Below are positions 1 to 64,000 of a stretch of DNA of 64,000 nt, piece by piece (position 1 is the first letter of the stretch; each line of letters begins with the position of its first letter). Under the pieces are notes generated by a model. The model did no database searches. It worked only from the letters and a program-made list of their open reading frames with translations, and was not told the DNA's origin. This DNA comes from Spirosoma rhododendri. Lineage in GTDB: Bacteria; Bacteroidota; Bacteroidia; Cytophagales; Spirosomataceae. The stretch is taken from contig NZ_CP051677.1 of the NCBI RefSeq assembly GCF_012849055.1, positions 5,099,001-5,163,000 on the forward strand. The letters run 5' to 3'. A program made the translations under genes and the position numbers.

Positions 1-1
1 G

Positions 2-499
2 GCCAAACTGGTACGGCACGGCTACGGCGTCATTACGGGCGGTGGCCCCGGCATCATGGAAGCGGGCAACAAAGGGGCGTATGAGCAGGGCGGCAAATCG
101 GTCGGTCTGAACATCAAGCTCCCGTTTGAACAGCATAGCAACATTTACATAGACGCCGACAAAAGCATCAACTTCGACTTTTTCTTCGTCCGCAAGGTGA
201 TGTTCGTCAAATACGCGCAGGGCTTCGTCGTAATGCCCGGCGGGATGGGTACGCTCGATGAACTGTTTGAAGCGTTGACGCTGATTCAAACCAAGAAAAT
301 CGCGCGTTTCCCGATCGTGCTCGTCGGCCGCACGTACTGGCAGGGCCTGATCGACTGGATCACAGAGGTCATGCTGGGGCAGGAACACAATATCAACCCC
401 GAAGACATGAAGCTGATTACGATTGTCGACACCCCCGAAGACGCCGTAAAAGCCATCGATGACTTCTACACGAAGTACCTGCTGAAGCCGAACTTTTAA
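2..499 (+). CDS. LOG family protein (cytokinin riboside monophosphate phosphoribohydrolase-like), 5' end missing
   Basis: The reading frame is open from base 2, so the gene starts before the window; 165 codons of its 3' part are present. The fragment holds the nucleotide-binding turn GGGPGIMEAGNKGA at residues 13-26 and the family signature PGGMGTLDE at residues 79-87, both diagnostic of the TIGR00730/LOG Rossmann-fold family. Known members release free base from nucleoside 5'-monophosphates in the cytosol; in Bacteroidota the physiological substrate is unclear. An ATG at 56 lies inside the conserved glycine motif and is not a credible start. A 27-bp-arm hairpin follows directly. Confidence 0.9.
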   Translation, partial: AKLVRHGYGVITGGGPGIMEAGNKGAYEQGGKSVGLNIKLPFEQHSNIYIDADKSINFDFFFVRKVMFVKYAQGFVVMPGGMGTLDELFEALTLIQTKKIARFPIVLVGRTYWQGLIDWITEVMLGQEHNINPEDMKLITIVDTPEDAVKAIDDFYTKYLLKPNF

Positions 500-510
500 G
501 GAAATGATAG

Positions 511-577
511 AATGACGGAGTGATAGAATGATTGAATATATTCTAAATCGATTCAATCATTCTATCGCTCCGTCATT
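511..577. terminator. long inverted repeat between convergent genes
   Basis: Arms 511-537 and 551-577 are complementary over 27 bases with one imperfect pair and a 13-base loop. The right arm reaches the stop codon of the minus-strand helix-hairpin-helix gene, so the hairpin sits exactly between two converging genes and probably ends transcription from both sides. The words GATAGAATGATTGAAT resemble the GAATGAGTGATTGAAT words at 8857-8960, suggesting one intergenic repeat family. Confidence 0.6.
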
Positions 578-1578
578 CAAAATTCTAAATACGGTGCGAT
601 TTTTTCGATCGTCGGTGCGTCGAGAATACGGATTGGCTTCAGCGATTCGGCGGACGTGTAGGCACCGTGCTGCTCGCGATACCGGACGATAACCTCGGCC
701 TGACGACGCGACAGAAACGGGTGCTTATCCAGATCGGTCGCGCTGGCGGTGTTGATGGAAATTCGTCGTGGGGCTGAGCGAACCTGTCCCAGCCGCGTCA
801 GTTCGACCCGCCCCATGGAATCTAGCCCGTAGATATCGGCAAACTGTGCCGACGAGACAAAGCCCCCTAGTGCATTCCTGAATTTCAGAATCCGGCTCGC
901 CGACGCGGGGCCAATGCCGTTGAGTGCGACAAGTTGCGCACTATCGACGGTGTTGATGTCGAACGGTTGCAGCACAGCCCGTTCGGTACGAGGCCGGTCG
1001 GGGTAGCGATTGCCAGACGCGTAACTAAACGATGCCGGACGATTCTCGTACTGACGTGTACCCCCGTTAGCTGCCGACGCATTGTTTTGGGGTAATGTGA
1101 TGTACGGTTCTAGCTCAGCGTACAGCGTTGGCGGGAAATTATAGATTTTCAGCAGATCGGTTTTCTGCCTGAACTGCCCGCCCTTACTCCGATACTTATC
1201 GATTCGTTCGGCCATCCATTGCGGTACGCCCAACCGCTCCCAATCGGCAACACTGACGGTGTTTGGATTGAATAAAAACCGTTCGGCAGCGCGACGGGTG
1301 TGGGGAGAAAATCGTTCCGCGTCGGTGCGGTCATGGTCTTCACTACGACCGTAACGTGGCTGAGTCGCTTCTTCGTCCTGCATCAGCGTCAGCAAGCTAT
1401 CCAGTTTTTTCTGATCCGTAACCGACGTGTCGACCGGGCGGGTAGGCATCAGCCGTTTATACAAAACGGTCGTCAGCAGGGCAATTAGTACGAACGCCAA
1501 GAGAGCCAGAATACCGCGTCCTTCGTGGTACGATACACGGAAATAGTCGCTGACCAGCGACTGTAAACGACGAAACAT
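577..1578 (-). CDS. membrane-anchored protein with three helix-hairpin-helix (ComEA-like) units
   Basis: The 333-residue product has one hydrophobic segment near residues 21-40 and then three helix-hairpin-helix pairs, at roughly 102-160, 207-265 and 274-333. Typical signatures are visible: FDINTVDSAQLVALNGIGPASASRI in the middle unit (residues 207 on) and ISINTASATDLDK in the last. Units of this kind bind DNA non-specifically in ComEA, the DNA receptor of competence. A role in DNA binding at the membrane is inferred; uptake itself is not shown. The tandem triple arrangement is common in Bacteroidota proteins of this family. Start ATG at 1578 is the first in frame. Confidence 0.85.
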   Translation of the reverse strand: MFRRLQSLVSDYFRVSYHEGRGILALLAFVLIALLTTVLYKRLMPTRPVDTSVTDQKKLDSLLTLMQDEEATQPRYGRSEDHDRTDAERFSPHTRRAAERFLFNPNTVSVADWERLGVPQWMAERIDKYRSKGGQFRQKTDLLKIYNFPPTLYAELEPYITLPQNNASAANGGTRQYENRPASFSYASGNRYPDRPRTERAVLQPFDINTVDSAQLVALNGIGPASASRILKFRNALGGFVSSAQFADIYGLDSMGRVELTRLGQVRSAPRRISINTASATDLDKHPFLSRRQAEVIVRYREQHGAYTSAESLKPIRILDAPTIEKIAPYLEF

Positions 1579-1667
1579 GATGTATACGGTGGGTAGTTGA
1601 CTAATAAACGGTCAGCAACATACACATGTAGATTACGCCATGCGTTGTGTTTTGATTAAGCGGTATG

Positions 1668-2022
1668 TCTTGAACTGTGATTTTTATGATTACGCGGATG
1701 GACTATGATTTTTCTTCAGGATTGTCTGAACTGTGATTGTCGCTGATTTCTCTGATGGACTATGATTTCTTCTTGTAATCAGTGAAATCAAAAAATCAGA
1801 TGAATCACAGTTCAAGATTGTCTTGAACTGTGATTCATCTGATTACGCGGATGAACTATGATTTTTTTCTCTTGTAATCAGTGAAATCAAAAAGTCAACC
1901 GAATCATAGTTCAGACAATCTTGAACTGTGATTCGGTTGACTTCTCTAATGGATTACGATTTCCTTTTCCTGCAATCAATGAAATCATGAAATCATAAAA
2001 TCATAAAAATCACAGTTCAAGA
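1668..2022. repeat. array of three interlocked hairpin repeats
   Basis: This fills most of the 448-base gap between two minus-strand genes. Three units of about 100-150 bases each begin with (T)CTTGAACTGTGATT, carry GATTACGCGGATG-like and GTAATCAGTGAAATCA cores, and end with AATCA(C/T)AGTTCA(A)GA. Unit ends pair with neighbouring units: 1794-1817 with 1821-1844 (24/24), 1893-1913 with 1922-1942 (20/21 plus one G-T pair), and the outermost ends 1668-1691 with 1999-2022 (24/24). No ORF lies inside. Repeats of this word type are common between genes of Cytophagales. Confidence 0.8.
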
Positions 2023-2026
2023 TAAA

Positions 2027-3283
2027 TCAGCGGCCAAGTCGCAGGATCTTGCCGGAAGACAGGTCGCAGAGGTATAGCTCTTTTTTCTGGTCTTCACCGA
2101 AAGCTGAAATCGAACCGGCACGGGCAACAATTTCCTGGTTCGTCACTTTCTTGCCGTCGGTCGTGGTCAGTGCCCAGACGCGTCCACTGGCGAAGTCGGC
2201 GTAGATATATTTGCCTTTCAGCGACGGAACCGCACTGCCCTGATACACAGTGCCACCGGTGATCGAAACGTTGCCATCATCGTGTTTGTACTGCCAAATC
2301 GGCTCAATCAGGTTATCAGGTTTCTTGCCATCCGGCTCCTTGTATGGCTGACGACCTTCTTCAATGCGCCAGCCGTAATTGCCCCCTTTCGTTAGAATGT
2401 CGACTTCTTCAAGCTCATTTTGTCCGACGTCACCCGCCCAAAGCCGGTTTTTGTCGTCGAAACTGATGCGCCACGGGTTACGGAGGCCATACGCGAAAAT
2501 CTCAGGTCGAGCCTTGGCATCCTTCGCAAACGGATTGTCGGCGGGAATACCGTAGTGGCCTTTTTCGGTGCTGTTCACGTCAATACGCAGCACTTTACCC
2601 AGCCAGCTCTGGCGATTTTGCGCGTTGTTTTGTGGGTCGCCCCCGCTGCCGCCGTCACCCGTTGAGATATACAGGTATCCATCAGGTCCGAACAGCACCT
2701 TACCGCCATTGTGGTTGGCGTAGGGCTGGTTGAACCGAATCAGGACGACCTCGGTAGCCGGGTCAATCGTCGTGGCCGATGGCGATGCGGCTTTAAATCG
2801 GCTGATAATGGTTTCGCGCGGATTATTTTTGGTGTAGTTGACGTAGAAATAGCCGTTCTCGCGAAACTTCGGGTGGAAAGCCAGACCCAGCAACCCCATC
2901 TCGCCACCGTACCCTACTTTGTTGCGGATGTCCAGATAAACCGGTGCTGACGTGGCGTTGACACTGTTGTCAAACGACCGGATGCGCCCGGCCTGCTCTA
3001 CCACAAACACCCGGTTGGTGCCGTCCTGCGCATATGTGTATTCGACGGGTGCATCGAACGTGAGCTTGGGGTATGCGTTAACGACGTTGACGGCGGCTTT
3101 TGGCACGGCAGATGACGGTTTTAGCTTGCCGGATTTACTAGTGAACGAAGGCAGCATAGATGCCTGCTCAACCGGCGCGGTACCGTTGACACCGGTTGGT
3201 TGAATAAATGTATTTGCTAGCCACGCAAAGCCTGCTGTTGCCAGCAGGCAGATGCCGAAGGGGGTTATTGCTTTAATAGACAT
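2027..3283 (-). CDS. PQQ-dependent sugar dehydrogenase (glucose/sorbosone dehydrogenase family)
   Basis: A 418-residue exported protein: an N-terminal signal peptide (hydrophobic residues about 6-22) precedes a six-bladed propeller domain. Family motifs include YANHNGGKVLFGPDGYLYIS and GDGGSGGDP in the middle, GLRNPWRISFD, GDVGQNELEEVD and GGNYGWR further on. Members oxidise aldose sugars with pyrroloquinoline quinone and Ca2+ in the periplasm. The specific sugar cannot be read from sequence, and no PQQ synthesis genes are in the window. It stands alone; the repeat array lies directly downstream of its stop. Confidence 0.88.
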   Translation of the reverse strand: MSIKAITPFGICLLATAGFAWLANTFIQPTGVNGTAPVEQASMLPSFTSKSGKLKPSSAVPKAAVNVVNAYPKLTFDAPVEYTYAQDGTNRVFVVEQAGRIRSFDNSVNATSAPVYLDIRNKVGYGGEMGLLGLAFHPKFRENGYFYVNYTKNNPRETIISRFKAASPSATTIDPATEVVLIRFNQPYANHNGGKVLFGPDGYLYISTGDGGSGGDPQNNAQNRQSWLGKVLRIDVNSTEKGHYGIPADNPFAKDAKARPEIFAYGLRNPWRISFDDKNRLWAGDVGQNELEEVDILTKGGNYGWRIEEGRQPYKEPDGKKPDNLIEPIWQYKHDDGNVSITGGTVYQGSAVPSLKGKYIYADFASGRVWALTTTDGKKVTNQEIVARAGSISAFGEDQKKELYLCDLSSGKILRLGR

Positions 3284-3490
3284 AACTTATAACGAAGAGT
3301 TGGCAGGTTGTTTGCAAAGCTGACGCCAAACCCGTCTCTCGAACTTAACAGAGCCGTATCGAGTTGAAAAATGAGATATTAGCCGCCCCAACGACGAACA
3401 GATGCCCGCTCAGTCCTGGCGGCTGTTGGCTGCGTTCCTCACAGCGGGGCAGGTTTTCCACTATCAATCTAAGCCACTCGGGTTATCGCT

Positions 3491-4336
3491 ATGACGGTTG
3501 CCAACGCTCCTTTTCTCGATCATCTGCTGGCGCAACGCGCCCAGTACCGTTATAAACTACCGTCGCGTCCGGCGGCCGGGCAGTTCATCGACCAGTTGAT
3601 GCGCCTGCTCTTTCCCGTCACGCAGGACTGTCAGGCGTTTTCGCAAAATATCGACGAGTCATACCAGTCGCTCAATACGCAGCTTGTCAACCTGCTGTGC
3701 CCGTTAGACACCAACTTGCCGGATACGCCCGAAGCGCTGGCCAATCAGCTGTTCGACAGGCTGCCGGTCATTTATGACAACCTGCTGTTCGACGCCCACG
3801 CCATCGCCGACAACGATCCGGCGGCTGTCGGCATGGAGGAAGTCGTGGCAGTGTATCCCGGTTTTTACGCCATTTCCGTCTACCGGATTGCCCACGAACT
3901 GATGCGGATGAACGTGCCGCTGCTGCCCCGTATGCTCACCGAGTATGCCCACGGGCAGACGGGTATCGACATTCACCCCGGTGCGCAGATTGGCCGGTCG
4001 TTTTTCATCGATCACGGCACGGGCGTCGTCATCGGCGAAACGACGGTCATTGGCGACAATGTCAAAATTTACCAGGGTGTGACGCTCGGGGCGACCTACG
4101 TAGCCAAGTCGATGGCGCAGAAAAAGCGGCACCCGACGATTGAAAACAACGTGGTAATCTACGCCAATGCCACGATCCTGGGCGGCTATACCGTCGTTGG
4201 GCACGACTCGATCATTGGCGGCAACGTCTGGCTGACGCAGAGTGTAGAACCCCATTCGCTGGTTTTCCATCAGCACCAGACCGACATCCGGCTCAAGTCG
4301 CTGGAGTCGCCCGAACCAATCAATTTTGTTATTTGA
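3491..4336 (+). CDS. cysE: serine O-acetyltransferase
   Basis: A 281-residue hexapeptide-repeat acyltransferase that makes O-acetylserine, the first step of cysteine synthesis. The left-handed beta-helix part contains [27 protein letters not shown] (with the catalytic Asp-His region) and YQGVTLGA; the N-terminal helical part matches the EpsC/CysE type. The protein ends in Ile, the residue that in CysE inserts into the CysK active site to form the cysteine synthase complex. cysK follows after an 83-base gap that carries a hairpin. Start ATG 3491 is followed by a normal-length N-terminus. Confidence 0.93.
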
Positions 4337-4347
4337 GTTTAAAGTTT

Positions 4348-4398
4348 AAGGTCTAACGTTTAAGGTTGTCTCAGTAGCAGCCTTGAACGTTAGACCTT
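4348..4398. repeat. hairpin between cysE and cysK
   Basis: Arms 4348-4365 and 4381-4398 are complementary over 18 bases with one mismatch. The flanking bases carry further GTTTAAGGT-like words, so the structure is a member of the intergenic hairpin type seen all over this window. It has no T tract, so it may be a processing or partial termination point within the cysEK transcript. Confidence 0.5.
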
Positions 4399-4419
4399 GA
4401 ACCTTAAACCCTATCCGAT

Positions 4420-5328
4420 ATGAAAGCAAACAGTATTCTCGATACCATTGGGCAGACGCCCCACGTCCGGCTAAGCCGGTTATTTCCGAATCACGAAGTC
4501 TGGATGAAGCTGGAGCGGGCCAATCCCGGCGCCAGCATAAAAGATCGTATAGCCCTGGCGATGGTCGACGATGCCGAAGCGAAGGGGCTCCTTAAACCCG
4601 GCAGTACGATTATCGAACCCACGTCGGGAAATACCGGCATCGGGCTGGCGATGGTGGCGGCCGTAAAAGGCTACAAGCTGATTCTGGTGATGCCGGAGTC
4701 GATGAGTATTGAGCGTCGACGGATCATGGCGGCTTACGGCGCTCAGTTTGATCTCACTCCCCGCGAACGGGGCATGAAAGGGGCTATCGAACGGGCCCAC
4801 GCGCTACTGCTCGAAACGCCCAACTCGTGGATGCCGCAGCAGTTCGACAACCCCGCCAACATCGCCATTCACAAAGCAACCACCGCCCGCGAGATCCTGG
4901 CCGACTTTCCCAACGGTTTCGACGCACTCATTACGGGTGTCGGCACGGGAGGGCATATTACGGGTGTATCGGAAGTGCTGAAAGAGCAGTTTCCGGCCAT
5001 GCATACCTTCGCCGTCGAACCGGAATTATCGTCGGTCATTAGTGGCGGTATGCCCGGTCCGCACCCCATTCAGGGTATTGGCGCGGGCTTTATTCCGCAA
5101 AATCTGCACACCGACACCATAGACGGTACTATCACCGTCAGCAAGGAAGAAGCCTTTACCTGGGCCGAACGCGCGGCCCGCGAGGAAGGCATCTTCATTG
5201 GTATCTCGTCGGGAGCATCGCTGGCGGCTGTAGCGAAAAAACTATCTCAGTTTCGCGTGGGCAGTCGTATCCTGACGTTCTGCTATGACACCGGCGAGCG
5301 CTATCTCTCGGTAGATGGGTTGTACTGA
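4420..5328 (+). CDS. cysK: cysteine synthase (O-acetylserine sulfhydrylase)
   Basis: A 302-residue PLP enzyme of fold type II that converts O-acetylserine and sulfide to cysteine. Visible family motifs are NPGASIKDR with the PLP-binding Lys, [10 protein letters not shown] for substrate and phosphate contact, GTGGHITG and the late GISSGAS loop. Length is typical of CysK/CysM. It is the second gene after cysE on the same strand, fitting a two-gene cysteine operon. Distinction between CysK and CysM type is not certain from motifs, though the neighbouring CysE with a C-terminal Ile favours CysK. Confidence 0.92.
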
Positions 5329-5417
5329 GTCGGGTTTCTGGCCCCGTTTACAGCGTCTGGCCAGTTGACCAGCGCCATCGAAAACCGTATACTACATGCA
5401 TCAAACGCCCCCTCCCT

Positions 5418-6287
5418 ATGTCTAAAAACAACTCGGCCTTTCGACTCATAAAAGACACCACGTTTATCGTCGCGGGTGTGCTCAGTGCTGGTATGGGTCT
5501 GAAAGGTTTCCTGTTGTCGAGTCAATTCATTGATGGGGGCGTTACGGGTATTTCCATGCTGCTGTCTCAGCTGCTGAACGTACCACTCGCGATCCTGCTG
5601 CTGGTTATCAACCTGCCGTTCATCGCGCTTGGTTACCGCCGGTTTGGTCGGTTGTTTGCGCTGCGCAGTACGTTGGCCATCGCCGGGCTGTCGCTGTCGC
5701 TGCTCGTGATTCCCTACCCCGACGTAACCCGCGATCTGCTGCTTACGTCGGTCTTTGGGGGCTTCTTCATCGGGGCAGGTATCGGCATGGCAATTCGGGG
5801 CGGTGCCGTGCTCGACGGTACCGAAATTGCGGCTCTGCTCATCAGCCGCAGCCGTCCGATACTAAAAGTCAGCGACGTAATTCTGGTCATGAACGTGCTG
5901 ATCTTTGGAGCAGCTGCCTTCTTTCTGAGCGTCAATCTGGCGCTGTACTCGATGATTACTTACTTCGCAGCATCGAAAACGATCGATTTCATTCTGCACG
6001 GCGTCGAAGAATACACGGCAGTGCTAATCGTTTCGGAACAGCACGAAGCCATTCAACGGCAGATCATCGACAACGGCTGGGGCATCACGGTCCTGACCGG
6101 GCAGCAGGGATATGGCAAAAAAGGGCATAGTCAGCAGGAGACGATCGTGCTGTACGTTGTGCTGACCCGACTCGAAATCAGCCGGTTACGCACGCTGGTG
6201 TACGGTGTCGATGAGAAAGCGTTCATCATTCAGCACAGCGTCGACGACGTTACGGGCGGCAAGATCAAGCTCTTACCCATGCACTAG
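5418..6287 (+). CDS. YitT family membrane protein
   Basis: A 289-residue protein with about five hydrophobic segments in the first 200 residues and a soluble C-terminal part of about 80 residues (DUF2179-type). The pattern FLLSSQFIDGGVTGISMLLS and the glycine-rich GAGIGMAIRGGAVLDGTEIAALL stretch (residues 115-137) are typical of the YitT/YqfU family. Function in the family is not established; transport is often presumed. The gene is convergent with the DUF4239 gene, the stops being only a few bases apart, and follows cysK by 89 bases. Confidence 0.85.
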   Translation: MSKNNSAFRLIKDTTFIVAGVLSAGMGLKGFLLSSQFIDGGVTGISMLLSQLLNVPLAILLLVINLPFIALGYRRFGRLFALRSTLAIAGLSLSLLVIPYPDVTRDLLLTSVFGGFFIGAGIGMAIRGGAVLDGTEIAALLISRSRPILKVSDVILVMNVLIFGAAAFFLSVNLALYSMITYFAASKTIDFILHGVEEYTAVLIVSEQHEAIQRQIIDNGWGITVLTGQQGYGKKGHSQQETIVLYVVLTRLEISRLRTLVYGVDEKAFIIQHSVDDVTGGKIKLLPMH

Positions 6288-6293
6288 TATTTG

Positions 6294-7154
6294 TCAATCG
6301 ATAGGTTGCAGCCCTATTTTCTGATTGATAACCCGGTCGAGCACCAACTGGTACGCATCAGCGGATACGCTCACTTCCCCCCAATATGGATGGTCGAGGG
6401 CCGCGATCAGAAAGACCAGCAGACCGACCATTCCCGCCATAATACCCGTCAGCAGGGCATGGAGCCGATAGCTGCTCACCACGAACAGATACGAAAATAC
6501 AATGGTGGCGATTGCGCCCAGCATCACGACGCTCCAGAGCACACTCGGTACGCTGCCCTTGACGGATTCGATGCGCAGCCGTCGGGTTTCCACCAACCGG
6601 TTAAACGTTACCAGCGTTTCGCCGTGGAGTACTTCCTGCGCTTTAGTGCGTGGTTCGAACGGCAACAGGTGATTCTGAAACTGAGTCAGCAAACCAGTTT
6701 CGTAGATATACCCTTTTCGCTGTGCGGGCCACGCTTTTTCGATCACAAAATGGGTGTATTCCTTTACATCGCCCTGCAACGTGTCTCGAATAGGATGGGG
6801 ATAACCCGACAGGTCGCGGTACAATACGGCGATGATAGAAGCTTCCTGCGACGCCAGACTGCTCGCCTGCGTAAAACTACTCCAGGTCGCTACGGTCAGC
6901 AAGCCCAGCAACAGGCCGTACAGCAGCGATACCCCCGAAAAGAACCAGCCAACCGTACCGTTATCGATCAGAGTCGCCATCGAACTTCGGTTCAGTCGGC
7001 TGTGTGTAAGGCGTAGGCCCAGCACAGCTGCCCCAACAAATACCCCGACGGTAAGCAAACCAAACAGCCAGGTTGGCAGGTCGTATACCCAACGCATAAA
7101 AAGAAGATCGTCATGAACCAGGTGCATCGACCCGGTATCTGCTGACTGTTGCAT
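6294..7154 (-). CDS. DUF4239 (bestrophin-like) membrane protein
   Basis: The product has two hydrophobic segments near the N-terminus (around GLLTVGVFVGAAVLGL and GWFFSGVSLLYGLLLGLLTVATW), a long soluble middle, and two more near the C-terminus. This layout and the words SLASQEASIIAVLYRDLSGYP fit DUF4239, a bestrophin-like domain of unknown transport role. ATG 7154 is preferred as start because the longer frame would begin with TTG at 7166. The stop is 6 bases from that of the convergent YitT gene. Confidence 0.78.
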   Translation of the reverse strand: MQQSADTGSMHLVHDDLLFMRWVYDLPTWLFGLLTVGVFVGAAVLGLRLTHSRLNRSSMATLIDNGTVGWFFSGVSLLYGLLLGLLTVATWSSFTQASSLASQEASIIAVLYRDLSGYPHPIRDTLQGDVKEYTHFVIEKAWPAQRKGYIYETGLLTQFQNHLLPFEPRTKAQEVLHGETLVTFNRLVETRRLRIESVKGSVPSVLWSVVMLGAIATIVFSYLFVVSSYRLHALLTGIMAGMVGLLVFLIAALDHPYWGEVSVSADAYQLVLDRVINQKIGLQPID

Positions 7155-7242
7155 AGTAAATACCAAAACAGCGACAACCGGTTGGTCATCGCTGCTTTAC
7201 TACCCACAATGGAATTTAAATGTTTTTAAAACGGTCGCTGCT

Positions 7243-7836
7243 CTACCGCAGCCGTCGCACAAACTGCCGCATCGATTCGCGGTAGGTCTGCTCCGATTGC
7301 TCCATCAACTGGCTGTCCTGCATGGTCATAGCCAGCGAAATCATGCCATGCGATAGGGCCCACCATTCAAAATAAAGCCGGCGAATACTTTCTTTCGCTT
7401 TGGGAATAAACGCAAAAATAATTTCGCAAACCGTATCACTGATCGCCTGTAATTTCTCCGACTGATGGCCGGGTATACTGCAATAGGCTCCTTCCAGATT
7501 GTACATGACCTGATACAATTCAGGCTGGCGACGTCCGAACTCCCATTGAATGAGGGAAATTTCGTAGAGTCGCTTTTCCGGGTCCCGGTACAGCTTCATG
7601 ATCCGGTGATATTGCTCGTGCAGGTAGTCGAACCCTTCTTCCCGAATAGCGCTGAACAGCACATCTTTGCCATCAAAGTATTCGTAAACGACGGGGGCAC
7701 TGTATTCGATAGCATCGGCGATCTTACGGATTGAAACGGCCTGCCAGCCTTCCTGACGCGCTATTTTGCGGGCGGTAGTGATGATGCCTGCCCGAACTTG
7801 CTCATGTGCTCGTGGTTTGCGTTCTAAAACGTCCAT
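7243..7836 (-). CDS. TetR/AcrR family transcriptional regulator
   Basis: A 197-residue protein. Residues about 15-60 form the TetR helix-turn-helix, with SIRKIADAIEYSAPVVYEYFDGKDVLFSAI as the recognisable core (residues 40-69). The remainder is a helical ligand and dimer domain of the WHG/TetR C-terminal type. No efflux pump or obvious target is adjacent; the DUF4239 gene lies downstream on the same strand with an 88-base gap, so it is the nearest candidate target besides self-regulation. The ligand is unknown. Confidence 0.88.
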   Translation of the reverse strand: MDVLERKPRAHEQVRAGIITTARKIARQEGWQAVSIRKIADAIEYSAPVVYEYFDGKDVLFSAIREEGFDYLHEQYHRIMKLYRDPEKRLYEISLIQWEFGRRQPELYQVMYNLEGAYCSIPGHQSEKLQAISDTVCEIIFAFIPKAKESIRRLYFEWWALSHGMISLAMTMQDSQLMEQSEQTYRESMRQFVRRLR

Positions 7837-8070
7837 TTCGGTAGGTTAGCGGTAAAACAGTTAACGGTGTTAATATGCCTGAAAACTACGGGTTTATACC
7901 GATACTACCTATAAGTTTTTACTTTATCCGAATAATTATAACAACCTGGTTACACGTTCGTAAGGCTGTTTCTGCCGTTGAAACGATCGCCGAAGAAAAC
8001 GTATATTGGTCGTCTATCACCTGTCGGAAAACAGAAACAGTTACCAATCGCTGAGTAGCCGTACAACGTA

Positions 8071-8856
8071 TCAGCCCGTGATCTTTTCCGCAAGCAGCCA
8101 GGCGTCGGCATCGCCCACGGCGTAAGCGTCTCCCTGCTCCGTACCGTACACATCGATAATCGGCAGGCCAGCCGCCCGAAACAACTGACCCAGCTCAGCG
8201 AGGGTGTAGACGTAGTGCTGAGCCGTGCGGGTTTGTGTTTCCGCGCCGTGTACGTAGGTCAGGTGCGAATCGATACGACCATCGAGGGGGTGGTATTCGT
8301 TTTCGACCATAAATAACAGCGTCGATCCGTCGCCCAGCTCAATCGGTTGCCAGTTACGCGGCTGGTAGTCGGGCAGCACAGATTCAGCCACCATCTGCGA
8401 ATGAATAAGCAGTCGCCCGCCGGGTCGCAACCAGTTGGCCAGCCGGGTCAGGAGTTGCTGCAAGTCGGGGCGGGGGAAAAAGCTGAAACTGTTTCCCATA
8501 CAGTAGGCCGCGTCGAACTGCCCGGTCGCGCCCGCGCTGGCCTGAACATCGTCTGTCGGCAGTGTCAGAATATCCCCCTCGATAGCCATAACCGGCAGTT
8601 TCTGGCGTCGGGCCGCATCGGTCAATTCCGCGATATAGTCGGCCGCAATATCGACGCCCGTAACGTGCGCCCCCATTCGGGCCAGCGGCAGCGCGTGCCG
8701 ACCGTAGCCGCAGAACACATCAAGCAATCGGTCGCCGGGGCCGAAGTCGAGCGAGTCGACGATCAGCTCCAGGTCAAGCTGCGTCTGTTCGTCGGTTTGG
8801 GCCGCTTTCCAGGCCAGCTGCGGCAGCCCATGAAAGAAATTATGATACCAAGCCAA
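8071..8856 (-). CDS. class I SAM-dependent methyltransferase
   Basis: A 261-residue cytosolic enzyme. Motif I is clear at DRLLDVFCGYGRHALPLARM, followed by the acidic ribose-binding residue in VTGVDIAADY and motif IV-like FDAAYCMGNSFSFFP. These show a Rossmann-fold SAM binder, but the methyl acceptor cannot be told from sequence. It stands alone between the TetR gene and the peroxiredoxin gene, both on the same strand, with repeat-containing spacers on each side. Confidence 0.85.
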   Translation of the reverse strand: MAWYHNFFHGLPQLAWKAAQTDEQTQLDLELIVDSLDFGPGDRLLDVFCGYGRHALPLARMGAHVTGVDIAADYIAELTDAARRQKLPVMAIEGDILTLPTDDVQASAGATGQFDAAYCMGNSFSFFPRPDLQQLLTRLANWLRPGGRLLIHSQMVAESVLPDYQPRNWQPIELGDGSTLLFMVENEYHPLDGRIDSHLTYVHGAETQTRTAQHYVYTLAELGQLFRAAGLPIIDVYGTEQGDAYAVGDADAWLLAEKITG

Positions 8857-8960
8857 TTAGTGAATGAGCGATTGAGTGAATGAGTGATTGAATGCTGTAG
8901 CGCACAGAGTGATTGAAAAATGCTTGCGCGAGCTATTCAATCATTCTGTCACTCTATCAT
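8857..8960. repeat. imperfect inverted repeats of GAATGAGTGATTGAAT type
   Basis: The spacer between methyltransferase and peroxiredoxin genes contains several direct copies of a GAATGAG(C/T)GATTGA word on the left and their imperfect complement (CTATTCAATCATTCTGTCAC and on) on the right, around a GC-rich centre. It can fold as a long imperfect hairpin. It shares words with the repeat at 511-577. Confidence 0.5.
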
Positions 8961-9434
8961 TCAACCATTGGACAATGTGCTGAGCACTTGCTGGATATTG
9001 GCGAAGCTGGGGACGTCTTTCACGCTTTCGAGTACTTCGGCGTAACGAACGATACCGTCTCCGTCGATCACGAACGCCGACCGCTTGCTGACACCTTTGA
9101 GATCGAGCTGATACGTTTCGTAAATGGTCTCGTAGGCGCGGGACACTTCTTTGTTGAAGTCCGACAGCAGATCGAACGGCAGGTGCTGCTCCTCGCGGAA
9201 TTTGGCCAGCGTCCAGGGCGAATCGACCGAGATACCGACTACGTCGGCGTTCATACCGGCGTAGGTAGCGATGTCGTCGCGCATCTGGCAAAGTTCCGCC
9301 GTGCAGGTGCTGGTAAAGGCCATCGGGAAGAACAGCATAATGAGATTCTTGCCGGAAAAATCGCTTAGCGACACCTGCTTTTTTTCGGTGTTGTACAGCG
9401 AAAAAGATGGTGCGTGCTGACCTGGCGTGAGCAT
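8961..9434 (-). CDS. peroxiredoxin (AhpC/TSA family)
   Basis: A 157-residue thiol peroxidase of thioredoxin fold. The peroxidatic motif is PMAFTSTCTAELCQMRDD, where the first Cys (about residue 46) is the peroxidatic one and a second Cys lies five residues on. This arrangement resembles the AhpE/BCP-like classes. It reduces hydroperoxides in the cytosol using thioredoxin-like partners. The gene is divergent from the ROK kinase gene and has a good Bacteroidota promoter at 9479-9486. Confidence 0.88.
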   Translation of the reverse strand: MLTPGQHAPSFSLYNTEKKQVSLSDFSGKNLIMLFFPMAFTSTCTAELCQMRDDIATYAGMNADVVGISVDSPWTLAKFREEQHLPFDLLSDFNKEVSRAYETIYETYQLDLKGVSKRSAFVIDGDGIVRYAEVLESVKDVPSFANIQQVLSTLSNG

Positions 9435-9478
9435 AACGGAGTAGTGACCGAGAATGAAAATTCAATTATTTATGGGGG

Positions 9479-9486
9479 CAAAAGTA
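9479..9486 (-). promoter_or_regulatory. TAnnTTTG promoter element of the peroxiredoxin gene
   Basis: Read on the minus strand this is TACTTTTG, an exact match to the Bacteroidota -7 element TAnnTTTG. It lies 45 bases before the peroxiredoxin ATG at 9434, giving a leader of about 38 bases. A clear TTTG at -33 is not seen. Confidence 0.5.
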
Positions 9487-9540
9487 CGTTCATTGGTTAA
9501 TAAAATCGTACTTCGTGGTCCTTTATCACCTATCCCAACT

Positions 9541-10476
9541 ATGCAGTCTTACTGGGGCATTGATCTGGGCGGCACCAAAATTGAGTGTGCCGTTCTCCAA
9601 ACTGAAATCGGTACGCTTCCCTCGCTCGATAGCGTCGTAATCCGCAAACGTATCGAAACTGAAGCCAGCAAAGGGTACGAGCATATCCTGAATCAGGCCA
9701 AAACACTCATCGAACAGGTAAAAGCCGAAACGGGCCTTACGCCCGAACGGATCGGCTTCGGTACACCGGGCACGTTCGACCCCGTTCGGCAGACCATGAA
9801 AAACTGCAACACGACCGTGCTCAACGGAAAGCCGATGAAGCAGGACTTAGCCAACCTGCTGGGCCTACCGGTCGAAGTTGCCAACGACGCTAACTGCTTC
9901 GTACTGTCGGAAGCGACGATGGGTATCGTTCCCGACGTTGTACCCGATTATCAGACGGTGTTCGGTGTCATCATGGGCACGGGCGTCGGTGGTGGCGTCG
10001 CGGTGCGCGGTCGCGACGGGCAAACAATCGTGCTGAATGGCCTACAGGGTATTGGGGGCGAATGGGGCCACAACGTGGTGGAAGAAAACGGCTACCCGTG
10101 TTACTGCGGCAAGCGCGGCTGCGTTGAGCAGGTTATTTCCGGACCGGCGCTGCAACGGTACTACCATCAGATTAGTGGTGTAGAACGGCTGCTGCCGGAG
10201 ATCATGGAGCGTTATCACGCAGGCAGCGATCTGTTCGCCAGTCAGACCGTTAACCGGTTGCTGGAGTACTTCGCCAAGTCGATGTCAGCGATCATCAACG
10301 TCCTCGACCCCGACGCTATCGTGCTGGGTGGTGGGCTCGGCAATATAGACCTGCTGTACACCGAAGGCGTTGAACGCATCAAGAAATACATTTTCAACAG
10401 TGGCGAAGTCAACACTCGTTTCCTGAAACCCAAACTGGGCGACAGCGCAGGTGTCTTCGGCGCAGCTATGTTGTAG
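9541..10476 (+). CDS. ROK family sugar kinase (glucokinase-like)
   Basis: A 311-residue product when started at ATG 9541, which puts the phosphate-binding motif WGIDLGGTKIECAVL directly at the N-terminus as in the family. A longer frame from 9454 would add 29 unconserved residues and cover the peroxiredoxin promoter, so it is rejected. Other motifs are the sugar-binding ANDANCF, MGTGVGGG, and the ROK zinc motif YCGKRGCVEQ. Family members phosphorylate glucose, N-acetylmannosamine or similar sugars, or act as regulators; the lack of an N-terminal helix-turn-helix here supports a kinase. The gene ends at the hairpin that borders the DUF559 unit. Confidence 0.9.
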   Translation: MQSYWGIDLGGTKIECAVLQTEIGTLPSLDSVVIRKRIETEASKGYEHILNQAKTLIEQVKAETGLTPERIGFGTPGTFDPVRQTMKNCNTTVLNGKPMKQDLANLLGLPVEVANDANCFVLSEATMGIVPDVVPDYQTVFGVIMGTGVGGGVAVRGRDGQTIVLNGLQGIGGEWGHNVVEENGYPCYCGKRGCVEQVISGPALQRYYHQISGVERLLPEIMERYHAGSDLFASQTVNRLLEYFAKSMSAIINVLDPDAIVLGGGLGNIDLLYTEGVERIKKYIFNSGEVNTRFLKPKLGDSAGVFGAAML

Positions 10477-10515
10477 GTTTTCGGGGTAAATACCCTCACG
10501 GCAGCGGCCGACCGT

Positions 10516-10555
10516 CCCAACCCCTCTCCCAAAACGGGAGAGGGGCTTTTTTTAC
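10516..10555. repeat. left inverted end of the DUF559 unit; terminator of the ROK gene
   Basis: Forty bases starting CCCAACCCCTCTCCC and containing the stem-loop CCCCTCTCCC/GGGAGAGGGG with loop AAAAC, then C and seven T. On the plus strand this is a good intrinsic terminator 40 bases past the ROK stop. The same 40 bases recur inverted at 10970-11010 with a single extra T. The DUF559 stop codon (10552-10554) lies inside it. Confidence 0.8.
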
Positions 10556-10881
10556 ACAAGGATCTCGCGAATCTTTTCCAGAACGTGATTTACATCGTAC
10601 AGTACCTCATCGTTTGAAAAGCGGATGACTAATACCCCTAAATCACGTAATACACCTTCCCGTTCTTCATCTGCAAGCCGAGCTTCGGGCGAATTATGTA
10701 CCGATCCGTCTAACTCGATAACTAGCCGGTACGCTTGACAATAGAAGTCAACGATGAAGTATCCGAAACTGTGCTGTCTTCGAAACTTCGCTCCGACTAC
10801 TTTTCTATCACGCAGTAAGCCCCACAATATCGTCTCCGCTTCTGTTTGCCGCTGTCTCAACTCACGACGCAATTCTTTCAT
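10552..10881 (-). CDS. DUF559 domain protein (predicted endonuclease of the Vsr/PD-(D/E)XK-like group)
   Basis: A small protein of about 109 residues with the DUF559 pattern: helical RRELRQRQTEAETILWGLLR, then KFRRQHSFGYFIVDFYC, then YRLVIELDGSVH. The acidic residues in VDFYC and IELDG are those of the nuclease-like fold. ATG 10881 gives the usual family N-terminus; an ATG at 10914 would add 11 residues. Proteins of this family are often single-gene accessory units of unknown role. Here the gene sits alone between two nearly identical inverted hairpins, as described for 10516-11010. Confidence 0.85.
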   Translation of the reverse strand: MKELRRELRQRQTEAETILWGLLRDRKVVGAKFRRQHSFGYFIVDFYCQAYRLVIELDGSVHNSPEARLADEEREGVLRDLGVLVIRFSNDEVLYDVNHVLEKIREILV

Positions 10882-10969
10882 CGAAGACGTACTCGATGCG
10901 CCCCTCATAGTCAATATCAGTTATGGTGTGGCTTAAAGAAGTTCAAATCACTCAACAGTCACCTAAACT

Positions 10970-11010
10970 GTAAAAAAAAGCCCCTCTCCCGTTTTGGGAG
11001 AGGGGTTGGG
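10970..11010. repeat. right inverted end of the DUF559 unit; terminator of the receptor gene
   Basis: This is the reverse complement of 10516-10555 apart from an eight-base rather than seven-base T run. Read on the minus strand it follows the receptor gene stop by about 28 bases as stem-loop plus T8, so it is a good intrinsic terminator for that gene. Confidence 0.8.
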
Positions 11011-11037
11011 GTGAGGGCCTTAGGGCCGAGCTACGCC

Positions 11038-13682
11038 TTACTTCGGCCGGGCGCCCCCTGCCGGGCGGGCTCCACCGCCCCCGCCAGCAGCAGGTGCAGG
11101 CTGGCCTCCACCACCGCCGTTTGCGTCGTTGCCGCCTTCGTCTTTCAGGTCGTCGTTGCCGCCCTTGCTGCGCTGGCGTTTGGGCTGCTGATCGAAGCTA
11201 AGCTTGCCAAACTTGTAGCTGAAATTGACGCGGATACCGGCATTGTACAGGCTCGTCACGCTTTGCTGGGCAAACAGCACCGAACTCGACTCCGACCGGA
11301 TACGCATTGGGTAATTGAAGAAGTTTTCACCCGCGATACCGAAGCTGGCCCGCTTGTTTTTCAGGTCTTTCTTCACGCCCAGACTGTAGAAGCCAAAACC
11401 ACCCTGATAGCCCTGTAGCTGTACCTGCTTGCCCCGCGCGAACGCAAAGCCCTGCACACCCCAGCCATTTTTCAGCGTCAGACTGGTAAACAGCCGCCCG
11501 GAGATGACGAAGCCGGAGTTCGTGGCCCGGTAGACTTCGTTGGTGCTGTTATTGGTCAGGAACGAGTAGTAGGCGTCGATGCCACCACCGACCTGCAACT
11601 TCGAGAACAGCGTCGCGTTGGCAAACAGGTTGACACCATACGCATCTTCCTTACCGATGTTGAAGTACGTCGTGCGGAGAGCCTGACCCAGCACGGGGTT
11701 GACGATGGTACCAATAGCCGACGTATTGGTGTCGCGCACGCTGGTGATCGAGTTGTTGGTAGTGCGGGCAAACAAGGTCGCGTTGAGGTACACCGACTTG
11801 ATGTTGGTGCTACTACCCAACTCGAAGTTATCGGTCAGTTCGGGCGACAGCAGCGGGTTTCCTTCAACAATGTTCAACGGGTTTGCTGCGTTGGGGTTGG
11901 GGTTCAGAAACTGAATCCCCGGTCGCTGCAACCGGCGGTTGTAGGCCAGCTTGATCGTCTTGCCACCCTTCAGCACTTTCGAGATATTGATGCTAGGCAC
12001 CAGATTGCCGTAGTTCGGAATGGGTAGCCGCTGCCCGGCCTGCTCCCCTCCCTGCGACTGGTCGAAGAAGGCCCTGATCGTCGTGTATTCGTAGCGCGTA
12101 CCGGCCTTGATCGTGTACTTGTTTTTGGTTGTCAGCGTGTACGACACGTAGCCGGCCGCGATGTTCTGATCGTAGTTGAGCGTGTTGGCCGCCCGGCTGT
12201 AATCCGTCACAAACCCACCCGTCGGGCCGGTAGCCAGGTTGTACTGATACGCGCTTTCGACCTGCCGGAAAATGCCTTTCCCGCCAAACTCCAGCAGCTG
12301 GTTAGGGCCGACGGGCGTCTGGTAATCGACCCGTACGGTCGTTTCCTGATTGTGGCTCTGGTTGAGGTTCTGCTGCCGGTTGGCGATGGTCATGAAGTTG
12401 TCCGCTCCGTTCAGAATATCGGCTGTAAAATCGTTGGTGCGGTTGTTCCGGCTGTACTGCACCGACGCACTCAATTCCTGCTGCGGCTTGTAGGTCTTGG
12501 TGTAGTCGAGGTTGGCGTCGACCGTGCCCGACAGATCGCTGGTCAGTACGTTGCGGGCGTTCAGCGACGGGAAATATCCCTGATTGCTGACGGTGCGGGT
12601 GATGAAATTATCCTGATACTGATAGTTGTTGCGGGCACCGTAGCGCAGGCTGGCCGTCAGGGCGCTGGTCTTGCTGATGTCGTAATCCCAGCCCAGCGTA
12701 TATTGCCCGAAAAGGCCGTTGTTGCGCGTATCGGCGGTTTGCCGGGTCGTCGAGCCGTTGGTGCCGAACGTCTGCTGGGTGTTGTCGAACTGGCCGCGCA
12801 CGTTGTAGTTGCCCCGGCCGAACCCGCTCAGGCTGAAACCCATTTTGCCCGTTCGTAGGTTGCCGTTCAGTCCCAGGTTTGCCCCCGGTTGCCCACGCCC
12901 GAATCGACGTTCAGCGTAAACCCGGCCAGACTCGATTTTTTGGTGATGATATTGATAATCCCCGCCGAACCTTCCGCGTCGTACTTGGCCGAGGGGCTGG
13001 TAATCACCTCAACCGTCTTGATCATGTCGGCCGGAATCTGCTTCAACGCATCGGCCACGCTACTGGCCACGATCGTGCTGGGCTTGTTGTTGATGAGTAC
13101 CCGCACGTTGCTGCTGCCCCGCAGGCTGACGTTCCCGTCCATATCGACCGTCAGCAGCGGCACTTTCCGCATCACGTCGCTGGCGTCTCCGCCTTTGTTA
13201 GTGATGTCGCGCTCGGCATTGTACACGATCCGGTCGACTTTTTCTTCGACGATGGCCGCCTGCCCCACTACGTTTACTTCGCTCAGCGTTTTCACATCGG
13301 CCATCAACCGGATCGTCCCCAAGCTGGTCGTTCCCTGACTGCCGGGTCGGACATTGCTGATCGTCTTGTTGCGATAACCAACAAACGAGATCAGGAGGTT
13401 AAACTGACCGGCGGGCACTTTCTCGATGGTAAACAGCCCTTTCTCGTTCGCCACGGCTCCGTCGAGCGGCTTTTTCGTCTGCGGATCAATCAGGGCGATA
13501 CTGGCAAATTCAACGGGTTTGCCCGACGTTGAATCGACGATCGTACCCGTCAGGCGGGCAGCACCGCGCGGGGAGTCTGCCGTTGCAGCGGCTGGCTGCG
13601 ACGGGGCAGCGGCCGGTTGTTGAGCCTGCACCGTAACGGCCAGACAGACGCCTGCGAGCAGGAGTGGTAAACTGTGTTTCAT
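11038..13682 (-). pseudogene. outer-membrane beta-barrel receptor (TonB-dependent type) split by a -1 frameshift
   Basis: Two minus-strand frames make one protein: 13682-12867 encodes 271 residues (signal peptide MKHSLPLLLAGVCLAVTVQA, carboxypeptidase-regulatory-like domain about 45-130, plug domain ending GSAGIINIITKKSSLAGF), and a frame ending at 11038 encodes the barrel of some 600 residues with a Gly/Pro-rich tail. They join at a run of five G on the minus strand (plus-strand C run 12882-12886), where a sixth G would give an uninterrupted protein across GVGNRG-ANLGLNGNL. The whole is a typical Bacteroidota receptor with barrel family OMP_b-brl_3 features. Whether the break is real or a sequencing error cannot be told here. 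Confidence 0.82.
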
Positions 13683-13840
13683 TGCGTTGATTGCGGTTGT
13701 ATGCTTGTCTTCTGAAGAACCCCTTTGAAAGCGGGTTCACGGAAAAAGACAATTAAGCAACCTCAAAGTTCGTCTAAATCGGCGTTCCGGCTGGAATACT
13801 ACACAAACGGAAACTAACCCGGACAAACGGACAACGCGAC

Positions 13841-14584
13841 TCAGGCAAACAGATCAGCCTGTTTTGCCAGCTCTGGATACGTGAACGGATCGAGCACGGC
13901 AGGCACATCGGTCGCTTCGGAGCGCGAGGTGATGCGCTTGCTAATGCTATAGCTGTGCAGATTACGGTCGGCGTACTGATCGGCCAGTAGGGTGAGTGCC
14001 TGCTTTTCGGTCAGGTCATCGTGCAGCCATTTCTGCTCATCATCGGGTGAGAGCAGGCAGGGCATTCGCTTTTTTGCATTGTGGATGGCCGCCAGCAGCG
14101 GGTTGGCGTCGGTTGTCAGCAGCGTATAGGTTCGGGTCACTTCGCCCGTGTCGGGGTCAGCCCACTCGTCCCACAAACCCGCGATCGAGATAATTTTCCG
14201 GTCGGTGGGCGTGATGTAGAACGGGTATTTGTTGCGCCCTTCGGTATGCCATTCAAAAAAGCCCGTTACCGGAATCAGACACCGATTGCCGGCCCGTGCC
14301 GCCGACCGGAACGACGGCTTCTCGTAGATCGTTTCGGAGCGGGCATTGATCGTCGCAGTGCGCAGTTCGGACGCGCTGACTGCGGTCTTTGCCCAATGCG
14401 GAATCAGCCCCCACGTCATCAGCTCGAACCGGTCGGGGCGCTGATGCGTCAGGATGGGCCACTGCGGTAGCTGGTACGCGTTGGCGTGGTAGACAGGTTT
14501 GATATCGGCCGATTGGGGCACAGTCGCGCCAAATCGTTCTTCCAGTTGCGGAGCCGTGACGTTGAGAGATTTATGAAAGCACAT
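13841..14584 (-). CDS. SOS response-associated peptidase (SRAP/YedK/HMCES family)
   Basis: The start at ATG 14584 is chosen because it gives MCFHKS, leaving Cys2 at the new N-terminus once Met is removed; this Cys forms the thiazolidine crosslink to abasic DNA in YedK and HMCES. A longer frame would bury it. Further active-site elements are the Asn in INARSETI, the Glu in VTGFFEWH and the His in HNAKKRMPCLL. The product of 247 residues shields abasic sites in single-stranded DNA. It is divergent from the PNPOx-like gene. Confidence 0.92.
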   Translation of the reverse strand: MCFHKSLNVTAPQLEERFGATVPQSADIKPVYHANAYQLPQWPILTHQRPDRFELMTWGLIPHWAKTAVSASELRTATINARSETIYEKPSFRSAARAGNRCLIPVTGFFEWHTEGRNKYPFYITPTDRKIISIAGLWDEWADPDTGEVTRTYTLLTTDANPLLAAIHNAKKRMPCLLSPDDEQKWLHDDLTEKQALTLLADQYADRNLHSYSISKRITSRSEATDVPAVLDPFTYPELAKQADLFA

Positions 14585-14665
14585 AGGGTTTGGGGGTTGC
14601 TGATGGGTAAACAATCAAAATAGACGGGCGGTTATGCCAGCGTCGGTTATCAACCCGTCCGCTTT

Positions 14666-15310
14666 ATGCCCTCTGCAAATTCCGCCCCCGCGTCCACCGA
14701 TTCCATATCCCAGGCTACCCGCCTGCCCGACCTTGACCAACGCTGCTGGCAACAGCTGGCCCAGAGTGCCAGCTCCGACAAATCATCGGATGCCGGTTTC
14801 CGCAACCTGACCGTGGCAACCTGCACCAGTTCGGGGGCCGATGCGCGCGTTGTGGTGCTGCGCCATGTCGATGTGGCCCACAAATACGTTTGGTTTCACA
14901 CCGACGCCCGGTCGGAGAAAGTGCTGCAACTGGAAGCGTTTCCGCAGGCGACATTATTGTTCTGGGACGAAAAGCAGCAGATTCAGCTTCGGCTAGTGGT
15001 TGAAACCCGCCTGCACACCGACGATTACCTCGCCGATGAACAGTGGGATAAGTTGCACGACGGTAGTATTCGGTCGTATCTGTCTGAGTACAGACCCGGC
15101 ACCGAACAGCCTGGCCCCTATCCCGGCTTCCCCGACCACGTTAGGCAGGGTGAACTGACTCCGGAGGACCGCGCGTTTGGCCGACAGAATTTCGCGGCTA
15201 TCGAGTGCCGGGTGCTGTGCATGGAATACCTCCATCTGAGCAAACAGGGGCAGACCCGCGCCCGCTTCCAGTACGAACCCGTGTCGAAAATGAGCTGGCT
15301 GGCGCCGTAG
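14666..15310 (+). CDS. pyridoxamine 5'-phosphate oxidase family (FMN-binding split barrel) protein
   Basis: A 214-residue protein. The N-terminal half matches the FMN-binding split barrel: TVATCTSSGADARVVVLRHVD, then VWFHTDARSEKV and ATLLFWD. The C-terminal residues ending RFQYEPVSKMSWLAP fit the Alr4036-like branch rather than true PdxH, which has a conserved RxxDR-type tail. It probably binds FMN in the cytosol; the substrate is unknown and vitamin B6 synthesis should not be assumed. Confidence 0.82.
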   Translation: MPSANSAPASTDSISQATRLPDLDQRCWQQLAQSASSDKSSDAGFRNLTVATCTSSGADARVVVLRHVDVAHKYVWFHTDARSEKVLQLEAFPQATLLFWDEKQQIQLRLVVETRLHTDDYLADEQWDKLHDGSIRSYLSEYRPGTEQPGPYPGFPDHVRQGELTPEDRAFGRQNFAAIECRVLCMEYLHLSKQGQTRARFQYEPVSKMSWLAP

Positions 15311-15367
15311 ATAGCTTTTTTGGCAAGTACGCCAGGGGCTATGACTACACAGCCCCTGGCTAGGCAA

Positions 15368-15586
15368 TTATCGTTTCAACCCTTTGACATACAAAGTTTC
15401 GACCTGTTCGCGCGCCCAGGCGGTCTTTCGTAGAAACGTCAGACTCGACTTTATGCTGGGATTGCTTTTGAAGCAGTTGATCGGGATGCGCTTAGCCAGT
15501 TCGGCCCATCCGTAGCGATCGACAAGTTCGGTTACGATGGCTTCCAGCGTCTTGCCGTGCAGGGGGTTGTTTTGTTGTTCAGACAT
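15368..15586 (-). CDS. VF530 family (DUF2132) small DNA-binding-like protein
   Basis: A 72-residue protein that matches the VF530 family almost from end to end: [50 protein letters not shown] and VETLYV. The Vibrio member VF530 has a solved structure with features suggesting DNA binding, but its job is unknown. The gene lies 21 bases downstream of the DUF418 gene stop's neighbourhood on the same strand and may be cotranscribed. Confidence 0.88.
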
Positions 15587-15607
15587 GAAACGGAGTATAG
15601 TTGGCCG

Positions 15608-17020
15608 TCAACCCGCCAAAGATACGACCGAAGTTTCCTGTTGCACCCGACGCATGGGTTGCGGTTGCCAGTAGGTCAGGCTTCGCCAGAGCCACTCGAA
15701 CGGCCCAAACTGAAAATAACGCAGCCAGATCGGCGACAGAATCAACTGAAACACCCATACCCCTGCCACCACGTAGTAAAGCTGATGGTACGCCAGCTTG
15801 CCATAGTAACCCAGGCCGTAGCCGTGAAAAATAAGCGTGCAGATAATTGATTGCATGAGGTAGTTGGTAAACGCCATCTGCCCGACCGCCGTCAGGGCGC
15901 GCGTCAGCCAAGGTACGATCGCAGCCCGGTACACCAGCATGAGCAGGCTCGCGTGGCCCAGAGCCAGTAACACCCGGCGGATGTCGTACACCTGAAACGG
16001 AACGGTGCGGTACGTATCGACAATAGTGGCGGGATTCAGTACCCAGCCCAGTTCCGCTTTTACGTAGAACCAACTCAGGGGTAGTCCTACGCCATAGCCG
16101 ATCAGCAGCGTCAGGGCGTAGGCAGCGTTGGGCAGTTTGTTGGAAAAGAAGCCCCATTGCAGCAGAGCCATCCCGATAAACATCATCATCAGCATATCCC
16201 ACCCGCCGAAGTACATCCCATAGGTTTCGCTCTCGCTGTTGCGGGGCAGCAGGTGAGCAAACACCGTCGCGTAGCTGCCCCGCATCTCACGCAGTTCCTT
16301 TGCCTGTTTTTTGGCGTCCGGTTTGCGGTTTTTCATAAACCCTTCCCACGCGGTTTTCTGCTTCATCTGCTCAGCCGATGGCTTCTTCTTAGCCTTCTCC
16401 AGCCTGACCGATTCCAGATACCCAGCCCGGTTGGCGCGCAGGTCGCCGTACCATAGCTCCGTGCGAAACATACCGATACCCATACAGATCACGGCCAGCC
16501 CCAGCAGCCAGACGGGTTTGGCGTGGCGAAACGGGTACAGCGTCATGCCCAGCAGGCCGTAGAAAAACAGGATGTCGCCCCGCCACATGAGTATGTAGGC
16601 ATTGATAACGCCGAACAGCACCAGCCACAGCAGACGCCGATAGTAGTACTCGGCCACGGTCGGACCCGTTTCCGACTCACGCTTATTCATTGTAAACAGC
16701 ACCATACCAGCCCCGAACAGCATCGAAAACAGGCCGCGCATGGTCCCCTCGAAGGCCGTACCGACGATCGTGAAGGCGTAATAGTCGGCACTACCGGGCG
16801 TCTTCAGCGCGATGGGCAGCATCGACCAGAGATAGCCGAAGCCGGGAATGTTCATCATCAGGATACCCAGCAGAGCCAGCCCCCGGATCATGTCAATCGT
16901 CTGAATCCGGTCGACTTTGGCAACGGGCTGCGGCCCGGTAGCGCGATCGATTGCCGGATCAATTCGCAGCGTGTCATCCGACTCACCGGCCGAATGAATG
17001 GGTGATAAAGACGTTATCAT
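15608..17020 (-). CDS. DUF418 domain membrane protein (first of tandem pair)
   Basis: A 470-residue integral membrane protein. After a short polar N-terminus comes IQTIDMIRGLALLGILMMNI, the hallmark of DUF418 (and related heparan acetyltransferase-like DUF1624) proteins, then GTMRGLFSMLFGAGMVLF, several further membrane segments and the conserved late GQMAFTNYLMQSIICTLIF (residue order as in the family). A charged cytoplasmic loop rich in Lys interrupts the membrane segments. The family is often presumed to transport or acylate something, but no function is proven. It is a paralogue of the next gene upstream. Confidence 0.87.
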   Translation of the reverse strand: MITSLSPIHSAGESDDTLRIDPAIDRATGPQPVAKVDRIQTIDMIRGLALLGILMMNIPGFGYLWSMLPIALKTPGSADYYAFTIVGTAFEGTMRGLFSMLFGAGMVLFTMNKRESETGPTVAEYYYRRLLWLVLFGVINAYILMWRGDILFFYGLLGMTLYPFRHAKPVWLLGLAVICMGIGMFRTELWYGDLRANRAGYLESVRLEKAKKKPSAEQMKQKTAWEGFMKNRKPDAKKQAKELREMRGSYATVFAHLLPRNSESETYGMYFGGWDMLMMMFIGMALLQWGFFSNKLPNAAYALTLLIGYGVGLPLSWFYVKAELGWVLNPATIVDTYRTVPFQVYDIRRVLLALGHASLLMLVYRAAIVPWLTRALTAVGQMAFTNYLMQSIICTLIFHGYGLGYYGKLAYHQLYYVVAGVWVFQLILSPIWLRYFQFGPFEWLWRSLTYWQPQPMRRVQQETSVVSLAG

Positions 17021-17050
17021 GGCGTGATTGGTTAGTGGAGAGGAAACGAA

Positions 17051-18438
17051 TCAGGAAAGGACTGCTGTGGCCGAAGGGCCTGTTGTGGCGGTGGGTAGTG
17101 CCATGGGTTGCTGGTAGCCGTAGGTCAGCGACCGCCAGAGCCATTCCAGCGGCCCGAAGCGGAAATAGTGCAGCCAGACAACGCTGAATACCAGTTGGAT
17201 CAGCCATACTTCGGCAACGATGTAGTAGAGTTGATGAATGCGCAGGTCGCCGAAGTAGCCGAAGCCGTATCCGTAGAAAAGCAGCGTACAGATCACCGAC
17301 TGCATCAGATAATTGGTGAACGCCATTTGCCCAACCGCCCCGACCGCTTTCCACAGCCACGTCAGCACGTTGGCCCGGTACAGCAACAGCACCAGACTCG
17401 CCCAGCCGACGGCCGAAAAACCCCGCTCGAACGGCAGCAGCATCTCATCCAGCGGCAGTGTATGCCGACTGACGTACTGGGTAAAATCCGTGATTTTAGT
17501 CTCTGCGTACGGCATCGTCAGCCAGGCAATACCCTGCCCGATACCCAGCCCGGCCACGCAGAGCAGCCCATAACGCCGGGTCGTAAGCTCGTTGGAAAAG
17601 AAGCCCCATCTAAACAGCGCCATCCCCAGCAGCAGCATCGACACAATATCCCACAGCAGTGTACGGTAAAACATAGGGGCTTCCATTTGCTGAATTTTGG
17701 GCAGCAACTGAGTCCAGACCGTTGCGTAGTCGGAGCGCATGGCAACCACGTCGGCTTTGTCGGCTTTCGGGTCGAATTTCTGGCTTTTTACCAGCCCTTC
17801 CCAGCCCGACTTATCGTCCTTCTGCTCGTCGGTGAGTTTGGCTTTTTTGTGCGCTTTCTCAAACGCGACGACCGTTTGGTACTTGGCATATTTCTGTTGC
17901 TCCTCGACCCCGTTCCAGTACGCTTTCCCACCGTAGATCAGCCCCGCTACGACCGCGCCGATCAGCAGCGACCGGGCCGGGAGCCGCACGAACGGAAACA
18001 GCAGGATCCCGACAATGCCGTAGTGAAACAGGATATCGTAGGGCCACAGCAGCACCAGCGCGTTGACCAGCCCATAACCGATCAGCCACAGTTGCCGCCG
18101 GATAAACAGTTCCGGGGGTGCCATCCCCGCCCCGTCGCGCTTGCGGGTGAGAAACAGAATAATGCCCGCGCCAAACAGCATCGAAAACAAGGCCCGCATC
18201 TTGTTGGCAAACAGCGCGTGGATAACGACGACAACCCAGTAGTCTACCCCGTGTGCCCCCGAACGACCTGGTACACGCTCGCTTCGGTCTTGCCGAACGC
18301 CAGAATGTTCATGAGTAGAATACCCAGCAACGCTACCCCCCGCAGCAAGTCGAGCGACGGGATACGCTGACCGCTGGCAGTCGGCTGATACGATTCCGTA
18401 CGAACCGACGGGGCGGGCGGAGGAAAGAGCATGTTCAT
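17051..18438 (-). pseudogene. DUF418 domain membrane protein (second of pair), split by a -1 frameshift
   Basis: The first 64 codons (18438-18244) give the DUF418 N-terminus RIPSLDLLRGVALLGILLMNI and stop soon after; the next frame continues VDYWVVVVIHALFANKMRALFSMLFGAG and on to 17051, colinear with the neighbouring paralogue. The frames join at a run of five G on the minus strand inside CGGGGGCA, where one extra G restores VVRGAHGVDYW. If intact, the protein would be some 460 residues with the late GQMAFTNYLMQSVICTLLF motif. The sequence around the break is otherwise undamaged, so a sequencing error or a very recent change is likely. Confidence 0.82.
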
Positions 18439-18533
18439 GGCTGATTATGAGGAGGTTTCAGCCAAGTTAAGTAAACTTATCTAGTTGCGTTTCAAGACAT
18501 TAACGGAACGATACTCATTTGAGTAAACGGCGA

Positions 18534-19253
18534 TCACTTTGCCTTTCGCGCCCGGTGTTTTTTGCGCCACACCTCATAATCGGCATAAATCCGGTCCAGA
18601 AAAATGGCGGGACTGACGGAGTAATACAGGCCATTGAGCGTCACGCGCTGCGTCGGGGCTTCGTCGTAAAGTGTGTATCGATAGCCGGTAATCAGGTTGA
18701 CCCCGAACCAGCGGATGGGTCTGATATTGAACACCACTGGAAATTTGAGGGACACCGACACGCCCACGCTCAGCGGAATTACCGTGGTCTGCACCGTGCG
18801 CGACAGGGTTGCGTCCGCATCCTCGAACCGGTATCGTACCGATCCGACCCCCGCTTCAATTGGCACACTGAGCTCCCAATAAGTTCGCCGGAACAAATAC
18901 GGCTCGACGTAGGCAGTTGCGTAGTTGAGCCGTCGGCGGATAGTCTGATGCCCATCCCACGGCTCGTCGACGTCGTGGTTTGTGAAATAATACCCCAGTC
19001 CAACTTTGATATTGCTGGGCAGCAGGAATCCCGCCCGGCCGCCCCACACGCTTGTCGAGTTGGAGAACAGCGGTTGACGACGGTCTTTGAAATAGAAAAA
19101 CCGCTGGTCGAGTTCGGCGATAAACCGTGCTTTTTGGGGTCGCTCGTTCCCCGTTGCCGCCGACGAATCCTGTCCGGTACGCTGCCCATGCGATCCAGTC
19201 AGGCTTAGTAGCCAACAGCTTATAACGAGTAGATGACGGATCATTTGGTACAT
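18534..19253 (-). CDS. hypothetical exported protein, probable small outer-membrane barrel
   Basis: I do not recognise a family. The 239-residue product has a signal peptide (hydrophobic residues about 7-18, then SHGQ). The rest alternates polar and hydrophobic residues in strand-like stretches such as KVGLGYYFTNHDV, YATAYVEPYLF and VNLITGYRYTLY, as in outer-membrane barrels, and ends with a basic RKKHRARKAK tail, which is unusual for a barrel. It stands alone between the DUF418 pair and the DUF4385 gene. Confidence 0.6.
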   Translation of the reverse strand: MYQMIRHLLVISCWLLSLTGSHGQRTGQDSSAATGNERPQKARFIAELDQRFFYFKDRRQPLFSNSTSVWGGRAGFLLPSNIKVGLGYYFTNHDVDEPWDGHQTIRRRLNYATAYVEPYLFRRTYWELSVPIEAGVGSVRYRFEDADATLSRTVQTTVIPLSVGVSVSLKFPVVFNIRPIRWFGVNLITGYRYTLYDEAPTQRVTLNGLYYSVSPAIFLDRIYADYEVWRKKHRARKAK

Positions 19254-19367
19254 GAATTCATGGTAAATCAGCGCGACCAGTTCGGGTTTGTCTGAATCGC
19301 AGCTTATTGATTAACCACATTCGATTCAGTCAGTTTATTACCTACACTCACCTTTACCCTATACGCG

Positions 19368-19859
19368 ATGCCAACGCCATTCGATTATTCGCTCGATTAC
19401 CGAACCCTGGACCTGCGCGAGCAGCCCGACCTCTACCGGGTTGGTAAGGGCGAGCAGGGCGTTTTGCTGGTGCAGCCTTACAAATCCGAAATCGTCCCGT
19501 ACTGGCGCTTCAAGACCCCGGATATTGCCCGCGAGTCATCGGAAAAAATCTACCAGCTATTCCTCGACTACAAGGCGCAAGGTGATTTCGTCGGTATGGA
19601 CATGGCTCGTAAGTTTTTGCAAATGGGAGTTACCAGAGCAAGGCGGTATGCAAATCACAGAACGGGAAAAAAATACGATGGGCCCGTGCCCGACGATCAA
19701 AAAGGGCGGTCGGGCGCACACGGCCGCGATCAGCTACCCCGCGAAGAAGACCCCGTAAAAGCGGAATCGGCCCGGATTTTCTACGCCAAATACCTCGAAG
19801 CGCGCGAAGACCCCGACTACAAGCGGATGAAAAAAGACTGGCAGGCGCAGTACGGCTGA
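19368..19859 (+). CDS. DUF4385 domain protein
   Basis: A 163-residue cytosolic protein matching DUF4385 over its whole length: FDYSLDYRTLDLREQPDLYR, GEQGVLLVQPYKSEIVPYWR, MDMARKFLQMGVTRARRYAN and the C-terminal FYAKYLEAREDPDYKRMKKDW. Function is unknown. It precedes folD by 74 bases, but folD has its own promoter-like element in that gap. Confidence 0.82.
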   Translation: MPTPFDYSLDYRTLDLREQPDLYRVGKGEQGVLLVQPYKSEIVPYWRFKTPDIARESSEKIYQLFLDYKAQGDFVGMDMARKFLQMGVTRARRYANHRTGKKYDGPVPDDQKGRSGAHGRDQLPREEDPVKAESARIFYAKYLEAREDPDYKRMKKDWQAQYG

Positions 19860-19867
19860 TCTTTCCG

Positions 19868-19875
19868 TAATTTTG
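19868..19875 (+). promoter_or_regulatory. TAnnTTTG promoter element of folD
   Basis: TAATTTTG is an exact match to the Bacteroidota -7 element and lies 66 bases before the folD ATG, just past the stop of the DUF4385 gene. A -33 TTTG is not clear. Confidence 0.45.
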
Positions 19876-19933
19876 CCCCCGGTTTGAGGTCGCCCAACTT
19901 TGCACCTTGAACTGAAAACTTTAAACTGATTGT

Positions 19934-20812
19934 ATGCAGCTTCTTGACGGTAAGTTTCTTTCGGCACAGATCAAACAGGAAATAGCGGCTGAAGTCGCGC
20001 AGATACGCGAACAGGGTGGCAAGATTCCGCACCTCGTCGCGATCCTCGTCGGCACCAACGGCGCATCGGAAACGTACGTCGCGTCGAAGATGAAGAACTG
20101 CGAGGAAGTCGGCATGAAATCGACGCTGATCCGCTTCGAGCCGACCGTTACGGAGGCCGAGTTGCTTGCCGCCGTTCAGGAAGTCAACGACAACCCCGAC
20201 ATGGACGGGCTGATCGTGCAACTCCCTCTCCCCGGCCATATCAACCCCGACCGGATCATGGAAACCATCGCCCCCGCCAAAGATGTCGACGGCTTCCATC
20301 CGATCAACATCGGCCGGATGGCGAAGGGCCTCCCCGCCTACGTATCGGCAACGCCACAGGGCGTTCTCGAAATGCTGAAACGCTACAACATCGAAACAAG
20401 TGGCAAGCACTGCGTGGTGGTAGGCCGGAGTCAGATCGTGGGTTTGCCCATGTCGATTCTGATGCAACGCAACACCTACCCCGGCAACTGCACCGTTACG
20501 CTGACCCACTCGCGCACGACGAATCTGGCCGAGATCTGCCGCACCGCCGACATTCTGGTAGCGGCCCTCGGCAAGCCCGAATTCGTCACCGGCGACATGG
20601 TGAAGGAAGGAGCCGTCGTGATCGATGTGGGTCTGGAGCGCGTACCGGATGCCAGCAAGAAGAGCGGTTTTGCCCTGAAAGGCGATGTAAAGTTTGACGA
20701 GGTAGCCCCGAAGACCAGCTACATTACCCCCGTCCCCGGTGGCGTCGGCCTGATGACGATCTGCTCACTAATGCAGAATACGCTTAAAGCCGCAAGGGGG
20801 GAAGTGTATTGA
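19934..20812 (+). CDS. folD: bifunctional methylenetetrahydrofolate dehydrogenase/cyclohydrolase
   Basis: A 292-residue enzyme of one-carbon metabolism that interconverts 5,10-methylene- and 10-formyl-tetrahydrofolate using NADP. Motifs include [20 protein letters not shown] with the catalytic Lys, [21 protein letters not shown], the dinucleotide site [14 protein letters not shown], and [12 protein letters not shown] near the end. The usual PCTP before the dinucleotide domain reads SATP here. The last 13 codons and the stop are echoed at 22129-22171 beyond the WG-repeat gene; the folD stop itself has no good terminator, only 14 bases before the convergent WG gene stop. Confidence 0.95.
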
Positions 20813-20826
20813 TTATTTGCGTAAAG

Positions 20827-22005
20827 TCATTTAATCAGGGCTATGCGATAGCGACAAACGCAAATAACAAAGAAGAGTATTCCGGTAAACAGTCCGCCGT
20901 AGCGGACCCAAGTCCAGAAAACATCCATCTGAATTCCGCTATCTATTACCCGCCCTTGTGAATTAATTTCGAACCATTTGTTACCCTGATATACTTTAGC
21001 TCGACCATCTTTAAAATAGGATGCTTTGTCAAACTGAATAGGTGTAATTAGCTTACCGGTTGTATCCACGTATCCCAACCGGGTGCCAGCTCTTACTAGC
21101 GCCCGATTTTCGCAATACGTGGATACGGCTGTGTACTGAAACGGAATTACTGTTTTTCCCGTGCGGTCAACCATCCCCCATTTTTCACTTCGTTTTACCC
21201 AGATACGAGCAAGGGCAGATGGTCGCGAATCCTCGTAGATGAGGGGCACCATCATTTTTCCGGACCGGCGATTCAGGAATCCATAACGCCCATATTTTCG
21301 AACACGAACCCAGTCTTTCCAGGCATAGGTTATCTCATCAGCTTCCTCAAAGACTAGGGGCCAGACGATGTGCCCAACCGAATCCGAGAACCCGTACCGC
21401 CGGTCTTTTCCACTGCCACTGACAAGGACCGTCAACCCATCTTCGCGGTAAGTCTGCCCTCTAGAGAGATGTTGTGGTATGTAATCTACAGCCCCGCCTG
21501 AGCCTATATAAAACTCACCCGCTCCTTCACGAAAGCATTTGACGTATGGCTGACAGACCCAGCTTTTTACATAGTTTCCTATTATATAAGCATGAGCAAG
21601 TTGACTAAAAGGTTTCACGAGCTGACCTTTTGTATTCAGGTACCCGAACTTGCCCTCAGTGCTTACGACAAGGGCTTCGCCGTTATGGTAGGGATTGGCG
21701 CGCACATATAGCATTGGCACGACTAACCTACCCTGTTGATTTACATACCCGTGCTTGCCATTCAATACCACCTCGGCCATACCATCATAGAATTTGTCAA
21801 TGTCATCAAATTGGCAGGCTACGATCAAACGCCCCACAGAATCCAGTAAGCCACAATGACGCTGCTGGTAAACCAGGTAATACGTGCCGAGTTGTTTACT
21901 ATAGGTATATGGCTTTAGAAAATCCGGTCTTGGCTTGGCAAGCACAGTAGAAAATAGCGTTGCCATAAGTAGTGTTAGTCTGATGATCAGTAAGAGTTTA
22001 GACAT
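20827..22005 (-). CDS. WG repeat-containing protein with C-terminal membrane segment
   Basis: A 392-residue protein with a signal peptide (hydrophobic residues about 4-20), about eight WG-type repeats of the form (G)YxxxxGxxVxP, such as HGYVNQQGRLVVP, FGYLNTKGQLVKP, WGMVDRTGKTVIP and LGYVDTTGKLITP, and a C-terminal membrane helix near GGLFTGILFFVICVC with a basic tail. WG repeats are presumed to be binding modules; the role is unknown. Base composition is clearly more AT-rich than in folD and susC. It is inserted between folD and what looks like the older 3' end and terminator of folD, so it is probably acquired. Confidence 0.85.
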   Translation of the reverse strand: MSKLLLIIRLTLLMATLFSTVLAKPRPDFLKPYTYSKQLGTYYLVYQQRHCGLLDSVGRLIVACQFDDIDKFYDGMAEVVLNGKHGYVNQQGRLVVPMLYVRANPYHNGEALVVSTEGKFGYLNTKGQLVKPFSQLAHAYIIGNYVKSWVCQPYVKCFREGAGEFYIGSGGAVDYIPQHLSRGQTYREDGLTVLVSGSGKDRRYGFSDSVGHIVWPLVFEEADEITYAWKDWVRVRKYGRYGFLNRRSGKMMVPLIYEDSRPSALARIWVKRSEKWGMVDRTGKTVIPFQYTAVSTYCENRALVRAGTRLGYVDTTGKLITPIQFDKASYFKDGRAKVYQGNKWFEINSQGRVIDSGIQMDVFWTWVRYGGLFTGILFFVICVCRYRIALIK

Positions 22006-22128
22006 AGCCCAATAGTAAGGAGAGGATAAACGCTGCCGATACTCGTTTTCCTACAAAAGCAGTATTCTAGGTACTGCTGTACGCCTATCCGTGCCACTAT
22101 CCTTGGTGAGTACCGGTGTTGTTAGCTG

Positions 22129-22171
22129 ATGCAGAATACGCTCAAAGCTGCGCGTAGTGAGGTGTATTGAT
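22129..22171 (+). pseudogene. relic of the folD 3' end
   Basis: These 43 bases align without gaps to the last 43 bases around the folD stop (20771-20813), with 35 identical. Read in the folD frame they encode [17 protein letters not shown] against [17 protein letters not shown], so of eight substitutions nearly all are silent. The copy therefore diverged under coding constraint, not as junk, before being cut off. Homology stops abruptly upstream, one codon before the Met. A strong terminator follows at 22195. Confidence 0.85.
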
Positions 22172-22194
22172 ACAAGACATGCATAAGATTGATC

Positions 22195-22230
22195 AGGGCG
22201 ATTCACGTGTGTGAATCGCCCTCTTTTTTT
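22195..22230 (+). terminator. intrinsic terminator after the folD relic
   Basis: A perfect 12-base stem (22195-22206 with 22211-22222, AGGGCGATTCAC/GTGAATCGCCCT), a GTGT loop, then C and seven T. It lies 24 bases past the relic stop, a normal distance, and is probably the original folD terminator. Confidence 0.85.
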
Positions 22231-22333
22231 GAACGTCGACACTGAAAATTTTACCTGCCCAGAGATAATCATTAACCTATTGATAATTAGATATCTATCG
22301 TACTATATCCTCGTGAAGCGGTAGTGATGCGCA

Positions 22334-22341
22334 TAACTTTG
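22334..22341 (+). promoter_or_regulatory. TAnnTTTG element upstream of susC, with a long leader
   Basis: TAACTTTG matches the Bacteroidota -7 element. It would give a leader of about 270 bases before the susC ATG at 22619, AT-rich in its first half and with a small hairpin AAAGAAA/TTTCTTT near 22411. Apart from the folD relic, its terminator and this element, the 613-base gap 22006-22618 shows nothing else I can support. Confidence 0.4.
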
Positions 22342-22618
22342 CCGCCTGCAATCCCCTTTTTTTGATCTGGCGAAAGTAGAATGCACATTAAAGAGACATT
22401 TATAAAAAATTAAAGAAAGCATTTTCTTTTTAATAAGTATATCTATAGAGTAAGTATAATTACGTACTCTACACTACTTAGAGAGCCGCTTCATTCCCTG
22501 TCCGCACCGCCCCTTCCGCTATTGCAAGTATTTCGAGCGTGTCCTGCTGGTACGCTCCCCAAACCCGGCAATTCGTTGCACAACCAAATACAACCTGTTT
22601 CACTTAATCTTTCTCTGA

Positions 22619-25600
22619 ATGACAAGTCAATTGTACAATTCAGTAGCTGGAAGACGGCGGTTACGCTGTGGTTCAGCCAACCCATTCGTTCTGGGCTTAT
22701 GGCTCACCGGCGGTACCCTCTCCGCCTTATCAGCAGCACCAGCCGCTGCCAGTCCCAACCGCCCGGACGCGCGCTTTACCAGTGCCCCCCGGCCCGGTAC
22801 CGTATACGCGCTTAGTCCGGCACAGCCTATCGCGCTGACCAACAAGCAGACTCCGCCCCCGATCACTATCAAAGGCCGGGTACTCGATGAGTTGGGCAAA
22901 CCCATTCCGGGGTCGACGGTATTACTGAAAGGTACGTCGAGTACGGGAACCGTGACCGATGCCAATGGTACGTATACGCTGACCGTACCCAATGGTACGG
23001 GTACGCTCATCGTATCGTCGATTGGGTTTTCGGCGCTGGAGGTACCCATCGATAACCGGTCGTCAATCGATATTACGCTCAAGACCGACGTCAAATCGCT
23101 CAATGAAGTGGTTGTGGTGGGGTACGGTACGCAACGCCGGGCGGAGGTAACGTCGGCGGTGGCGACAGTGAAATCAGAGGACTTCAACCAGGGCGGCACG
23201 CGTAGCGCCCTCGATCTGGTGCAGGGTAAAGTGGCGGGTCTGCAAATCACTCGGACGCAGGGCAATAACCCCAACGCCAGCCCGGCCGTGCAGTTGCGCG
23301 GGATCGTATCGGTAAACGGTAGTTTATCGCCACTGATCGTGATCGACGGCATTCCCGGCGGTAACCTGGACCTATTGCAGCAAGACGATATTGCGTCGTT
23401 CGACGTGCTGAAAGATGGTTCGGCGGCTGCCATCTATGGTACGCGAGGCAACGCCGGGGTTATTCTGATTACGACAAAGAAAGGCAAAGCAGGTCCGGCC
23501 CGGTTCGATTACTCGACGTACACGCAGCACGAATCGGTTGCCAAACGACCCCGCTTCCTGACGCCCGAGGAATGGCGGGCCTACCGCAATGACCCGACCA
23601 ATCAGAAAGCCGGGCAGATGCAGGACTTGGGTGCGTCGACGGACTTTTACGACCTACTACTGAACAAAGGCAACCTGAGTCAGTACCACAACCTGGCCCT
23701 GTCGGGTGGGGGCGAAAAAGGCAGCTACCGCGCGTCGATGTACTACAACGGTGCCGACCCCATCACGATTCAGAACTGGCGTCGGCAGTTTGGCGGTCGG
23801 CTGAGTTTCAATCAGCGCGGCCTGGGCGATATGCTCACTGCGCAGGTCAACCTGGCCACTAATTTCAGCCGGGCAAATCTGCTCGGCGGCAATGCCGGTG
23901 ACTTTGAGAACGCCCTCGGCCGCAACCCAACGCAGCCGGTATTTAATCCTAACGGGACGTACTTTGAAGAAGGCTCGACAACGAACCCCATTGGTCGGCT
24001 GAATCAGGAGAAAAACCTGCGCTCGCAGCAAACCACGTCGGCCGATGCCCGCTTCACGCTCGAACCCATCCCCGGCCTACGGGCGTCGGCCTTCGGAGCC
24101 ATCATTCGGGATACGTGGAACGACAACGAGTACCGCTCGACACAGTCCCGCTTCTCAGACATCGGTACGCTCAACGGAACCCCTGTCCGCAAGACTGGTT
24201 ACGCCCGCAAATACAACTACCTGTCGACCAGTTCGACCTTTGAATCGACGCTCGAATACAACCGGACCATCAATCAGGACCATAGCCTGAAAGCGCTGGC
24301 CGGGTACTCCTACCAGTACTTCGTCTTCGAAGAGTTTTCGGGGGCAAACAGCGGCTTCCTGAACGACATTTTTCAGGAAAACAACCTGGGTGCCGGTAAC
24401 TTCCTGCAACTGGGCAAGTCGTCGCTGGCCAGCAACAAGGAAGACAACACGCTGATCGCCTTTTTCGGGCGGCTCAACTACGCCTACAAAGACAAGTACA
24501 TCGCTCAGGCCATTCTGCGCCGGGAAGGTTCGTCGCGCTTTGGGGCCAACTACAAGTACGGTTATTTCCCGGCCGTATCGGCGGGCTGGACCATCAGTAA
24601 GGAGCCGTTTATGAGCAAACTGACGTTCATCAACGACTTGAAACTGCGGATCGGTTACGGCGTGACGGGGAATCAGGGCATCCCAAATTACCAGTCGGTG
24701 GTGCGACTCAGCACGGGTAACCAGTACCTCAACGACGACGGGGTATGGCGGCAAACCTACGGCCCCAGCAACAACCCCAACCCCAACCTGCGCTGGGAAC
24801 GCAAGCAGGAGGTTAACCTCGGCTTCGACTTCGCGCTCTTCAACGGTCGGCTGACGGGTGCGCTCGATCTGTACCAGCGTCGCACCTCCGACCTGCTGGG
24901 CAGCTTCAACACGCAGTTGCCGCCCTTCGTGCAGTCGACTCTGTTTACTAATGTCGGGGTGATTCAGAATAAAGGCGTCGAACTGACGCTGAGCGGTTCG
25001 GTACTGAAGAAGGAAAATTTCAGCTGGGGTATGGACGTAGCGGCCAGCACCCAATCGAACAAGCTGGTATCGTTCTCCGACGACGTCTTCAAAGTGACGT
25101 TCCTGACCTTCGGCGACATCGGCGGGTTCGGTGCGCTCGGACCAGCCATCCGCACCATCGAAGGCGGTCCGCTGGGCAGCTTCTACGGCAAGCGGTTCGC
25201 CGGGTTTACGCCCGAAGGTCGGTGGTTGTTCTACAAAGCCACTGGGGAAGCCGTCACGGCCGACAAGATCGTACCGAACGACGATTACGCCTACATCGGC
25301 AATGGCGTACCGAAGGTTTACGCGTCGTGGACGAACCGGTTTCAGTACAAAAATCTGGACCTGACGCTGTTTTTCCGGGGTAAGTTCGGCTACGATATTC
25401 TGAACCTGCAACAGGTGTTTTTTGGCAACAAAATCTACCTGCCCAACAACGTGTTGCAGGATGCCATTACGCGCAACAATCAGATCAACGACGCCCTACA
25501 ATTCTCGGATTACTACCTCGAACCGGGCGGGTTCGTGAAGCTCGACAACGTGACGCTGGGCTACAATTTCAAGTTCAACACGCCCCTGATCCGCAACCTG

Positions 25601-25756
25601 CGCGTCTACCTGACCGGTCGCAACCTACTGACCTTCACCAAATACCGGGGCCAGGATCCCGAAGTGGACGATACGGGTCTGGCACCGGGCATCGACGGCC
25701 GGGGCTTCTACCCCCGCACCCGCTCGTTTACCGCCGGTTTAAACTTTGGCTTCTAA
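22619..25756 (+). CDS. SusC/RagA family TonB-linked outer-membrane receptor
   Basis: A 1045-residue importer subunit. Order: signal region (residues about 22-44), carboxypeptidase-regulatory-like domain (about 82-160, IKGRVLDELGKPIPGSTVLLKG), the SusC connector LNEVVVVGYGTQRR, plug domain with APAVQLRG-type LRGIVSVNGSLSPLIVIDG and GSAAAIYGTRGNAGVILITTKKG, then the barrel ending in SFTAGLNFGF with a terminal Phe. With the SusD lipoprotein it imports oligosaccharides or similar ligands across the outer membrane using TonB. The N-terminus is longer and more basic than usual. The stop is 10 bases before the next ATG. Confidence 0.95.
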   Translation: MTSQLYNSVAGRRRLRCGSANPFVLGLWLTGGTLSALSAAPAAASPNRPDARFTSAPRPGTVYALSPAQPIALTNKQTPPPITIKGRVLDELGKPIPGSTVLLKGTSSTGTVTDANGTYTLTVPNGTGTLIVSSIGFSALEVPIDNRSSIDITLKTDVKSLNEVVVVGYGTQRRAEVTSAVATVKSEDFNQGGTRSALDLVQGKVAGLQITRTQGNNPNASPAVQLRGIVSVNGSLSPLIVIDGIPGGNLDLLQQDDIASFDVLKDGSAAAIYGTRGNAGVILITTKKGKAGPARFDYSTYTQHESVAKRPRFLTPEEWRAYRNDPTNQKAGQMQDLGASTDFYDLLLNKGNLSQYHNLALSGGGEKGSYRASMYYNGADPITIQNWRRQFGGRLSFNQRGLGDMLTAQVNLATNFSRANLLGGNAGDFENALGRNPTQPVFNPNGTYFEEGSTTNPIGRLNQEKNLRSQQTTSADARFTLEPIPGLRASAFGAIIRDTWNDNEYRSTQSRFSDIGTLNGTPVRKTGYARKYNYLSTSSTFESTLEYNRTINQDHSLKALAGYSYQYFVFEEFSGANSGFLNDIFQENNLGAGNFLQLGKSSLASNKEDNTLIAFFGRLNYAYKDKYIAQAILRREGSSRFGANYKYGYFPAVSAGWTISKEPFMSKLTFINDLKLRIGYGVTGNQGIPNYQSVVRLSTGNQYLNDDGVWRQTYGPSNNPNPNLRWERKQEVNLGFDFALFNGRLTGALDLYQRRTSDLLGSFNTQLPPFVQSTLFTNVGVIQNKGVELTLSGSVLKKENFSWGMDVAASTQSNKLVSFSDDVFKVTFLTFGDIGGFGALGPAIRTIEGGPLGSFYGKRFAGFTPEGRWLFYKATGEAVTADKIVPNDDYAYIGNGVPKVYASWTNRFQYKNLDLTLFFRGKFGYDILNLQQVFFGNKIYLPNNVLQDAITRNNQINDALQFSDYYLEPGGFVKLDNVTLGYNFKFNTPLIRNLRVYLTGRNLLTFTKYRGQDPEVDDTGLAPGIDGRGFYPRTRSFTAGLNFGF

Positions 25757-25766
25757 CTCAACACGC

Positions 25767-27392
25767 ATGAAACGAATACATATCAGTCTGGGACTGGCCG
25801 GGCTTCTGACGTTGTCGGGTCTGAACGGTTGCACCAATCTCGACGAAACCCTATACAGTCAGATCAACTCCAGCCAGTTTTACAACAACCGGCAGGAAAT
25901 ACTATCGGCGGTGCTACGCCCCTACACACACGCCAACGCCTGGGTCGCTCCCACGGGTCAGCAAGGCTATTGGCGGATGAACGAACTCTCGGCCGATCAG
26001 CTGGCGTGGCCCCAGAAAGGGCGGCACGGCTACGACGACGCGCAGTGGATTCGCCTGCACGGCCACAGCTGGGTGTTCACCGAAAACAACATCTGGAACT
26101 CCTGGTCGCTGCTGTTTACCGGCGTTGGCTTCTGCAACAGTGCGCTAGGCGATTTCAACCAGGTCGACTTTGCCCGTGCGGGCGTGAACGACACCGAAAA
26201 GGCCGCGTTTATCGCCGAGCTGAAGGTGTTCCGGGCGTTCCACTACATGAAACTGATGGATCTGTACGGCAATATTCCCATCGTCACGACGGTTGGTACG
26301 CCCCTGAGTCCGCCCACTGCCCCGCGTGCGGAGGTGTTTGCCTTCGTGGAAAAGGAATTGAAGGAAAACGTCGACCTGCTACCCAATCTAAGCAAACAGC
26401 AGATCGGCCGCATCACCAAAGCAGCCGGATACGCCATGCTGGCCGAACTGTACCTGAACGCCGAAGTGTGGCTCGGCACGGCCAAATGGGACGAGTGCAT
26501 TGCCGCCTGCGACAAGATTATCCGGGGTGAAACGGGTGGTCTGAACGGCGCACCGGCCCTCGATACCGACCTGATCTCGACGTTCAACAACACCAACGAC
26601 ATCTCGAAGGAAGCCCTGTTTCAACTGACCTACGACTACCAGGCCACACCCACGCGCTGCGGCTGGAACAGCGATTTCTACCACTTCGCACAGCGACTGA
26701 TCTACGACGGCGACGCCAACGGCAATAATGGTGTGGTTGTGATTCCGAGTGCGTACGATGCGTTCAGCGATACCGACCTGCGGAAATCGACCTGGATGCT
26801 TATCGGTCCGCAGTATCAGGCAGCGAACCCCAGTCAGCCGGTACTAGGCACCGAGGAGTACCGCGACAAGCCGCTGGTGTTTGTAAAGGAAATCCGTCGG
26901 GCGAGCGAAAACAAAACCAGTTCGACCATGATCGACGGGGAAGAAAACAGCGGTGCCCGGTTCAACAAATACCGCCCCGGTCGTCAGTCGGAGGCTAAGT
27001 ACTGGAGCAACGACTGGATGGTCTACCGACTGACGGAAATCTACTTCAACAAGGCCGAAGCGCTGATGCGGAAAAACGGCGGCACGGCCCCGGCCGAAGC
27101 CGTCGATCTGGTAAACAGTTGCCGGAAACGGGCTTTCAGCGAGGCTAACTTCGTAAAAGAAGCCTACACGCCAACGACGCTGACGCTGACTGAACTGCTG
27201 GCCGAGCGGGGCCGGGAGTTCATTTTTGAGGGTAAGCGACGCTCCGATATGATCCGGGCAGGCGCCTTTACCCGCGCGTCGTGGTGGGACCATCAGCCCA
27301 GCGACCCGAACAAGAATATCTTCCCGATTCCGCAGCGTCAGTTAGCCGCCAACCCGAATCTAAAGCAGAATCCGGGCTATCCAGCGCAGTAA
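25767..27392 (+). CDS. SusD/RagB family nutrient-binding outer-membrane lipoprotein
   Basis: The start at ATG 25767 is used because it gives a proper lipoprotein signal, MKRIHISLGLAGLLTLSGLNGC, with Cys22 as the lipidated residue; an upstream in-frame start would overlap susC. The 541-residue product shows the SusD helical repeat part (residues about 70-270: FIAELKVFRAFHYMKLMDLYGNIPIV and AGYAMLAELYLNAEVW) and the C-terminal RGREFIFEGKRRSDMIR motif. It caps the SusC barrel and holds the ligand at the cell surface. It is cotranscribed with susC. Confidence 0.95.
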   Translation: MKRIHISLGLAGLLTLSGLNGCTNLDETLYSQINSSQFYNNRQEILSAVLRPYTHANAWVAPTGQQGYWRMNELSADQLAWPQKGRHGYDDAQWIRLHGHSWVFTENNIWNSWSLLFTGVGFCNSALGDFNQVDFARAGVNDTEKAAFIAELKVFRAFHYMKLMDLYGNIPIVTTVGTPLSPPTAPRAEVFAFVEKELKENVDLLPNLSKQQIGRITKAAGYAMLAELYLNAEVWLGTAKWDECIAACDKIIRGETGGLNGAPALDTDLISTFNNTNDISKEALFQLTYDYQATPTRCGWNSDFYHFAQRLIYDGDANGNNGVVVIPSAYDAFSDTDLRKSTWMLIGPQYQAANPSQPVLGTEEYRDKPLVFVKEIRRASENKTSSTMIDGEENSGARFNKYRPGRQSEAKYWSNDWMVYRLTEIYFNKAEALMRKNGGTAPAEAVDLVNSCRKRAFSEANFVKEAYTPTTLTLTELLAERGREFIFEGKRRSDMIRAGAFTRASWWDHQPSDPNKNIFPIPQRQLAANPNLKQNPGYPAQ

Positions 27393-27414
27393 ATATAAGT
27401 TGAGCAGCAATCGT

Positions 27415-27446
27415 CAACAGCCGGACTCGTGTGGGTCCGGCTGTTG
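27415..27446 (+). terminator. hairpin after susD
   Basis: CAACAGCCGGACTCG and the near complement around GGTCCGGCTGTTG form a strong stem about 25 bases past the susD stop. There is no long T run, so termination is likely but not certain. Confidence 0.6.
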
Positions 27447-27520
27447 GCGTTTAAGCCGTATCGTTAAACGTAGTGTTGTTAGCGTCTTAAATGGGAGTTA
27501 GTGAGGGCCAGCAGACTTAC

Positions 27521-27583
27521 CCCCCAGCCCCCCTGAAGGGGGAGCCTCCCGCAAATGAACCTCTCCCCCTTCAGGGGGCTGTA
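27521..27583. repeat. CCCCCTGAAGGGGG-type hairpin repeat
   Basis: Two near-complementary arms, about 27526-27544 and 27561-27579, each itself contain the palindromic core CCCCTGAAGGGG. The same core builds the inverted repeat at 53510-53593, so this is a dispersed family. It lies in the gap between susD and the GH28 gene. Confidence 0.6.
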
Positions 27584-27685
27584 GCCGTTATGGTAATGCA
27601 GATACAGCCGTGAGTTTTAACCCGTAGTTCATCGGTCAAACCGCGTCTGTCTATACTTTGCCGTCCTGTTTTACCACCTCTCGCT

Positions 27686-28933
27686 GTGCTGACTTATTCC
27701 CTTGCTAATCGCCTTATTGCCAACGTCCGTTGGCTATTCATACTGGGCTTGCTTATTGAAACGGCTGCCTGTCATTCCGCCGGTCAAAGCGTCACGCCTA
27801 CGCCATCTGCGGGTGTGTTGGCGTTGATCGGCGACGGAATTACTAATCAGACAAAGCCGCTGCAACGGGCGATCGACTCCTGCGGGGCAGCGGGGGGTGG
27901 CACGTTAGTCATTCCGGCTGGTACGTACCTCATCAGCCCGATCACGCTCCGCAGTCAGGTGACGCTACAACTATCGGCCGGGGCAACGCTGCTCGCCAGC
28001 ACCAACGCAGCCGACTATAGCGGTAAACTGAGCAACCTCATCAACGGCGACTCGCTGACGAACGCATCCCTAACCGGGCAGGGCACTATCGACGGGAACG
28101 GTGCAATCTGGTGGCAGCGCTATCTGGATAGCGGCAAGACACTGAACCGTCCGCGACTGATCTACATCACCCGCTCAAGCAACCTGACCGTCGATAGTCT
28201 GACGCTGACCAATTCGCCGTCGTTTCACCTCGTACCGTATCAGTGCCAGAACGTTACTATTAAAAACCTGACGATCACCGCCCCCGCTACCTCGCCGAAC
28301 ACCGATGGCATCGACCCCGCCAACTGTACCCACGTCGTGATTCAGAACTGCACCATCGACACGGGCGACGATAATATCGCGATCAAAGGTGGGCGTGTCA
28401 GCGGGCAGATCGCGCAGCCCTGCCGGGATATTCAGATTAGTAACTGCCGCTTTTTACACGGACACGGCCTGTCGGTGGGCAGCGAAGCGTCGAGCGGGGT
28501 AGCCGATGTGGCGGTGAGCAATTGCACGTTTACCGGTACGACCAACGGGATTCGAATCAAATCGCAAACAGGGCTGGGTGGATCCGTGCAGAACCTGGCT
28601 TACAGTCAGATCACGATGACCGACGTTACCAATCCGTTGATTATCGATCTGGCTTACGCGCTGAACGCCAATAACAGCTACCCGACCGACGTACCCGCCG
28701 TTGGCAACATCACGATCAGTCAGCTGACCGCGACCGGGGCGAAAAGCGCGGGTAATATGGTGGGACTCACCAACAGTCTGATTCAAAACCTGACGCTCTC
28801 GGCGGTTCAGATCAGCGCGCAGACGGGCTTGGTTTTGCAAAACGCCCGAAACGTCACGATGACCAACTGGCGTGTTCAGGCAGCAAGCGGGCAGTCACTC
28901 ATCACACAAAATGTTACCGGCACGGGGTTCTGA
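27686..28933 (+). CDS. glycoside hydrolase family 28 (polygalacturonase-like)
   Basis: A 415-residue exported parallel beta-helix enzyme, starting at GTG 27686. A hydrophobic segment WLFILGLLIETAAC suggests export, perhaps as a lipoprotein through the Cys. All four GH28 catalytic regions are present in order: NTDGID, TGDDNIAIK, GHGLSVGSE and IRIKSQTG, with the catalytic Asp residues, His and the Arg-Lys pair. Members cleave galacturonans or rhamnogalacturonans of pectin. It follows the SusC/SusD pair by 293 bases on the same strand, which suggests a small pectin-uptake locus, though a hairpin and a repeat separate them. Confidence 0.9.
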   Translation: MLTYSLANRLIANVRWLFILGLLIETAACHSAGQSVTPTPSAGVLALIGDGITNQTKPLQRAIDSCGAAGGGTLVIPAGTYLISPITLRSQVTLQLSAGATLLASTNAADYSGKLSNLINGDSLTNASLTGQGTIDGNGAIWWQRYLDSGKTLNRPRLIYITRSSNLTVDSLTLTNSPSFHLVPYQCQNVTIKNLTITAPATSPNTDGIDPANCTHVVIQNCTIDTGDDNIAIKGGRVSGQIAQPCRDIQISNCRFLHGHGLSVGSEASSGVADVAVSNCTFTGTTNGIRIKSQTGLGGSVQNLAYSQITMTDVTNPLIIDLAYALNANNSYPTDVPAVGNITISQLTATGAKSAGNMVGLTNSLIQNLTLSAVQISAQTGLVLQNARNVTMTNWRVQAASGQSLITQNVTGTGF

Positions 28934-28956
28934 TAATTGAGAATCCAGCCTGATTA

Positions 28957-29424
28957 TTACGGCACAATGTGTCCCGGTGGTGCATCAGCCATAGCTTCCG
29001 ACCAGCGGCTCCAGATTTTGCCGTCAAGCCCACGGCTGAAGCCTGGTTCATACCAGATCGATAGACCGCCACGAGTGCTTCGGCTGCGATAGAGGCCGTA
29101 TTCGACCCATGTATCGTTGTATTTCGTTACCCGGCACAGGTCGTTTCGATACACCCGCCAGATGACATTCGTACTATCGGAAAAACCCCACACACTTTTT
29201 TTGAGCACCAACGCCCGTTTGCTGTGCGCGTACCGCACGATGAGGTACTTACTGAGTTCGCCACGGGGTTCGATCAGCACGATAGGATCGGCGTTATCGG
29301 ACGGAACAGAGGGCACAGCTCTCCGAAAAAGATCCTGACTCTGGTAAAATAGCCGCCATTGCGCCCGCGCAGACGGCACCGCCCATGCCCAGGCCAACCC
29401 GATGAGCAACAGCAACGCTTTCAT
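28957..29424 (-). CDS. hypothetical exported protein
   Basis: I do not recognise the family. The 155-residue product has a clear signal peptide (ALLLLIGLAWAWAVPSARAQ at residues 3-22) and a mature part rich in Arg, Trp, Tyr and Ser without Cys pairs or membrane helices apart from a single Cys. It is convergent with the GH28 gene, stop to stop in 23 bases, and divergent from the DUF2723 gene. Confidence 0.6.
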   Translation of the reverse strand: MKALLLLIGLAWAWAVPSARAQWRLFYQSQDLFRRAVPSVPSDNADPIVLIEPRGELSKYLIVRYAHSKRALVLKKSVWGFSDSTNVIWRVYRNDLCRVTKYNDTWVEYGLYRSRSTRGGLSIWYEPGFSRGLDGKIWSRWSEAMADAPPGHIVP

Positions 29425-29547
29425 GCTGAAACAGAATAGAATACGCGGGCTAAGGTATGTATTTCGGTCATTACGTGTAACGCCCGGCGGGTTGCAACCT
29501 TAACAAACTTTAACAGCCTGACCCAACCCGGTCGGGCTGTCTTTTTG

Positions 29548-29555
29548 TATTTTTG
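29548..29555 (+). promoter_or_regulatory. TAnnTTTG promoter element of the DUF2723 gene
   Basis: TATTTTTG is an exact -7 match, 32 bases before the ATG at 29587. A GC-rich hairpin (about 29513-29538, AGCCTGACCC and GGTCGGGCT) followed by CTTTTTG overlaps the expected -33 region. Confidence 0.5.
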
Positions 29556-29586
29556 AGGCTACTTACACAAAAGCACCGTCACCTCT

Positions 29587-32535
29587 ATGCAATCATTTAA
29601 ACGCCTGAACACCCTCACCGGCTGGTTCACGTTTGTCGTCGCGCTCATTACGTTTGCGATGACCGTCGAACGAACTGCCAGCTTCTGGGACTGTGGTGAA
29701 TTCATTGCGTGTGCCTTCAAGCTCCAGGTTCCTCACCCGCCCGGTGCGCCGTTCTTCCTGCTTACGGGGCGGCTCTTTTCGATGCTCTCGCTGGGCGACC
29801 TGACCAACGTGGCCTACTGGATCAACATGGTGTCGGTAATGGCCAGTGCCGCCACGATCCTGTTCTTGTGCTGGACGATCACGATGCTGGCGCAGAAGCT
29901 GCTGGGCAAACCCGAAAGCGAATACACCACCGCCGATACGCTGCTGGTGCTTGGTTCGGGAGCCGTCGGCGCGCTGGCCTATACCTTCTCCGACACGTTC
30001 TGGTACTCGGCCGTTGAAGCCGAAGTGTACGGCACGTCGTCGTTTTTTACGGCTATCGTCGTGTGGGCTGCTTTCCGCTGGGAGCGCGTTGAAGACCCGG
30101 CTGCGGCCAACCGCTGGCTGATTTTCATTGCCTACCTGACGGGCCTGTCGATCGGTGTTCACTTGCTGAACCTCGTTACGCTGCCCGCGCTGGCCCTGAT
30201 CTACTACTTCAAGAAAACGGCTAAGCCAACGTTCTGGGGCGGTACAGCGGCCTTTGCGGTTGGGATGGTCGTGCTGGGTATTATCAACTCGGGTATCATT
30301 CCGGGTCTGCCGGGCATGGCCTTCTTCGTCGAGCGGTTCTTCGTCAACACGCTGGGCCTGCCGTTCAACTCGGGTACCATCGCCTTCACCGTCATTTTCA
30401 TCGGTGCGGTCGTGTACGGCATCATCTGGTCGGCACGGCAAAAGCGGGTCATGCTCAACACCTCACTGCTGGCACTGGCGTTCGTCCTGATCGGTTATGC
30501 ATCGTACATGCAGGTGCTGGTCCGGGCCGATTTCAACCCGCCGATCAACGAAAACGACCCCAGCGACGCGCTGAACTTCCTGTCGTACCTGCGTCGGGAG
30601 CAGTACGGTAGCCGGTCGCTGCTCTACGGCCCGGTCTTCACGTCGCGGCCCATCGACAGCAAGAAAGGCGCACCTGTCTGGAAAAAAGAAGGCAGTAAGT
30701 ACGTGATCTTCGACTACCAGCCGGAGTACGTCTACGCCCCCGGCGACGAGATGCTGTTTCCCCGCGTCTACAGTTCGCAGCAGAATCACCCACAATTATA
30801 TCGACAGATGCTCGGCTTAGCCGAAGGGCAGAAACCGACGATGGGCGATAACATCAAGTTCCTGTTCGACTACCAGTTGGGCCACATGTGGTGGCGGTAC
30901 CTGATGTGGAACTTCACCGGCCGCGAGAGCGACGAAGAAGGCGCAGGCTATCTGCTCCCCTGGTCGAGCAACGCCGGTGCCCCCGACCTGCTGGTGGCGA
31001 ATAAAGCCCGCGACAACTTCTATATGCTGCCGTTTTTGCTGGGCCTGTTCGGTATCGTGTTCCAGTACTTCCGCCGTCGGCGCGATTTCCTGATCGTGTT
31101 GCTGCTGTTCGTCTTCACCGGTATCGCATTGCAGGTATTCCTGAACTCGCCCCCATCGGAGCCCCGCGAACGTGATTACATCTACGTCGGCTCGTTCTAC
31201 TTCTTCGCGATCTGGCTGGGTCTGGGCGTGATGGGTATTGCCGAAGGACTGCGGCAGTACGTCAAAGCCGATGTGATGCGCAACGGGCTGGTGGCCGGGC
31301 TATGTCTGCTGGTGCCGCTGATGATGGGTGCCAAAAGCTGGGACAACCACGACCGCAACAAACGGTATCAGTCGGTTGACTTCGCAAAGAACCTGCTCAA
31401 TTCCTGCGCCCCCAACGCGATTCTGTTTACCGGTGGCGACAACGATACATTCCCGCTCTGGTACGTGCAGGAGGTCGAAGGCTTCCGGCGCGACGTGCGG
31501 GTGTGTAACCTGAGCCTGCTCGGTACGGAGTGGTACATTCAGCAGATGAAGCGCAAGACCTACGAGTCTGACGCGCTGCCAATCTCGCTGACGTTCGACA
31601 ACTTCAACAAAGGCAAAAACGACGTCATTCCGTTCTACGAAGTGCCGGGCGTGAAAAACGGCATCGACCTGAAACAGTACATCAGTCTGGTTCAGACCAA
31701 TAGTCCAGCCATTCAGGTACCGCTATCGACCGGCGACATGACCAGCGTATTGCCTTCGTCGGTGCTGTTCCTGCCCATCGATAAGTCGGCTGTCGAGAAA
31801 GCCAATTTTGTGCCGGGCCTGCTCAAACCGATGATCGGCGACACGCTGCAATGGACCATCGGCAAGAAGGACCTCTACAAGCCGGATCTGATTATGCTCG
31901 ACATGATCGCGACGAACAATTGGAAGCGGCCGATTTACTTTTCGAGCACGCTGGCCAACGATAACTACCTGAACCTGAAAGACCACATGCAGCTGGAAGG
32001 CTATGCCTACCGCCTGATGCCGGTCGGGGTGCCGGGCGCGTCGGATGGCTACGTCAATTCCGATATCATGTATACCAACATGATGAAGAAATCGTACTTC
32101 CGTGAGTTCGACAACCCGAACGTGTACTACGACGAAACGTACCGCACGCCTATCGTATCGGCCCGGATCGCGTTCTTCCGACTCGCCGATCAGTTACTAC
32201 GCGAGGGCAAGAGAGACAAGGCGTTGGAAGTGATCAACTATTCGCTAAAAACGATCCCCGACAAGAGCATCCCGTACGACCAGATTTCGTCGAACTACGT
32301 ACGGTTCCTGTTTGAACTGGGCGAGCCAAAGCGGGCACTGGAAATTGCTGATACCATGGCGATGCGGGCCGATCAGGCGCTGACCTACGACAAGAGCGGC
32401 CATCAGTTCGGCAGCCCGAATTCGGACCTGTACACGCTGCAAACGATTATCGAAGCCTGTAAGGAAGCCAAGCAAACGGCAGCCGCCAGCAAATACGAAG
32501 CCATCTTCCAGAAGCACATCAACGCCTTCGGCTGA
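29587..32535 (+). CDS. DUF2723 protein (glycosyltransferase family 117 type)
   Basis: A 982-residue protein. The first half is an integral membrane domain with about twelve hydrophobic segments and the family start TASFWDCGEFIACAFKLQVPHPPGAPFFLL (residues 29-58), where the acidic residue resembles that of PMT-type glycosyltransferases. The second half is a soluble region with a SCAPNAILFTGGDNDTFPLWYVQE stretch (residues 607-630) and helical repeats at the C-terminus. Family members are presumed to transfer sugars from lipid carriers outside the inner membrane in protein glycosylation of Bacteroidota; the substrate here is unknown. It stands alone with its own promoter. Confidence 0.88.
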   Translation: MQSFKRLNTLTGWFTFVVALITFAMTVERTASFWDCGEFIACAFKLQVPHPPGAPFFLLTGRLFSMLSLGDLTNVAYWINMVSVMASAATILFLCWTITMLAQKLLGKPESEYTTADTLLVLGSGAVGALAYTFSDTFWYSAVEAEVYGTSSFFTAIVVWAAFRWERVEDPAAANRWLIFIAYLTGLSIGVHLLNLVTLPALALIYYFKKTAKPTFWGGTAAFAVGMVVLGIINSGIIPGLPGMAFFVERFFVNTLGLPFNSGTIAFTVIFIGAVVYGIIWSARQKRVMLNTSLLALAFVLIGYASYMQVLVRADFNPPINENDPSDALNFLSYLRREQYGSRSLLYGPVFTSRPIDSKKGAPVWKKEGSKYVIFDYQPEYVYAPGDEMLFPRVYSSQQNHPQLYRQMLGLAEGQKPTMGDNIKFLFDYQLGHMWWRYLMWNFTGRESDEEGAGYLLPWSSNAGAPDLLVANKARDNFYMLPFLLGLFGIVFQYFRRRRDFLIVLLLFVFTGIALQVFLNSPPSEPRERDYIYVGSFYFFAIWLGLGVMGIAEGLRQYVKADVMRNGLVAGLCLLVPLMMGAKSWDNHDRNKRYQSVDFAKNLLNSCAPNAILFTGGDNDTFPLWYVQEVEGFRRDVRVCNLSLLGTEWYIQQMKRKTYESDALPISLTFDNFNKGKNDVIPFYEVPGVKNGIDLKQYISLVQTNSPAIQVPLSTGDMTSVLPSSVLFLPIDKSAVEKANFVPGLLKPMIGDTLQWTIGKKDLYKPDLIMLDMIATNNWKRPIYFSSTLANDNYLNLKDHMQLEGYAYRLMPVGVPGASDGYVNSDIMYTNMMKKSYFREFDNPNVYYDETYRTPIVSARIAFFRLADQLLREGKRDKALEVINYSLKTIPDKSIPYDQISSNYVRFLFELGEPKRALEIADTMAMRADQALTYDKSGHQFGSPNSDLYTLQTIIEACKEAKQTAAASKYEAIFQKHINAFG

Positions 32536-32546
32536 TCGAGTTTCTA

Positions 32547-32595
32547 CCAAACGCCAAACGCCCGGATCACCTCGATCCGGGCGTTTGGCGTTTGG
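32547..32595. terminator. perfect inverted repeat after the DUF2723 gene
   Basis: Arms 32547-32568 and 32574-32595 are perfectly complementary over 22 bases with a five-base loop. It lies 12 bases past the stop, so it probably ends or stabilises the transcript, although there is no T run. Confidence 0.6.
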
Positions 32596-32654
32596 CACCG
32601 GGCATACACATTGGTACCGTTTGACTCAACATTGTTGCCGATAAAAAGTAATTC

Positions 32655-32746
32655 AACACAGAGGCACAGAGAACACGGAGTTTTAATTAGCTGATAGTCA
32701 ACAGATTGTTGCCAATATATCTCTGCGTTTTCTGTGACTCTGTGTT
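32655..32746. repeat. AACACAGAGGCACAGAG-type inverted repeat
   Basis: Arms 32655-32680 and 32721-32746 are complementary at 22 of 26 positions. The word AACACAGAG(G/T)CACAGA is a dispersed intergenic repeat known from many bacterial genomes. Together with the hairpin at 32547 it fills the 270-base gap before the photolyase gene. Confidence 0.65.
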
Positions 32747-32805
32747 AAACTATTTTTACGCCGACGCTTAAATCCATTTGCCCCAACAACCGGTTTACCT
32801 AATCT

Positions 32806-34533
32806 ATGGAAAACCGCCCCGGTCTGGACATTCTCTGGTTCAAACGCGATCTACGGCTCCGCGACCACGCGCCCCTACAGGCCGCTATTACCGCCGGTCG
32901 GGGTACGCCGACGCGCCCGTTGCTGCTGATGTACTGTTTCGAGCCGTCGCTCATTGCCGATCCTAACTACGACACGCGTCACTGGCGTTTCGTGCTCGAA
33001 TCGCTGACCGATCTGAATCAGCAGTTGGCCCAGCTTCCGCCCGTCGCCGAGTCAGCGCAGACCAACTCTGTTGAACTGGTGCATGAGTGGCTACCCTTCG
33101 AGTTCGACGACGAGCCAACTCCTGCCCCACCCACCGGGTCGCCAGTCATCTGGATCTTTCACCGAGAGGTCATCGACGTACTTGCGGCATTGCAGAGCCA
33201 GTTTACCATTCACACGCTGTACTCCCACGAGGAAACAGGCATTCGCCTAACCTACGAACGGGATAAAGCCGTAACCCGGTTTTGCCAGCAGCAGGGTATC
33301 GACTGGCAGGAATTTCAGAGCAACGGCGTGATACGAGGCCTGAAAAACCGCGACACCTGGACCGCTGACTGGCAACAGACTATGCTGGCTCCGCAGCAGC
33401 ACCCCGACCTCGCGCTCTGGTACCCCGCCCCCATCGACACGGCCAGGCACGACGCCGAACGGGGTCCCGACTTACCCGCCGATTGGCAGCGACCGCACCC
33501 GCTGTTTCAGCCGGGCGGAGAGCGCAATGGGCATCGCTACCTGGTTAGTTTTCTGAACGAACGCATCGCGCTGTACGCCCAGTCCATTTCCAAACCGCTC
33601 GAAAGCCGCCGGGGTTGTAGTCGTTTGTCGCCCTACATAGCCTGGGGGTGCCTGAGCATCCGGCAGGCGTATCAGGCCCAGCGTGAAGCGGCCCGGTATC
33701 CAACGTTACCCGGTATTGGTCGGCAGTTGATCGCGTTTGCGTCGCGGCTGCGCTGGCACTGCCACTTCATTCAGAAATTTGAGAATGAAGACCGGATGGA
33801 GTTTGCCAACGTCAACCGCGCGTTCGACGCCATCGAGAAGCAGGTCAACGTCGATCACTACCGAGCCTGGCGGGATGGGCAGACGGGTTACCCACTCGTC
33901 GATGCGTGCATGCGCTGCTTACGGGCGACAGGCTACATCAACTTTCGGATGCGGGCCATGCTGACTTCGTTTCTGACCCACCACCTGCTTCAGCACTGGC
34001 AGGAGGGCGGCTGGCACCTCGCCCAACTCTACACCGACTTTGAACCGGGCATTCACTACGCGCAGATCCAGATGCAGTCGGGTATGACGGGCACCAACAC
34101 CGTTCGGATTTATAATCCCGTCAAGCAATCGCAGGAACACGATCCGGCGGGGGTGTTTATCCGGCAGTGGGTGCCCGAACTGGCCAACTGCCCGCTGGCG
34201 TACATCCATGAACCGTGGACGATGCCACCCCTGGAGCAAACGATGGCTCATTTTCACGTGGGTATCGATTACCCCGCTCCTATTATCGACACGGTGCAGA
34301 CGGCCCGGCAAGCACGACAGCAATTACATCAGCCCCGGAAAACGGAAGCGGGTAAAGCCGAGAAGGAGCGTATCCTCAACAAGCACACGTTACCCGCATC
34401 GCGTCACACCAAACCGGCGAAACCGAAAAGTAGCAAAGCATCGAAACCGGCGGTTGGGCAGAAAGCTCGTCGGAAACAGCCTGACCTTGTCAGTCCAACT
34501 ACGGACCCGGTTCCTGAACCCAGCAAACTGTAA
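32806..34533 (+). CDS. cryptochrome/deoxyribodipyrimidine photolyase family protein
   Basis: A 575-residue flavoprotein. Residues about 7-210 are the Rossmann antenna domain ([20 protein letters not shown]), and about 280-490 the FAD-binding helical domain, with [51 protein letters not shown] and the late WMAGTNT-like [16 protein letters not shown]. Family members repair UV dimers with blue light or act as photoreceptors; the exact subclass is not certain, DASH-like or CryB-like being alternatives. A tail of some 75 residues after residue 500 is rich in Lys, Arg, Pro and Ser and is absent from ordinary bacterial photolyases of about 470-510 residues. Confidence 0.88.
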
Positions 34534-34581
34534 ACCGTATACCGGAAACAGGGGTTAATCAGACAGCAAGCAACTACTGTT

Positions 34582-35556
34582 ATGGAATTCGTACGATTTG
34601 GAAATACGGGGATGACCGTGTCGAAACTGTGTCTGGGGTGCATGACCTACGGCAAGCCGACCGACCGCTGGCCCTGGGCGCTGGACGAAGAGACCAGCCG
34701 TCCTTTCTTCAGGAAAGCCCTCGATCTGGGCATCAATTTTTTCGACACCGCCGACATCTACGCCAACGGTGCCAGCGAAGAAGTAACTGGCCGCGCCCTC
34801 CGCGACTTTACCAACCGCGACGAAATCGTGCTGGCCACTAAAGTATTCAATCCGATGGGTCCCGGCCCAAACGACAAAGGTCTGTCGCGCAAACACATTA
34901 TGAGCGCCATCGATGCCAGCCTGAAACGGCTCGGTACCGATTACGTCGACCTGTACCAGATTCACCGTTGGGACGACAATACGCCTATCGAGGAAACGAT
35001 GGAAGCCCTGCACGACATCGTGAAAGCAGGCAAAGCACGGTATATCGGCGCATCGTCGATGGCAGCGTGGCAGTTTGCTAAAGCGCAGTACACCGCCGAC
35101 CTCCACGGCTGGACGCGCTTCGTGTCGATGCAGCCGCAGTACAATCTGGTGTATCGGGAGGAGGAGCGCGAGATGCTACCGTTTTGTGAAGACCAGAAAA
35201 TCGCCGTCATTCCGTGGTCGCCCCTGGCGCGGGGCCTGCTGACGGGTAAGCGCACCAAAGAGCGAAACGAAACCAAACGGGCTGAGACCGACGCCTTTGG
35301 CAAATCGCTCTACACTGACGCCGATTTTGCTATTGCCGACCGCGTTACGCAACTGGCCGAAGCGCGTGGCATTCCGGCGTCACAGGTGGCCCTCGCCTGG
35401 ATGCTGCAAAAACCAGTTATCACCGCCCCTATCATTGGAGCCAGCAAACCCGGCCACCTCGAAGATGCCGTCAATGCGCTCTCAGTGAAGCTTTCCGACG
35501 ATGAGGTTAAGCAGTTGGAAGAGTTGTACAGACCGCGCGCGGTAGCGGGGATTTAA
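34582..35556 (+). CDS. aldo/keto reductase, YajO-like
   Basis: A 324-residue TIM-barrel NADPH oxidoreductase. The catalytic tetrad is present: Asp and Tyr in FFDTADIYANG, Lys in VLATKVFN and His in DLYQIHRWDDNTP. The segments KLCLGCMTYGKP, YIGASSMAAWQFA and VIPWSPLARGLLTG resemble Escherichia coli YajO-type members. The natural substrate is unknown. It is on the plus strand 48 bases after the photolyase gene and ends shortly before an inverted repeat. Confidence 0.9.
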   Translation: MEFVRFGNTGMTVSKLCLGCMTYGKPTDRWPWALDEETSRPFFRKALDLGINFFDTADIYANGASEEVTGRALRDFTNRDEIVLATKVFNPMGPGPNDKGLSRKHIMSAIDASLKRLGTDYVDLYQIHRWDDNTPIEETMEALHDIVKAGKARYIGASSMAAWQFAKAQYTADLHGWTRFVSMQPQYNLVYREEEREMLPFCEDQKIAVIPWSPLARGLLTGKRTKERNETKRAETDAFGKSLYTDADFAIADRVTQLAEARGIPASQVALAWMLQKPVITAPIIGASKPGHLEDAVNALSVKLSDDEVKQLEELYRPRAVAGI

Positions 35557-35572
35557 CGACAGCTTTCTGAGC

Positions 35573-35664
35573 TTTTTGTTATCCCGACGTCAGGAGGGAT
35601 CTTCGCTGAAAGCAAAAAAATCACCTGTTAGCGAAGATCCCTCCTGACGTCGGGATGACAAAAA
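35573..35664. repeat. ATCCCGACGTCAGGAGGGATC-type inverted repeat, copy 1
   Basis: Arms of 35 bases, 35573-35607 and 35630-35664, are complementary except one position. It lies 16 bases past the aldo/keto reductase stop and ends in an A tract (T tract on the other strand), so it can serve as a terminator for both converging genes. A second, damaged copy is at 39303-39409. Confidence 0.75.
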
Positions 35665-35685
35665 ATACAGATAAAAATCCCCCCG

Positions 35686-36582
35686 CTAGTTCAGCATCCG
35701 GTATTCATTCGGCGAGTGGCCGACATGCTGTTTGAACAACCGGCTAAAGTGTTGCGGGTACTTGAAACCCAGTTCGTAAGCAATCTCGCTGACGGTTTTG
35801 TGCCGGTCGAAAATTCGCTCTTTGGCAACGCCGATCAGCTTCGCCTGAATGTAATCGTGCGCGGATTGGCCCGTTTCTTTCTTCACCAGATCGCCAAAAT
35901 AATTGGCCGACAGATTCAATTGCTCGGCACAATACCCGACCGAAGGCAGGCCGACCGTTTGCGGGGCTTCTGACTGAAAATAGTGCGTCAGCAGCGTTTC
36001 GAGACGGGCCAGAACCCCCTGATGCACGTGGTCGCGGGTGATGAACTGCCGGTCGTAGAAGCGCATGCAGTAGTCCAGAAACAGTTCGATGTTGGCCACA
36101 ATCAGCTTCTTGCTGTGCTTGTCGATGGCGTGTTGAAGCTCGTAGTCGATTTTGGCGAAACAGTCGAGTACAATCTGCCGCTCCCGTTCCGACAAATGCA
36201 GGGCTTCGTTCGATTGATAGCCGAAAAACGAATAGTCGTGGATGGTCGATGATAGCGAGGTACCCAGCAGCAAATCCGGGTGAAACACGAGCGCGTAGCC
36301 CTTAGGCTGGTACATCTCGCCGTTGCTGTTGATGCCTACGACCTGTCCCGGTGCCATAAACACCAGCGTTCCCTCCTGATAGTCGTAGGTGTCCCGGCCA
36401 TACACCAGATCTCCGCATTTTACGTCTTTCAGAAAGATGGTGTACAGGCCGACATACATCCGCGAACCCTGCCGGGGATCGGCCTTCGACAGGTCGACGA
36501 CGCTCACCAATGGGTGGCGTGTCTCGTTGTTGTTGAACGCATTGTACTGCCCCACCGACTCAAACCGAACCATCGTTTCCAT
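35686..36582 (-). CDS. AraC family transcriptional regulator
   Basis: A 298-residue regulator. The N-terminal half is a cupin-like sensor region; the C-terminal 100 residues carry the two helix-turn-helix motifs, with SANYFGDLVKKETGQSAHDYI and HKTVSEIAYELGFKYPQHFSRLFKQHVGHSPNEYR (residues about 260-294). It is divergent from the aldo/keto reductase operon starting at 36771. In Bacteroidota such pairs usually mean that the regulator activates the divergent reductase; a palindrome at 36725-36745 in the shared spacer is a candidate site. Confidence 0.9.
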   Translation of the reverse strand: METMVRFESVGQYNAFNNNETRHPLVSVVDLSKADPRQGSRMYVGLYTIFLKDVKCGDLVYGRDTYDYQEGTLVFMAPGQVVGINSNGEMYQPKGYALVFHPDLLLGTSLSSTIHDYSFFGYQSNEALHLSERERQIVLDCFAKIDYELQHAIDKHSKKLIVANIELFLDYCMRFYDRQFITRDHVHQGVLARLETLLTHYFQSEAPQTVGLPSVGYCAEQLNLSANYFGDLVKKETGQSAHDYIQAKLIGVAKERIFDRHKTVSEIAYELGFKYPQHFSRLFKQHVGHSPNEYRMLN

Positions 36583-36710
36583 ACCTGTTTCTGACTGATC
36601 TACAACGAAGATAACGGCTACTCATCGGCTTTGACGGCCTACCCGGCCAAATCAGTAATAGTGGTAGATAGTTCAGTAATCTGTATACGATTAACCCGAC
36701 AAATCCGGCT

Positions 36711-36745
36711 GACCTTTGTACTGTGTCAACCCGGTCTGGGTTAAC
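36711..36745 (+). promoter_or_regulatory. promoter-like element and palindrome before the reductase operon
   Basis: GACCTTTGTA at 36711-36720 resembles the -7 element (TAnnTTTG with G for T) and recurs exactly before the DoxX gene at 63749. About seven bases on, where transcription should begin, lies GTCAACCC-N5-GGGTTAAC at 36725-36745, a palindrome with one mismatch that could bind the divergent regulator. Confidence 0.4.
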
Positions 36746-36758
36746 GACAACGTACTAA

Positions 36759-37754
<996 letters not shown>

Positions 37755-37767
37755 AGTAGAAACCACC

Positions 37768-38229
37768 ATGAAGCACTTGTTTTTCACTTCGTTGCTGGCC
37801 GTCGCTCTGGCCGTCCTATCGACGCAGGCGATGGCGCAGGAGACGACTATCTTCCCAAAAGGCGAAGAGGCAAAGACCGCCCACCAAGTCGGTCAAATCT
37901 GGCTCAACGAGTTAAGCGCGGCCGACAGCACGTTTACCTATTCCGTTGCGATGGCGACGTTCGCGCCCGACGCCCGGCTGCACTGGCACGCGCATCCGGG
38001 CGGGCAGATTCTGCTCTTTACCGACGGCGTGGGCTACTACCAGGAGCGCGGCAAACCCCGGCAAACCGTCCGCAAGGGCGAGGTTATCAAATGCCAGCCG
38101 GGCGTGGAGCACTGGCACGGAGCTACGCCCACAACTGGCGTTACCTACATTGCAACGACGCCCACGCAGAAAGGCAAAACCATCTGGTTTAAGCAGGTGA
38201 CAGATGCTGAGTACGCAGGCCAGAAATAG
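37768..38229 (+). CDS. exported cupin domain protein
   Basis: A 153-residue protein with a signal peptide (MKHLFFTSLLAVALAVLSTQAMAQ would be the exported leader). The cupin core is visible: RLHWHAHPGGQILLFTDG for motif 1 with two His, and PGVEHWHGATPT for motif 2 with further His, so metal binding is likely. Similar proteins occur beside aldo/keto reductases and are annotated as (R)-mandelonitrile lyase-like cupins. It starts 13 bases after the reductase stop. Confidence 0.85.
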   Translation: MKHLFFTSLLAVALAVLSTQAMAQETTIFPKGEEAKTAHQVGQIWLNELSAADSTFTYSVAMATFAPDARLHWHAHPGGQILLFTDGVGYYQERGKPRQTVRKGEVIKCQPGVEHWHGATPTTGVTYIATTPTQKGKTIWFKQVTDAEYAGQK

Positions 38230-38258
38230 CCAATTAACCCACACAAACGTATCCTGCC

Positions 38259-38687
38259 ATGAACCGAATCAACATAGTCAGTCTGCTCCCCGCCTTTCTT
38301 CTGTTCCTGCTCATGACCGTAGGTTTTCAAACCGCGTCGGCGCAACAGCCGGGCATGATGGTGCGGCTGTCGGAGATCGAAATCGCCCCGGCTGATCTGG
38401 AGCAGTACAAAGCGATTCTGGCCGAAGAGTCGGCGGCATCCGTCAAACTGGAGCCGGGCGTCGTGGCGATCTACCCGATGTATCAGAACGAAAACCCCAC
38501 GTCGATACGGATTCTGGAAATCTACGCCAATCGGGCCGCGTATGAGTCTCATATCAAATCGCCCCACTTCCAGAAATACAAAACCACGACGCTGCCGATG
38601 GTGAAGTCGCTGAAACTGATCGACATGACCGCGCTAGACCCGGCCACGATGCCTTTGCTGTTCAGGAAACTAAACGACACAAAATGA
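38259..38687 (+). CDS. exported antibiotic biosynthesis monooxygenase (ABM) domain protein
   Basis: A 142-residue protein with a signal peptide (residues about 8-28, ending SASAQ-like TASAQ). The mature part is one ABM dimeric ferredoxin-like domain: [48 protein letters not shown] and [14 protein letters not shown]. Such proteins act as quinol monooxygenases or simply bind small aromatic compounds. Its stop overlaps the start of the acetyltransferase by four bases, which shows translational coupling. Confidence 0.82.
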
Positions 38688-39253
38688 CCCCTCGCCCCGG
38701 TAACATTCTCGAACGCCTTGCCGCCGGAGAACCGCTCCGCAAAGACGACCCCGAATACGCCCAATTTAGTGAAATCGTAGCCCGCACCATCCGGCTCTGT
38801 GTTGCGATGAACGCCACAGTTACGGAAGTCGATGAGATGCGGCATCGGTTGAGCGAGATAACGGGGCAGGCAATCGACCCGTCGACGGCTATCTTCCCGC
38901 CGTTCCACACCAACTTCGGACGGTTTATTCGATTGGGTAAAAACGTCTTCATCAACCACGCGTGTTCATTTTTAGACATAGGCGGTATTACGATTGAAGA
39001 CGACGTGCAGATTGGTCCGCGTGTCAACCTGACATCGGAGAACCACCCCCTCGATCCAGCAGACCGCAAAACGCTGCTTCTCCAGCCCATTGTGATTAAG
39101 CGAAACGCCTGGATTGGTGCCGGGGCTACCATTCTGCCGGGCGTAACGGTGGGCGAAAACGCCATCGTAGCCGCCGGTGCTGTCGTTAGCCGCGACGTAC
39201 CGCCCAACACGGTCGTAGCAGGCGTTCCGGCGAAGGTTGTCAAGACGCTTTGA
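38684..39253 (+). CDS. hexapeptide-repeat sugar O-acetyltransferase (LacA/maltose acetyltransferase type)
   Basis: A 189-residue protein. The C-terminal two thirds are a left-handed beta-helix: [36 protein letters not shown], the catalytic-His segment TSENHPLD, and [33 protein letters not shown]. It transfers acetyl from acetyl-CoA to a sugar or similar hydroxyl. The start overlaps the preceding stop (ATGA), so it is the last gene of the reductase operon. Confidence 0.88.
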
Positions 39254-39302
39254 GATAGACCTATAGTTAAATACTTGATTAACAAATAGTTATTGTAGAC
39301 CA

Positions 39303-39409
39303 TTTGTCATCCCGACGCCAGGAGGGATCCGCTCCGGCGGCCCGGTTCGCTAGGAGCGAAAAAACTGCCTATTAGCGAAGATCCCTCCTAACGTCGGGAT
39401 GACAGAAAA
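39303..39409. repeat. ATCCCGACGTCAGGAGGGATC-type inverted repeat, copy 2
   Basis: The outer arms TTTGTCATCCCGACG... at 39303 and ...CGTCGGGATGACAGAAA ending near 39409 match copy 1 at 35573-35664, but the centre carries about 20 unrelated GC-rich bases. It fills most of the 255-base gap before the molybdenum oxidoreductase genes. Confidence 0.7.
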
Positions 39410-39508
39410 ATAGTGGCCCTGCACGTTTATAGAGTAATTAGTCAATGACAATTTGCCGACACAGCGGGTTATAATGTGTAACTTGGATGTATCAACTCAA
39501 CACAAGAA

Positions 39509-40144
39509 ATGACAGATCAACAACACCCTGACGAATCAGCGGAAAATTCGGGTGCCTCGCGCCGGGATTTCCTCAAGCAGTCGTCGATAATGGCGGCTTT
39601 CGCCATGACGCCCCCGGCCGCCGTAACAGCCGTCGAGAAGGGGTTACACGAACGTGTGGCGACCCGCTTCGAGCAGATGCCGCTCCGGGTTACGATCAAC
39701 GGCACGGCCCAGCAACTCAACATCGAACCCCGCGTAACGCTCCTCGACCTGCTCCGCGAACAACTCAACCTGACCGGCACCAAGAAAGGCTGCGACCACG
39801 GCCAATGCGGAGCCTGCACAGTCCACGTCGACGGTACGCGGGTTAACTCGTGCCTGACGCTGGCCATGACCACTGAAGGCTGCAAAGTCACGACCATCGA
39901 AGGACTGGCCGACGGCGATCAGCTTCACCCAATGCAGGAAGCGTTTATCAAGCACGACGGCTTTCAGTGCGGCTACTGCACGCCCGGTCAGATTATGTCG
40001 GCCGTCGCCTGCATCCGCGAGGGGCACGCCGACGGCCCCGACGAAATCCGCGAGTACATGAGTGGCAACATCTGCCGGTGTGGCGCGTATTCCAACATTG
40101 TCGACGCGATTATGGACGTAAAACAGGGAGGGCAAAAGGTATGA
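39509..40144 (+). CDS. aldehyde oxidoreductase, [2Fe-2S] subunit with Tat signal (PaoA-like)
   Basis: A 211-residue iron-sulfur subunit. The N-terminus has a Tat signal, SRRDFLKQSS followed by a hydrophobic stretch, so the folded complex is exported to the periplasm. The first cluster site is CDHGQCGACTVHVDG with a later Cys in NSCLTLA; the second is CGYCTPGQIMS and CRCGAYSN. These pass electrons from molybdenum to FAD. It starts the three-gene unit and overlaps the FAD subunit by four bases (ATGA). Confidence 0.92.
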   Translation: MTDQQHPDESAENSGASRRDFLKQSSIMAAFAMTPPAAVTAVEKGLHERVATRFEQMPLRVTINGTAQQLNIEPRVTLLDLLREQLNLTGTKKGCDHGQCGACTVHVDGTRVNSCLTLAMTTEGCKVTTIEGLADGDQLHPMQEAFIKHDGFQCGYCTPGQIMSAVACIREGHADGPDEIREYMSGNICRCGAYSNIVDAIMDVKQGGQKV

Positions 40145-41175
40145 ATCCGTTTCAATTTACGCGGGTTACGACCCCCAAAGCCGCGATTTCGGCAGTTACC
40201 AAAGAAAGCGGCACCTACTTTCTGGCGGGCGGCACCAACCTCATCGACCTGATGAAGCGGGAAGTCATCGTTCCCGAACGGCTGGTCGACATCAACAAGC
40301 TGCCGCTGGCGACGATTGAAAAAACGGCGACCGGACTGCGTATCGGCGCGATGGCCAAAAACTCGACCGTAGCCGAAAACGAGCTGGTGAAGAAGAACTT
40401 CCCGCTGCTGTCGCAGGCCCTGAATGCGGGGGCGTCGGCGCAGTTGCGCAACATGGCGACCGTGGGTGGCAACATGATGCAGCGCACGCGGTGCTCGTAT
40501 TTCTACGACAACACCATGCCCTGCAACAAGCGCAGTCCCGTGCAGGCCGGCCCCGACAAAGGCGAACCCAACGGCCCAACGGGTTGCGGAGCCATTGGCG
40601 GCTACAACCGGATGCACGCCATTTTCGGCACCGAAGCGTCGGACCGATCTGAAAAGTGTATTGCCGTTCACCCCAGCGATATGTGTATCGCGCTGGTGGC
40701 ACTGGACGCGACGGTGAACGTGTCGGGGCCGAAAGGCGACCGTAAAATTCCATTCATCGACTTCCACCGCCTGCCAGGCGACATGCCACAGAAAGACAAC
40801 ACGCTGCAACCCGGCGAACTGATTATGTCAGTCGATTTGCCGATGAACAGCTTCGCCGAGAATTCGCACTACCTGAAAGTCCGTGACCGGGCGTCGTATG
40901 CCTTCGCGCTGATTTCGGTCGGGGCGGGTGTTTCGATGAAAGGTAACACGATTCAGGACGTTCGGCTGGCGATGGGTGGCGTAGCGCACAAACCCTGGCG
41001 GCTGACCGCTGCCGAGCAGTTTCTGAAAGGCAAACCGGCTACGGAAGCCAATTTCAAACAGGCGGCAGCGCTGGCGATGAAGGGTGCGAAAGGCTACGGC
41101 GAGAACGATTTCAAACTGACGATGGCCCCCAACTCGATTGTGGAAGCCCTGAAAACCGCTACTAAAACCGCCTGA
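40141..41175 (+). CDS. aldehyde oxidoreductase, FAD subunit with extra [4Fe-4S] site (PaoB-like)
   Basis: A 344-residue subunit starting at ATG 40141, which overlaps the previous stop. FAD binding is shown by FLAGGTNLIDLM (residues 27-38) and NMATVGGNMMQR (104-115). Between them and the C-terminal domain is an insertion with Cys118, Cys128, Cys149 and Cys173, the same layout as the four ligands of the [4Fe-4S] cluster in E. coli PaoB. This cluster is absent from ordinary xanthine dehydrogenases and supports a PaoABC-type enzyme. Confidence 0.9.
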   Translation: MNPFQFTRVTTPKAAISAVTKESGTYFLAGGTNLIDLMKREVIVPERLVDINKLPLATIEKTATGLRIGAMAKNSTVAENELVKKNFPLLSQALNAGASAQLRNMATVGGNMMQRTRCSYFYDNTMPCNKRSPVQAGPDKGEPNGPTGCGAIGGYNRMHAIFGTEASDRSEKCIAVHPSDMCIALVALDATVNVSGPKGDRKIPFIDFHRLPGDMPQKDNTLQPGELIMSVDLPMNSFAENSHYLKVRDRASYAFALISVGAGVSMKGNTIQDVRLAMGGVAHKPWRLTAAEQFLKGKPATEANFKQAAALAMKGAKGYGENDFKLTMAPNSIVEALKTATKTA

Positions 41176-41177
41176 CC

Positions 41178-43421
41178 ATGACCAAAGACACGAAAAACCC
41201 GCCCATCGACCGGGTCGACGGGCGGATGAAAGTGACCGGCGGGGCCAAGTACTTCGCCGAGTTTGAGATGCCGAATATGACCTACTGCGTCATCGTCGGC
41301 AGCGACATTGCGCGGGGCACCATCGCCAGCATCGACACCAAAAAGGCGGAGAACGCACCGGGCGTCGTCGGGGTATTTACCCACCAGAATATGCCCCCCA
41401 TTCCGGGTTGGGACGCGCCCGCGCAGGGAAATGGCAACGGACCACCACCGGGCCCGCCGTCGGGTGGGGAGAAGTACCGGATTCTGCACACAAAGGAAAT
41501 TCTGTTCGACGGTCAGCCGATTGCAATGGTCATTGCCGATACCTTCGAGCGGGCCACTTACGCGGCTTCGCTGGTAAAAGCGACCTACAACAAGCAGACG
41601 CCCAAAACGGATTTAGAAAAGAATCTGGCGAAGGGTGTAACGCCCAAGGGTGAGCGCTCTGCCGACTACGTGCGCGGTACCGCCGACGGCTACAAAACGG
41701 CCCCGGTGACGCTGGAAGCCGAATATACGCTGCCCACCGAGGTGCATAACCCGATGGAAATGCACGGCATTCTGGCGCATTGGACCGGCGACGACAAGAT
41801 AATGATCTACGCCAAAACGCAGGGTGTGAAAGCCACACAGCGGGCGATGGCCCAGGCGTTCAAAATAGCCCCGGACGGCATTCACGTCCATACCGAGTTC
41901 ATGGGTGGTGGCTTTGGTATGGCCCTGCGCACGTGGCCGCAGGAAACGGCCGTCGTCGCCATCGCGAAGAAAGTCGGCCGGCCGGTAAAACTGGTCATGA
42001 CCCGCTCGCAGATGTTTACGCTGGTGGGCCACCGCCCATACACGGTGCAGACGATTAACCTGGGGGCTGACAAAAACGGCAAACTCATCGGTATCGCCCA
42101 CGCGGCTACCGGCGAAACGGCCAGTTACGAGGATTTTACGGAAGGCACTGTCGGCATGACCAAGTTTATGTACGACTGCCCGAACGTGAGCACGCGCTAC
42201 AAAATTGTGCCGCTCGACCGGGGCGTACCCATCTGGATGCGCGGACCGGGCGAAGCGACGGGGGCCTACGCCCTTGAATCGGCGATGGACGAGATGGCCC
42301 ACAAGCTCAACCTCGACCCGATCCAGTTCCGCCTGCTCAACTACACCGAAACCGACCCCGAACACAACCGGCCTTATTCAGACAAAAACCTGAAGGAAGC
42401 CTATCAGCGCGGGGCCGATGCTATCGGCTGGACCAAACGCAGTAATCAGCCCGGCAACAACCGCGACGGCGACTGGCTCGTGGGCTACGGCATGAGTTCG
42501 GGGGTGTTCAACGCCAGCCGGGGACAAGCCACCGCCCGCGCCATCCTGAACGCCGACGGTTCGCTGAAGGTGCAATGTGGCGTTACCGACATCGGGCCGG
42601 GAACGGGAACGGCCATGGCCATGATCGCCCACAACGTACTGGGCGTTCCGGTTGAGAAAATAAAAGTCGAATACGGCGACACGTCATTGCCCAACGCGCC
42701 GATGCAGGGTGGCTCAACCATCACCTCGACGGTTGGTTCGGCAGTCCACGATGTTTGTACGGCCGTCAAAACCGCCCTCGCCGAGATGGCGACCAAGTCC
42801 GGCTCTCCCCTCGCGGGCGTCGCACCCAATAGCCTGACCCTTGCCGATGGTATGTTGTCGGCCAGCAACGACACCGGTAAGAAAGTCGCCGTGGCCGACC
42901 TGATGCGCAGCAACAACCAGTCGACCATCGACAAAACGCTACAGTCGAAGGGCGGGCCGGAGCAGGAGAAGTACTCGATGTATTCGTTCTCGGTGCATTT
43001 CGTACAAGTGCGCGTCAACCCCGTTACGGGCGTTGTGCGCGTGTCGAAAGCCGTGAGCGTCGCCGATTCAGGCCGGATTGTCAGTCCCAAAACGGCCGCC
43101 AGTCAGATGATTGGGGGCGTCGCGGGTGGTATTGGCATGGCCCTGACCGAAGAAGCCGTCATTGACCACCGCTACGGCCGCTACGTCAACAACAACCTCG
43201 CCGACTACCACGTTGCCGTCAACGCCGACGTTCCCCACACGGAGACCATCGTCATCGACAAGCCCGACCCGTACATCAACCCGATGGGCGCGAAAGGTAT
43301 GGGCGAAATTGCGCTGATTGGCTTTGCCGCTGCCGTCGCCAACGCGGTCTTCAACGCCACCGGCCAACGCATCCGCACCCTGCCCATCACCCCCGACAAG
43401 GTCATGCAGAAGCTGGTGTAA
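41178..43421 (+). CDS. aldehyde oxidoreductase, molybdopterin-binding subunit (PaoC-like)
   Basis: A 747-residue catalytic subunit starting two bases after the FAD subunit stop. Motifs include GRMKVTGGAKYFAEF at the N-terminus, GGGFGMALRTWPQE, MRGPGEATGAYALE, and near the C-terminus GAKGMGEIALIG with the catalytic Glu of this family. The enzyme binds molybdopterin cytosine dinucleotide and oxidises aldehydes or heteroaromatics; no XdhC/PaoD maturation factor is adjacent. Its last codons and terminator are repeated twice downstream, at 44064 and 45705. Confidence 0.93.
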   Translation: MTKDTKNPPIDRVDGRMKVTGGAKYFAEFEMPNMTYCVIVGSDIARGTIASIDTKKAENAPGVVGVFTHQNMPPIPGWDAPAQGNGNGPPPGPPSGGEKYRILHTKEILFDGQPIAMVIADTFERATYAASLVKATYNKQTPKTDLEKNLAKGVTPKGERSADYVRGTADGYKTAPVTLEAEYTLPTEVHNPMEMHGILAHWTGDDKIMIYAKTQGVKATQRAMAQAFKIAPDGIHVHTEFMGGGFGMALRTWPQETAVVAIAKKVGRPVKLVMTRSQMFTLVGHRPYTVQTINLGADKNGKLIGIAHAATGETASYEDFTEGTVGMTKFMYDCPNVSTRYKIVPLDRGVPIWMRGPGEATGAYALESAMDEMAHKLNLDPIQFRLLNYTETDPEHNRPYSDKNLKEAYQRGADAIGWTKRSNQPGNNRDGDWLVGYGMSSGVFNASRGQATARAILNADGSLKVQCGVTDIGPGTGTAMAMIAHNVLGVPVEKIKVEYGDTSLPNAPMQGGSTITSTVGSAVHDVCTAVKTALAEMATKSGSPLAGVAPNSLTLADGMLSASNDTGKKVAVADLMRSNNQSTIDKTLQSKGGPEQEKYSMYSFSVHFVQVRVNPVTGVVRVSKAVSVADSGRIVSPKTAASQMIGGVAGGIGMALTEEAVIDHRYGRYVNNNLADYHVAVNADVPHTETIVIDKPDPYINPMGAKGMGEIALIGFAAAVANAVFNATGQRIRTLPITPDKVMQKLV

Positions 43422-43440
43422 ACCATCGCATATCAACTTC

Positions 43441-43486
43441 ACTCCGCTGTCGCTATCTTTACGAAGGTCGCAGCAGCGGAGTTTTT
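43441..43486 (+). terminator. terminator of the aldehyde oxidoreductase unit
   Basis: ACTCCGCTG (43441-43449) pairs with CAGCGGAGT (43474-43482) and is followed by T5, 19 bases past the stop. A diverged second copy stands at 44137-44182. Confidence 0.75.
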
Positions 43487-43512
43487 GCATTATGAACTAA
43501 ATTGAATCTGAC

Positions 43513-43743
43513 ATGACTAAACAGGCAATCATAGACCGAACAGTCAAAGCGATAAGTCAACTCCCGGACGATAAAGCAGCAGAAATTTCAGATTTCGTCG
43601 AATTCATCAGCAAACGTTACGAAGAGCAACAGTTGACGGCCGGCTTACAAACAGCAATGGCAGAAAGTCAGGCATTTAGCTTCTTACAAGACGACGATGA
43701 CATTTATTCTGTGGATGATCTGAAAGTACCACACAATGAATAA
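43513..43743 (+). CDS. putative antitoxin (DUF2281-like)
   Basis: A 76-residue acidic protein: a helical N-terminus TVKAISQLPDDKAAEISDFVEFI, as in DUF2281-type antitoxins, and an acidic tail DDDDIYSVDDLK that could wrap the toxin. It overlaps the following MazF-type toxin gene by eight bases, the usual antitoxin-first order. It begins only 26 bases after the T run of the upstream terminator. Composition is more AT-rich than in the oxidoreductase genes, which suggests acquisition. Confidence 0.75.
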   Translation: MTKQAIIDRTVKAISQLPDDKAAEISDFVEFISKRYEEQQLTAGLQTAMAESQAFSFLQDDDDIYSVDDLKVPHNE

Positions 43744-44062
43744 GGGCGACATCGTACTGATTACGTTTCCATTCACCGATCTCAGCGGCAGCAAACTACG
43801 TCCGGCGGTTGTTTTGACCACAACAGACCTTGACCTAACAGTCTGCTTTATCACCTCGCAAATCGACTGGCAGGAATCAACGGACGTGCTGTTATTACCG
43901 ACGCCCGGAAACGGACTGAAAAAGCAATCACTGATCCGAACCAGCAAAATCGCTACGCTGGACAAATCGCTGGCTAAAAGCGAAGGCTTACTGGGTCGGC
44001 TTTCAACCAGCGATATACAGGACTCAAACAGCAAACTGAAGATACTCTTCCAACTCTCCTAA
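43736..44062 (+). CDS. PemK/MazF family toxin
   Basis: A 108-residue protein with the MazF fold markers GDIVLITFPFTDLSGSKLRP at the N-terminus, AVVLTTTD, and CFITSQI followed by the LIRTSKIATLDKSL segment near the end. Members are sequence-specific mRNA endoribonucleases. It overlaps the antitoxin gene, so both are translated together. The stop codon is separated by a single base from the relic of the oxidoreductase 3' end at 44064, a strikingly tight junction. Confidence 0.87.
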   Translation: MNKGDIVLITFPFTDLSGSKLRPAVVLTTTDLDLTVCFITSQIDWQESTDVLLLPTPGNGLKKQSLIRTSKIATLDKSLAKSEGLLGRLSTSDIQDSNSKLKILFQLS

Positions 44063-44063
44063 T

Positions 44064-44186
44064 CGCATCGGCACCCTGCTCATTACAACCGACAAGGTCA
44101 TGCACAAGCAGGTGTAAGCCGTCGCGATTCAATTTAGCTCCGCTGCTGCCATCTTTACAAAGGTAGCGGCAGCGGAGTTTTTCTAC
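44064..44186 (+). pseudogene. second copy of the oxidoreductase 3' end plus terminator
   Basis: These 123 bases align without gaps to 43368-43490, the last 18 codons of the molybdopterin subunit with 69 bases beyond it; about 100 of 123 are identical by eye. In frame the copy reads RIGTLLITTDKVMHKQV-stop against RIRTLPITPDKVMQKLV-stop. The terminator stem and T5 are kept (44138-44182). It has no start and is not a gene; it is the end of a former or incoming allele. Confidence 0.88.
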
Positions 44187-44235
44187 ATTTTCATTTTTAT
44201 ATTTATGTCGATTCGAACCACTACCACTACATAAA

Positions 44236-45180
44236 ATGAGCTTGCAAAAACTGAGTGATAGTCAAAACGGCGCGCTCAAACGACTCGAGACTAAACTCCA
44301 AGTTGCCGCATACAATGGTAATCTGAAAGCTGCGAAGGATTTAATCCAAGACATTAAGACGCTCCTCAGACCACATGGATATGAAACACGGTTAATGCAG
44401 GCAAAAAACTGGCTGTACGAAGCAAGTATAGAAGCAGGTGACTATCCATTGGCTATAGAGGGACTCAAAATTATAAAGCAAAAAACAAACAAAAACACTA
44501 GAGTACATCTTGAAGCGACAGCTTTATTAGCCATCGCCCATCTAAGAAGTAATGCGATTGACAAGGCAGAACCATTTGTAAAAGAAGTACTGACAAACGA
44601 TAAAGTAATAAAATCAGAGAAGAAGAGGACAGAATTCAGAAAATCAATTATTTAAAGATTTAATGAAGAAGTTTCTCTCTCATCTTTGAAAGGGCTCGGA
44701 GATGAGGTTCTAGACGTTGAAGAAATTACAACCCAAGCTCAAAAATTATTGGAGAAGGGTAAAGACGAGCTTTTGAAATCTATAGGGAATGCTACACCTT
44801 CTAACGTAGTGACCTCAATCTTGCAAATAGACAGTTTTTCAAAAAATCAGTTATCTTCTGCTGAGAAACTAAAATTACCTAGCCCAACCGAACAGATACA
44901 AGACGACAAAGTTGGAGAAACAATATTTTCCTCTTTTAAAAGAACTATATACAAGTCTTTATGTGACCCAGAGAGCGATATTTATAAAGCTTGGTTCACT
45001 AATGGCGTGAACTCTCTTCTTTCTAAGAAATATATTACTGGAGCTGTAGTTAGTACACTTGCAGGTCTAGGTGTGGGAATTAAAATGATTGCGGCATCCA
45101 TAACCGCATTAATTCTCAAATTCGGCATCGAAGTTTACTGTGCTCACAAGAAACCCAAAGGTGTAATGGAAATGAGATAA
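44236..45180 (+). pseudogene. unknown AT-rich gene interrupted by one in-frame stop
   Basis: The frame runs 139 codons from ATG 44236, meets TAA at 44653-44655, and continues open in the same frame to 45180. If the stop is ignored the product is 314 residues. The first half is helical with TPR-like spacing (residues about 20-130, AAYNGNLKAAKDLI, YEASIEAGDYPLAIEGL, TALLAIAHLRSNAIDKAEP); the end has a long hydrophobic stretch ITGAVVSTLAGLGVG and ASITALILKFGIEVYC. I do not recognise a family. Base composition is far more AT-rich than the surrounding chromosome. Downstream translation could restart at TTG 44686, giving 165 residues. Confidence 0.65.
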
Positions 45181-45256
45181 TCATTGCTACATCTAGATAT
45201 ATTGATCCAACTCATTGTCGTTAATTCTGACACAGGAGTGAGTGTTTTTAATTAAA

Positions 45257-45493
45257 ATGAGAACTATAAGCATTTCAATCGATGAGTCTGACTTTGACAA
45301 GTTTGGATTCGTGACAGGCAATCTAAGTTTCGCTGAACTGGTCGTGATTGTCGAAAAAGAATTGAGCCGTCAAAAACTTGAGAAGTGCATCAATAAGATA
45401 CGGAATCACGGCTTGCCTGATTTAACCATGGAAGAAATCACAGCAGAAGTTGAAGCCGTCAGAGCAGAGCGACATGCTCGGAATAGAGAATAG
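45257..45493 (+). CDS. small putative antitoxin-like protein
   Basis: A protein of 78 residues from ATG 45257 (an upstream GTG at 45242 would add five). It begins with a strand MRTISISIDESDFDKFG as in small ribbon-helix-helix-like or RelB-like antitoxins and ends with a helix MEEITAEVEAVRAERHARNRE typical of the C-terminal part of antitoxins paired with PIN or RelE toxins. The partner ORF overlaps its 3' end by 20 bases. The call rests on general resemblance only. Confidence 0.5.
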   Translation: MRTISISIDESDFDKFGFVTGNLSFAELVVIVEKELSRQKLEKCINKIRNHGLPDLTMEEITAEVEAVRAERHARNRE

Positions 45494-45701
45494 GCTAACG
45501 ATTATCGCCTTATCATTCGCTATTACAATTCATGAATATATGGGACTTATCAGAGAACCACTAGACGTCGATTTCTCCATAAAATCGAAACCTTGGACAG
45601 AGGAGGATCTTACTGATTTCAGAAAGGTAATGGGTGCTATCAGGGCAAAGAATAATTCGAAAAAGAACTCAGTACGGCCTAAGCGTGAACAGCAGATTTA
45701 A
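45474..45701 (+). CDS. small unknown ORF overlapping the antitoxin-like gene
   Basis: A 75-residue frame starting at ATG 45474 inside the preceding gene: MLGIENRLTIIALSFAITIH, then PLDVDFSIKSKPWTEEDLTDFRKVM and a Lys/Arg-rich end. A start at 45450 is possible. Position is that expected for a toxin partner, but I see no PIN or RelE motif, and it may be a truncated remnant. The stop is three bases from the third oxidoreductase 3' relic. Confidence 0.4.
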   Translation: MLGIENRLTIIALSFAITIHEYMGLIREPLDVDFSIKSKPWTEEDLTDFRKVMGAIRAKNNSKKNSVRPKREQQI

Positions 45702-45704
45702 CAA

Positions 45705-45757
45705 CCACCGGCCAACGCATCCGAACCCTGTCCATTGTCATACAGAAAATGTCGTAA
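45705..45757 (+). pseudogene. third copy of the oxidoreductase 3' end, with 12-base deletion
   Basis: Fifty-three bases matching 43357-43421. In frame the copy reads TGQRIRTLSI-VIQKMS-stop against TGQRIRTLPITPDKVMQKLV-stop, so four codons (TPDK) are missing as an exact in-frame deletion and the frame and stop are kept. It lies between the small AT-rich ORFs and the terminator of the next minus-strand gene. Confidence 0.82.
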
Positions 45758-45809
45758 AAAAACCCTGCGCCCGCTTGCCGACTTTATCATAGAGTCGGCA
45801 AACGGGCGC
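45758..45809 (-). terminator. terminator of the PRISE-type reductase gene
   Basis: Arms 45767-45783 and 45793-45809 pair over 17 bases with one mismatch and a nine-base loop. On the minus strand this is followed by GGGTTTTTTT, so it ends transcription of the reductase gene whose stop is at 45829. Confidence 0.8.
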
Positions 45810-45828
45810 GGTGATTTGAACCTGTTGT

Positions 45829-46908
45829 CTAGCGAGTTACAGCCGGAATGATTCGGTCGGCCTGTAGCTGGTTGAACAGGTCGAAAAAGGATTGGTCGGT
45901 TCGTTGGTACACGGAGAAGCCTAGCTCCCGGCTTCGCGACATATCCGTCATGACTTCGATGGGCCGTCCCAGGTCAAGGTCTGTGTGCCAGGGCGAAGCC
46001 AGTCGGGTTAGCGAGGGCTCGATTAGGTTATGCGCCGTTGCGATTTCGCGCCAGACCGCGTCATCGTCGGCCATCGTGGCTTCAAGCGGGTGAATGGTCC
46101 CGTCGAAACCAGCGGCTTCGACACCAAAATAGCTGGCTAGCTGTGGCCATAACCAACTCCACCGGAAGAAATCGCCGTTGGTGATGTTAAACGCCATATT
46201 GTGAGCCGCTTCGGTATTGGCAGCCCAAATCAACTGTTTCGCCAGTACCCGCGCATCGGTCACGTCGGAAATGCCTTCCCACTGCGCTTTGGAACCCGGC
46301 CAGCGAAAGGGTTGCCCCCGCTCCCGGCAAATTGTGGCGTAAACGGCCAGCGTCGTGCCCATGTTCATCATGTTGCCCACCGCTTTGCCGATGATGGTGT
46401 GTGGACGGTGGATGCTCCACGAGAACCCCGCCTGCGCGGCAGCCGCATAGACCTCATCCTCCTGCGCGTAGTAAAAGTTATCGATGGCTAACCGGGGCTG
46501 GTCCTCGCGCAAGGGTGTCTGGGGCAGAGAACCCGCTTTGGCGTACGCGTCGAAAGGTCCCAGATAATGTTTGAGACCCGTTACCAGCGCGACGTGCTGT
46601 ACCGAGTTTTTAGGCCGCAACACAGCCAGCAGATTACGGACCATCGCGCTGTTGACCCTGATGTTGTCGACTTCGGTTTCCTGCCGCATCCAGGTTGTAA
46701 AAAAGACGTGCGTCGGCGAGACACCCGCCAGGGCAGTCTCAAGGCTGGCGGGGTCGAGCAGGTCAGCCGCGAGGGGCCGCACATGCTCGATGCCGGGGTT
46801 TGGGTTGCGGGCAAGGCCGTAGGTGGTCCATCCCTGAGCGACCAGTTCCGTAGCCAGATTACTTCCGGCAATGCCACTTACACCCACAACAAGGGCTACT
46901 TTATCCAT
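45829..46908 (-). CDS. PRISE-like (progesterone 5-beta-reductase/iridoid synthase type) SDR oxidoreductase
   Basis: ATG 46908 is preferred because the NAD(P)-binding motif VALVVGVSGIAGSNLATELV then follows at once; an upstream frame would add 56 residues with no SDR character. The 359-residue product has the extended-SDR features of the PRISE family: VTGLKHYLGPF with the catalytic Lys-context, NFYYAQEDEVY with Tyr, and WSIHRPHTIIG. Members reduce enone double bonds with NADPH. The substrate here is unknown. It lies downstream of the Tet(X)-like gene on the same strand. Confidence 0.88.
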   Translation of the reverse strand: MDKVALVVGVSGIAGSNLATELVAQGWTTYGLARNPNPGIEHVRPLAADLLDPASLETALAGVSPTHVFFTTWMRQETEVDNIRVNSAMVRNLLAVLRPKNSVQHVALVTGLKHYLGPFDAYAKAGSLPQTPLREDQPRLAIDNFYYAQEDEVYAAAAQAGFSWSIHRPHTIIGKAVGNMMNMGTTLAVYATICRERGQPFRWPGSKAQWEGISDVTDARVLAKQLIWAANTEAAHNMAFNITNGDFFRWSWLWPQLASYFGVEAAGFDGTIHPLEATMADDDAVWREIATAHNLIEPSLTRLASPWHTDLDLGRPIEVMTDMSRSRELGFSVYQRTDQSFFDLFNQLQADRIIPAVTR

Positions 46909-47099
46909 ACTAACGTTGACTAATGCGCTACTGCCGGGCCGGGCAACATACCCTGCCTGTGGTAGCGTCTTATTCTTTTCAACGGGGAAACAGGCGGGAT
47001 AGTTACCGCGCAGTACCCGTACTGATAGGATTATCAGTGGCCGGGGCAGGGAATCAAGCCCGACCGGTACACTCAATCCGTAACCCTGAACAGCGTAAA

Positions 47100-48230
47100 T
47101 TACTCCTGAACAGCGCGGTGAAACAGGTTTTTGAACGAGAAATCGGGGTGGCGCAGGGCCAACTCGTTCTGGCTTGATTCAAGCTGGGCTGCGGTTGCGT
47201 AAATCAGCATTTTCTGTTCGTAATCGCTGATAGCCGCCTGTATAGTCGTGAAGTTCCCATTGGTGAGATTATCGGACAACGTCAGGGCATCGACCAGTCC
47301 GGTGTTGACACCCTGACCGGCGAAGGGCTGCATCAGGTGGGCCGCGTCGCCAATGACCGTGATGGGCAGCGGACGGTCCTGCGCCCAGGGTTTCGTTAGC
47401 GGCAGTTTCTTAATCGGCAACGCCCGGAACAAATCGGTGGCCTGAAACAACTGGTGGTACACCGCATTCCAGTCGGCAAACCGGTCGGAAAGAATCCGGG
47501 CCACACTGGCGGCATCCTCAAAATTGAGGTGTTCGTGTACCCACTGTTCCGACTCGCTGAGAATGACATTGTAGGTCAGGATGCCGTTGTTCCTCGGATT
47601 CGCCCCAAACAGATTTCCCTTGTACGACGCCATCAGAATGTTTCCAGTACATAGCTCGTAAAACTCCGGGCAGGCAAGTTGCGGCTCGGCGACTTCGCCC
47701 TGTATGAAAATCGTGCCGGTGTACTCGACGGCCGCATCGGTGATGTATTTCCGCACCGTCGACATACCTCCGTTGGCCCCAATAACCAGGTCGGCGGTGG
47801 TCTGTATGCCGTTGTCGAAATGCAGCAACCATTTGCCGTCGTGGGCGTCGAGCTGGGTGCATTTACCGTCCCACACCACGGTGCCCTCCGTTAGACTGTT
47901 CAGTAGCAACGTCCGCAGTTCGTTTCGGTTAATTTCGGGATTGTCGACGGCTTCTTCTTTGACAAACAGCACGTTGGCCTGTTCGTCGGCAATAATCCGG
48001 CCCATCGGTACCGCTTCGGCGAAATACTGGTCCAGCAGCCCGGCCCGTTTCATGGCTTCCTGCCCCGACGATTCGTGCAGGTCGAGAGTGCCGCCCCAGA
48101 TTCGGGCGTTGGCGTCTTTGTCGCGTTCGTACACCGTCACGTCGACGCCCGCCTGTTGTAGCAATTTTGCGGTTGTCAGCCCGACGGGACCCGCCCCGAG
48201 AATAGCGACTTTCTTTTGATTCAGTAGCAT
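47100..48230 (-). CDS. FAD-dependent monooxygenase of the Tet(X) group
   Basis: A 376-residue class A flavoprotein monooxygenase. It has the FAD dinucleotide motif VAILGAGPVGLTTAKLLQQA, the Tet(X) signature GGTLDLHESSGQEAMKRAGLL, NPEINRNELRTLLLNSL, and the late GDAAHLMQPFAGQGVNTGLVDALTLSDNL. These are closer to Tet(X) than to general UbiH-like enzymes. Of the tetracycline-contacting residues I recall in Tet(X), Gln192 and the Phe of PFAGQG have counterparts, whereas the Arg of GNRLMAS is Ile here and the His of GALHFG is Thr. Inactivation of tetracycline is thus doubtful. Confidence 0.88.
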   Translation of the reverse strand: MLLNQKKVAILGAGPVGLTTAKLLQQAGVDVTVYERDKDANARIWGGTLDLHESSGQEAMKRAGLLDQYFAEAVPMGRIIADEQANVLFVKEEAVDNPEINRNELRTLLLNSLTEGTVVWDGKCTQLDAHDGKWLLHFDNGIQTTADLVIGANGGMSTVRKYITDAAVEYTGTIFIQGEVAEPQLACPEFYELCTGNILMASYKGNLFGANPRNNGILTYNVILSESEQWVHEHLNFEDAASVARILSDRFADWNAVYHQLFQATDLFRALPIKKLPLTKPWAQDRPLPITVIGDAAHLMQPFAGQGVNTGLVDALTLSDNLTNGNFTTIQAAISDYEQKMLIYATAAQLESSQNELALRHPDFSFKNLFHRAVQE

Positions 48231-48396
48231 CGTGTTGTGTAGATCAATGCGTGAACTACCCTACAAATGTCTGGCGCGAAGCGGGGGCAAGCTTGTATAA
48301 ACGCGACAAAACCAGTGGGGATTTAAGCGCCATATTAGCCGAAGGGGACAGTCGGGCGAGGGTCGCTAATGACACGGAATTTAGCGGTGATATTGG

Positions 48397-48496
48397 TTGT
48401 CCCCGGCAGCTTCCAGCTGTCGGAGCCGCGATAGCGGCTAACAAGTCTCTACCATTTAGCCTGACGGCTCCGACAGCTGGAAGCTGCCGGGGACAA
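48397..48496. repeat. perfect 32-bp inverted repeat
   Basis: Arms 48397-48428 and 48465-48496 are perfectly complementary, starting TTGTCCCCGGCAGCTTCC. They enclose 36 bases. It sits in the 287-base gap upstream of the Tet(X)-like gene and just beyond the stop of the second monooxygenase gene. It has no T run; it is one more intergenic palindrome family. Nothing else is seen in this gap. Confidence 0.75.
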
Positions 48497-48517
48497 ACAG
48501 CCTGTTCATCCAGCCCC

Positions 48518-49672
48518 TCAAAATGCGATTGTCTGTGTGTTCCGTTTGTGAATTGCTTCGGCGGTTTCGGGGATGAAGTTTTCCTTCACATTTGTCGCGG
48601 CCCGCGCCTGTACCTGCTCGATAAATGGGCGCAGGTTCTGGTTATAGTCCTGGAAGGCGGCTTCAACATCACCGTCGTGTTTTTCCAGCGCATCGGCCAG
48701 GGTAGCGGCACCAATCATCGATAGGGAAGCTCCCATGCCCGCAGCGGGCGAAGCACAGTAGCCAGCATCGCCAATCAACGCCACCCGGCCTTTTGTCCAG
48801 GTCGGCATTTTTATCTGGCAGAATTTGTCGAAGTAAAAATTTGTCGACTGTTTTATCTCGTCCAGCAGCGCTTCGGTTCGCCAATCTCCTCCGGCAAACT
48901 GATTCAGAATAATGGCTCGCTGTTGCTCCACATTTCGGTAGTCGTACGGGATTTCTTTCTCCGAAGAAAAGCAGAAAATAATGTCGGTTTTATTCTTGTA
49001 CGCATTCAGCATAATAGCCTTACCGGGCACATTATACATCTGCATCGTTCGGGGTCTTACCAGCGATTTTTTGACAATCGAAATCGAGAAATAAGCATCG
49101 AGAAAATGGGAATAGGCCGCTTCGGGGCCGAACCAGCAGTTTCTGACGGCCGAGTGAATACCGTCGCAGCCCAGCACCAAATTGAAGGTCTGCTGCTTGC
49201 CCTGTTTGAACGTGACAAGTACCGCGTCGTCGGCTTCGGCCAGGGCGGTGATGCTGTCGTTGAAGATGAAGGTTACCCGGCCCTGTAGCTGTTCAAGCAG
49301 GATAGCCGCGAATATGTCCCGCTCGATTTCGATGTCCTCACCGGGTAACACATCGCCGGGTGACGCATCGCCCGGCGTGGACTCGCCTTCGGCTGTGAGT
49401 TCCATCGTGCCGGCCGTGGAGTCGTCAGCGTTTTTAAACTCGACCCGGTCGACCGTCAGTCGATTGGCGGTTAGCGGCTCGAAAATACCCATCCGCTTCG
49501 CCACATCGACGGCCTCGTCGCGGATGTCGACAGCCCCGCCAACCGTCCGCACCTCGTTGGCCCGTTCAATAACCGTCACGCTGTAGCCCAGCCGGTTCAT
49601 CCAGTAAGCCGCCGACAGACCGGCGATGCTCGACCCCGAAATAAGGACACTTTTTCCGTTTGCTGATTCCAT
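48518..49672 (-). CDS. FAD-dependent monooxygenase with a short tandem-repeat insert
   Basis: A 384-residue class A flavoprotein monooxygenase: VLISGSSIAGLSAAYWMNRLG for the FAD dinucleotide site, LVLGCDGIHSAVR for the DG motif, and VALIGDAGYCASPAAGMGASLSMIGA for the GD motif. It probably hydroxylates a small organic compound using NAD(P)H. Residues 98-112 (STPGDASPGDVLPGE region) are encoded by three 15-base repeats and look like an in-frame expansion of a surface loop. The AraC regulator gene lies just upstream on the same strand. Confidence 0.87.
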   Translation of the reverse strand: MESANGKSVLISGSSIAGLSAAYWMNRLGYSVTVIERANEVRTVGGAVDIRDEAVDVAKRMGIFEPLTANRLTVDRVEFKNADDSTAGTMELTAEGESTPGDASPGDVLPGEDIEIERDIFAAILLEQLQGRVTFIFNDSITALAEADDAVLVTFKQGKQQTFNLVLGCDGIHSAVRNCWFGPEAAYSHFLDAYFSISIVKKSLVRPRTMQMYNVPGKAIMLNAYKNKTDIIFCFSSEKEIPYDYRNVEQQRAIILNQFAGGDWRTEALLDEIKQSTNFYFDKFCQIKMPTWTKGRVALIGDAGYCASPAAGMGASLSMIGAATLADALEKHDGDVEAAFQDYNQNLRPFIEQVQARAATNVKENFIPETAEAIHKRNTQTIAF

Positions 49673-49725
49673 GTTCCGATGCTCGTTTGGTTGTTAAGCA
49701 CACAAAATTCCGGAATCCGGGCCCG

Positions 49726-50544
49726 TCAGGATTGTACAAACACGACAAAATCGCTGCCCAATGCCTCCCTTGCCCGCTTGGTTTTACGGGCAAACGCGCC
49801 GGGCGTTGTGCCGGTGTAGCGTTTAAATTCCCGGCTTAGGTGCGCCTGATCGGTATAGCCCAGTTCATGGGCCAGCCCGGCAAGTTTGGTGTCGGGGTCG
49901 TGCCACAGACTGTCGCGTACCTGCTCGAAGCGGATCAGCGCCGACACGTCTTTCACGGTGTGGCCGGCCGCCTGCCTGAACTTCCGTTCCAGCGTACGGA
50001 CGGTGGCGTGCGCGGCTGCTGCTACCTGACTCACCGGCAGCGTACCGTTGGCCTGCCGCATCGCAGCCCCTGCCTTGTTCAGCGTTTTGTCGTCGCTCGT
50101 CGGCGACTGCATGGCCAGAAAATACGCGGCCACCTGCGCCAGTGCTTCGTCGATATTCCCCACCCGGACAAGCTCGGCGAGGGTAGCCTGAAGCCGGGCC
50201 ACGGGGTGCTCGACCGTGCGAACTCCATCTTTTCCCGACGGCAGGCCGAGCAGATCGAACACAGTCCAGGGGAAGCAGCGAACGCCTATAATTTCCAGCC
50301 GATTCTGCGAATAAAAATGAATCGGCTGGTTGAGCAGCCCTACCAGAAACGGCGACGGCAGGGGTTTTAACCCTGTATCAGACCCGATACTGCAAGGACT
50401 CCCGAAGTGAAAAATCAGTTCGGCGTACCCATCTGGCACGACCTCAAAATTCGATTGCCCATCTGCAAACTCAATGCTGGTGTACCAAAAGCATTTGATG
50501 AGGCTTCGTAAGGCTTCAGGCGATTCAATTTCCAGGTGCTGCAT
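49726..50544 (-). CDS. AraC family transcriptional regulator
   Basis: A 272-residue regulator. The N-terminal part (YTSIEFADGQSNFEVVPDGYAELIFHFG) matches the sensor domain common in Bacteroidota AraC proteins (DUF6597-like). The C-terminal 100 residues contain the helix-turn-helix pair, with AHATVRTLERKFRQAAGHTVKD and DPDTKLAGLAHELGYTDQAHLSREFKRYTGTTPGAF. It lies 53 bases upstream of the flavin monooxygenase gene in the same direction and so is the probable regulator of that gene. Confidence 0.9.
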   Translation of the reverse strand: MQHLEIESPEALRSLIKCFWYTSIEFADGQSNFEVVPDGYAELIFHFGSPCSIGSDTGLKPLPSPFLVGLLNQPIHFYSQNRLEIIGVRCFPWTVFDLLGLPSGKDGVRTVEHPVARLQATLAELVRVGNIDEALAQVAAYFLAMQSPTSDDKTLNKAGAAMRQANGTLPVSQVAAAAHATVRTLERKFRQAAGHTVKDVSALIRFEQVRDSLWHDPDTKLAGLAHELGYTDQAHLSREFKRYTGTTPGAFARKTKRAREALGSDFVVFVQS

Positions 50545-50587
50545 ACAAAACAGTGGCTACGAAACTCAAAATACCATTGTACGAAAA

Positions 50588-50626
50588 AGTCGCTGAACTT
50601 GTCTTATGCGTACAAGTTCAGCGACT
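50588..50626 (-). terminator. terminator of msrB
   Basis: Arms 50588-50602 and 50612-50626 (AGTCGCTGAACTTGT and its exact complement) enclose a nine-base loop. On the minus strand a TTTTT run follows, 40 bases past the msrB stop. Confidence 0.85.
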
Positions 50627-50665
50627 ATAAATCTTACACTGTGCCGGGCAAAGTCCGGCTTTCGC

Positions 50666-51136
50666 TTACTCCGCCGAACTATCCGGCTCGAAGTCAAGCG
50701 AAACGGAGTTCATACAGTAGCGTTGGCCGGTTGGCGCGGGTCCGTCATTGAAGATGTGGCCCAGGTGCGAGTCGCAACGACCACACACCACTTCAACCCG
50801 GCGCATCCCGTACGAATTGTCGTGGTGATAAACGACGCTGTCGGGGCGGTCGGCCTGAAAAAAGCTGGGCCACCCGCAGCTGCTGGCGAATTTGGCGTCG
50901 GAGCGGAACAGCTTGTTGCCGCACACGGCGCAGTAGTAGGTGCCAAGTTCATGGGTGTTCCAGTATTTACCGGTAAAGGCCCGCTCCGTGCCCTGCTCCC
51001 GCGCAACCGCGTACAGGTCGCGGGGTAGTATCTGCTTCCACTCCTGATTCGATACGTCGAGGTGGTGGTGGTCGGTGCGGGAATAGTATGGGTTGGCGCT
51101 ATGGTCGGCCGTCGGTTCTTGTTCCGTTGCGTTCAT
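50666..51136 (-). CDS. msrB: peptide-methionine (R)-S-oxide reductase
   Basis: A 156-residue repair enzyme that reduces methionine-R-sulfoxide in proteins. Structural zinc ligands are Cys69, Cys72 (YYCAVCGNKLF) and Cys118, Cys121 (VVCGRCDSHLGHIF). The catalytic Cys141 is in GQRYCMNSVSLDF. There is no signal peptide, so it is cytosolic. It is a stand-alone gene with its own terminator. Confidence 0.95.
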   Translation of the reverse strand: MNATEQEPTADHSANPYYSRTDHHHLDVSNQEWKQILPRDLYAVAREQGTERAFTGKYWNTHELGTYYCAVCGNKLFRSDAKFASSCGWPSFFQADRPDSVVYHHDNSYGMRRVEVVCGRCDSHLGHIFNDGPAPTGQRYCMNSVSLDFEPDSSAE

Positions 51137-51293
51137 GCTCGTAGTTGATTGACTGTTTACCTATAAACCCGTAATCAGCTGCGAAAGTTGAGCAAATAAC
51201 GCCGGGAATACACTGCGAACGCCCATCAGCGAGCAACGTCATACTAACCATCCTGCTTCCGTCATGTAAGCACTACAATCCGGACAAGCTGTG

Positions 51294-52547
51294 TCAAATC
51301 GTCAGCTCGGGCTGGGGCAGGTCGGGTACGCTGGGCGGAGGAGTCTGCGGGTCGAACGCCTGCTCCATCATCGAACGGTCGAACGCTTTTTCGTTGTTAG
51401 CCAGGAAGATCGTCGCGACGGCGTTTCCGATGAAGTTGGTAATCGAGCGCGCTTCCGACATAAACCGGTCGACACCCAGCAGCAGGGCCAGCCCTTCCAC
51501 CGGAATCACCCGGATGGCTGTCAGCGTACTGGCCAGCACTACGAAGCCGCTGCCCGTAACGCCCGCTGCGCCCTTGGACGTCACCATCAGGATGCCGATA
51601 ATGGTCAGAATCTGGGAAACCGTCAGGTCGACGCCGAACACCTGCGCCAGAAAGAGCGTGGCCAGCGAGAGGTAAATCGTGGTACCGTCGAGGTTGAACG
51701 AATACCCCGCCGGAACCACCAGTCCCACAACGGGTTTGGCGCAACCCATGCGCTCGAGCTTTTCCATCAGGGCGGGCAGCGCAGCTTCCGACGACGACGT
51801 ACCGAGTACAATCAGCAGTTCTTCCCGGATGTATTTCAGGAACGACCACAGGCTGACTTTGTAGTACCGCAGAATGGCGTTGAGCACCACAAACACGAAC
51901 AGGAACATCGTTGCGTAGACCGTCGTCATCAGCTTGGCAAGCGGAATCAGCGTGGCAATACCGTATTTTCCGATGGTGAACGCCATACCGCCGAACGCCC
52001 CGATGGGCGCAAACCGCATCACCAGATGCAGCCCTTTGAACACCCATTTCGACGCAGCCGACAGCCAGCCCAGCACCCGTTCGCGCCCTTCGTACCGGCT
52101 CAGCACAATCCCAACCACAATCGACACCAGCAGTACCTGAAGGGTTACGTTGTCGGCCAGAAACTTAAGCCACGAAAACGCTTCGGCCCGCTCCGTATAC
52201 TGGCTGATGGCCCCGCCGTTGAGATTACCCGTATCAACGCCTTCGCCGGGCCGGATCAGTTTCGCCACCAGCACCCCAATCAGCAACGCTACGGTCGTAA
52301 CGATTTCGAAGTACAGCAGGGCCTTTCCCCCTACCCGGCCTACCTTTTTGAGGTCGCCCATACTGCTGATTCCCAGCGTAATGGTCAGGAAGATGATAGG
52401 GTTGATAAAGAGCTTAACGACACTGATAAACCACTTGCCCAGAAACTCCATCTTCACGGCGGTGGCCGGGGCGAAGTGACCAAGCAATGCGCCCGACACG
52501 ATAGCAGTCAGGACCCAGAAGGTGAGATTTGTGACTATTTTTTTCAT
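51294..52547 (-). CDS. dicarboxylate/amino acid:cation symporter (DAACS family)
   Basis: A 417-residue inner-membrane carrier with about eight membrane segments and the two re-entrant loops of the GltP/DctA family. The Ser-rich loop reads LGTSSSEAALPALMEKLERMG and the following NMDGT-type motif is VPAGYSFNLDGTTIYLSLA; the second loop is TSKGAAGVTGSGFVVLASTL. It cotransports glutamate, aspartate or C4-dicarboxylates with H+ or Na+. It lies five bases after the stop of the AEC gene, hence in one transcript with it. Confidence 0.93.
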   Translation of the reverse strand: MKKIVTNLTFWVLTAIVSGALLGHFAPATAVKMEFLGKWFISVVKLFINPIIFLTITLGISSMGDLKKVGRVGGKALLYFEIVTTVALLIGVLVAKLIRPGEGVDTGNLNGGAISQYTERAEAFSWLKFLADNVTLQVLLVSIVVGIVLSRYEGRERVLGWLSAASKWVFKGLHLVMRFAPIGAFGGMAFTIGKYGIATLIPLAKLMTTVYATMFLFVFVVLNAILRYYKVSLWSFLKYIREELLIVLGTSSSEAALPALMEKLERMGCAKPVVGLVVPAGYSFNLDGTTIYLSLATLFLAQVFGVDLTVSQILTIIGILMVTSKGAAGVTGSGFVVLASTLTAIRVIPVEGLALLLGVDRFMSEARSITNFIGNAVATIFLANNEKAFDRSMMEQAFDPQTPPPSVPDLPQPELTI

Positions 52548-52552
52548 AAAAA

Positions 52553-53494
52553 TCAGTGTTCCATCAGGTAGTAGAGTAAAAAGAGAACAGGAAACGAAAG
52601 CGGAATGCCCAGCCCGACCATCTGCGCGGCCAGCGGGGCGTTAAGGCCGTACCGTTGCGCCAGAATAGCCGCCGTATTCATCGGCCCGATGGCCGAACCC
52701 AATATGCACAGGTCAGCCACGTAATCGTGCCGCCCCAGCCACAGTCGGCACAGCACAAACACCAGCAGTGGAGCCAGCAGCAGCTTGTAGGATAGCCCCA
52801 GCAGCAGGTTGGGCTGCTGTTCGGGACTAACCCGCAGCCGCAGTTGCAACCCGACCGACAGCAGCGCCAGCACCGAAAACGGACTGCTGATTTTTTCGAG
52901 CAGTTCGCGCACCAGCGCCGGGTGCCGGTATCCAGCCAGATTGGCCACCACCGCCACCAGAAACACCGGGAAGGGCGGAAACCGGAGCATGTTACCTAGT
53001 ATCAGCTTCACCGATGGCCGACCTGACGGCTGTTGACCCGACGGAGACTGCTTTGCCAAATGCCAGCTTGCCAGCGCCACGCCCACTGTCATGGCCACCA
53101 GAAACGTACCGGCCTGACTCATCACGATACCCACCGCCAGCCCCGCCTTGCCGTAGAGCAGTTCGAACAGCGGAAAACCGACGAACGATACGCTGCTGAT
53201 GCCACCCGTCAGTTGCAGGCTCCCCAGCGACGAGCGGTCGAGTTGGGTACCAAACCGGCTGAACAGCCCGAACACGAGCAACCCAATCAGAAACACGAGC
53301 CAGGGTACCAGTACCGGCAACCAGAACTGCCGGGTCAGGTGCATATCGGGAATGTAGAGGAGCGTCAGGGCCGGGATAAACACCGCCACCAGCAACTGAT
53401 TGATCGTCAGGTGCGCATCGTCCGGCACCAGTTTTATCTGCCGCAGCACAACACCTACAATAAGACAAACCAGCAGCAGTACGACGTTTAGCAT
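52553..53494 (-). CDS. AEC family transporter
   Basis: A 313-residue inner-membrane protein with about ten hydrophobic segments in two repeats, as in the auxin efflux carrier (AEC) family. Typical segments are FIPALTLLYIPDM near the N-terminus and LGSAIGPMNTAAILAQRYGLNAPLAAQMVGLG near the end. Bacterial members move organic acids such as malate or malonate. Its stop is five bases before the symporter ATG, so both carriers are likely coexpressed; the shared theme may be organic acids. Confidence 0.88.
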   Translation of the reverse strand: MLNVVLLLVCLIVGVVLRQIKLVPDDAHLTINQLLVAVFIPALTLLYIPDMHLTRQFWLPVLVPWLVFLIGLLVFGLFSRFGTQLDRSSLGSLQLTGGISSVSFVGFPLFELLYGKAGLAVGIVMSQAGTFLVAMTVGVALASWHLAKQSPSGQQPSGRPSVKLILGNMLRFPPFPVFLVAVVANLAGYRHPALVRELLEKISSPFSVLALLSVGLQLRLRVSPEQQPNLLLGLSYKLLLAPLLVFVLCRLWLGRHDYVADLCILGSAIGPMNTAAILAQRYGLNAPLAAQMVGLGIPLSFPVLFLLYYLMEH

Positions 53495-53509
53495 CGATTA
53501 TCTCGTAAG

Positions 53510-53593
53510 TACCCCCCGTCCCCCTGAAGGGGGTGAGGACGTCCACGGAAGTTTTTGAGATGAGTCCTCACCCCCTTCAGGGGGACGGGGGTA
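53510..53593. repeat. CCCCCTGAAGGGGG-type inverted repeat
   Basis: Arms 53510-53540 and 53564-53593 are complementary apart from one extra C. Each arm holds the palindromic core CCCCCTGAAGGGGG also seen at 27521-27583. It lies just past the receptor gene stop and could act as its terminator, though a T run is lacking. Confidence 0.7.
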
Positions 53594-53604
53594 CTTTCAT
53601 CCCT

Positions 53605-56600
53605 TTAAAAATTAATCATCAGATTGGCGTAGTAGTACGACCCGTTGAAGCCAAACTGGTTGGCGTTTCGGGTAAATGGCACCTGCCCGTTACTGTACGA
53701 TGCGTAATTGGTAAAGACCCGATCCGGGTACACGTTCGTGATGTTGTTACCGCCAAGCGTAAGGGAAAACATTTTGTTGAGGGCATACACCGCCGACAGA
53801 TCGAACAGGTTTTTGCCGCCGAAGGTCTGAGCACGGTGGGGCAGGCCGCTCGGCTTTTCCCAGGCCGTTACAGCACCGAAGTAACTCGACCGCAGCGTCA
53901 CCGTCAATTTACCCACCTGATAGCCAAGCGATACCATCACTTTCGTGTGCGGCTGACTGGTTTCAATCAGGGCGCGGCTTACCGTGTCGATCAGCAGAAT
54001 CGGGGTGGCGGTGCCAGCCTGCAACTGAGCGGGTGTACCCTTCGTACCGACAATGCTCGTTTTGTTGACCGTCAGGGCTACGCTCGCCGTGAAGACGTTG
54101 CTGCGCCGGAGCGTCTGCCGGAACGACGTCACGAAATCAACGCCCCGCGTCTGCGTATTGACCTGATTGGTGAAGAACGTAATCTCCTGCAAGTTGGGGA
54201 ACAGCGGTTTCAGCGCGGCAATGTTGGCAACGCGCAGGTTTTCGGTGATGATAATCCGGTCGCGGATGTCGATCTGGTAAGCGTCGAGCGTAAACAGCAG
54301 TTTGTTGCGGGCCGCTTTTGCCGTCAGACCAATGTTGTAGTTCCACGACGTTTCCGCTTTGGGGTCTTCGATACCAATTTGAGCCAGACGTGGGTCGCTG
54401 TTGGGAATCTCCTTAGTCGAGGTTACGACGCCGTTCTGTACCGTCGATGTGGTTACGGCGTTAGCAACCTGCTGAAGCAGCGGAGCCCGGAAGCCGCGGT
54501 TGATGGAGCCGCGAATCGAGAAATTGTCGTTTAGCTTCAGGCGCGTTGCCAGCTTACCCGACAGGTTGCTGCCAAAATCGCTATAGTTTTCGTACCGCAG
54601 CGCAGCCGCCACCAGCAGCTTGTCGGTCAGGTCGCTCTCAACGTCGGCGTAGATGCCCACGTTCGAACGGGTCCGGTTGGTTTCGTCGTCGGTGCTGATA
54701 CCGACGCGCCCCTGCGAACCGGGAATCTTGTTGTTGGTAGCGGCTAGTGGGCCCACCTGAAAACTGGCCGGGTCGCCCGCCATCAGCTGAAACCGGTCGA
54801 CGCGGTACTGCGCGCCCAAAGCCAGGCTAAGCGTTTTGGTACCAGCCACGCCAAACATCGTTTTGTTAAGGTTGGCTTCGCTCACACTTTGCCCGAACGT
54901 GATACGGCCCACGTAAAAATCCTTCGGCGACGCAGCTCCCAGCGAGGCATTGGTCGAGTTGGTTACGTTCTGATCGAGGTAGTTGTAGCCGTAGCCGGTG
55001 CTGAAGTCGAAGTTCCAGCCGGTCAGCACTTTCTTCCGAATCCCCACCACGACCGAGTAATCCTGCACGCTGCCGGGCAGTTGCGGGGTGAATCCGTCGG
55101 GGTAAATGGATGGGTTCGTGGTGCCGACGGTCGGAATGGCCGTGCGGAAAAAGCCCAGTGCATTGACCCGCTTGCGTGAGTACCCGCCGAACGAGTACAG
55201 CGACCAGTTGTTGGTCAGCGGAATTCCGGCGTTATAAAACAACTGCCCTGATTTGAGCGCGCTGCTGCCGTACTGTGTTACCTTGAAGGTACCGTACTGA
55301 CCATACACGCCCCGCGCTTCCCGGGTCGACTCATCGGTGGTTCTGTTGGTCGTGTATGCGCCCGTGTAGGCACCACCCGCTACGGGCTGCGGGTTGTACG
55401 GGTCCGAACGGTCGGTACCGGCCGCGTCCTGATAGCTACCCGTTACGTTGAGGTAACCCGTTTTGGCGAGCCGGAAGCCGTAGTTCACGCCTACCGTATA
55501 GCCACCACCGTCGCCCTGACTCGTGACGCCGTACTGCACCAGCGCACTACCCACCCCGACCGATTTTTTCAGGTTCAGGTTAACGATACCCGCAATGGCG
55601 TCGGAACCGTACTGAGCAGCGGCTCCGTCGCGCAGGATTTCCAGCCGCTCCACCGCCAGCGATGGCACGGCGTTCATGTCGGTCACAACGGTACCTTTAC
55701 CCACCGTCACGTTCAGGTTAACGGCTCCAAACTGGTGCCGACGCTTTCCGTCAACCAGCACCAGCATCTGATCAGGCGACAAGCCCTTGAGCGACGAAGG
55801 ATCGGCGTAGCTGGCCACGCCGTTGATTCCGTTTTTGGCCGAGTTGAACGAAGGCGACGTAAACTGCACCTGCTGGCTCAGTTCGGTCTGCCCCGTCGAC
55901 TGCAACTCCTTGGCCGTCAACACGTCGACCGGCACGGGCCGCTCAACGTCGGTACGGGCTACGTTCGAGCGCGACCCCACCACGGCAACCTCCTGTAACG
56001 TAGCCGAGCTTTCTTCGAGTACCACGTCGACGGTGGTTTGCCCGGTCAGGGCTACCTCCTGATTTTTATACCCGATAAACGAGAAGACCAGCGTTTCACC
56101 CGCGTCGGCTTCGAGTTTAAACTGCCCCTGCGCGTCGGTCGAGGCACCGCGCGTTTTTCCTTTTATGGTTACGTTCACCCCCGGCAGCGCTTCCCCGTTT
56201 TTGGCCGTCACCTTTCCCGATATGGTCGGAGCTGCCGCAGGCATCTGTAGTTCTGACTTGGCGGAGGCTTCGTCAAGGTTCAGCACAATCTGCTGCCCCA
56301 CAACCCGGTACGTAATGCGGAGCGGGCTAAGCAGTTGATTCAGCACGTTATCGAGCCGCTGTTCCTGTACCGAAATCGACACGGCCCGGTCGGCCTGAAT
56401 CACTTCGGCACTGTACATAAACCGGATGTCGGCCTGCTGCTCCAGGCGACTGAGTACTGACCGGGCAGGTTGACCCACTGCCGTCAGCGTGATTCGTCGG
56501 CCAAGCACTTCCTGCGCCCGACCTTCGCGGGCAACGGCGATGCTGACAAACAGAATGGCGAGAAGGAACTGGCAGACGGTGATTTTCATAATAGCCCGCA

Positions 56601-56631
56601 GCAATGCTGGTAAAGTTGGCTGTCGATGCAT
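53605..56631 (-). CDS. TonB-dependent receptor with N-terminal STN signalling domain
   Basis: A receptor of about 1008 residues. ATG 56631 is chosen since it gives MHRQPTLPALLRAIMKIT, the usual lead-in of STN receptors in this group; ATG 56673 would add 14 residues. Order: signal (AILFVSIAVAREGRAQ), STN domain (about 35-110, RSVLSRLEQQADIRFMYSAEVIQ), carboxypeptidase-regulatory-like domain, plug domain (LQSTGQTELSQQVQF, GAAAQYGSDAIAGIVNL), then a barrel ending NLMINF. The STN domain and the FecR and sigma genes upstream indicate trans-envelope signalling on ligand binding. It is not a SusC type and has no SusD partner. Confidence 0.92.
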   Translation of the reverse strand: MHRQPTLPALLRAIMKITVCQFLLAILFVSIAVAREGRAQEVLGRRITLTAVGQPARSVLSRLEQQADIRFMYSAEVIQADRAVSISVQEQRLDNVLNQLLSPLRITYRVVGQQIVLNLDEASAKSELQMPAAAPTISGKVTAKNGEALPGVNVTIKGKTRGASTDAQGQFKLEADAGETLVFSFIGYKNQEVALTGQTTVDVVLEESSATLQEVAVVGSRSNVARTDVERPVPVDVLTAKELQSTGQTELSQQVQFTSPSFNSAKNGINGVASYADPSSLKGLSPDQMLVLVDGKRRHQFGAVNLNVTVGKGTVVTDMNAVPSLAVERLEILRDGAAAQYGSDAIAGIVNLNLKKSVGVGSALVQYGVTSQGDGGGYTVGVNYGFRLAKTGYLNVTGSYQDAAGTDRSDPYNPQPVAGGAYTGAYTTNRTTDESTREARGVYGQYGTFKVTQYGSSALKSGQLFYNAGIPLTNNWSLYSFGGYSRKRVNALGFFRTAIPTVGTTNPSIYPDGFTPQLPGSVQDYSVVVGIRKKVLTGWNFDFSTGYGYNYLDQNVTNSTNASLGAASPKDFYVGRITFGQSVSEANLNKTMFGVAGTKTLSLALGAQYRVDRFQLMAGDPASFQVGPLAATNNKIPGSQGRVGISTDDETNRTRSNVGIYADVESDLTDKLLVAAALRYENYSDFGSNLSGKLATRLKLNDNFSIRGSINRGFRAPLLQQVANAVTTSTVQNGVVTSTKEIPNSDPRLAQIGIEDPKAETSWNYNIGLTAKAARNKLLFTLDAYQIDIRDRIIITENLRVANIAALKPLFPNLQEITFFTNQVNTQTRGVDFVTSFRQTLRRSNVFTASVALTVNKTSIVGTKGTPAQLQAGTATPILLIDTVSRALIETSQPHTKVMVSLGYQVGKLTVTLRSSYFGAVTAWEKPSGLPHRAQTFGGKNLFDLSAVYALNKMFSLTLGGNNITNVYPDRVFTNYASYSNGQVPFTRNANQFGFNGSYYYANLMINF

Positions 56632-56813
56632 ACTTTTAAGTGGTTTTGGAACGGGTTTGAGAAATCTGGACAAAACGAGTCCCCTCGCCCGGTAAACGGG
56701 CGGTTCGCAGCTCGAAAAAATTGGGGAGTCAAAGCCGGTGATGGTGGCACATCACCGGCTTTTTTACGCGAAAACGGGTAGGTCAGTACTTGTTTTTCAT
56801 CGGTGAATCAGGT

Positions 56814-57842
56814 TTATGGACTGGTAACAGGTTGAGCAGGTACGCACCCCCGACTATCGATAACCACCTGCCCATCGATAATTTCGTGCCGGGCGTGGGT
56901 CACCTCGCTAATGAGCGTCAGCTTGTCGTAAAGCGATTCGTTTGTTAACCGGGCCGTGAGCGTGCAGCGCGACAGGACGTCGGCATCGTACACAAAATCA
57001 ACCCCGTAGGCTTTTTCCAGCCGGGCGAATACCACTGGCAAGGGCGTATCTACAAAGTTGAAATCCGGCTTCTCGCTCGCGGGCGTCAGCAGCACCGGAT
57101 TCTCGGCCAGCGTTTTCACCAGCCGGGCATCGGCCGCGTAGAACACTGCCCGCTGATTCGGCACCAGCACCACCGCATTCGAGAATTCTTTCCCTCCCGA
57201 ATTCGGCGCGGCCCGGCTAAATACCGATACTTTCCCGGTCCGCACCGTAACCGACACATTCGAGCGGTCGCCGAGGGTGTTTACCCGAAAACTCGTTCCC
57301 AGCACCCGCGTTACCACCCGGTCGGTCACGACCAGAAACGGCCGTTCGGGTTGGCGCGTCACATTGAAAAAAGCGTCGCCGGTCAGGAATACTTCGCGTT
57401 TGTTGGCGGCAAACCGGTCGGGGTAGCGCAGAAAACTGCCCGGTGCCAGCGTGACCTGACTACCGTCGTCGAGCCGGATCGGCATGGGCTGCTGCGTATT
57501 ATTCATCCGCACCGACATCAGCTCAACCTGCCCGGACCGCTGCCCCGGCCATTGCCAGAGCCCGTAGCCAACCAGCCCCATCAGCAGCAGTACCGTAGCT
57601 GCCACGCGAAACCAGCTTTGCCGGTAAACGGGCATGGGCCGCACCATCGGTTCGCTGAACGTATCGGCCTGAATCCGGGCCCACATCCGCTGTTGCTGCG
57701 TCTTATTTGGCTCGTCAGCAGCCTGCCCAACGGCATCAGCGCCCAGTTCATCGTACCAGCCTTCCAGCCGGGCCGATTCTTCGTCGGTAGTTTGCCCAAG
57801 CCGGTAGCGACGCAGCAGCAGACGGAATTCGAACGGGTTCAT
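56814..57842 (-). CDS. FecR family anti-sigma/sigma regulator
   Basis: A 342-residue inner-membrane protein. Residues 1-75 are cytosolic and would hold the sigma factor, residues about 81-101 (WFRVAATVLLLMGLVGYGLWQW) span the membrane, and the periplasmic part has the FecR domain (VTLAPGSFLRYPDRF, VFLTGDAFFNVTRQPERPFLV, VLGTSFRVN) and the DUF4974 C-terminal domain. It relays the signal of the STN receptor. It lies between the receptor and sigma genes, all on one strand. Confidence 0.93.
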   Translation of the reverse strand: MNPFEFRLLLRRYRLGQTTDEESARLEGWYDELGADAVGQAADEPNKTQQQRMWARIQADTFSEPMVRPMPVYRQSWFRVAATVLLLMGLVGYGLWQWPGQRSGQVELMSVRMNNTQQPMPIRLDDGSQVTLAPGSFLRYPDRFAANKREVFLTGDAFFNVTRQPERPFLVVTDRVVTRVLGTSFRVNTLGDRSNVSVTVRTGKVSVFSRAAPNSGGKEFSNAVVLVPNQRAVFYAADARLVKTLAENPVLLTPASEKPDFNFVDTPLPVVFARLEKAYGVDFVYDADVLSRCTLTARLTNESLYDKLTLISEVTHARHEIIDGQVVIDSRGCVPAQPVTSP

Positions 57843-57974
57843 GAGTCAGTGAACGGCGTTAGCTACCGTTCATAGTGTAAGTCAGGCAAACCCGGTCATT
57901 ACCCTGAATAAAATCAGTATTTCCCTGAAAGTTTATACTCAGGATAGCTATCGACCAAAAATATCCACGAATAG

Positions 57975-58577
57975 TTATAAATACTCAGCAAACGTTACGG
58001 CCAGTAGTGTACCCAGGCCGTGCAGGTTTTCCCGGACGACGCGCAGGGCTTTGGCCAGATGGTACTGAATCGTTTTCTCCGACAGGTTGAGCCGGGCAGC
58101 AATTTCGGGGATGGTCAGGCAGTCGAAGCGGCTGAGCCGGAACACCTGCTGGGTTTGTTCGGGCAGCGTATGCAGGCTACGTTCGATGGCTTCGGTGAGG
58201 TCGCGCAGGGCCAGTTCGTCATCGACCGGGCGGGCTTCGGTTTGCTGCAAAAACGATTCGTAATACGCGATAAACCGTTCGTGTACCTGCTCCGACTCGA
58301 TGTGGTTGATGATGGAAAACCGCAGGGCCGTAAACAAGTACGGGCGCAATTCGCGGATGGTATGCTGCTCCCGCTTTACCCACAAACTCACAAACAGATT
58401 CTGCACCAGTTCCTCGGCCACTTCCCGCGACCGCACCTTCTGGTAAGCCACCCGGTAAAGCGGATTCCAGTACCGCTCGTACACTTCGGCAAAGGCATTC
58501 CGGTCGCCGGTGCTAAGCGCGGTTACAAGCTGTTCGTCAATGTACTGACGGTAGCCTGTCGACGATACGGATGCCAT
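57975..58577 (-). CDS. ECF RNA polymerase sigma factor (sigma-70 family, Bacteroidota type)
   Basis: A 200-residue sigma factor. Region 2 is near residues 25-95 (AFAEVYERYWNPLYRVAYQKVRSREVAEELVQNLFVSLW) and region 4 near 130-185 (LPEQTQQVFRLSRFDCLTIPEIAARLNLSEKTIQYHLAKALRVVRENL). It is the first gene of the sigma-FecR-receptor set, as in FecI-FecR-FecA and the many Bacteroidota copies of it. Confidence 0.94.
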   Translation of the reverse strand: MASVSSTGYRQYIDEQLVTALSTGDRNAFAEVYERYWNPLYRVAYQKVRSREVAEELVQNLFVSLWVKREQHTIRELRPYLFTALRFSIINHIESEQVHERFIAYYESFLQQTEARPVDDELALRDLTEAIERSLHTLPEQTQQVFRLSRFDCLTIPEIAARLNLSEKTIQYHLAKALRVVRENLHGLGTLLAVTFAEYL

Positions 58578-58708
58578 GAGCAGAACGGTTTACGGATGTA
58601 GCAGGGCAAAGGTATCGATATTGCCCACATATCACTATTTACCGAATAACTATTACTATTTACAAACCTATTTTGAGTTTGTACACGCTGTTACGGCAGG
58701 GGGCTACC

Positions 58709-60208
58709 TTACGCTGGTTGATTACCCGCCCGTAACTGGGCAATGGTCTGCTGAATATGGGCGGTTCGCTGCTGCTGATTCAGTTCGGTAGGCGGAGCGG
58801 CCCGGACCGTACAATCGGCAATTGGGCAGCGTTCGCAAGTTTCTCCCACGGGCGTAGTGGGCAGGCTGGGGTCGCCGATGAAAGGTAACCGTTCGAGCAG
58901 GGTATCGGTGATGGGAAAACCGATGTTGACGCTGCTGTTGTCGGTGGTGGGGGGCGACGATTTGGCGATGGAAAACACGAAATACGTCGTGTCGTTGGTG
59001 GCAAACGAGATGCGCTGCGCCCGGCAAATGGGTTGCCCGTCCCACTGCCCCGACTGCTGAAGCTGCCGGAGTTCGTTCAGGATCGTGACCGATACCTGCC
59101 GACGGCAATAGTGTTCATCACGGGCGACACCGTGCGGGGTGTGCAGCTTGCTTAAGTGCAATTCTTTCGCCAGTAGAAACCGGCCGCTGGCGAGTTGATT
59201 GAACCGCAGAAAGAACAGGTCGTTCAACTCGAAATAGCCCGACAGCAGGTTGGTTACGCGCAACAGAAACATTTCCGGCGTCACGGCAGCCTCCGCCAGC
59301 ATCCCCAGCATCCGGTCGTTGCTCCAGTTCGGTTGCTGCACCAGCGTCCGCAGTTCGTCAAGCAGCCGCGACCGGGGAATCAGGATACAGCGGGCGAAGT
59401 ACGACGCCTGAAAATTATGCAGCACCTCATCGAATGAACGGGCTTCCAGCACCGACGATTCCAGCGGGCGAACCGTCTGGTTCAGTCGGTGATACCCCAC
59501 TTCCCGCGCCAGCGTAAACACCCGCTGCTCTGTCGATAACTTGTTATTTACCAACAATTTACTTTGCTCCGGCAAATACACCGACCGCAGCGACAGCAGG
59601 GCTGGCTGGGTGGTTTCGTCGTAAAACTCGACCGTGCATTGATACGTTTGGTTCAGAATGCTTATTAGCCAGTCGGTGCGTTGTTCGGGCAGTTGCGGCA
59701 GCGGATTGTCGGTCAGGAAAGCATCGGCCTGCGCTTCGAGTTCCTCGAAATAATTGTGGTGCATGGCCTGATACGTCCGCAACACAGAGAAATAAAACTG
59801 CTCGACGCTCAGGTCGTAGTTGCGGCCAATCTCAATCAGCGTGTTGATAAACGCACTCAGCTTGGCGGGTGCATTCGCCATCACTTCCAGAAAATACGTC
59901 GGCTCAATACCGAACAGGTCGAGTGGCAACTCGTTCAGGATGTTTGAGTTAAGCAACTCTACAACCGGCTCCAGCGCTTTATTGACCTGCAACGACACCA
60001 GCGTATCGTAGGTGCTGTTGAGGGCTTTGGCCAGCGCAAACACCTTTTCGGTCTTGGGATATTTTTTTCCTTTCTCGATCTCATTGAGATACGACGGCGA
60101 CAGGCCCGTTTTGTCGGCGAGGTCGTAGGTCGACAAGCCAAGCTCCCCACGTAGCTGCTTGATTTTCAGCCCAAAAATGAGCCGCACTTTTTCCCGGTCT
60201 GACGTCAT
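58709..60208 (-). CDS. XRE family regulator of the ScfR/RamB type
   Basis: A 499-residue regulator. Residues about 12-70 are a Xre/Cro helix-turn-helix (KQLRGELGLSTYDLADKTGLSPSYLNEIEKGKKYPK region). The centre resembles the IrrE/DUF955 metallopeptidase fold, but the HExxH motif is degenerate (AREVGYH), so a protease is unlikely. The C-terminal third has the DUF2083-like domain with a Cys cluster CERCPIADC. Such regulators sense short-chain acyl-CoA and control acetate, propionate and glyoxylate genes. Its divergent neighbours pckA and fbp fit that role. Confidence 0.87.
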   Translation of the reverse strand: MTSDREKVRLIFGLKIKQLRGELGLSTYDLADKTGLSPSYLNEIEKGKKYPKTEKVFALAKALNSTYDTLVSLQVNKALEPVVELLNSNILNELPLDLFGIEPTYFLEVMANAPAKLSAFINTLIEIGRNYDLSVEQFYFSVLRTYQAMHHNYFEELEAQADAFLTDNPLPQLPEQRTDWLISILNQTYQCTVEFYDETTQPALLSLRSVYLPEQSKLLVNNKLSTEQRVFTLAREVGYHRLNQTVRPLESSVLEARSFDEVLHNFQASYFARCILIPRSRLLDELRTLVQQPNWSNDRMLGMLAEAAVTPEMFLLRVTNLLSGYFELNDLFFLRFNQLASGRFLLAKELHLSKLHTPHGVARDEHYCRRQVSVTILNELRQLQQSGQWDGQPICRAQRISFATNDTTYFVFSIAKSSPPTTDNSSVNIGFPITDTLLERLPFIGDPSLPTTPVGETCERCPIADCTVRAAPPTELNQQQRTAHIQQTIAQLRAGNQPA

Positions 60209-60256
60209 GCCACAAAAATAACATTTCCAAGAATCTCAGTAAGCAAATTAAGAATT

Positions 60257-60319
60257 TTAGCGATTTCTATCTTTTTAGCGAACGTTCGCTTTTTTATTCA
60301 TAATCGCTAACTACATTTG
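60257..60319 (+). promoter_or_regulatory. pckA promoter with candidate operator
   Basis: TACATTTG at 60312-60319 is an exact -7 element; it would start transcription near 60326. Upstream lies the perfect palindrome AGCGAACGTTCGCT (60277-60290). The half-word TTAGCGA also occurs at 60257-60263 and inverted (TCGCTAA) at 60304-60310, so three related sites bracket the promoter. These are the best candidates for binding by the divergent regulator. Confidence 0.55.
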
Positions 60320-60357
60320 TGAAGTCACCAATCAGTTCACCTCAAACACAGTCTGCC

Positions 60358-61965
60358 ATGGTAGCCGAAGTCGTCCGTAATCCCCGATTTGTGCAAGAAT
60401 TACCTGAAGAAGCCGCACTGAATTTTCTGGGCGTTCGCACCAGCAAGGATGTGTATTTTCAACTGTCGCCCACCGAACTTGTCGAGCATGCGCTGCGCCG
60501 GGGCGAGGGGGCGTTAACCGAAACGGGGGCGCTCATGTGCGCCACCGGTCGCTACACGGGTCGGTCGCCGAAAGACCGTTACATCGTGCGCGACAGCCTG
60601 ACCGAGGGGCGGGTCGACTGGGGAAATGTCAATATCCCGTACGACGAAGCCCGTTTCGAGCAGCTTCACCGCCGGATGCGGCACTACGTGGAATACCACC
60701 CCGTTTTTGTCCGCTACGCGCTGGCTGGTGCTGACCCGGCCCATCAATTGAAACTGTGTATTCTGACGACTTCGGCCTGGCAGAACCTGTTCTGCACGAA
60801 TATGTTCCTGCGCCCAACGGCCGACGAACTGACCGATTTTGAACCCGATTTCACGATCCTGGCCGTCCCCGACTTTCTGGCCAATCCGGCCGAAGACCAG
60901 ACGCGGGGCACCAATTTTGCCATTCTGAACCTCTCGAAACGGGTCATTCTGGTTGGCGGAACGGGCTACGCGGGTGAAATCAAGAAGGGCGTTTTCTCGG
61001 CGCTCAACTTCCTGCTGCCGCAAAAGAACGTCATGCCCATGCACTGCTCGGCCAACGTCGACCTGAACAATTCCACCGATGTAGCGTTGTTTTTCGGCCT
61101 GTCGGGAACGGGCAAAACGACCCTCTCGGCCGACCCGGAACGGGGACTGATTGGCGACGATGAGCACGGCTGGAGCGACGAAGGCATCTTCAATTTTGAA
61201 GGGGGCTGCTACGCCAAAGTTATCGACCTGACCCGCGAGCGCGAACCGCAGATTTTCGACGCCATCCGCTACGGCTCTATCGTGGAAAACACCCGGATGA
61301 TCCGTAACTCGCGCACCGTCGATTACACCGATACGACCCTGACGGAGAATACGCGTACCTCCTACCCCATTTCGTTTATCGGCAACGCCGTTGAACCGTC
61401 GGTGGGTACCCATCCACGCAACATCTTCTTCCTGACCTGCGACGCTTTTGGCGTATTGCCGCCCATCGCCCGGCTGACGACCGAGCAGGCAATGGATTAC
61501 TTCGTGCTGGGCTACACGGCGAGGGTAGCCGGTACGGAAATGGGCGTTACCGAGCCACAGGCCACGTTTTCGGCCTGTTTTGGAGCCGCTTTCATGCCGC
61601 TGCACGTCAGCGAATACGCCCGGATGCTCGGCGACAAAATCCGGCAGCACGGGGTCAATGTCTGGCTCGTGAATACCGGCTGGACGGGTGGCGGCTTCGG
61701 CGTTGGGCAACGCATGAAACTGAGCCACACCCGCTCGCTCATCCGGGCCGCCCTGACGGGCCAGCTCGCCGAAGGTCCGTTTGTGATGCACCCCGTTTTC
61801 AACCTTGCCATGCCGACCGCCTGCCCCGACGTACCAGCCCCCATCCTGGACCCGCGCCAGACCTGGGCCGACCCGATGGCGTACGACGCCAAGGCAAACC
61901 ACCTGAACAGCTTATTTGTGGATAAACGGGCATCGCTCACCAGCGCTACATCTGTCACCGTATGA
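60358..61965 (+). CDS. pckA: phosphoenolpyruvate carboxykinase (ATP)
   Basis: A 535-residue enzyme that converts oxaloacetate and ATP to phosphoenolpyruvate, the entry of gluconeogenesis. Motifs are [40 protein letters not shown], the P-loop [15 protein letters not shown] and [24 protein letters not shown] 60358 is taken as start. A GTG at 60319 is in frame but is itself the last base of the promoter -7 element, so it would not be in the transcript. The stop overlaps the fbp start by four bases. Confidence 0.95.
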
Positions 61966-62990
61966 TTACCTTCGTTGATATGCCCCTACCCGCAACGACA
62001 CAATCCGGCCAGCCGAACCTTGCTCTCCCTGTCGGTACCACCCTCGACCGCTTTATTCTGCGTGAACAGAGTGCATTCCCCTTTGCTACGGGCGAACTCT
62101 CGCAGTTGCTGCGCGACATTGCGCTGGCCAGCAAAATCATAAATCTGGAGATCAACCGAGCGGGGCTGATCGACGTGACGGGCGCGGCCGGTACCGATAA
62201 TATTCAGGGCGAATCGCAGCAGAAACTCGATGTTATTGCCAACATCCGGTTCATCCGCGCCCTGAAAAACGGCGGAGAAGTCTGCGCGATTATCTCGGAA
62301 GAGGACGACGAGATGATTCTGACGGGCAATCCCAACGGCAAGTATGTGGTCGCCATCGACCCGCTCGACGGTTCGTCCAATATCGACGTCAACGTATCGA
62401 TTGGGACCATTTTCTCCATCTACCGACGGGTGTCGCCTATTGGTTCGGAGGCTACGATGGCCGATTTTCTGCAAGGGGGGCGAAAGCAGGCAGCGGCTGG
62501 CTACGTGCTGTATGGCTCGTCGACGATTCTGGTTTTCACGACCGGGCAGGGCGTCAACGGCTTCACGCTCGATCAGTCGCTGGGTGAGTACATCCTGTCG
62601 CACACCAACATGCGCCAGCCGCACACCGGCTCGATCTTTTCGTGCAACGACGGCAACGTAGCCGACTACCCGGACTATGTGCAGACGTACCTGACCAGTT
62701 GTCGGCAGCACCGGATGACGGGCCGGTACATTGGTTCGCTCGTGGCTGATTTTCACCGTAATCTCATCAAAGGCGGCATCTACTTGTACCCGCCCACCCG
62801 CCAGTCGCCGGGCGGCAAACTCCGGCTGCTGTACGAGTGCTTTCCGATGGCGTTCATCGCCGAACAGGCCGGTGGGCGCGCCACCGACGGGCGGCAGCTC
62901 ACCCTCGACGTCGACCCGACAGAGCTACACCAGCGGTCAGTTCTGTTCGTCGGCTCACCCGACCTGATCGATAAGTTACTGATCTCCTAA
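61962..62990 (+). CDS. fbp: class 1 fructose-1,6-bisphosphatase
   Basis: A 342-residue enzyme that hydrolyses fructose-1,6-bisphosphate to fructose-6-phosphate in gluconeogenesis. Metal and substrate motifs: [36 protein letters not shown], and [16 protein letters not shown]. The ATG at 61962 overlaps the pckA stop (ATGA), which shows translational coupling with the other key gluconeogenic enzyme. Confidence 0.95.
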
Positions 62991-62998
62991 GCCAACAC

Positions 62999-63052
62999 AA
63001 CTCATCCCGAATGTGGCCTCCGTGAGTAAACGGGGCTCATTCGGGATGAGTT
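62999..63052. terminator. hairpin after fbp
   Basis: Arms 62999-63013 and 63038-63052 (AACTCATCCCGAATG and its exact complement) enclose 24 bases. It starts nine bases past the fbp stop, between the converging fbp and Crp/Fnr genes, and likely ends both. Confidence 0.65.
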
Positions 63053-63099
63053 AGGTTTCTACGAGAGCGGGTTTACGAGATTGGAAAAGAAGTAGTGAG

Positions 63100-63672
63100 C
63101 TACTGGTGTCTGTCCTGTTTGGTAAGATCACCGCGTATCTTACTCAGCGCTTCCGGGGTAACGCCCAAATAGGAGGCTATCATTTTTTGGGGTACCCGCT
63201 GCGCGATAGCCGGGTAGGTGGCCAGGAAATCAAGGTAGCGCTCGCGCAGGCTTGCACTCATCAGGAGAATAATCCGCTTCTGGAGCACGTAGATTCGATT
63301 GGTCAACCGCTGAATGGCTTCCTCGCTGGGTTGATCTGTTGGGGAAATCAGACCGTCTTCCACTACTTCTACTTCCGAACTTTCAACGGCGTCGATATAC
63401 AGATCCGCTTCCTTACCCGGTACCTGCCAGCCAATATCACTGATAATCCAACCCTCTGGAGCAAACATAAAAATATGCTCCTTCCCATTGTCATCCAGGG
63501 TATAGCTACGTAGCAGGCCGGATTTTACAAAATAGTGCTTTCTCATTTTATCGCCTTTCCTAAGCAGGATTTCCCCTTTAGCCACCCGCCGGGTAATGAT
63601 CCGCGATGCCAACGCGTGATACGCTTCATCCGAAAGCTTGCCCTGGGGAATAAGATCTAAAAACGATTGCAT
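63100..63672 (-). CDS. Crp/Fnr family transcriptional regulator
   Basis: A 190-residue regulator: the first 120 residues are a cyclic-nucleotide-binding-like barrel (KGEILLRKGDKMRKHYFVKSGLLRSY, KEHIFMFAPEGWIISD), and the last 60 hold a winged helix-turn-helix with VPQKMIASYLGVTPEALSKIR. No Fe-S Cys cluster is seen. It is divergent from the DoxX gene, a common arrangement in Bacteroidota, and probably controls it. Confidence 0.9.
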   Translation of the reverse strand: MQSFLDLIPQGKLSDEAYHALASRIITRRVAKGEILLRKGDKMRKHYFVKSGLLRSYTLDDNGKEHIFMFAPEGWIISDIGWQVPGKEADLYIDAVESSEVEVVEDGLISPTDQPSEEAIQRLTNRIYVLQKRIILLMSASLRERYLDFLATYPAIAQRVPQKMIASYLGVTPEALSKIRGDLTKQDRHQ

Positions 63673-63748
63673 AAGTCAGCAGCGTGAACCGCTAAGATAC
63701 AGGGAGTATTTCTTAATCTACATTAAGGCGCGTCAGGGCACGCGTTGA

Positions 63749-63756
63749 GACCTTTG
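63749..63756 (+). promoter_or_regulatory. promoter-like element of the DoxX gene
   Basis: GACCTTTG, followed by TA, is the same ten bases as before the aldo/keto reductase operon at 36711. It lies 14 bases before the first ATG at 63770 and 29 before the second at 63785. Confidence 0.3.
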
Positions 63757-63769
63757 TATCAAAAAAAAC

Positions 63770-64000
63770 ATGGAAACACGCATCATGAGTAAGCAGGCAC
63801 CATCGAAGGGCTGGCACATAGCCCTCTGGGTTTTACAAGTAATACTGGCTTTGGCTTTTGGCATGGCTGGCTTTATGAAACTTACCGCACCGATTGCCGA
63901 ATTAGCCAAACAGATGCCCTGGACGACGGAGGTACCCGCAGGGTTAGTTCGATTTATTGGCGGGGCCGAACTGGCCGGGGCGCTGGGTTTGATCGTACCA
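63770..64000 (+). CDS. DoxX family membrane protein, 3' end missing
   Basis: The frame is open from ATG 63770 to the end of the window, 77 codons. ALWVLQVILALAFGMAGFMKLTAPIAELAKQM and GLVRFIGGAELAGALGLIVP are typical of DoxX/DoxD-type four-helix membrane proteins. ATG 63785 (MSKQAPSKGWH) is an equally good start. Family members are linked to respiratory or redox functions without a settled role. It is divergent from the Crp/Fnr gene. Confidence 0.85.
   Translation, partial: METRIMSKQAPSKGWHIALWVLQVILALAFGMAGFMKLTAPIAELAKQMPWTTEVPAGLVRFIGGAELAGALGLIVP

Follow-up and report, generated by a model that had tools for sequence, protein, structure and literature searches.

Insertion at conserved genes

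Integrative elements that insert at gene 3' ends restore the 3' end on insertion and leave direct repeats. The movement between chromosomes of toxin-antitoxin and defence genes lacking an integrase is poorly explained, and the nearest known parallels to the locus described here are insertion with long target duplication and minimal mobile elements. The former was reported for restriction-modification genes in Helicobacter pylori (Nobusato et al. 2000, as cited in PMC1643837), while the latter go back to Saunders and Snyder (2002), whose definition is given in PMC3082526. Classic homology-facilitated illegitimate recombination, as outlined in PMC3240628, yields insertion with deletion; in the E. 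coli experiments with incoming DNA described there, 56 of 60 clones were single-crossover duplications of the homologous gene end, with duplications of 109-950 bp in the 14 of those clones that were sequenced (PMC3240628). A narrow literature search brought up no account of toxin-antitoxin modules duplicating the 3' ends of genes.

A gene end and its two relics

The window is a stretch of 64,000 nucleotides from Spirosoma rhododendri (genome G000), in which a molybdenum-binding subunit gene is followed by two accessory modules and two copies of its own end:

41178..43421, + strand: host gene, 747 aa molybdenum-binding subunit, PaoC/XdhA-like (NCBIfam PaoC 595.8 bits, under the curated cut-off of 1180)
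43368..43486, + strand: copy 1, the working 3' end including a terminator-like hairpin
43513..43743, + strand: module 1, DUF2281/VapB-like antitoxin (PF10047 24.5 bits, cut-off 26.5; NF050009 under cut-off)
43736..44062, + strand: module 1, PemK/MazF-type toxin (PF02452, E 3e-13, over cut-off)
44064..44182, + strand: copy 2, gene-end relic with its own hairpin (98/119 identical)
44236..45180, + strand: module 2, one accessory frame interrupted by an in-frame stop at 44653-44655 (no Pfam match over cut-off)
45257..45493, + strand: VapB15-like antitoxin (NF047401 31.3 bits, under the cut-off of 80)
45474..45701, + strand: small ORF (no Pfam match)
45705..45757, + strand: copy 3, relic labelled the oldest, with a 12-base in-frame deletion (45/53 identical outside the gap)
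45759..45817, no strand: terminator-like inverted repeat 3' of copy 3

Copy 2 aligns with copy 1 without gaps, and copy 3 aligns with the gene end once an exact 12-base gap is allowed, which confirms the three successive gene ends described in an earlier note on this DNA. Its further particulars also hold: copies 1 and 2 enclose a MazF-type module, the interval from copy 2 to copy 3 is AT-rich (37-40% G+C versus 55.5% in the window), and the module stop codons sit one base (PemK, 44062) and three bases (last small ORF, 45701) before the relics. The frames at 44236-44655 and 44686-45180 form a single reading frame split by one in-frame stop. By eye, the antitoxin at 45257-45493 is similar to the one that S. 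oryzae carries at this site; the first dozen codons of the ORF at 45474-45701 likewise look like the start of the S. oryzae VapC, and the remainder does not.

When the whole genome was searched with 43357-43490, copy 2 ranked second after the gene itself (E 3e-28) and copy 3 fourth (E 2.5e-6), and the third match (E 1.3e-6) and another at E 0.0024 were the ends of two paralogues. The gene-end copies are therefore not a dispersed repeat, a possibility that the earlier note had raised against its own reading. No terminal inverted repeats were found at the module ends, the inverted pairs within 42800-46800 being hairpins or scattered, and no transposase was matched among the proteins scanned. An RNA-based element was considered and rejected, as the only match within 41000-47200 in an Rfam scan with E up to 1 was implausible and fell under its gathering score.

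Copy 2 differs from its own gene end by two silent and six amino-acid-changing codons, and copy 3 by three silent and five changing codons. In addition, copy 2 lies closer to its own gene end (p 0.158) than to the ends of three relatives (0.246-0.298). Because changing codons outnumber silent ones and copy 2 is nearest its own gene end, both copies look decayed after duplication. The earlier note had taken the relics for diverged alleles on the grounds that frame and stop are kept; for these two copies the codon changes do not support it, but it stands for relics in S. oryzae and in the genome G023 (see below). The codon ratios of copies 2 and 3 favour local target duplication, whereby a module would enter a staggered break in the last codons and repair would copy the gap, leaving two native ends of which the relic decays.

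Two relatives carry other modules behind the end of the PaoC-like gene, each with its own relic behind it, and the cassettes at this gene differ among G000, G023 and G013. None of the three closest genomes showed a clean empty site for this gene, the sequence of one of them stopping within the module, and no sharp drop in identity marking an imported end was found in the gene.

Recurrence at other genes and in other genomes

Two further host genes lie in the same window, and three of the G000 cases fall within 45 kb:

19934..20812, + strand: folD, the second host (NCBIfam FolD models, best 478.8 bits, just under the cut-off of 507)
20827..22005, - strand: 392 aa WG-repeat protein inserted behind folD (PF14903, E 4e-41)
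22126..22171, + strand: folD relic (80% over 46 bases), followed by the terminator that in the relative G025 directly follows folD
61962..62990, + strand: class 1 fructose-bisphosphatase, the third host (NF006778 over cut-off)
63103..63672, - strand: Crp-like regulator, first gene of the module behind fructose-bisphosphatase

DoxX-like and LigB-like genes come after the Crp-like regulator, and the fructose-bisphosphatase relic lies beyond the window at genome positions 5164103-5164207 (90.6% over 106 bases). The folD site is empty in G025, whose folD gene is directly adjoined by the terminator and flank that in G000 come after the relic. Across 30 surveyed genomes, differing cassettes occur between the same conserved genes at folD, and the usual next gene lies within 280 bases of folD in ten of them, one of which carries an antitoxin remnant. 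The other modules and relics in relatives and the empty folD site support the earlier proposal that modules were inserted serially behind a core gene's 3' end, the intact end staying upstream each time. At the S. oryzae folD junction a shared GCCTGA-like stretch, a candidate for microhomology at an illegitimate junction, was noticed by eye. A tentative Rpn-like label for the S. oryzae folD ORFs drew no Pfam match.

Altogether, 17 gene-genome sites were read; they involve seven host genes and come from one Pedobacter and nine Spirosoma genomes. A further Pedobacter locus (L075), a gene-end duplicate with only repeats between the copies, was left out of this count. Cargo at the 17 sites consists mostly of toxin-antitoxin or defence-like genes and includes PemK, PIN, DUF4258, WG-repeat, DoxX, LigB and AAA/DUF3226 proteins, among others. 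Among the proteins scanned, restriction-modification cargo is confined to one restriction-endonuclease-like protein (AHJR-like) behind folD of G030, whose folD module also holds a RusA-family resolvase, and PADLOC gave no match for eight module proteins. Pfam scans of 25 module proteins gave no match to an integrase or transposase family; one further protein, an XisI, sits at a relic-free site.

The relic starts vary, and by our own reading of the sites a module stop codon is no more than 25 bases away in 15 of 19. At dnaE, a pair of DUF4258 and MqsA-like genes begins 4-6 bases past the dnaE stop in four species, and the repeat behind it measures 56, 57, 42 and 84 bases. A constant left start with a variable repeat length would follow from a left junction that is inherited and a right one that is formed afresh. 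Site-specific insertion, which the earlier note had mentioned beside repeated insertion, was rejected because at a given gene the relics begin at different points in different species. It is likewise very improbable that the modules are remnants of integrase-borne islands, inserted at gene 3' ends like tRNA-gene elements and since deprived of the integrase: the restored 3' end and the direct repeats, some 40-70 bases long at many sites, would suit such islands, but there are seven different host genes, the repeat starts vary from species to species at one gene, the repeat ends are often 76-90% identical, and the Pfam scan of the 25 module proteins matched no integrase or transposase.

Flanking repeats were found at 9 of 37 toxin-centred loci versus 11 of 400 random places, and without the two loci known beforehand the former count is 7 of 35 (Fisher p 0.0002). 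These counts, together with the restriction of the long whole-genome match to this locus, already refute chance or dispersed repeats for the sites read; that explanation, true of a few scan matches, has next to no probability overall. Scans for repeats of gene ends and gene starts covered about 4 Mb. The main one gave 21 gene-end matches downstream, nine of which were tandem paralogues; of the other 12, three were dropped as intergenic or tandem repeats (the G000 4745829 region, G000 4750806 and L124) and the L075 duplicate was set aside. Eight matches stand, of which one is the original finding and four lie at loci fetched for the host gene, so that only three cases are unprompted (folD and fructose-bisphosphatase of G000 and queG of Pedobacter). 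The scan upstream of gene starts gave 20 matches (15 paralogues and five artefacts, namely two misframed receiver-domain genes, two repeats and one known G023 relic), and no mirror case at a 5' end was confirmed. Two stretches of 400 kb from G023 and G008 held no further case, their single non-paralogous gene-end match being a tandem array. The unprompted rate of gene-end relics is low.

Origin of the relics and comparison with known systems

The S. oryzae relic differs from its working PaoC-like end by seven silent and no changing codons, and that of G023 by 20 silent and six changing codons, the G023 relic being nearer to the gene ends in G000 and G013 than to the working end in G023 itself. 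The dnaE relics differ by 12 silent and two changing codons in S. oryzae and by 10 and five in G023, where the relic and the working end are equally similar to the sister G000 (0.798 each). As the differences in some relics are mainly silent (seven of seven codons in S. oryzae), diverged alleles must have met there, an outcome that local target duplication cannot yield. The S. oryzae dnaE relic is a mosaic: 13 differences fall in the first 78 bases and two in the last 75, which suggests homologous exchange inside the repeat. The folD relic of G000 shows five silent and one changing codons, but the two folD ends there carry four and five differences to G025 in 42 bases and eight between themselves; being about equally distant from G025, they leave import unproven at that site.

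In 10 of 15 differing pairs, by a grouping made after inspection, the differences are not clearly silent-rich (pooled, 19 silent versus 34 changing codons), and for these local duplication followed by decay fits equally well. It also agrees with the identical or near-identical pairs: dnaE of G033 (identical over 33 bases), the thrA-like gene of G026 (identical over 42), QueG (94% over 51) and folD of G030 (100% over 51). Local duplication alone does not account for the lack of any confirmed duplication that is purely intergenic or lies at a 5' end, and we regard it as a rather unlikely general account. All comparisons are between species, and no strain pair caught the event.

The relic scar suggests that genes were captured repeatedly, with no integration enzyme to be recognised. 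This reading rests on the recurrence of different modules at the same gene end, on the empty folD site of G025, on the dnaE repeats of varying length, on the silent-rich divergence of the S. oryzae, G023 and G000 folD pairs, on the mosaic dnaE relic and on the E. coli precedent. We consider it probable that modules spread together with the end of the host gene, through homologous recombination and one end-joined junction. Each relic would thus be the scar of an integrase-free capture, in which a piece of a relative's DNA, bearing the terminal part of a core gene together with a small accessory module, would recombine with the recipient's copy of that gene. Ordinary homologous recombination would leave the gene whole on one side, and on the other the module end would be joined illegitimately at a point some 40-70 bases, in places up to about 180, short of the stop in the recipient gene. 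The simplest route would be circularisation of a linear fragment by end joining and one RecA-type crossover, duplicating the gene end; the product would be an intact gene upstream, then the module, then the old end with its native downstream flank as a relic. Repeated capture at one gene would stack relics, with the oldest farthest away. For competence, a ComEC-family protein was found, but this family also matches 10 of 14 control genomes.

A mirror event would give the same product, so that sequence alone hardly separates the two: a module-free allele would enter a module-bearing cell, cells losing the toxin-antitoxin genes would die, and survivors joined just past the module would keep an extra gene end. 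The many toxin-antitoxin pairs and the 15 of 19 relics starting close behind a module stop codon are in keeping with this, but it does not cover the WG-repeat and DoxX/LigB modules, and we think it improbable. A broader and distinctly doubtful proposal is that the duplicated gene ends are working homology arms, by which a toxin-antitoxin or defence cassette flanked by two copies of a core gene end could enter any genome with that gene through host recombination alone, whatever lies downstream; such cassettes would form an enzyme-free mobile class that parasitises core-gene ends, layered by successive arrivals and held by addiction. Gene-end relics are a simple scar that can be scanned for, that dates and orders arrivals and tells which end is old, and they give empty-site predictions testable in strain collections.

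Compared to integrative elements at gene 3' ends, no integrase was matched among the proteins scanned here, the host genes are many, and there is no fixed core, the dnaE repeats of the four species measuring 42, 56, 57 and 84 bases. Homology-facilitated illegitimate recombination and the single crossover of circularised DNA share with these sites one homologous and one illegitimate side, and the single-crossover products duplicate a gene end; as described in PMC3240628, however, this reaction was run in the laboratory and its duplications are far longer (109-950 bp). Insertion with long target duplication, so far as the cited account describes it, shares addiction-type accessory genes between long direct target repeats and an empty site in a relative, and here too such repeats flank the inserted genes and relatives hold one uninterrupted copy (folD in G025, and others). 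Repeats that began as copies of one target fit copies 2 and 3 but not the silent-rich differences of S. oryzae and G023. Unlike that system as described, the target here is always a gene 3' end, in Bacteroidota, with toxin-antitoxin, defence-like and metabolic cargo, several relics are stacked at one gene, and some repeats are diverged alleles. Minimal mobile elements, as defined in PMC3082526, share differing small cassettes between conserved genes, attributed to homologous recombination; there the cassettes differ between strains, whereas here they differ between species and the end of the conserved gene is duplicated behind the cassette.

Gene-end relics behind the PaoC-like gene

The two downstream copies of the molybdopterin subunit gene's end claimed in the earlier note were both found, as relics behind accessory modules:

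41178-43421: molybdenum-binding subunit gene, the host gene (best match PaoC, below cut-off)
44064-44182: copy 2, relic of the PaoC-like gene end (98/119 identical)
45705-45757: copy 3, relic of the PaoC-like gene end (45/53 identical, plus a 12-base gap)

A DUF2281-like/PemK pair forms the module between the working end (copy 1) and copy 2, and AT-rich DNA with one broken reading frame and a VapB15-like ORF extends from copy 2 to copy 3. At 44653-44655, a lone in-frame stop interrupts an accessory reading frame that is otherwise continuous. Elsewhere in the window, AT-rich direct repeats cluster at 1668-2019, with similar ones elsewhere in the genome, and an intergenic repeat pair (35602-35665 and 39346-39409) is 84% identical.

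In the relative G023, whose PaoC-like protein is 94% identical to that of S. rhododendri (G000), the gene is followed by a 189-aa ORF with no Pfam match and then a relic of ~230 bases. The order in S. oryzae (G013) is gene, antitoxin-like ORF, PIN toxin and a relic of ~70-95 bases; the same antitoxin-like/PIN pair follows the gene in G025, where the contig ends within the pair. Judged by module contents and relic starts, G000, G023 and G013 thus have three different fillings, with differing relic starts.

Other host genes and relic geometry

Behind folD of G000 lies a WG-repeat gene, then a relic carrying the old terminator and flank, and G025 has an empty site. Relics behind other modules occur at folD in G008, G013 and G030. 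Four genomes (G008, G018, G013 and G030) have the DUF4258 pair or its antitoxin behind folD, and G023 retains a remnant; no folD relic was detectable in G018 or G023. The G030 module (locus L250) contains a RusA-family resolvase ORF and an AHJR-like/pPIWI-associated-nuclease-like ORF, and by eye the DNA directly behind folD in G009 and G020 resembles that of G030.

Repeats flank dnaE sites with DUF4258 in G016, G007, G033 and G023, and S. oryzae dnaE has an AAA-ATPase/DUF3226 pair and a relic of 153 bases. At the G000 dnaE end (genome 4939903-4939987, minus strand), where no relic could be detected, an XisH-looking ORF (by eye) starts 4 bases past the stop and precedes an XisI gene (PF08869). 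The fructose-bisphosphatase (FBPase) gene of G000 is followed by Crp-like, DoxX-like and LigB-like genes (repeat of 106 bases, 90.6%), and queG of Pedobacter jeongneungensis by a DUF2281/PIN pair and a 51-base relic (94%). In the Pedobacter locus L075, only repeated intergenic sequence separates a 218-aa gene (12495-13152, minus strand) from a 75-base duplicate of its end (82.7%). At the aspartate kinase/homoserine dehydrogenase site of G026 the layout matches that in the window: the gene and a DUF2281/PemK pair, a short relic, then small ORFs and a second relic. A weak phage-type kinase domain (Pfam) lies between these two relics. Among 25 module proteins of relic-bearing sites, no Pfam match to an integrase or transposase was found; some ORFs matched nothing and so may encode an enzyme of an unrecognised kind. 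G000 encodes one ComEC-family protein, which says little.

In all, 17 gene-genome sites with 19 relics were read, lengths and distances being counted by hand. Sixteen relics hold ~38-84 coding bases; of the other three, the one at the G023 PaoC-like gene holds ~183, the one at S. oryzae dnaE ~153 and the first of the G026 pair ~25. In 15/19 cases a module stop codon lies no more than 25 bases from the relic start. Two of the four exceptions have larger distances, 54 and 39 bases, and at the other two (folD of G000, dnaE of S. oryzae) the nearest gene is oppositely oriented.

Association with toxin genes and restriction to the 3' side

The genus has 30 PemK places, of which 29 were testable and four were flanked by direct repeats, all four being host gene ends: the window's own, the aspartate kinase/homoserine dehydrogenase gene (G030, G026) and a Ycf48-like gene (G030). 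For DUF4258, five of the best 8 of 23 places were flanked, namely the already known folD of G008 and the four dnaE sites. Random places were flanked in 11/400 cases, one being the window's own site and the other 10 not non-paralogous gene ends. Fisher's test of toxin-centred versus random places gave p = 7e-6 for 9/37 and 2e-4 for 7/35 (two loci known beforehand removed), sites at one gene in related species not being independent.

Eight of 21 gene-end-downstream scan matches contained a module, three of them (folD and FBPase of G000, queG of Pedobacter) being neither the finding itself nor at loci fetched for their host genes; 0/20 gene-start-upstream matches held up on reading. This 3'-only pattern likely reflects selection, since a 5' duplication would separate the gene from its promoter. 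All three G000 gene-end duplications cluster in ~45 kb (window 19934-64000), and none was confirmed across the other 800 kb scanned.

Diverged alleles, decay and the route of entry

Silent/changing codons, working end versus relic (some alignments include junction bases, and this raises the changing count)
PaoC-like: S. oryzae 7/0; G023 20/6; window copy 2, 2/6; window copy 3, 3/5
dnaE: S. oryzae 12/2; G023 10/5; G016 2/2; G007 0/2
folD: G000 5/1; G008 6/6; G013 1/5
Others: FBPase 2/3; queG 0/2; G030 homoserine dehydrogenase gene 2/1; Ycf48-like 1/2

No differences were found in the second G026 relic and dnaE of G033 (bases compared), or in folD of G030 (51 bases). Judging from these comparisons, both histories, diverged alleles and decay, appear to be present among the relics. 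The favoured explanation is entry of the module by homologous recombination, with one joined junction, which would account for the gene staying intact, the native flank that follows the relic, the variable relic starts, the stacking and the occasional differences of allele type. Local duplication of the target followed by decay is a serious rival wherever pairs are decayed or identical. The S. oryzae dnaE relic is a mosaic (differences at 13/78 versus 2/75, p = 0.005, split point picked after inspection), which indicates exchange within the repeat, at entry or later via gene conversion.

The gene-end duplications themselves are firmly established; the recombination route behind them is not firm. 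In E. coli, single crossovers of circularised DNA are reported to give such gene-end duplications (PMC3240628).
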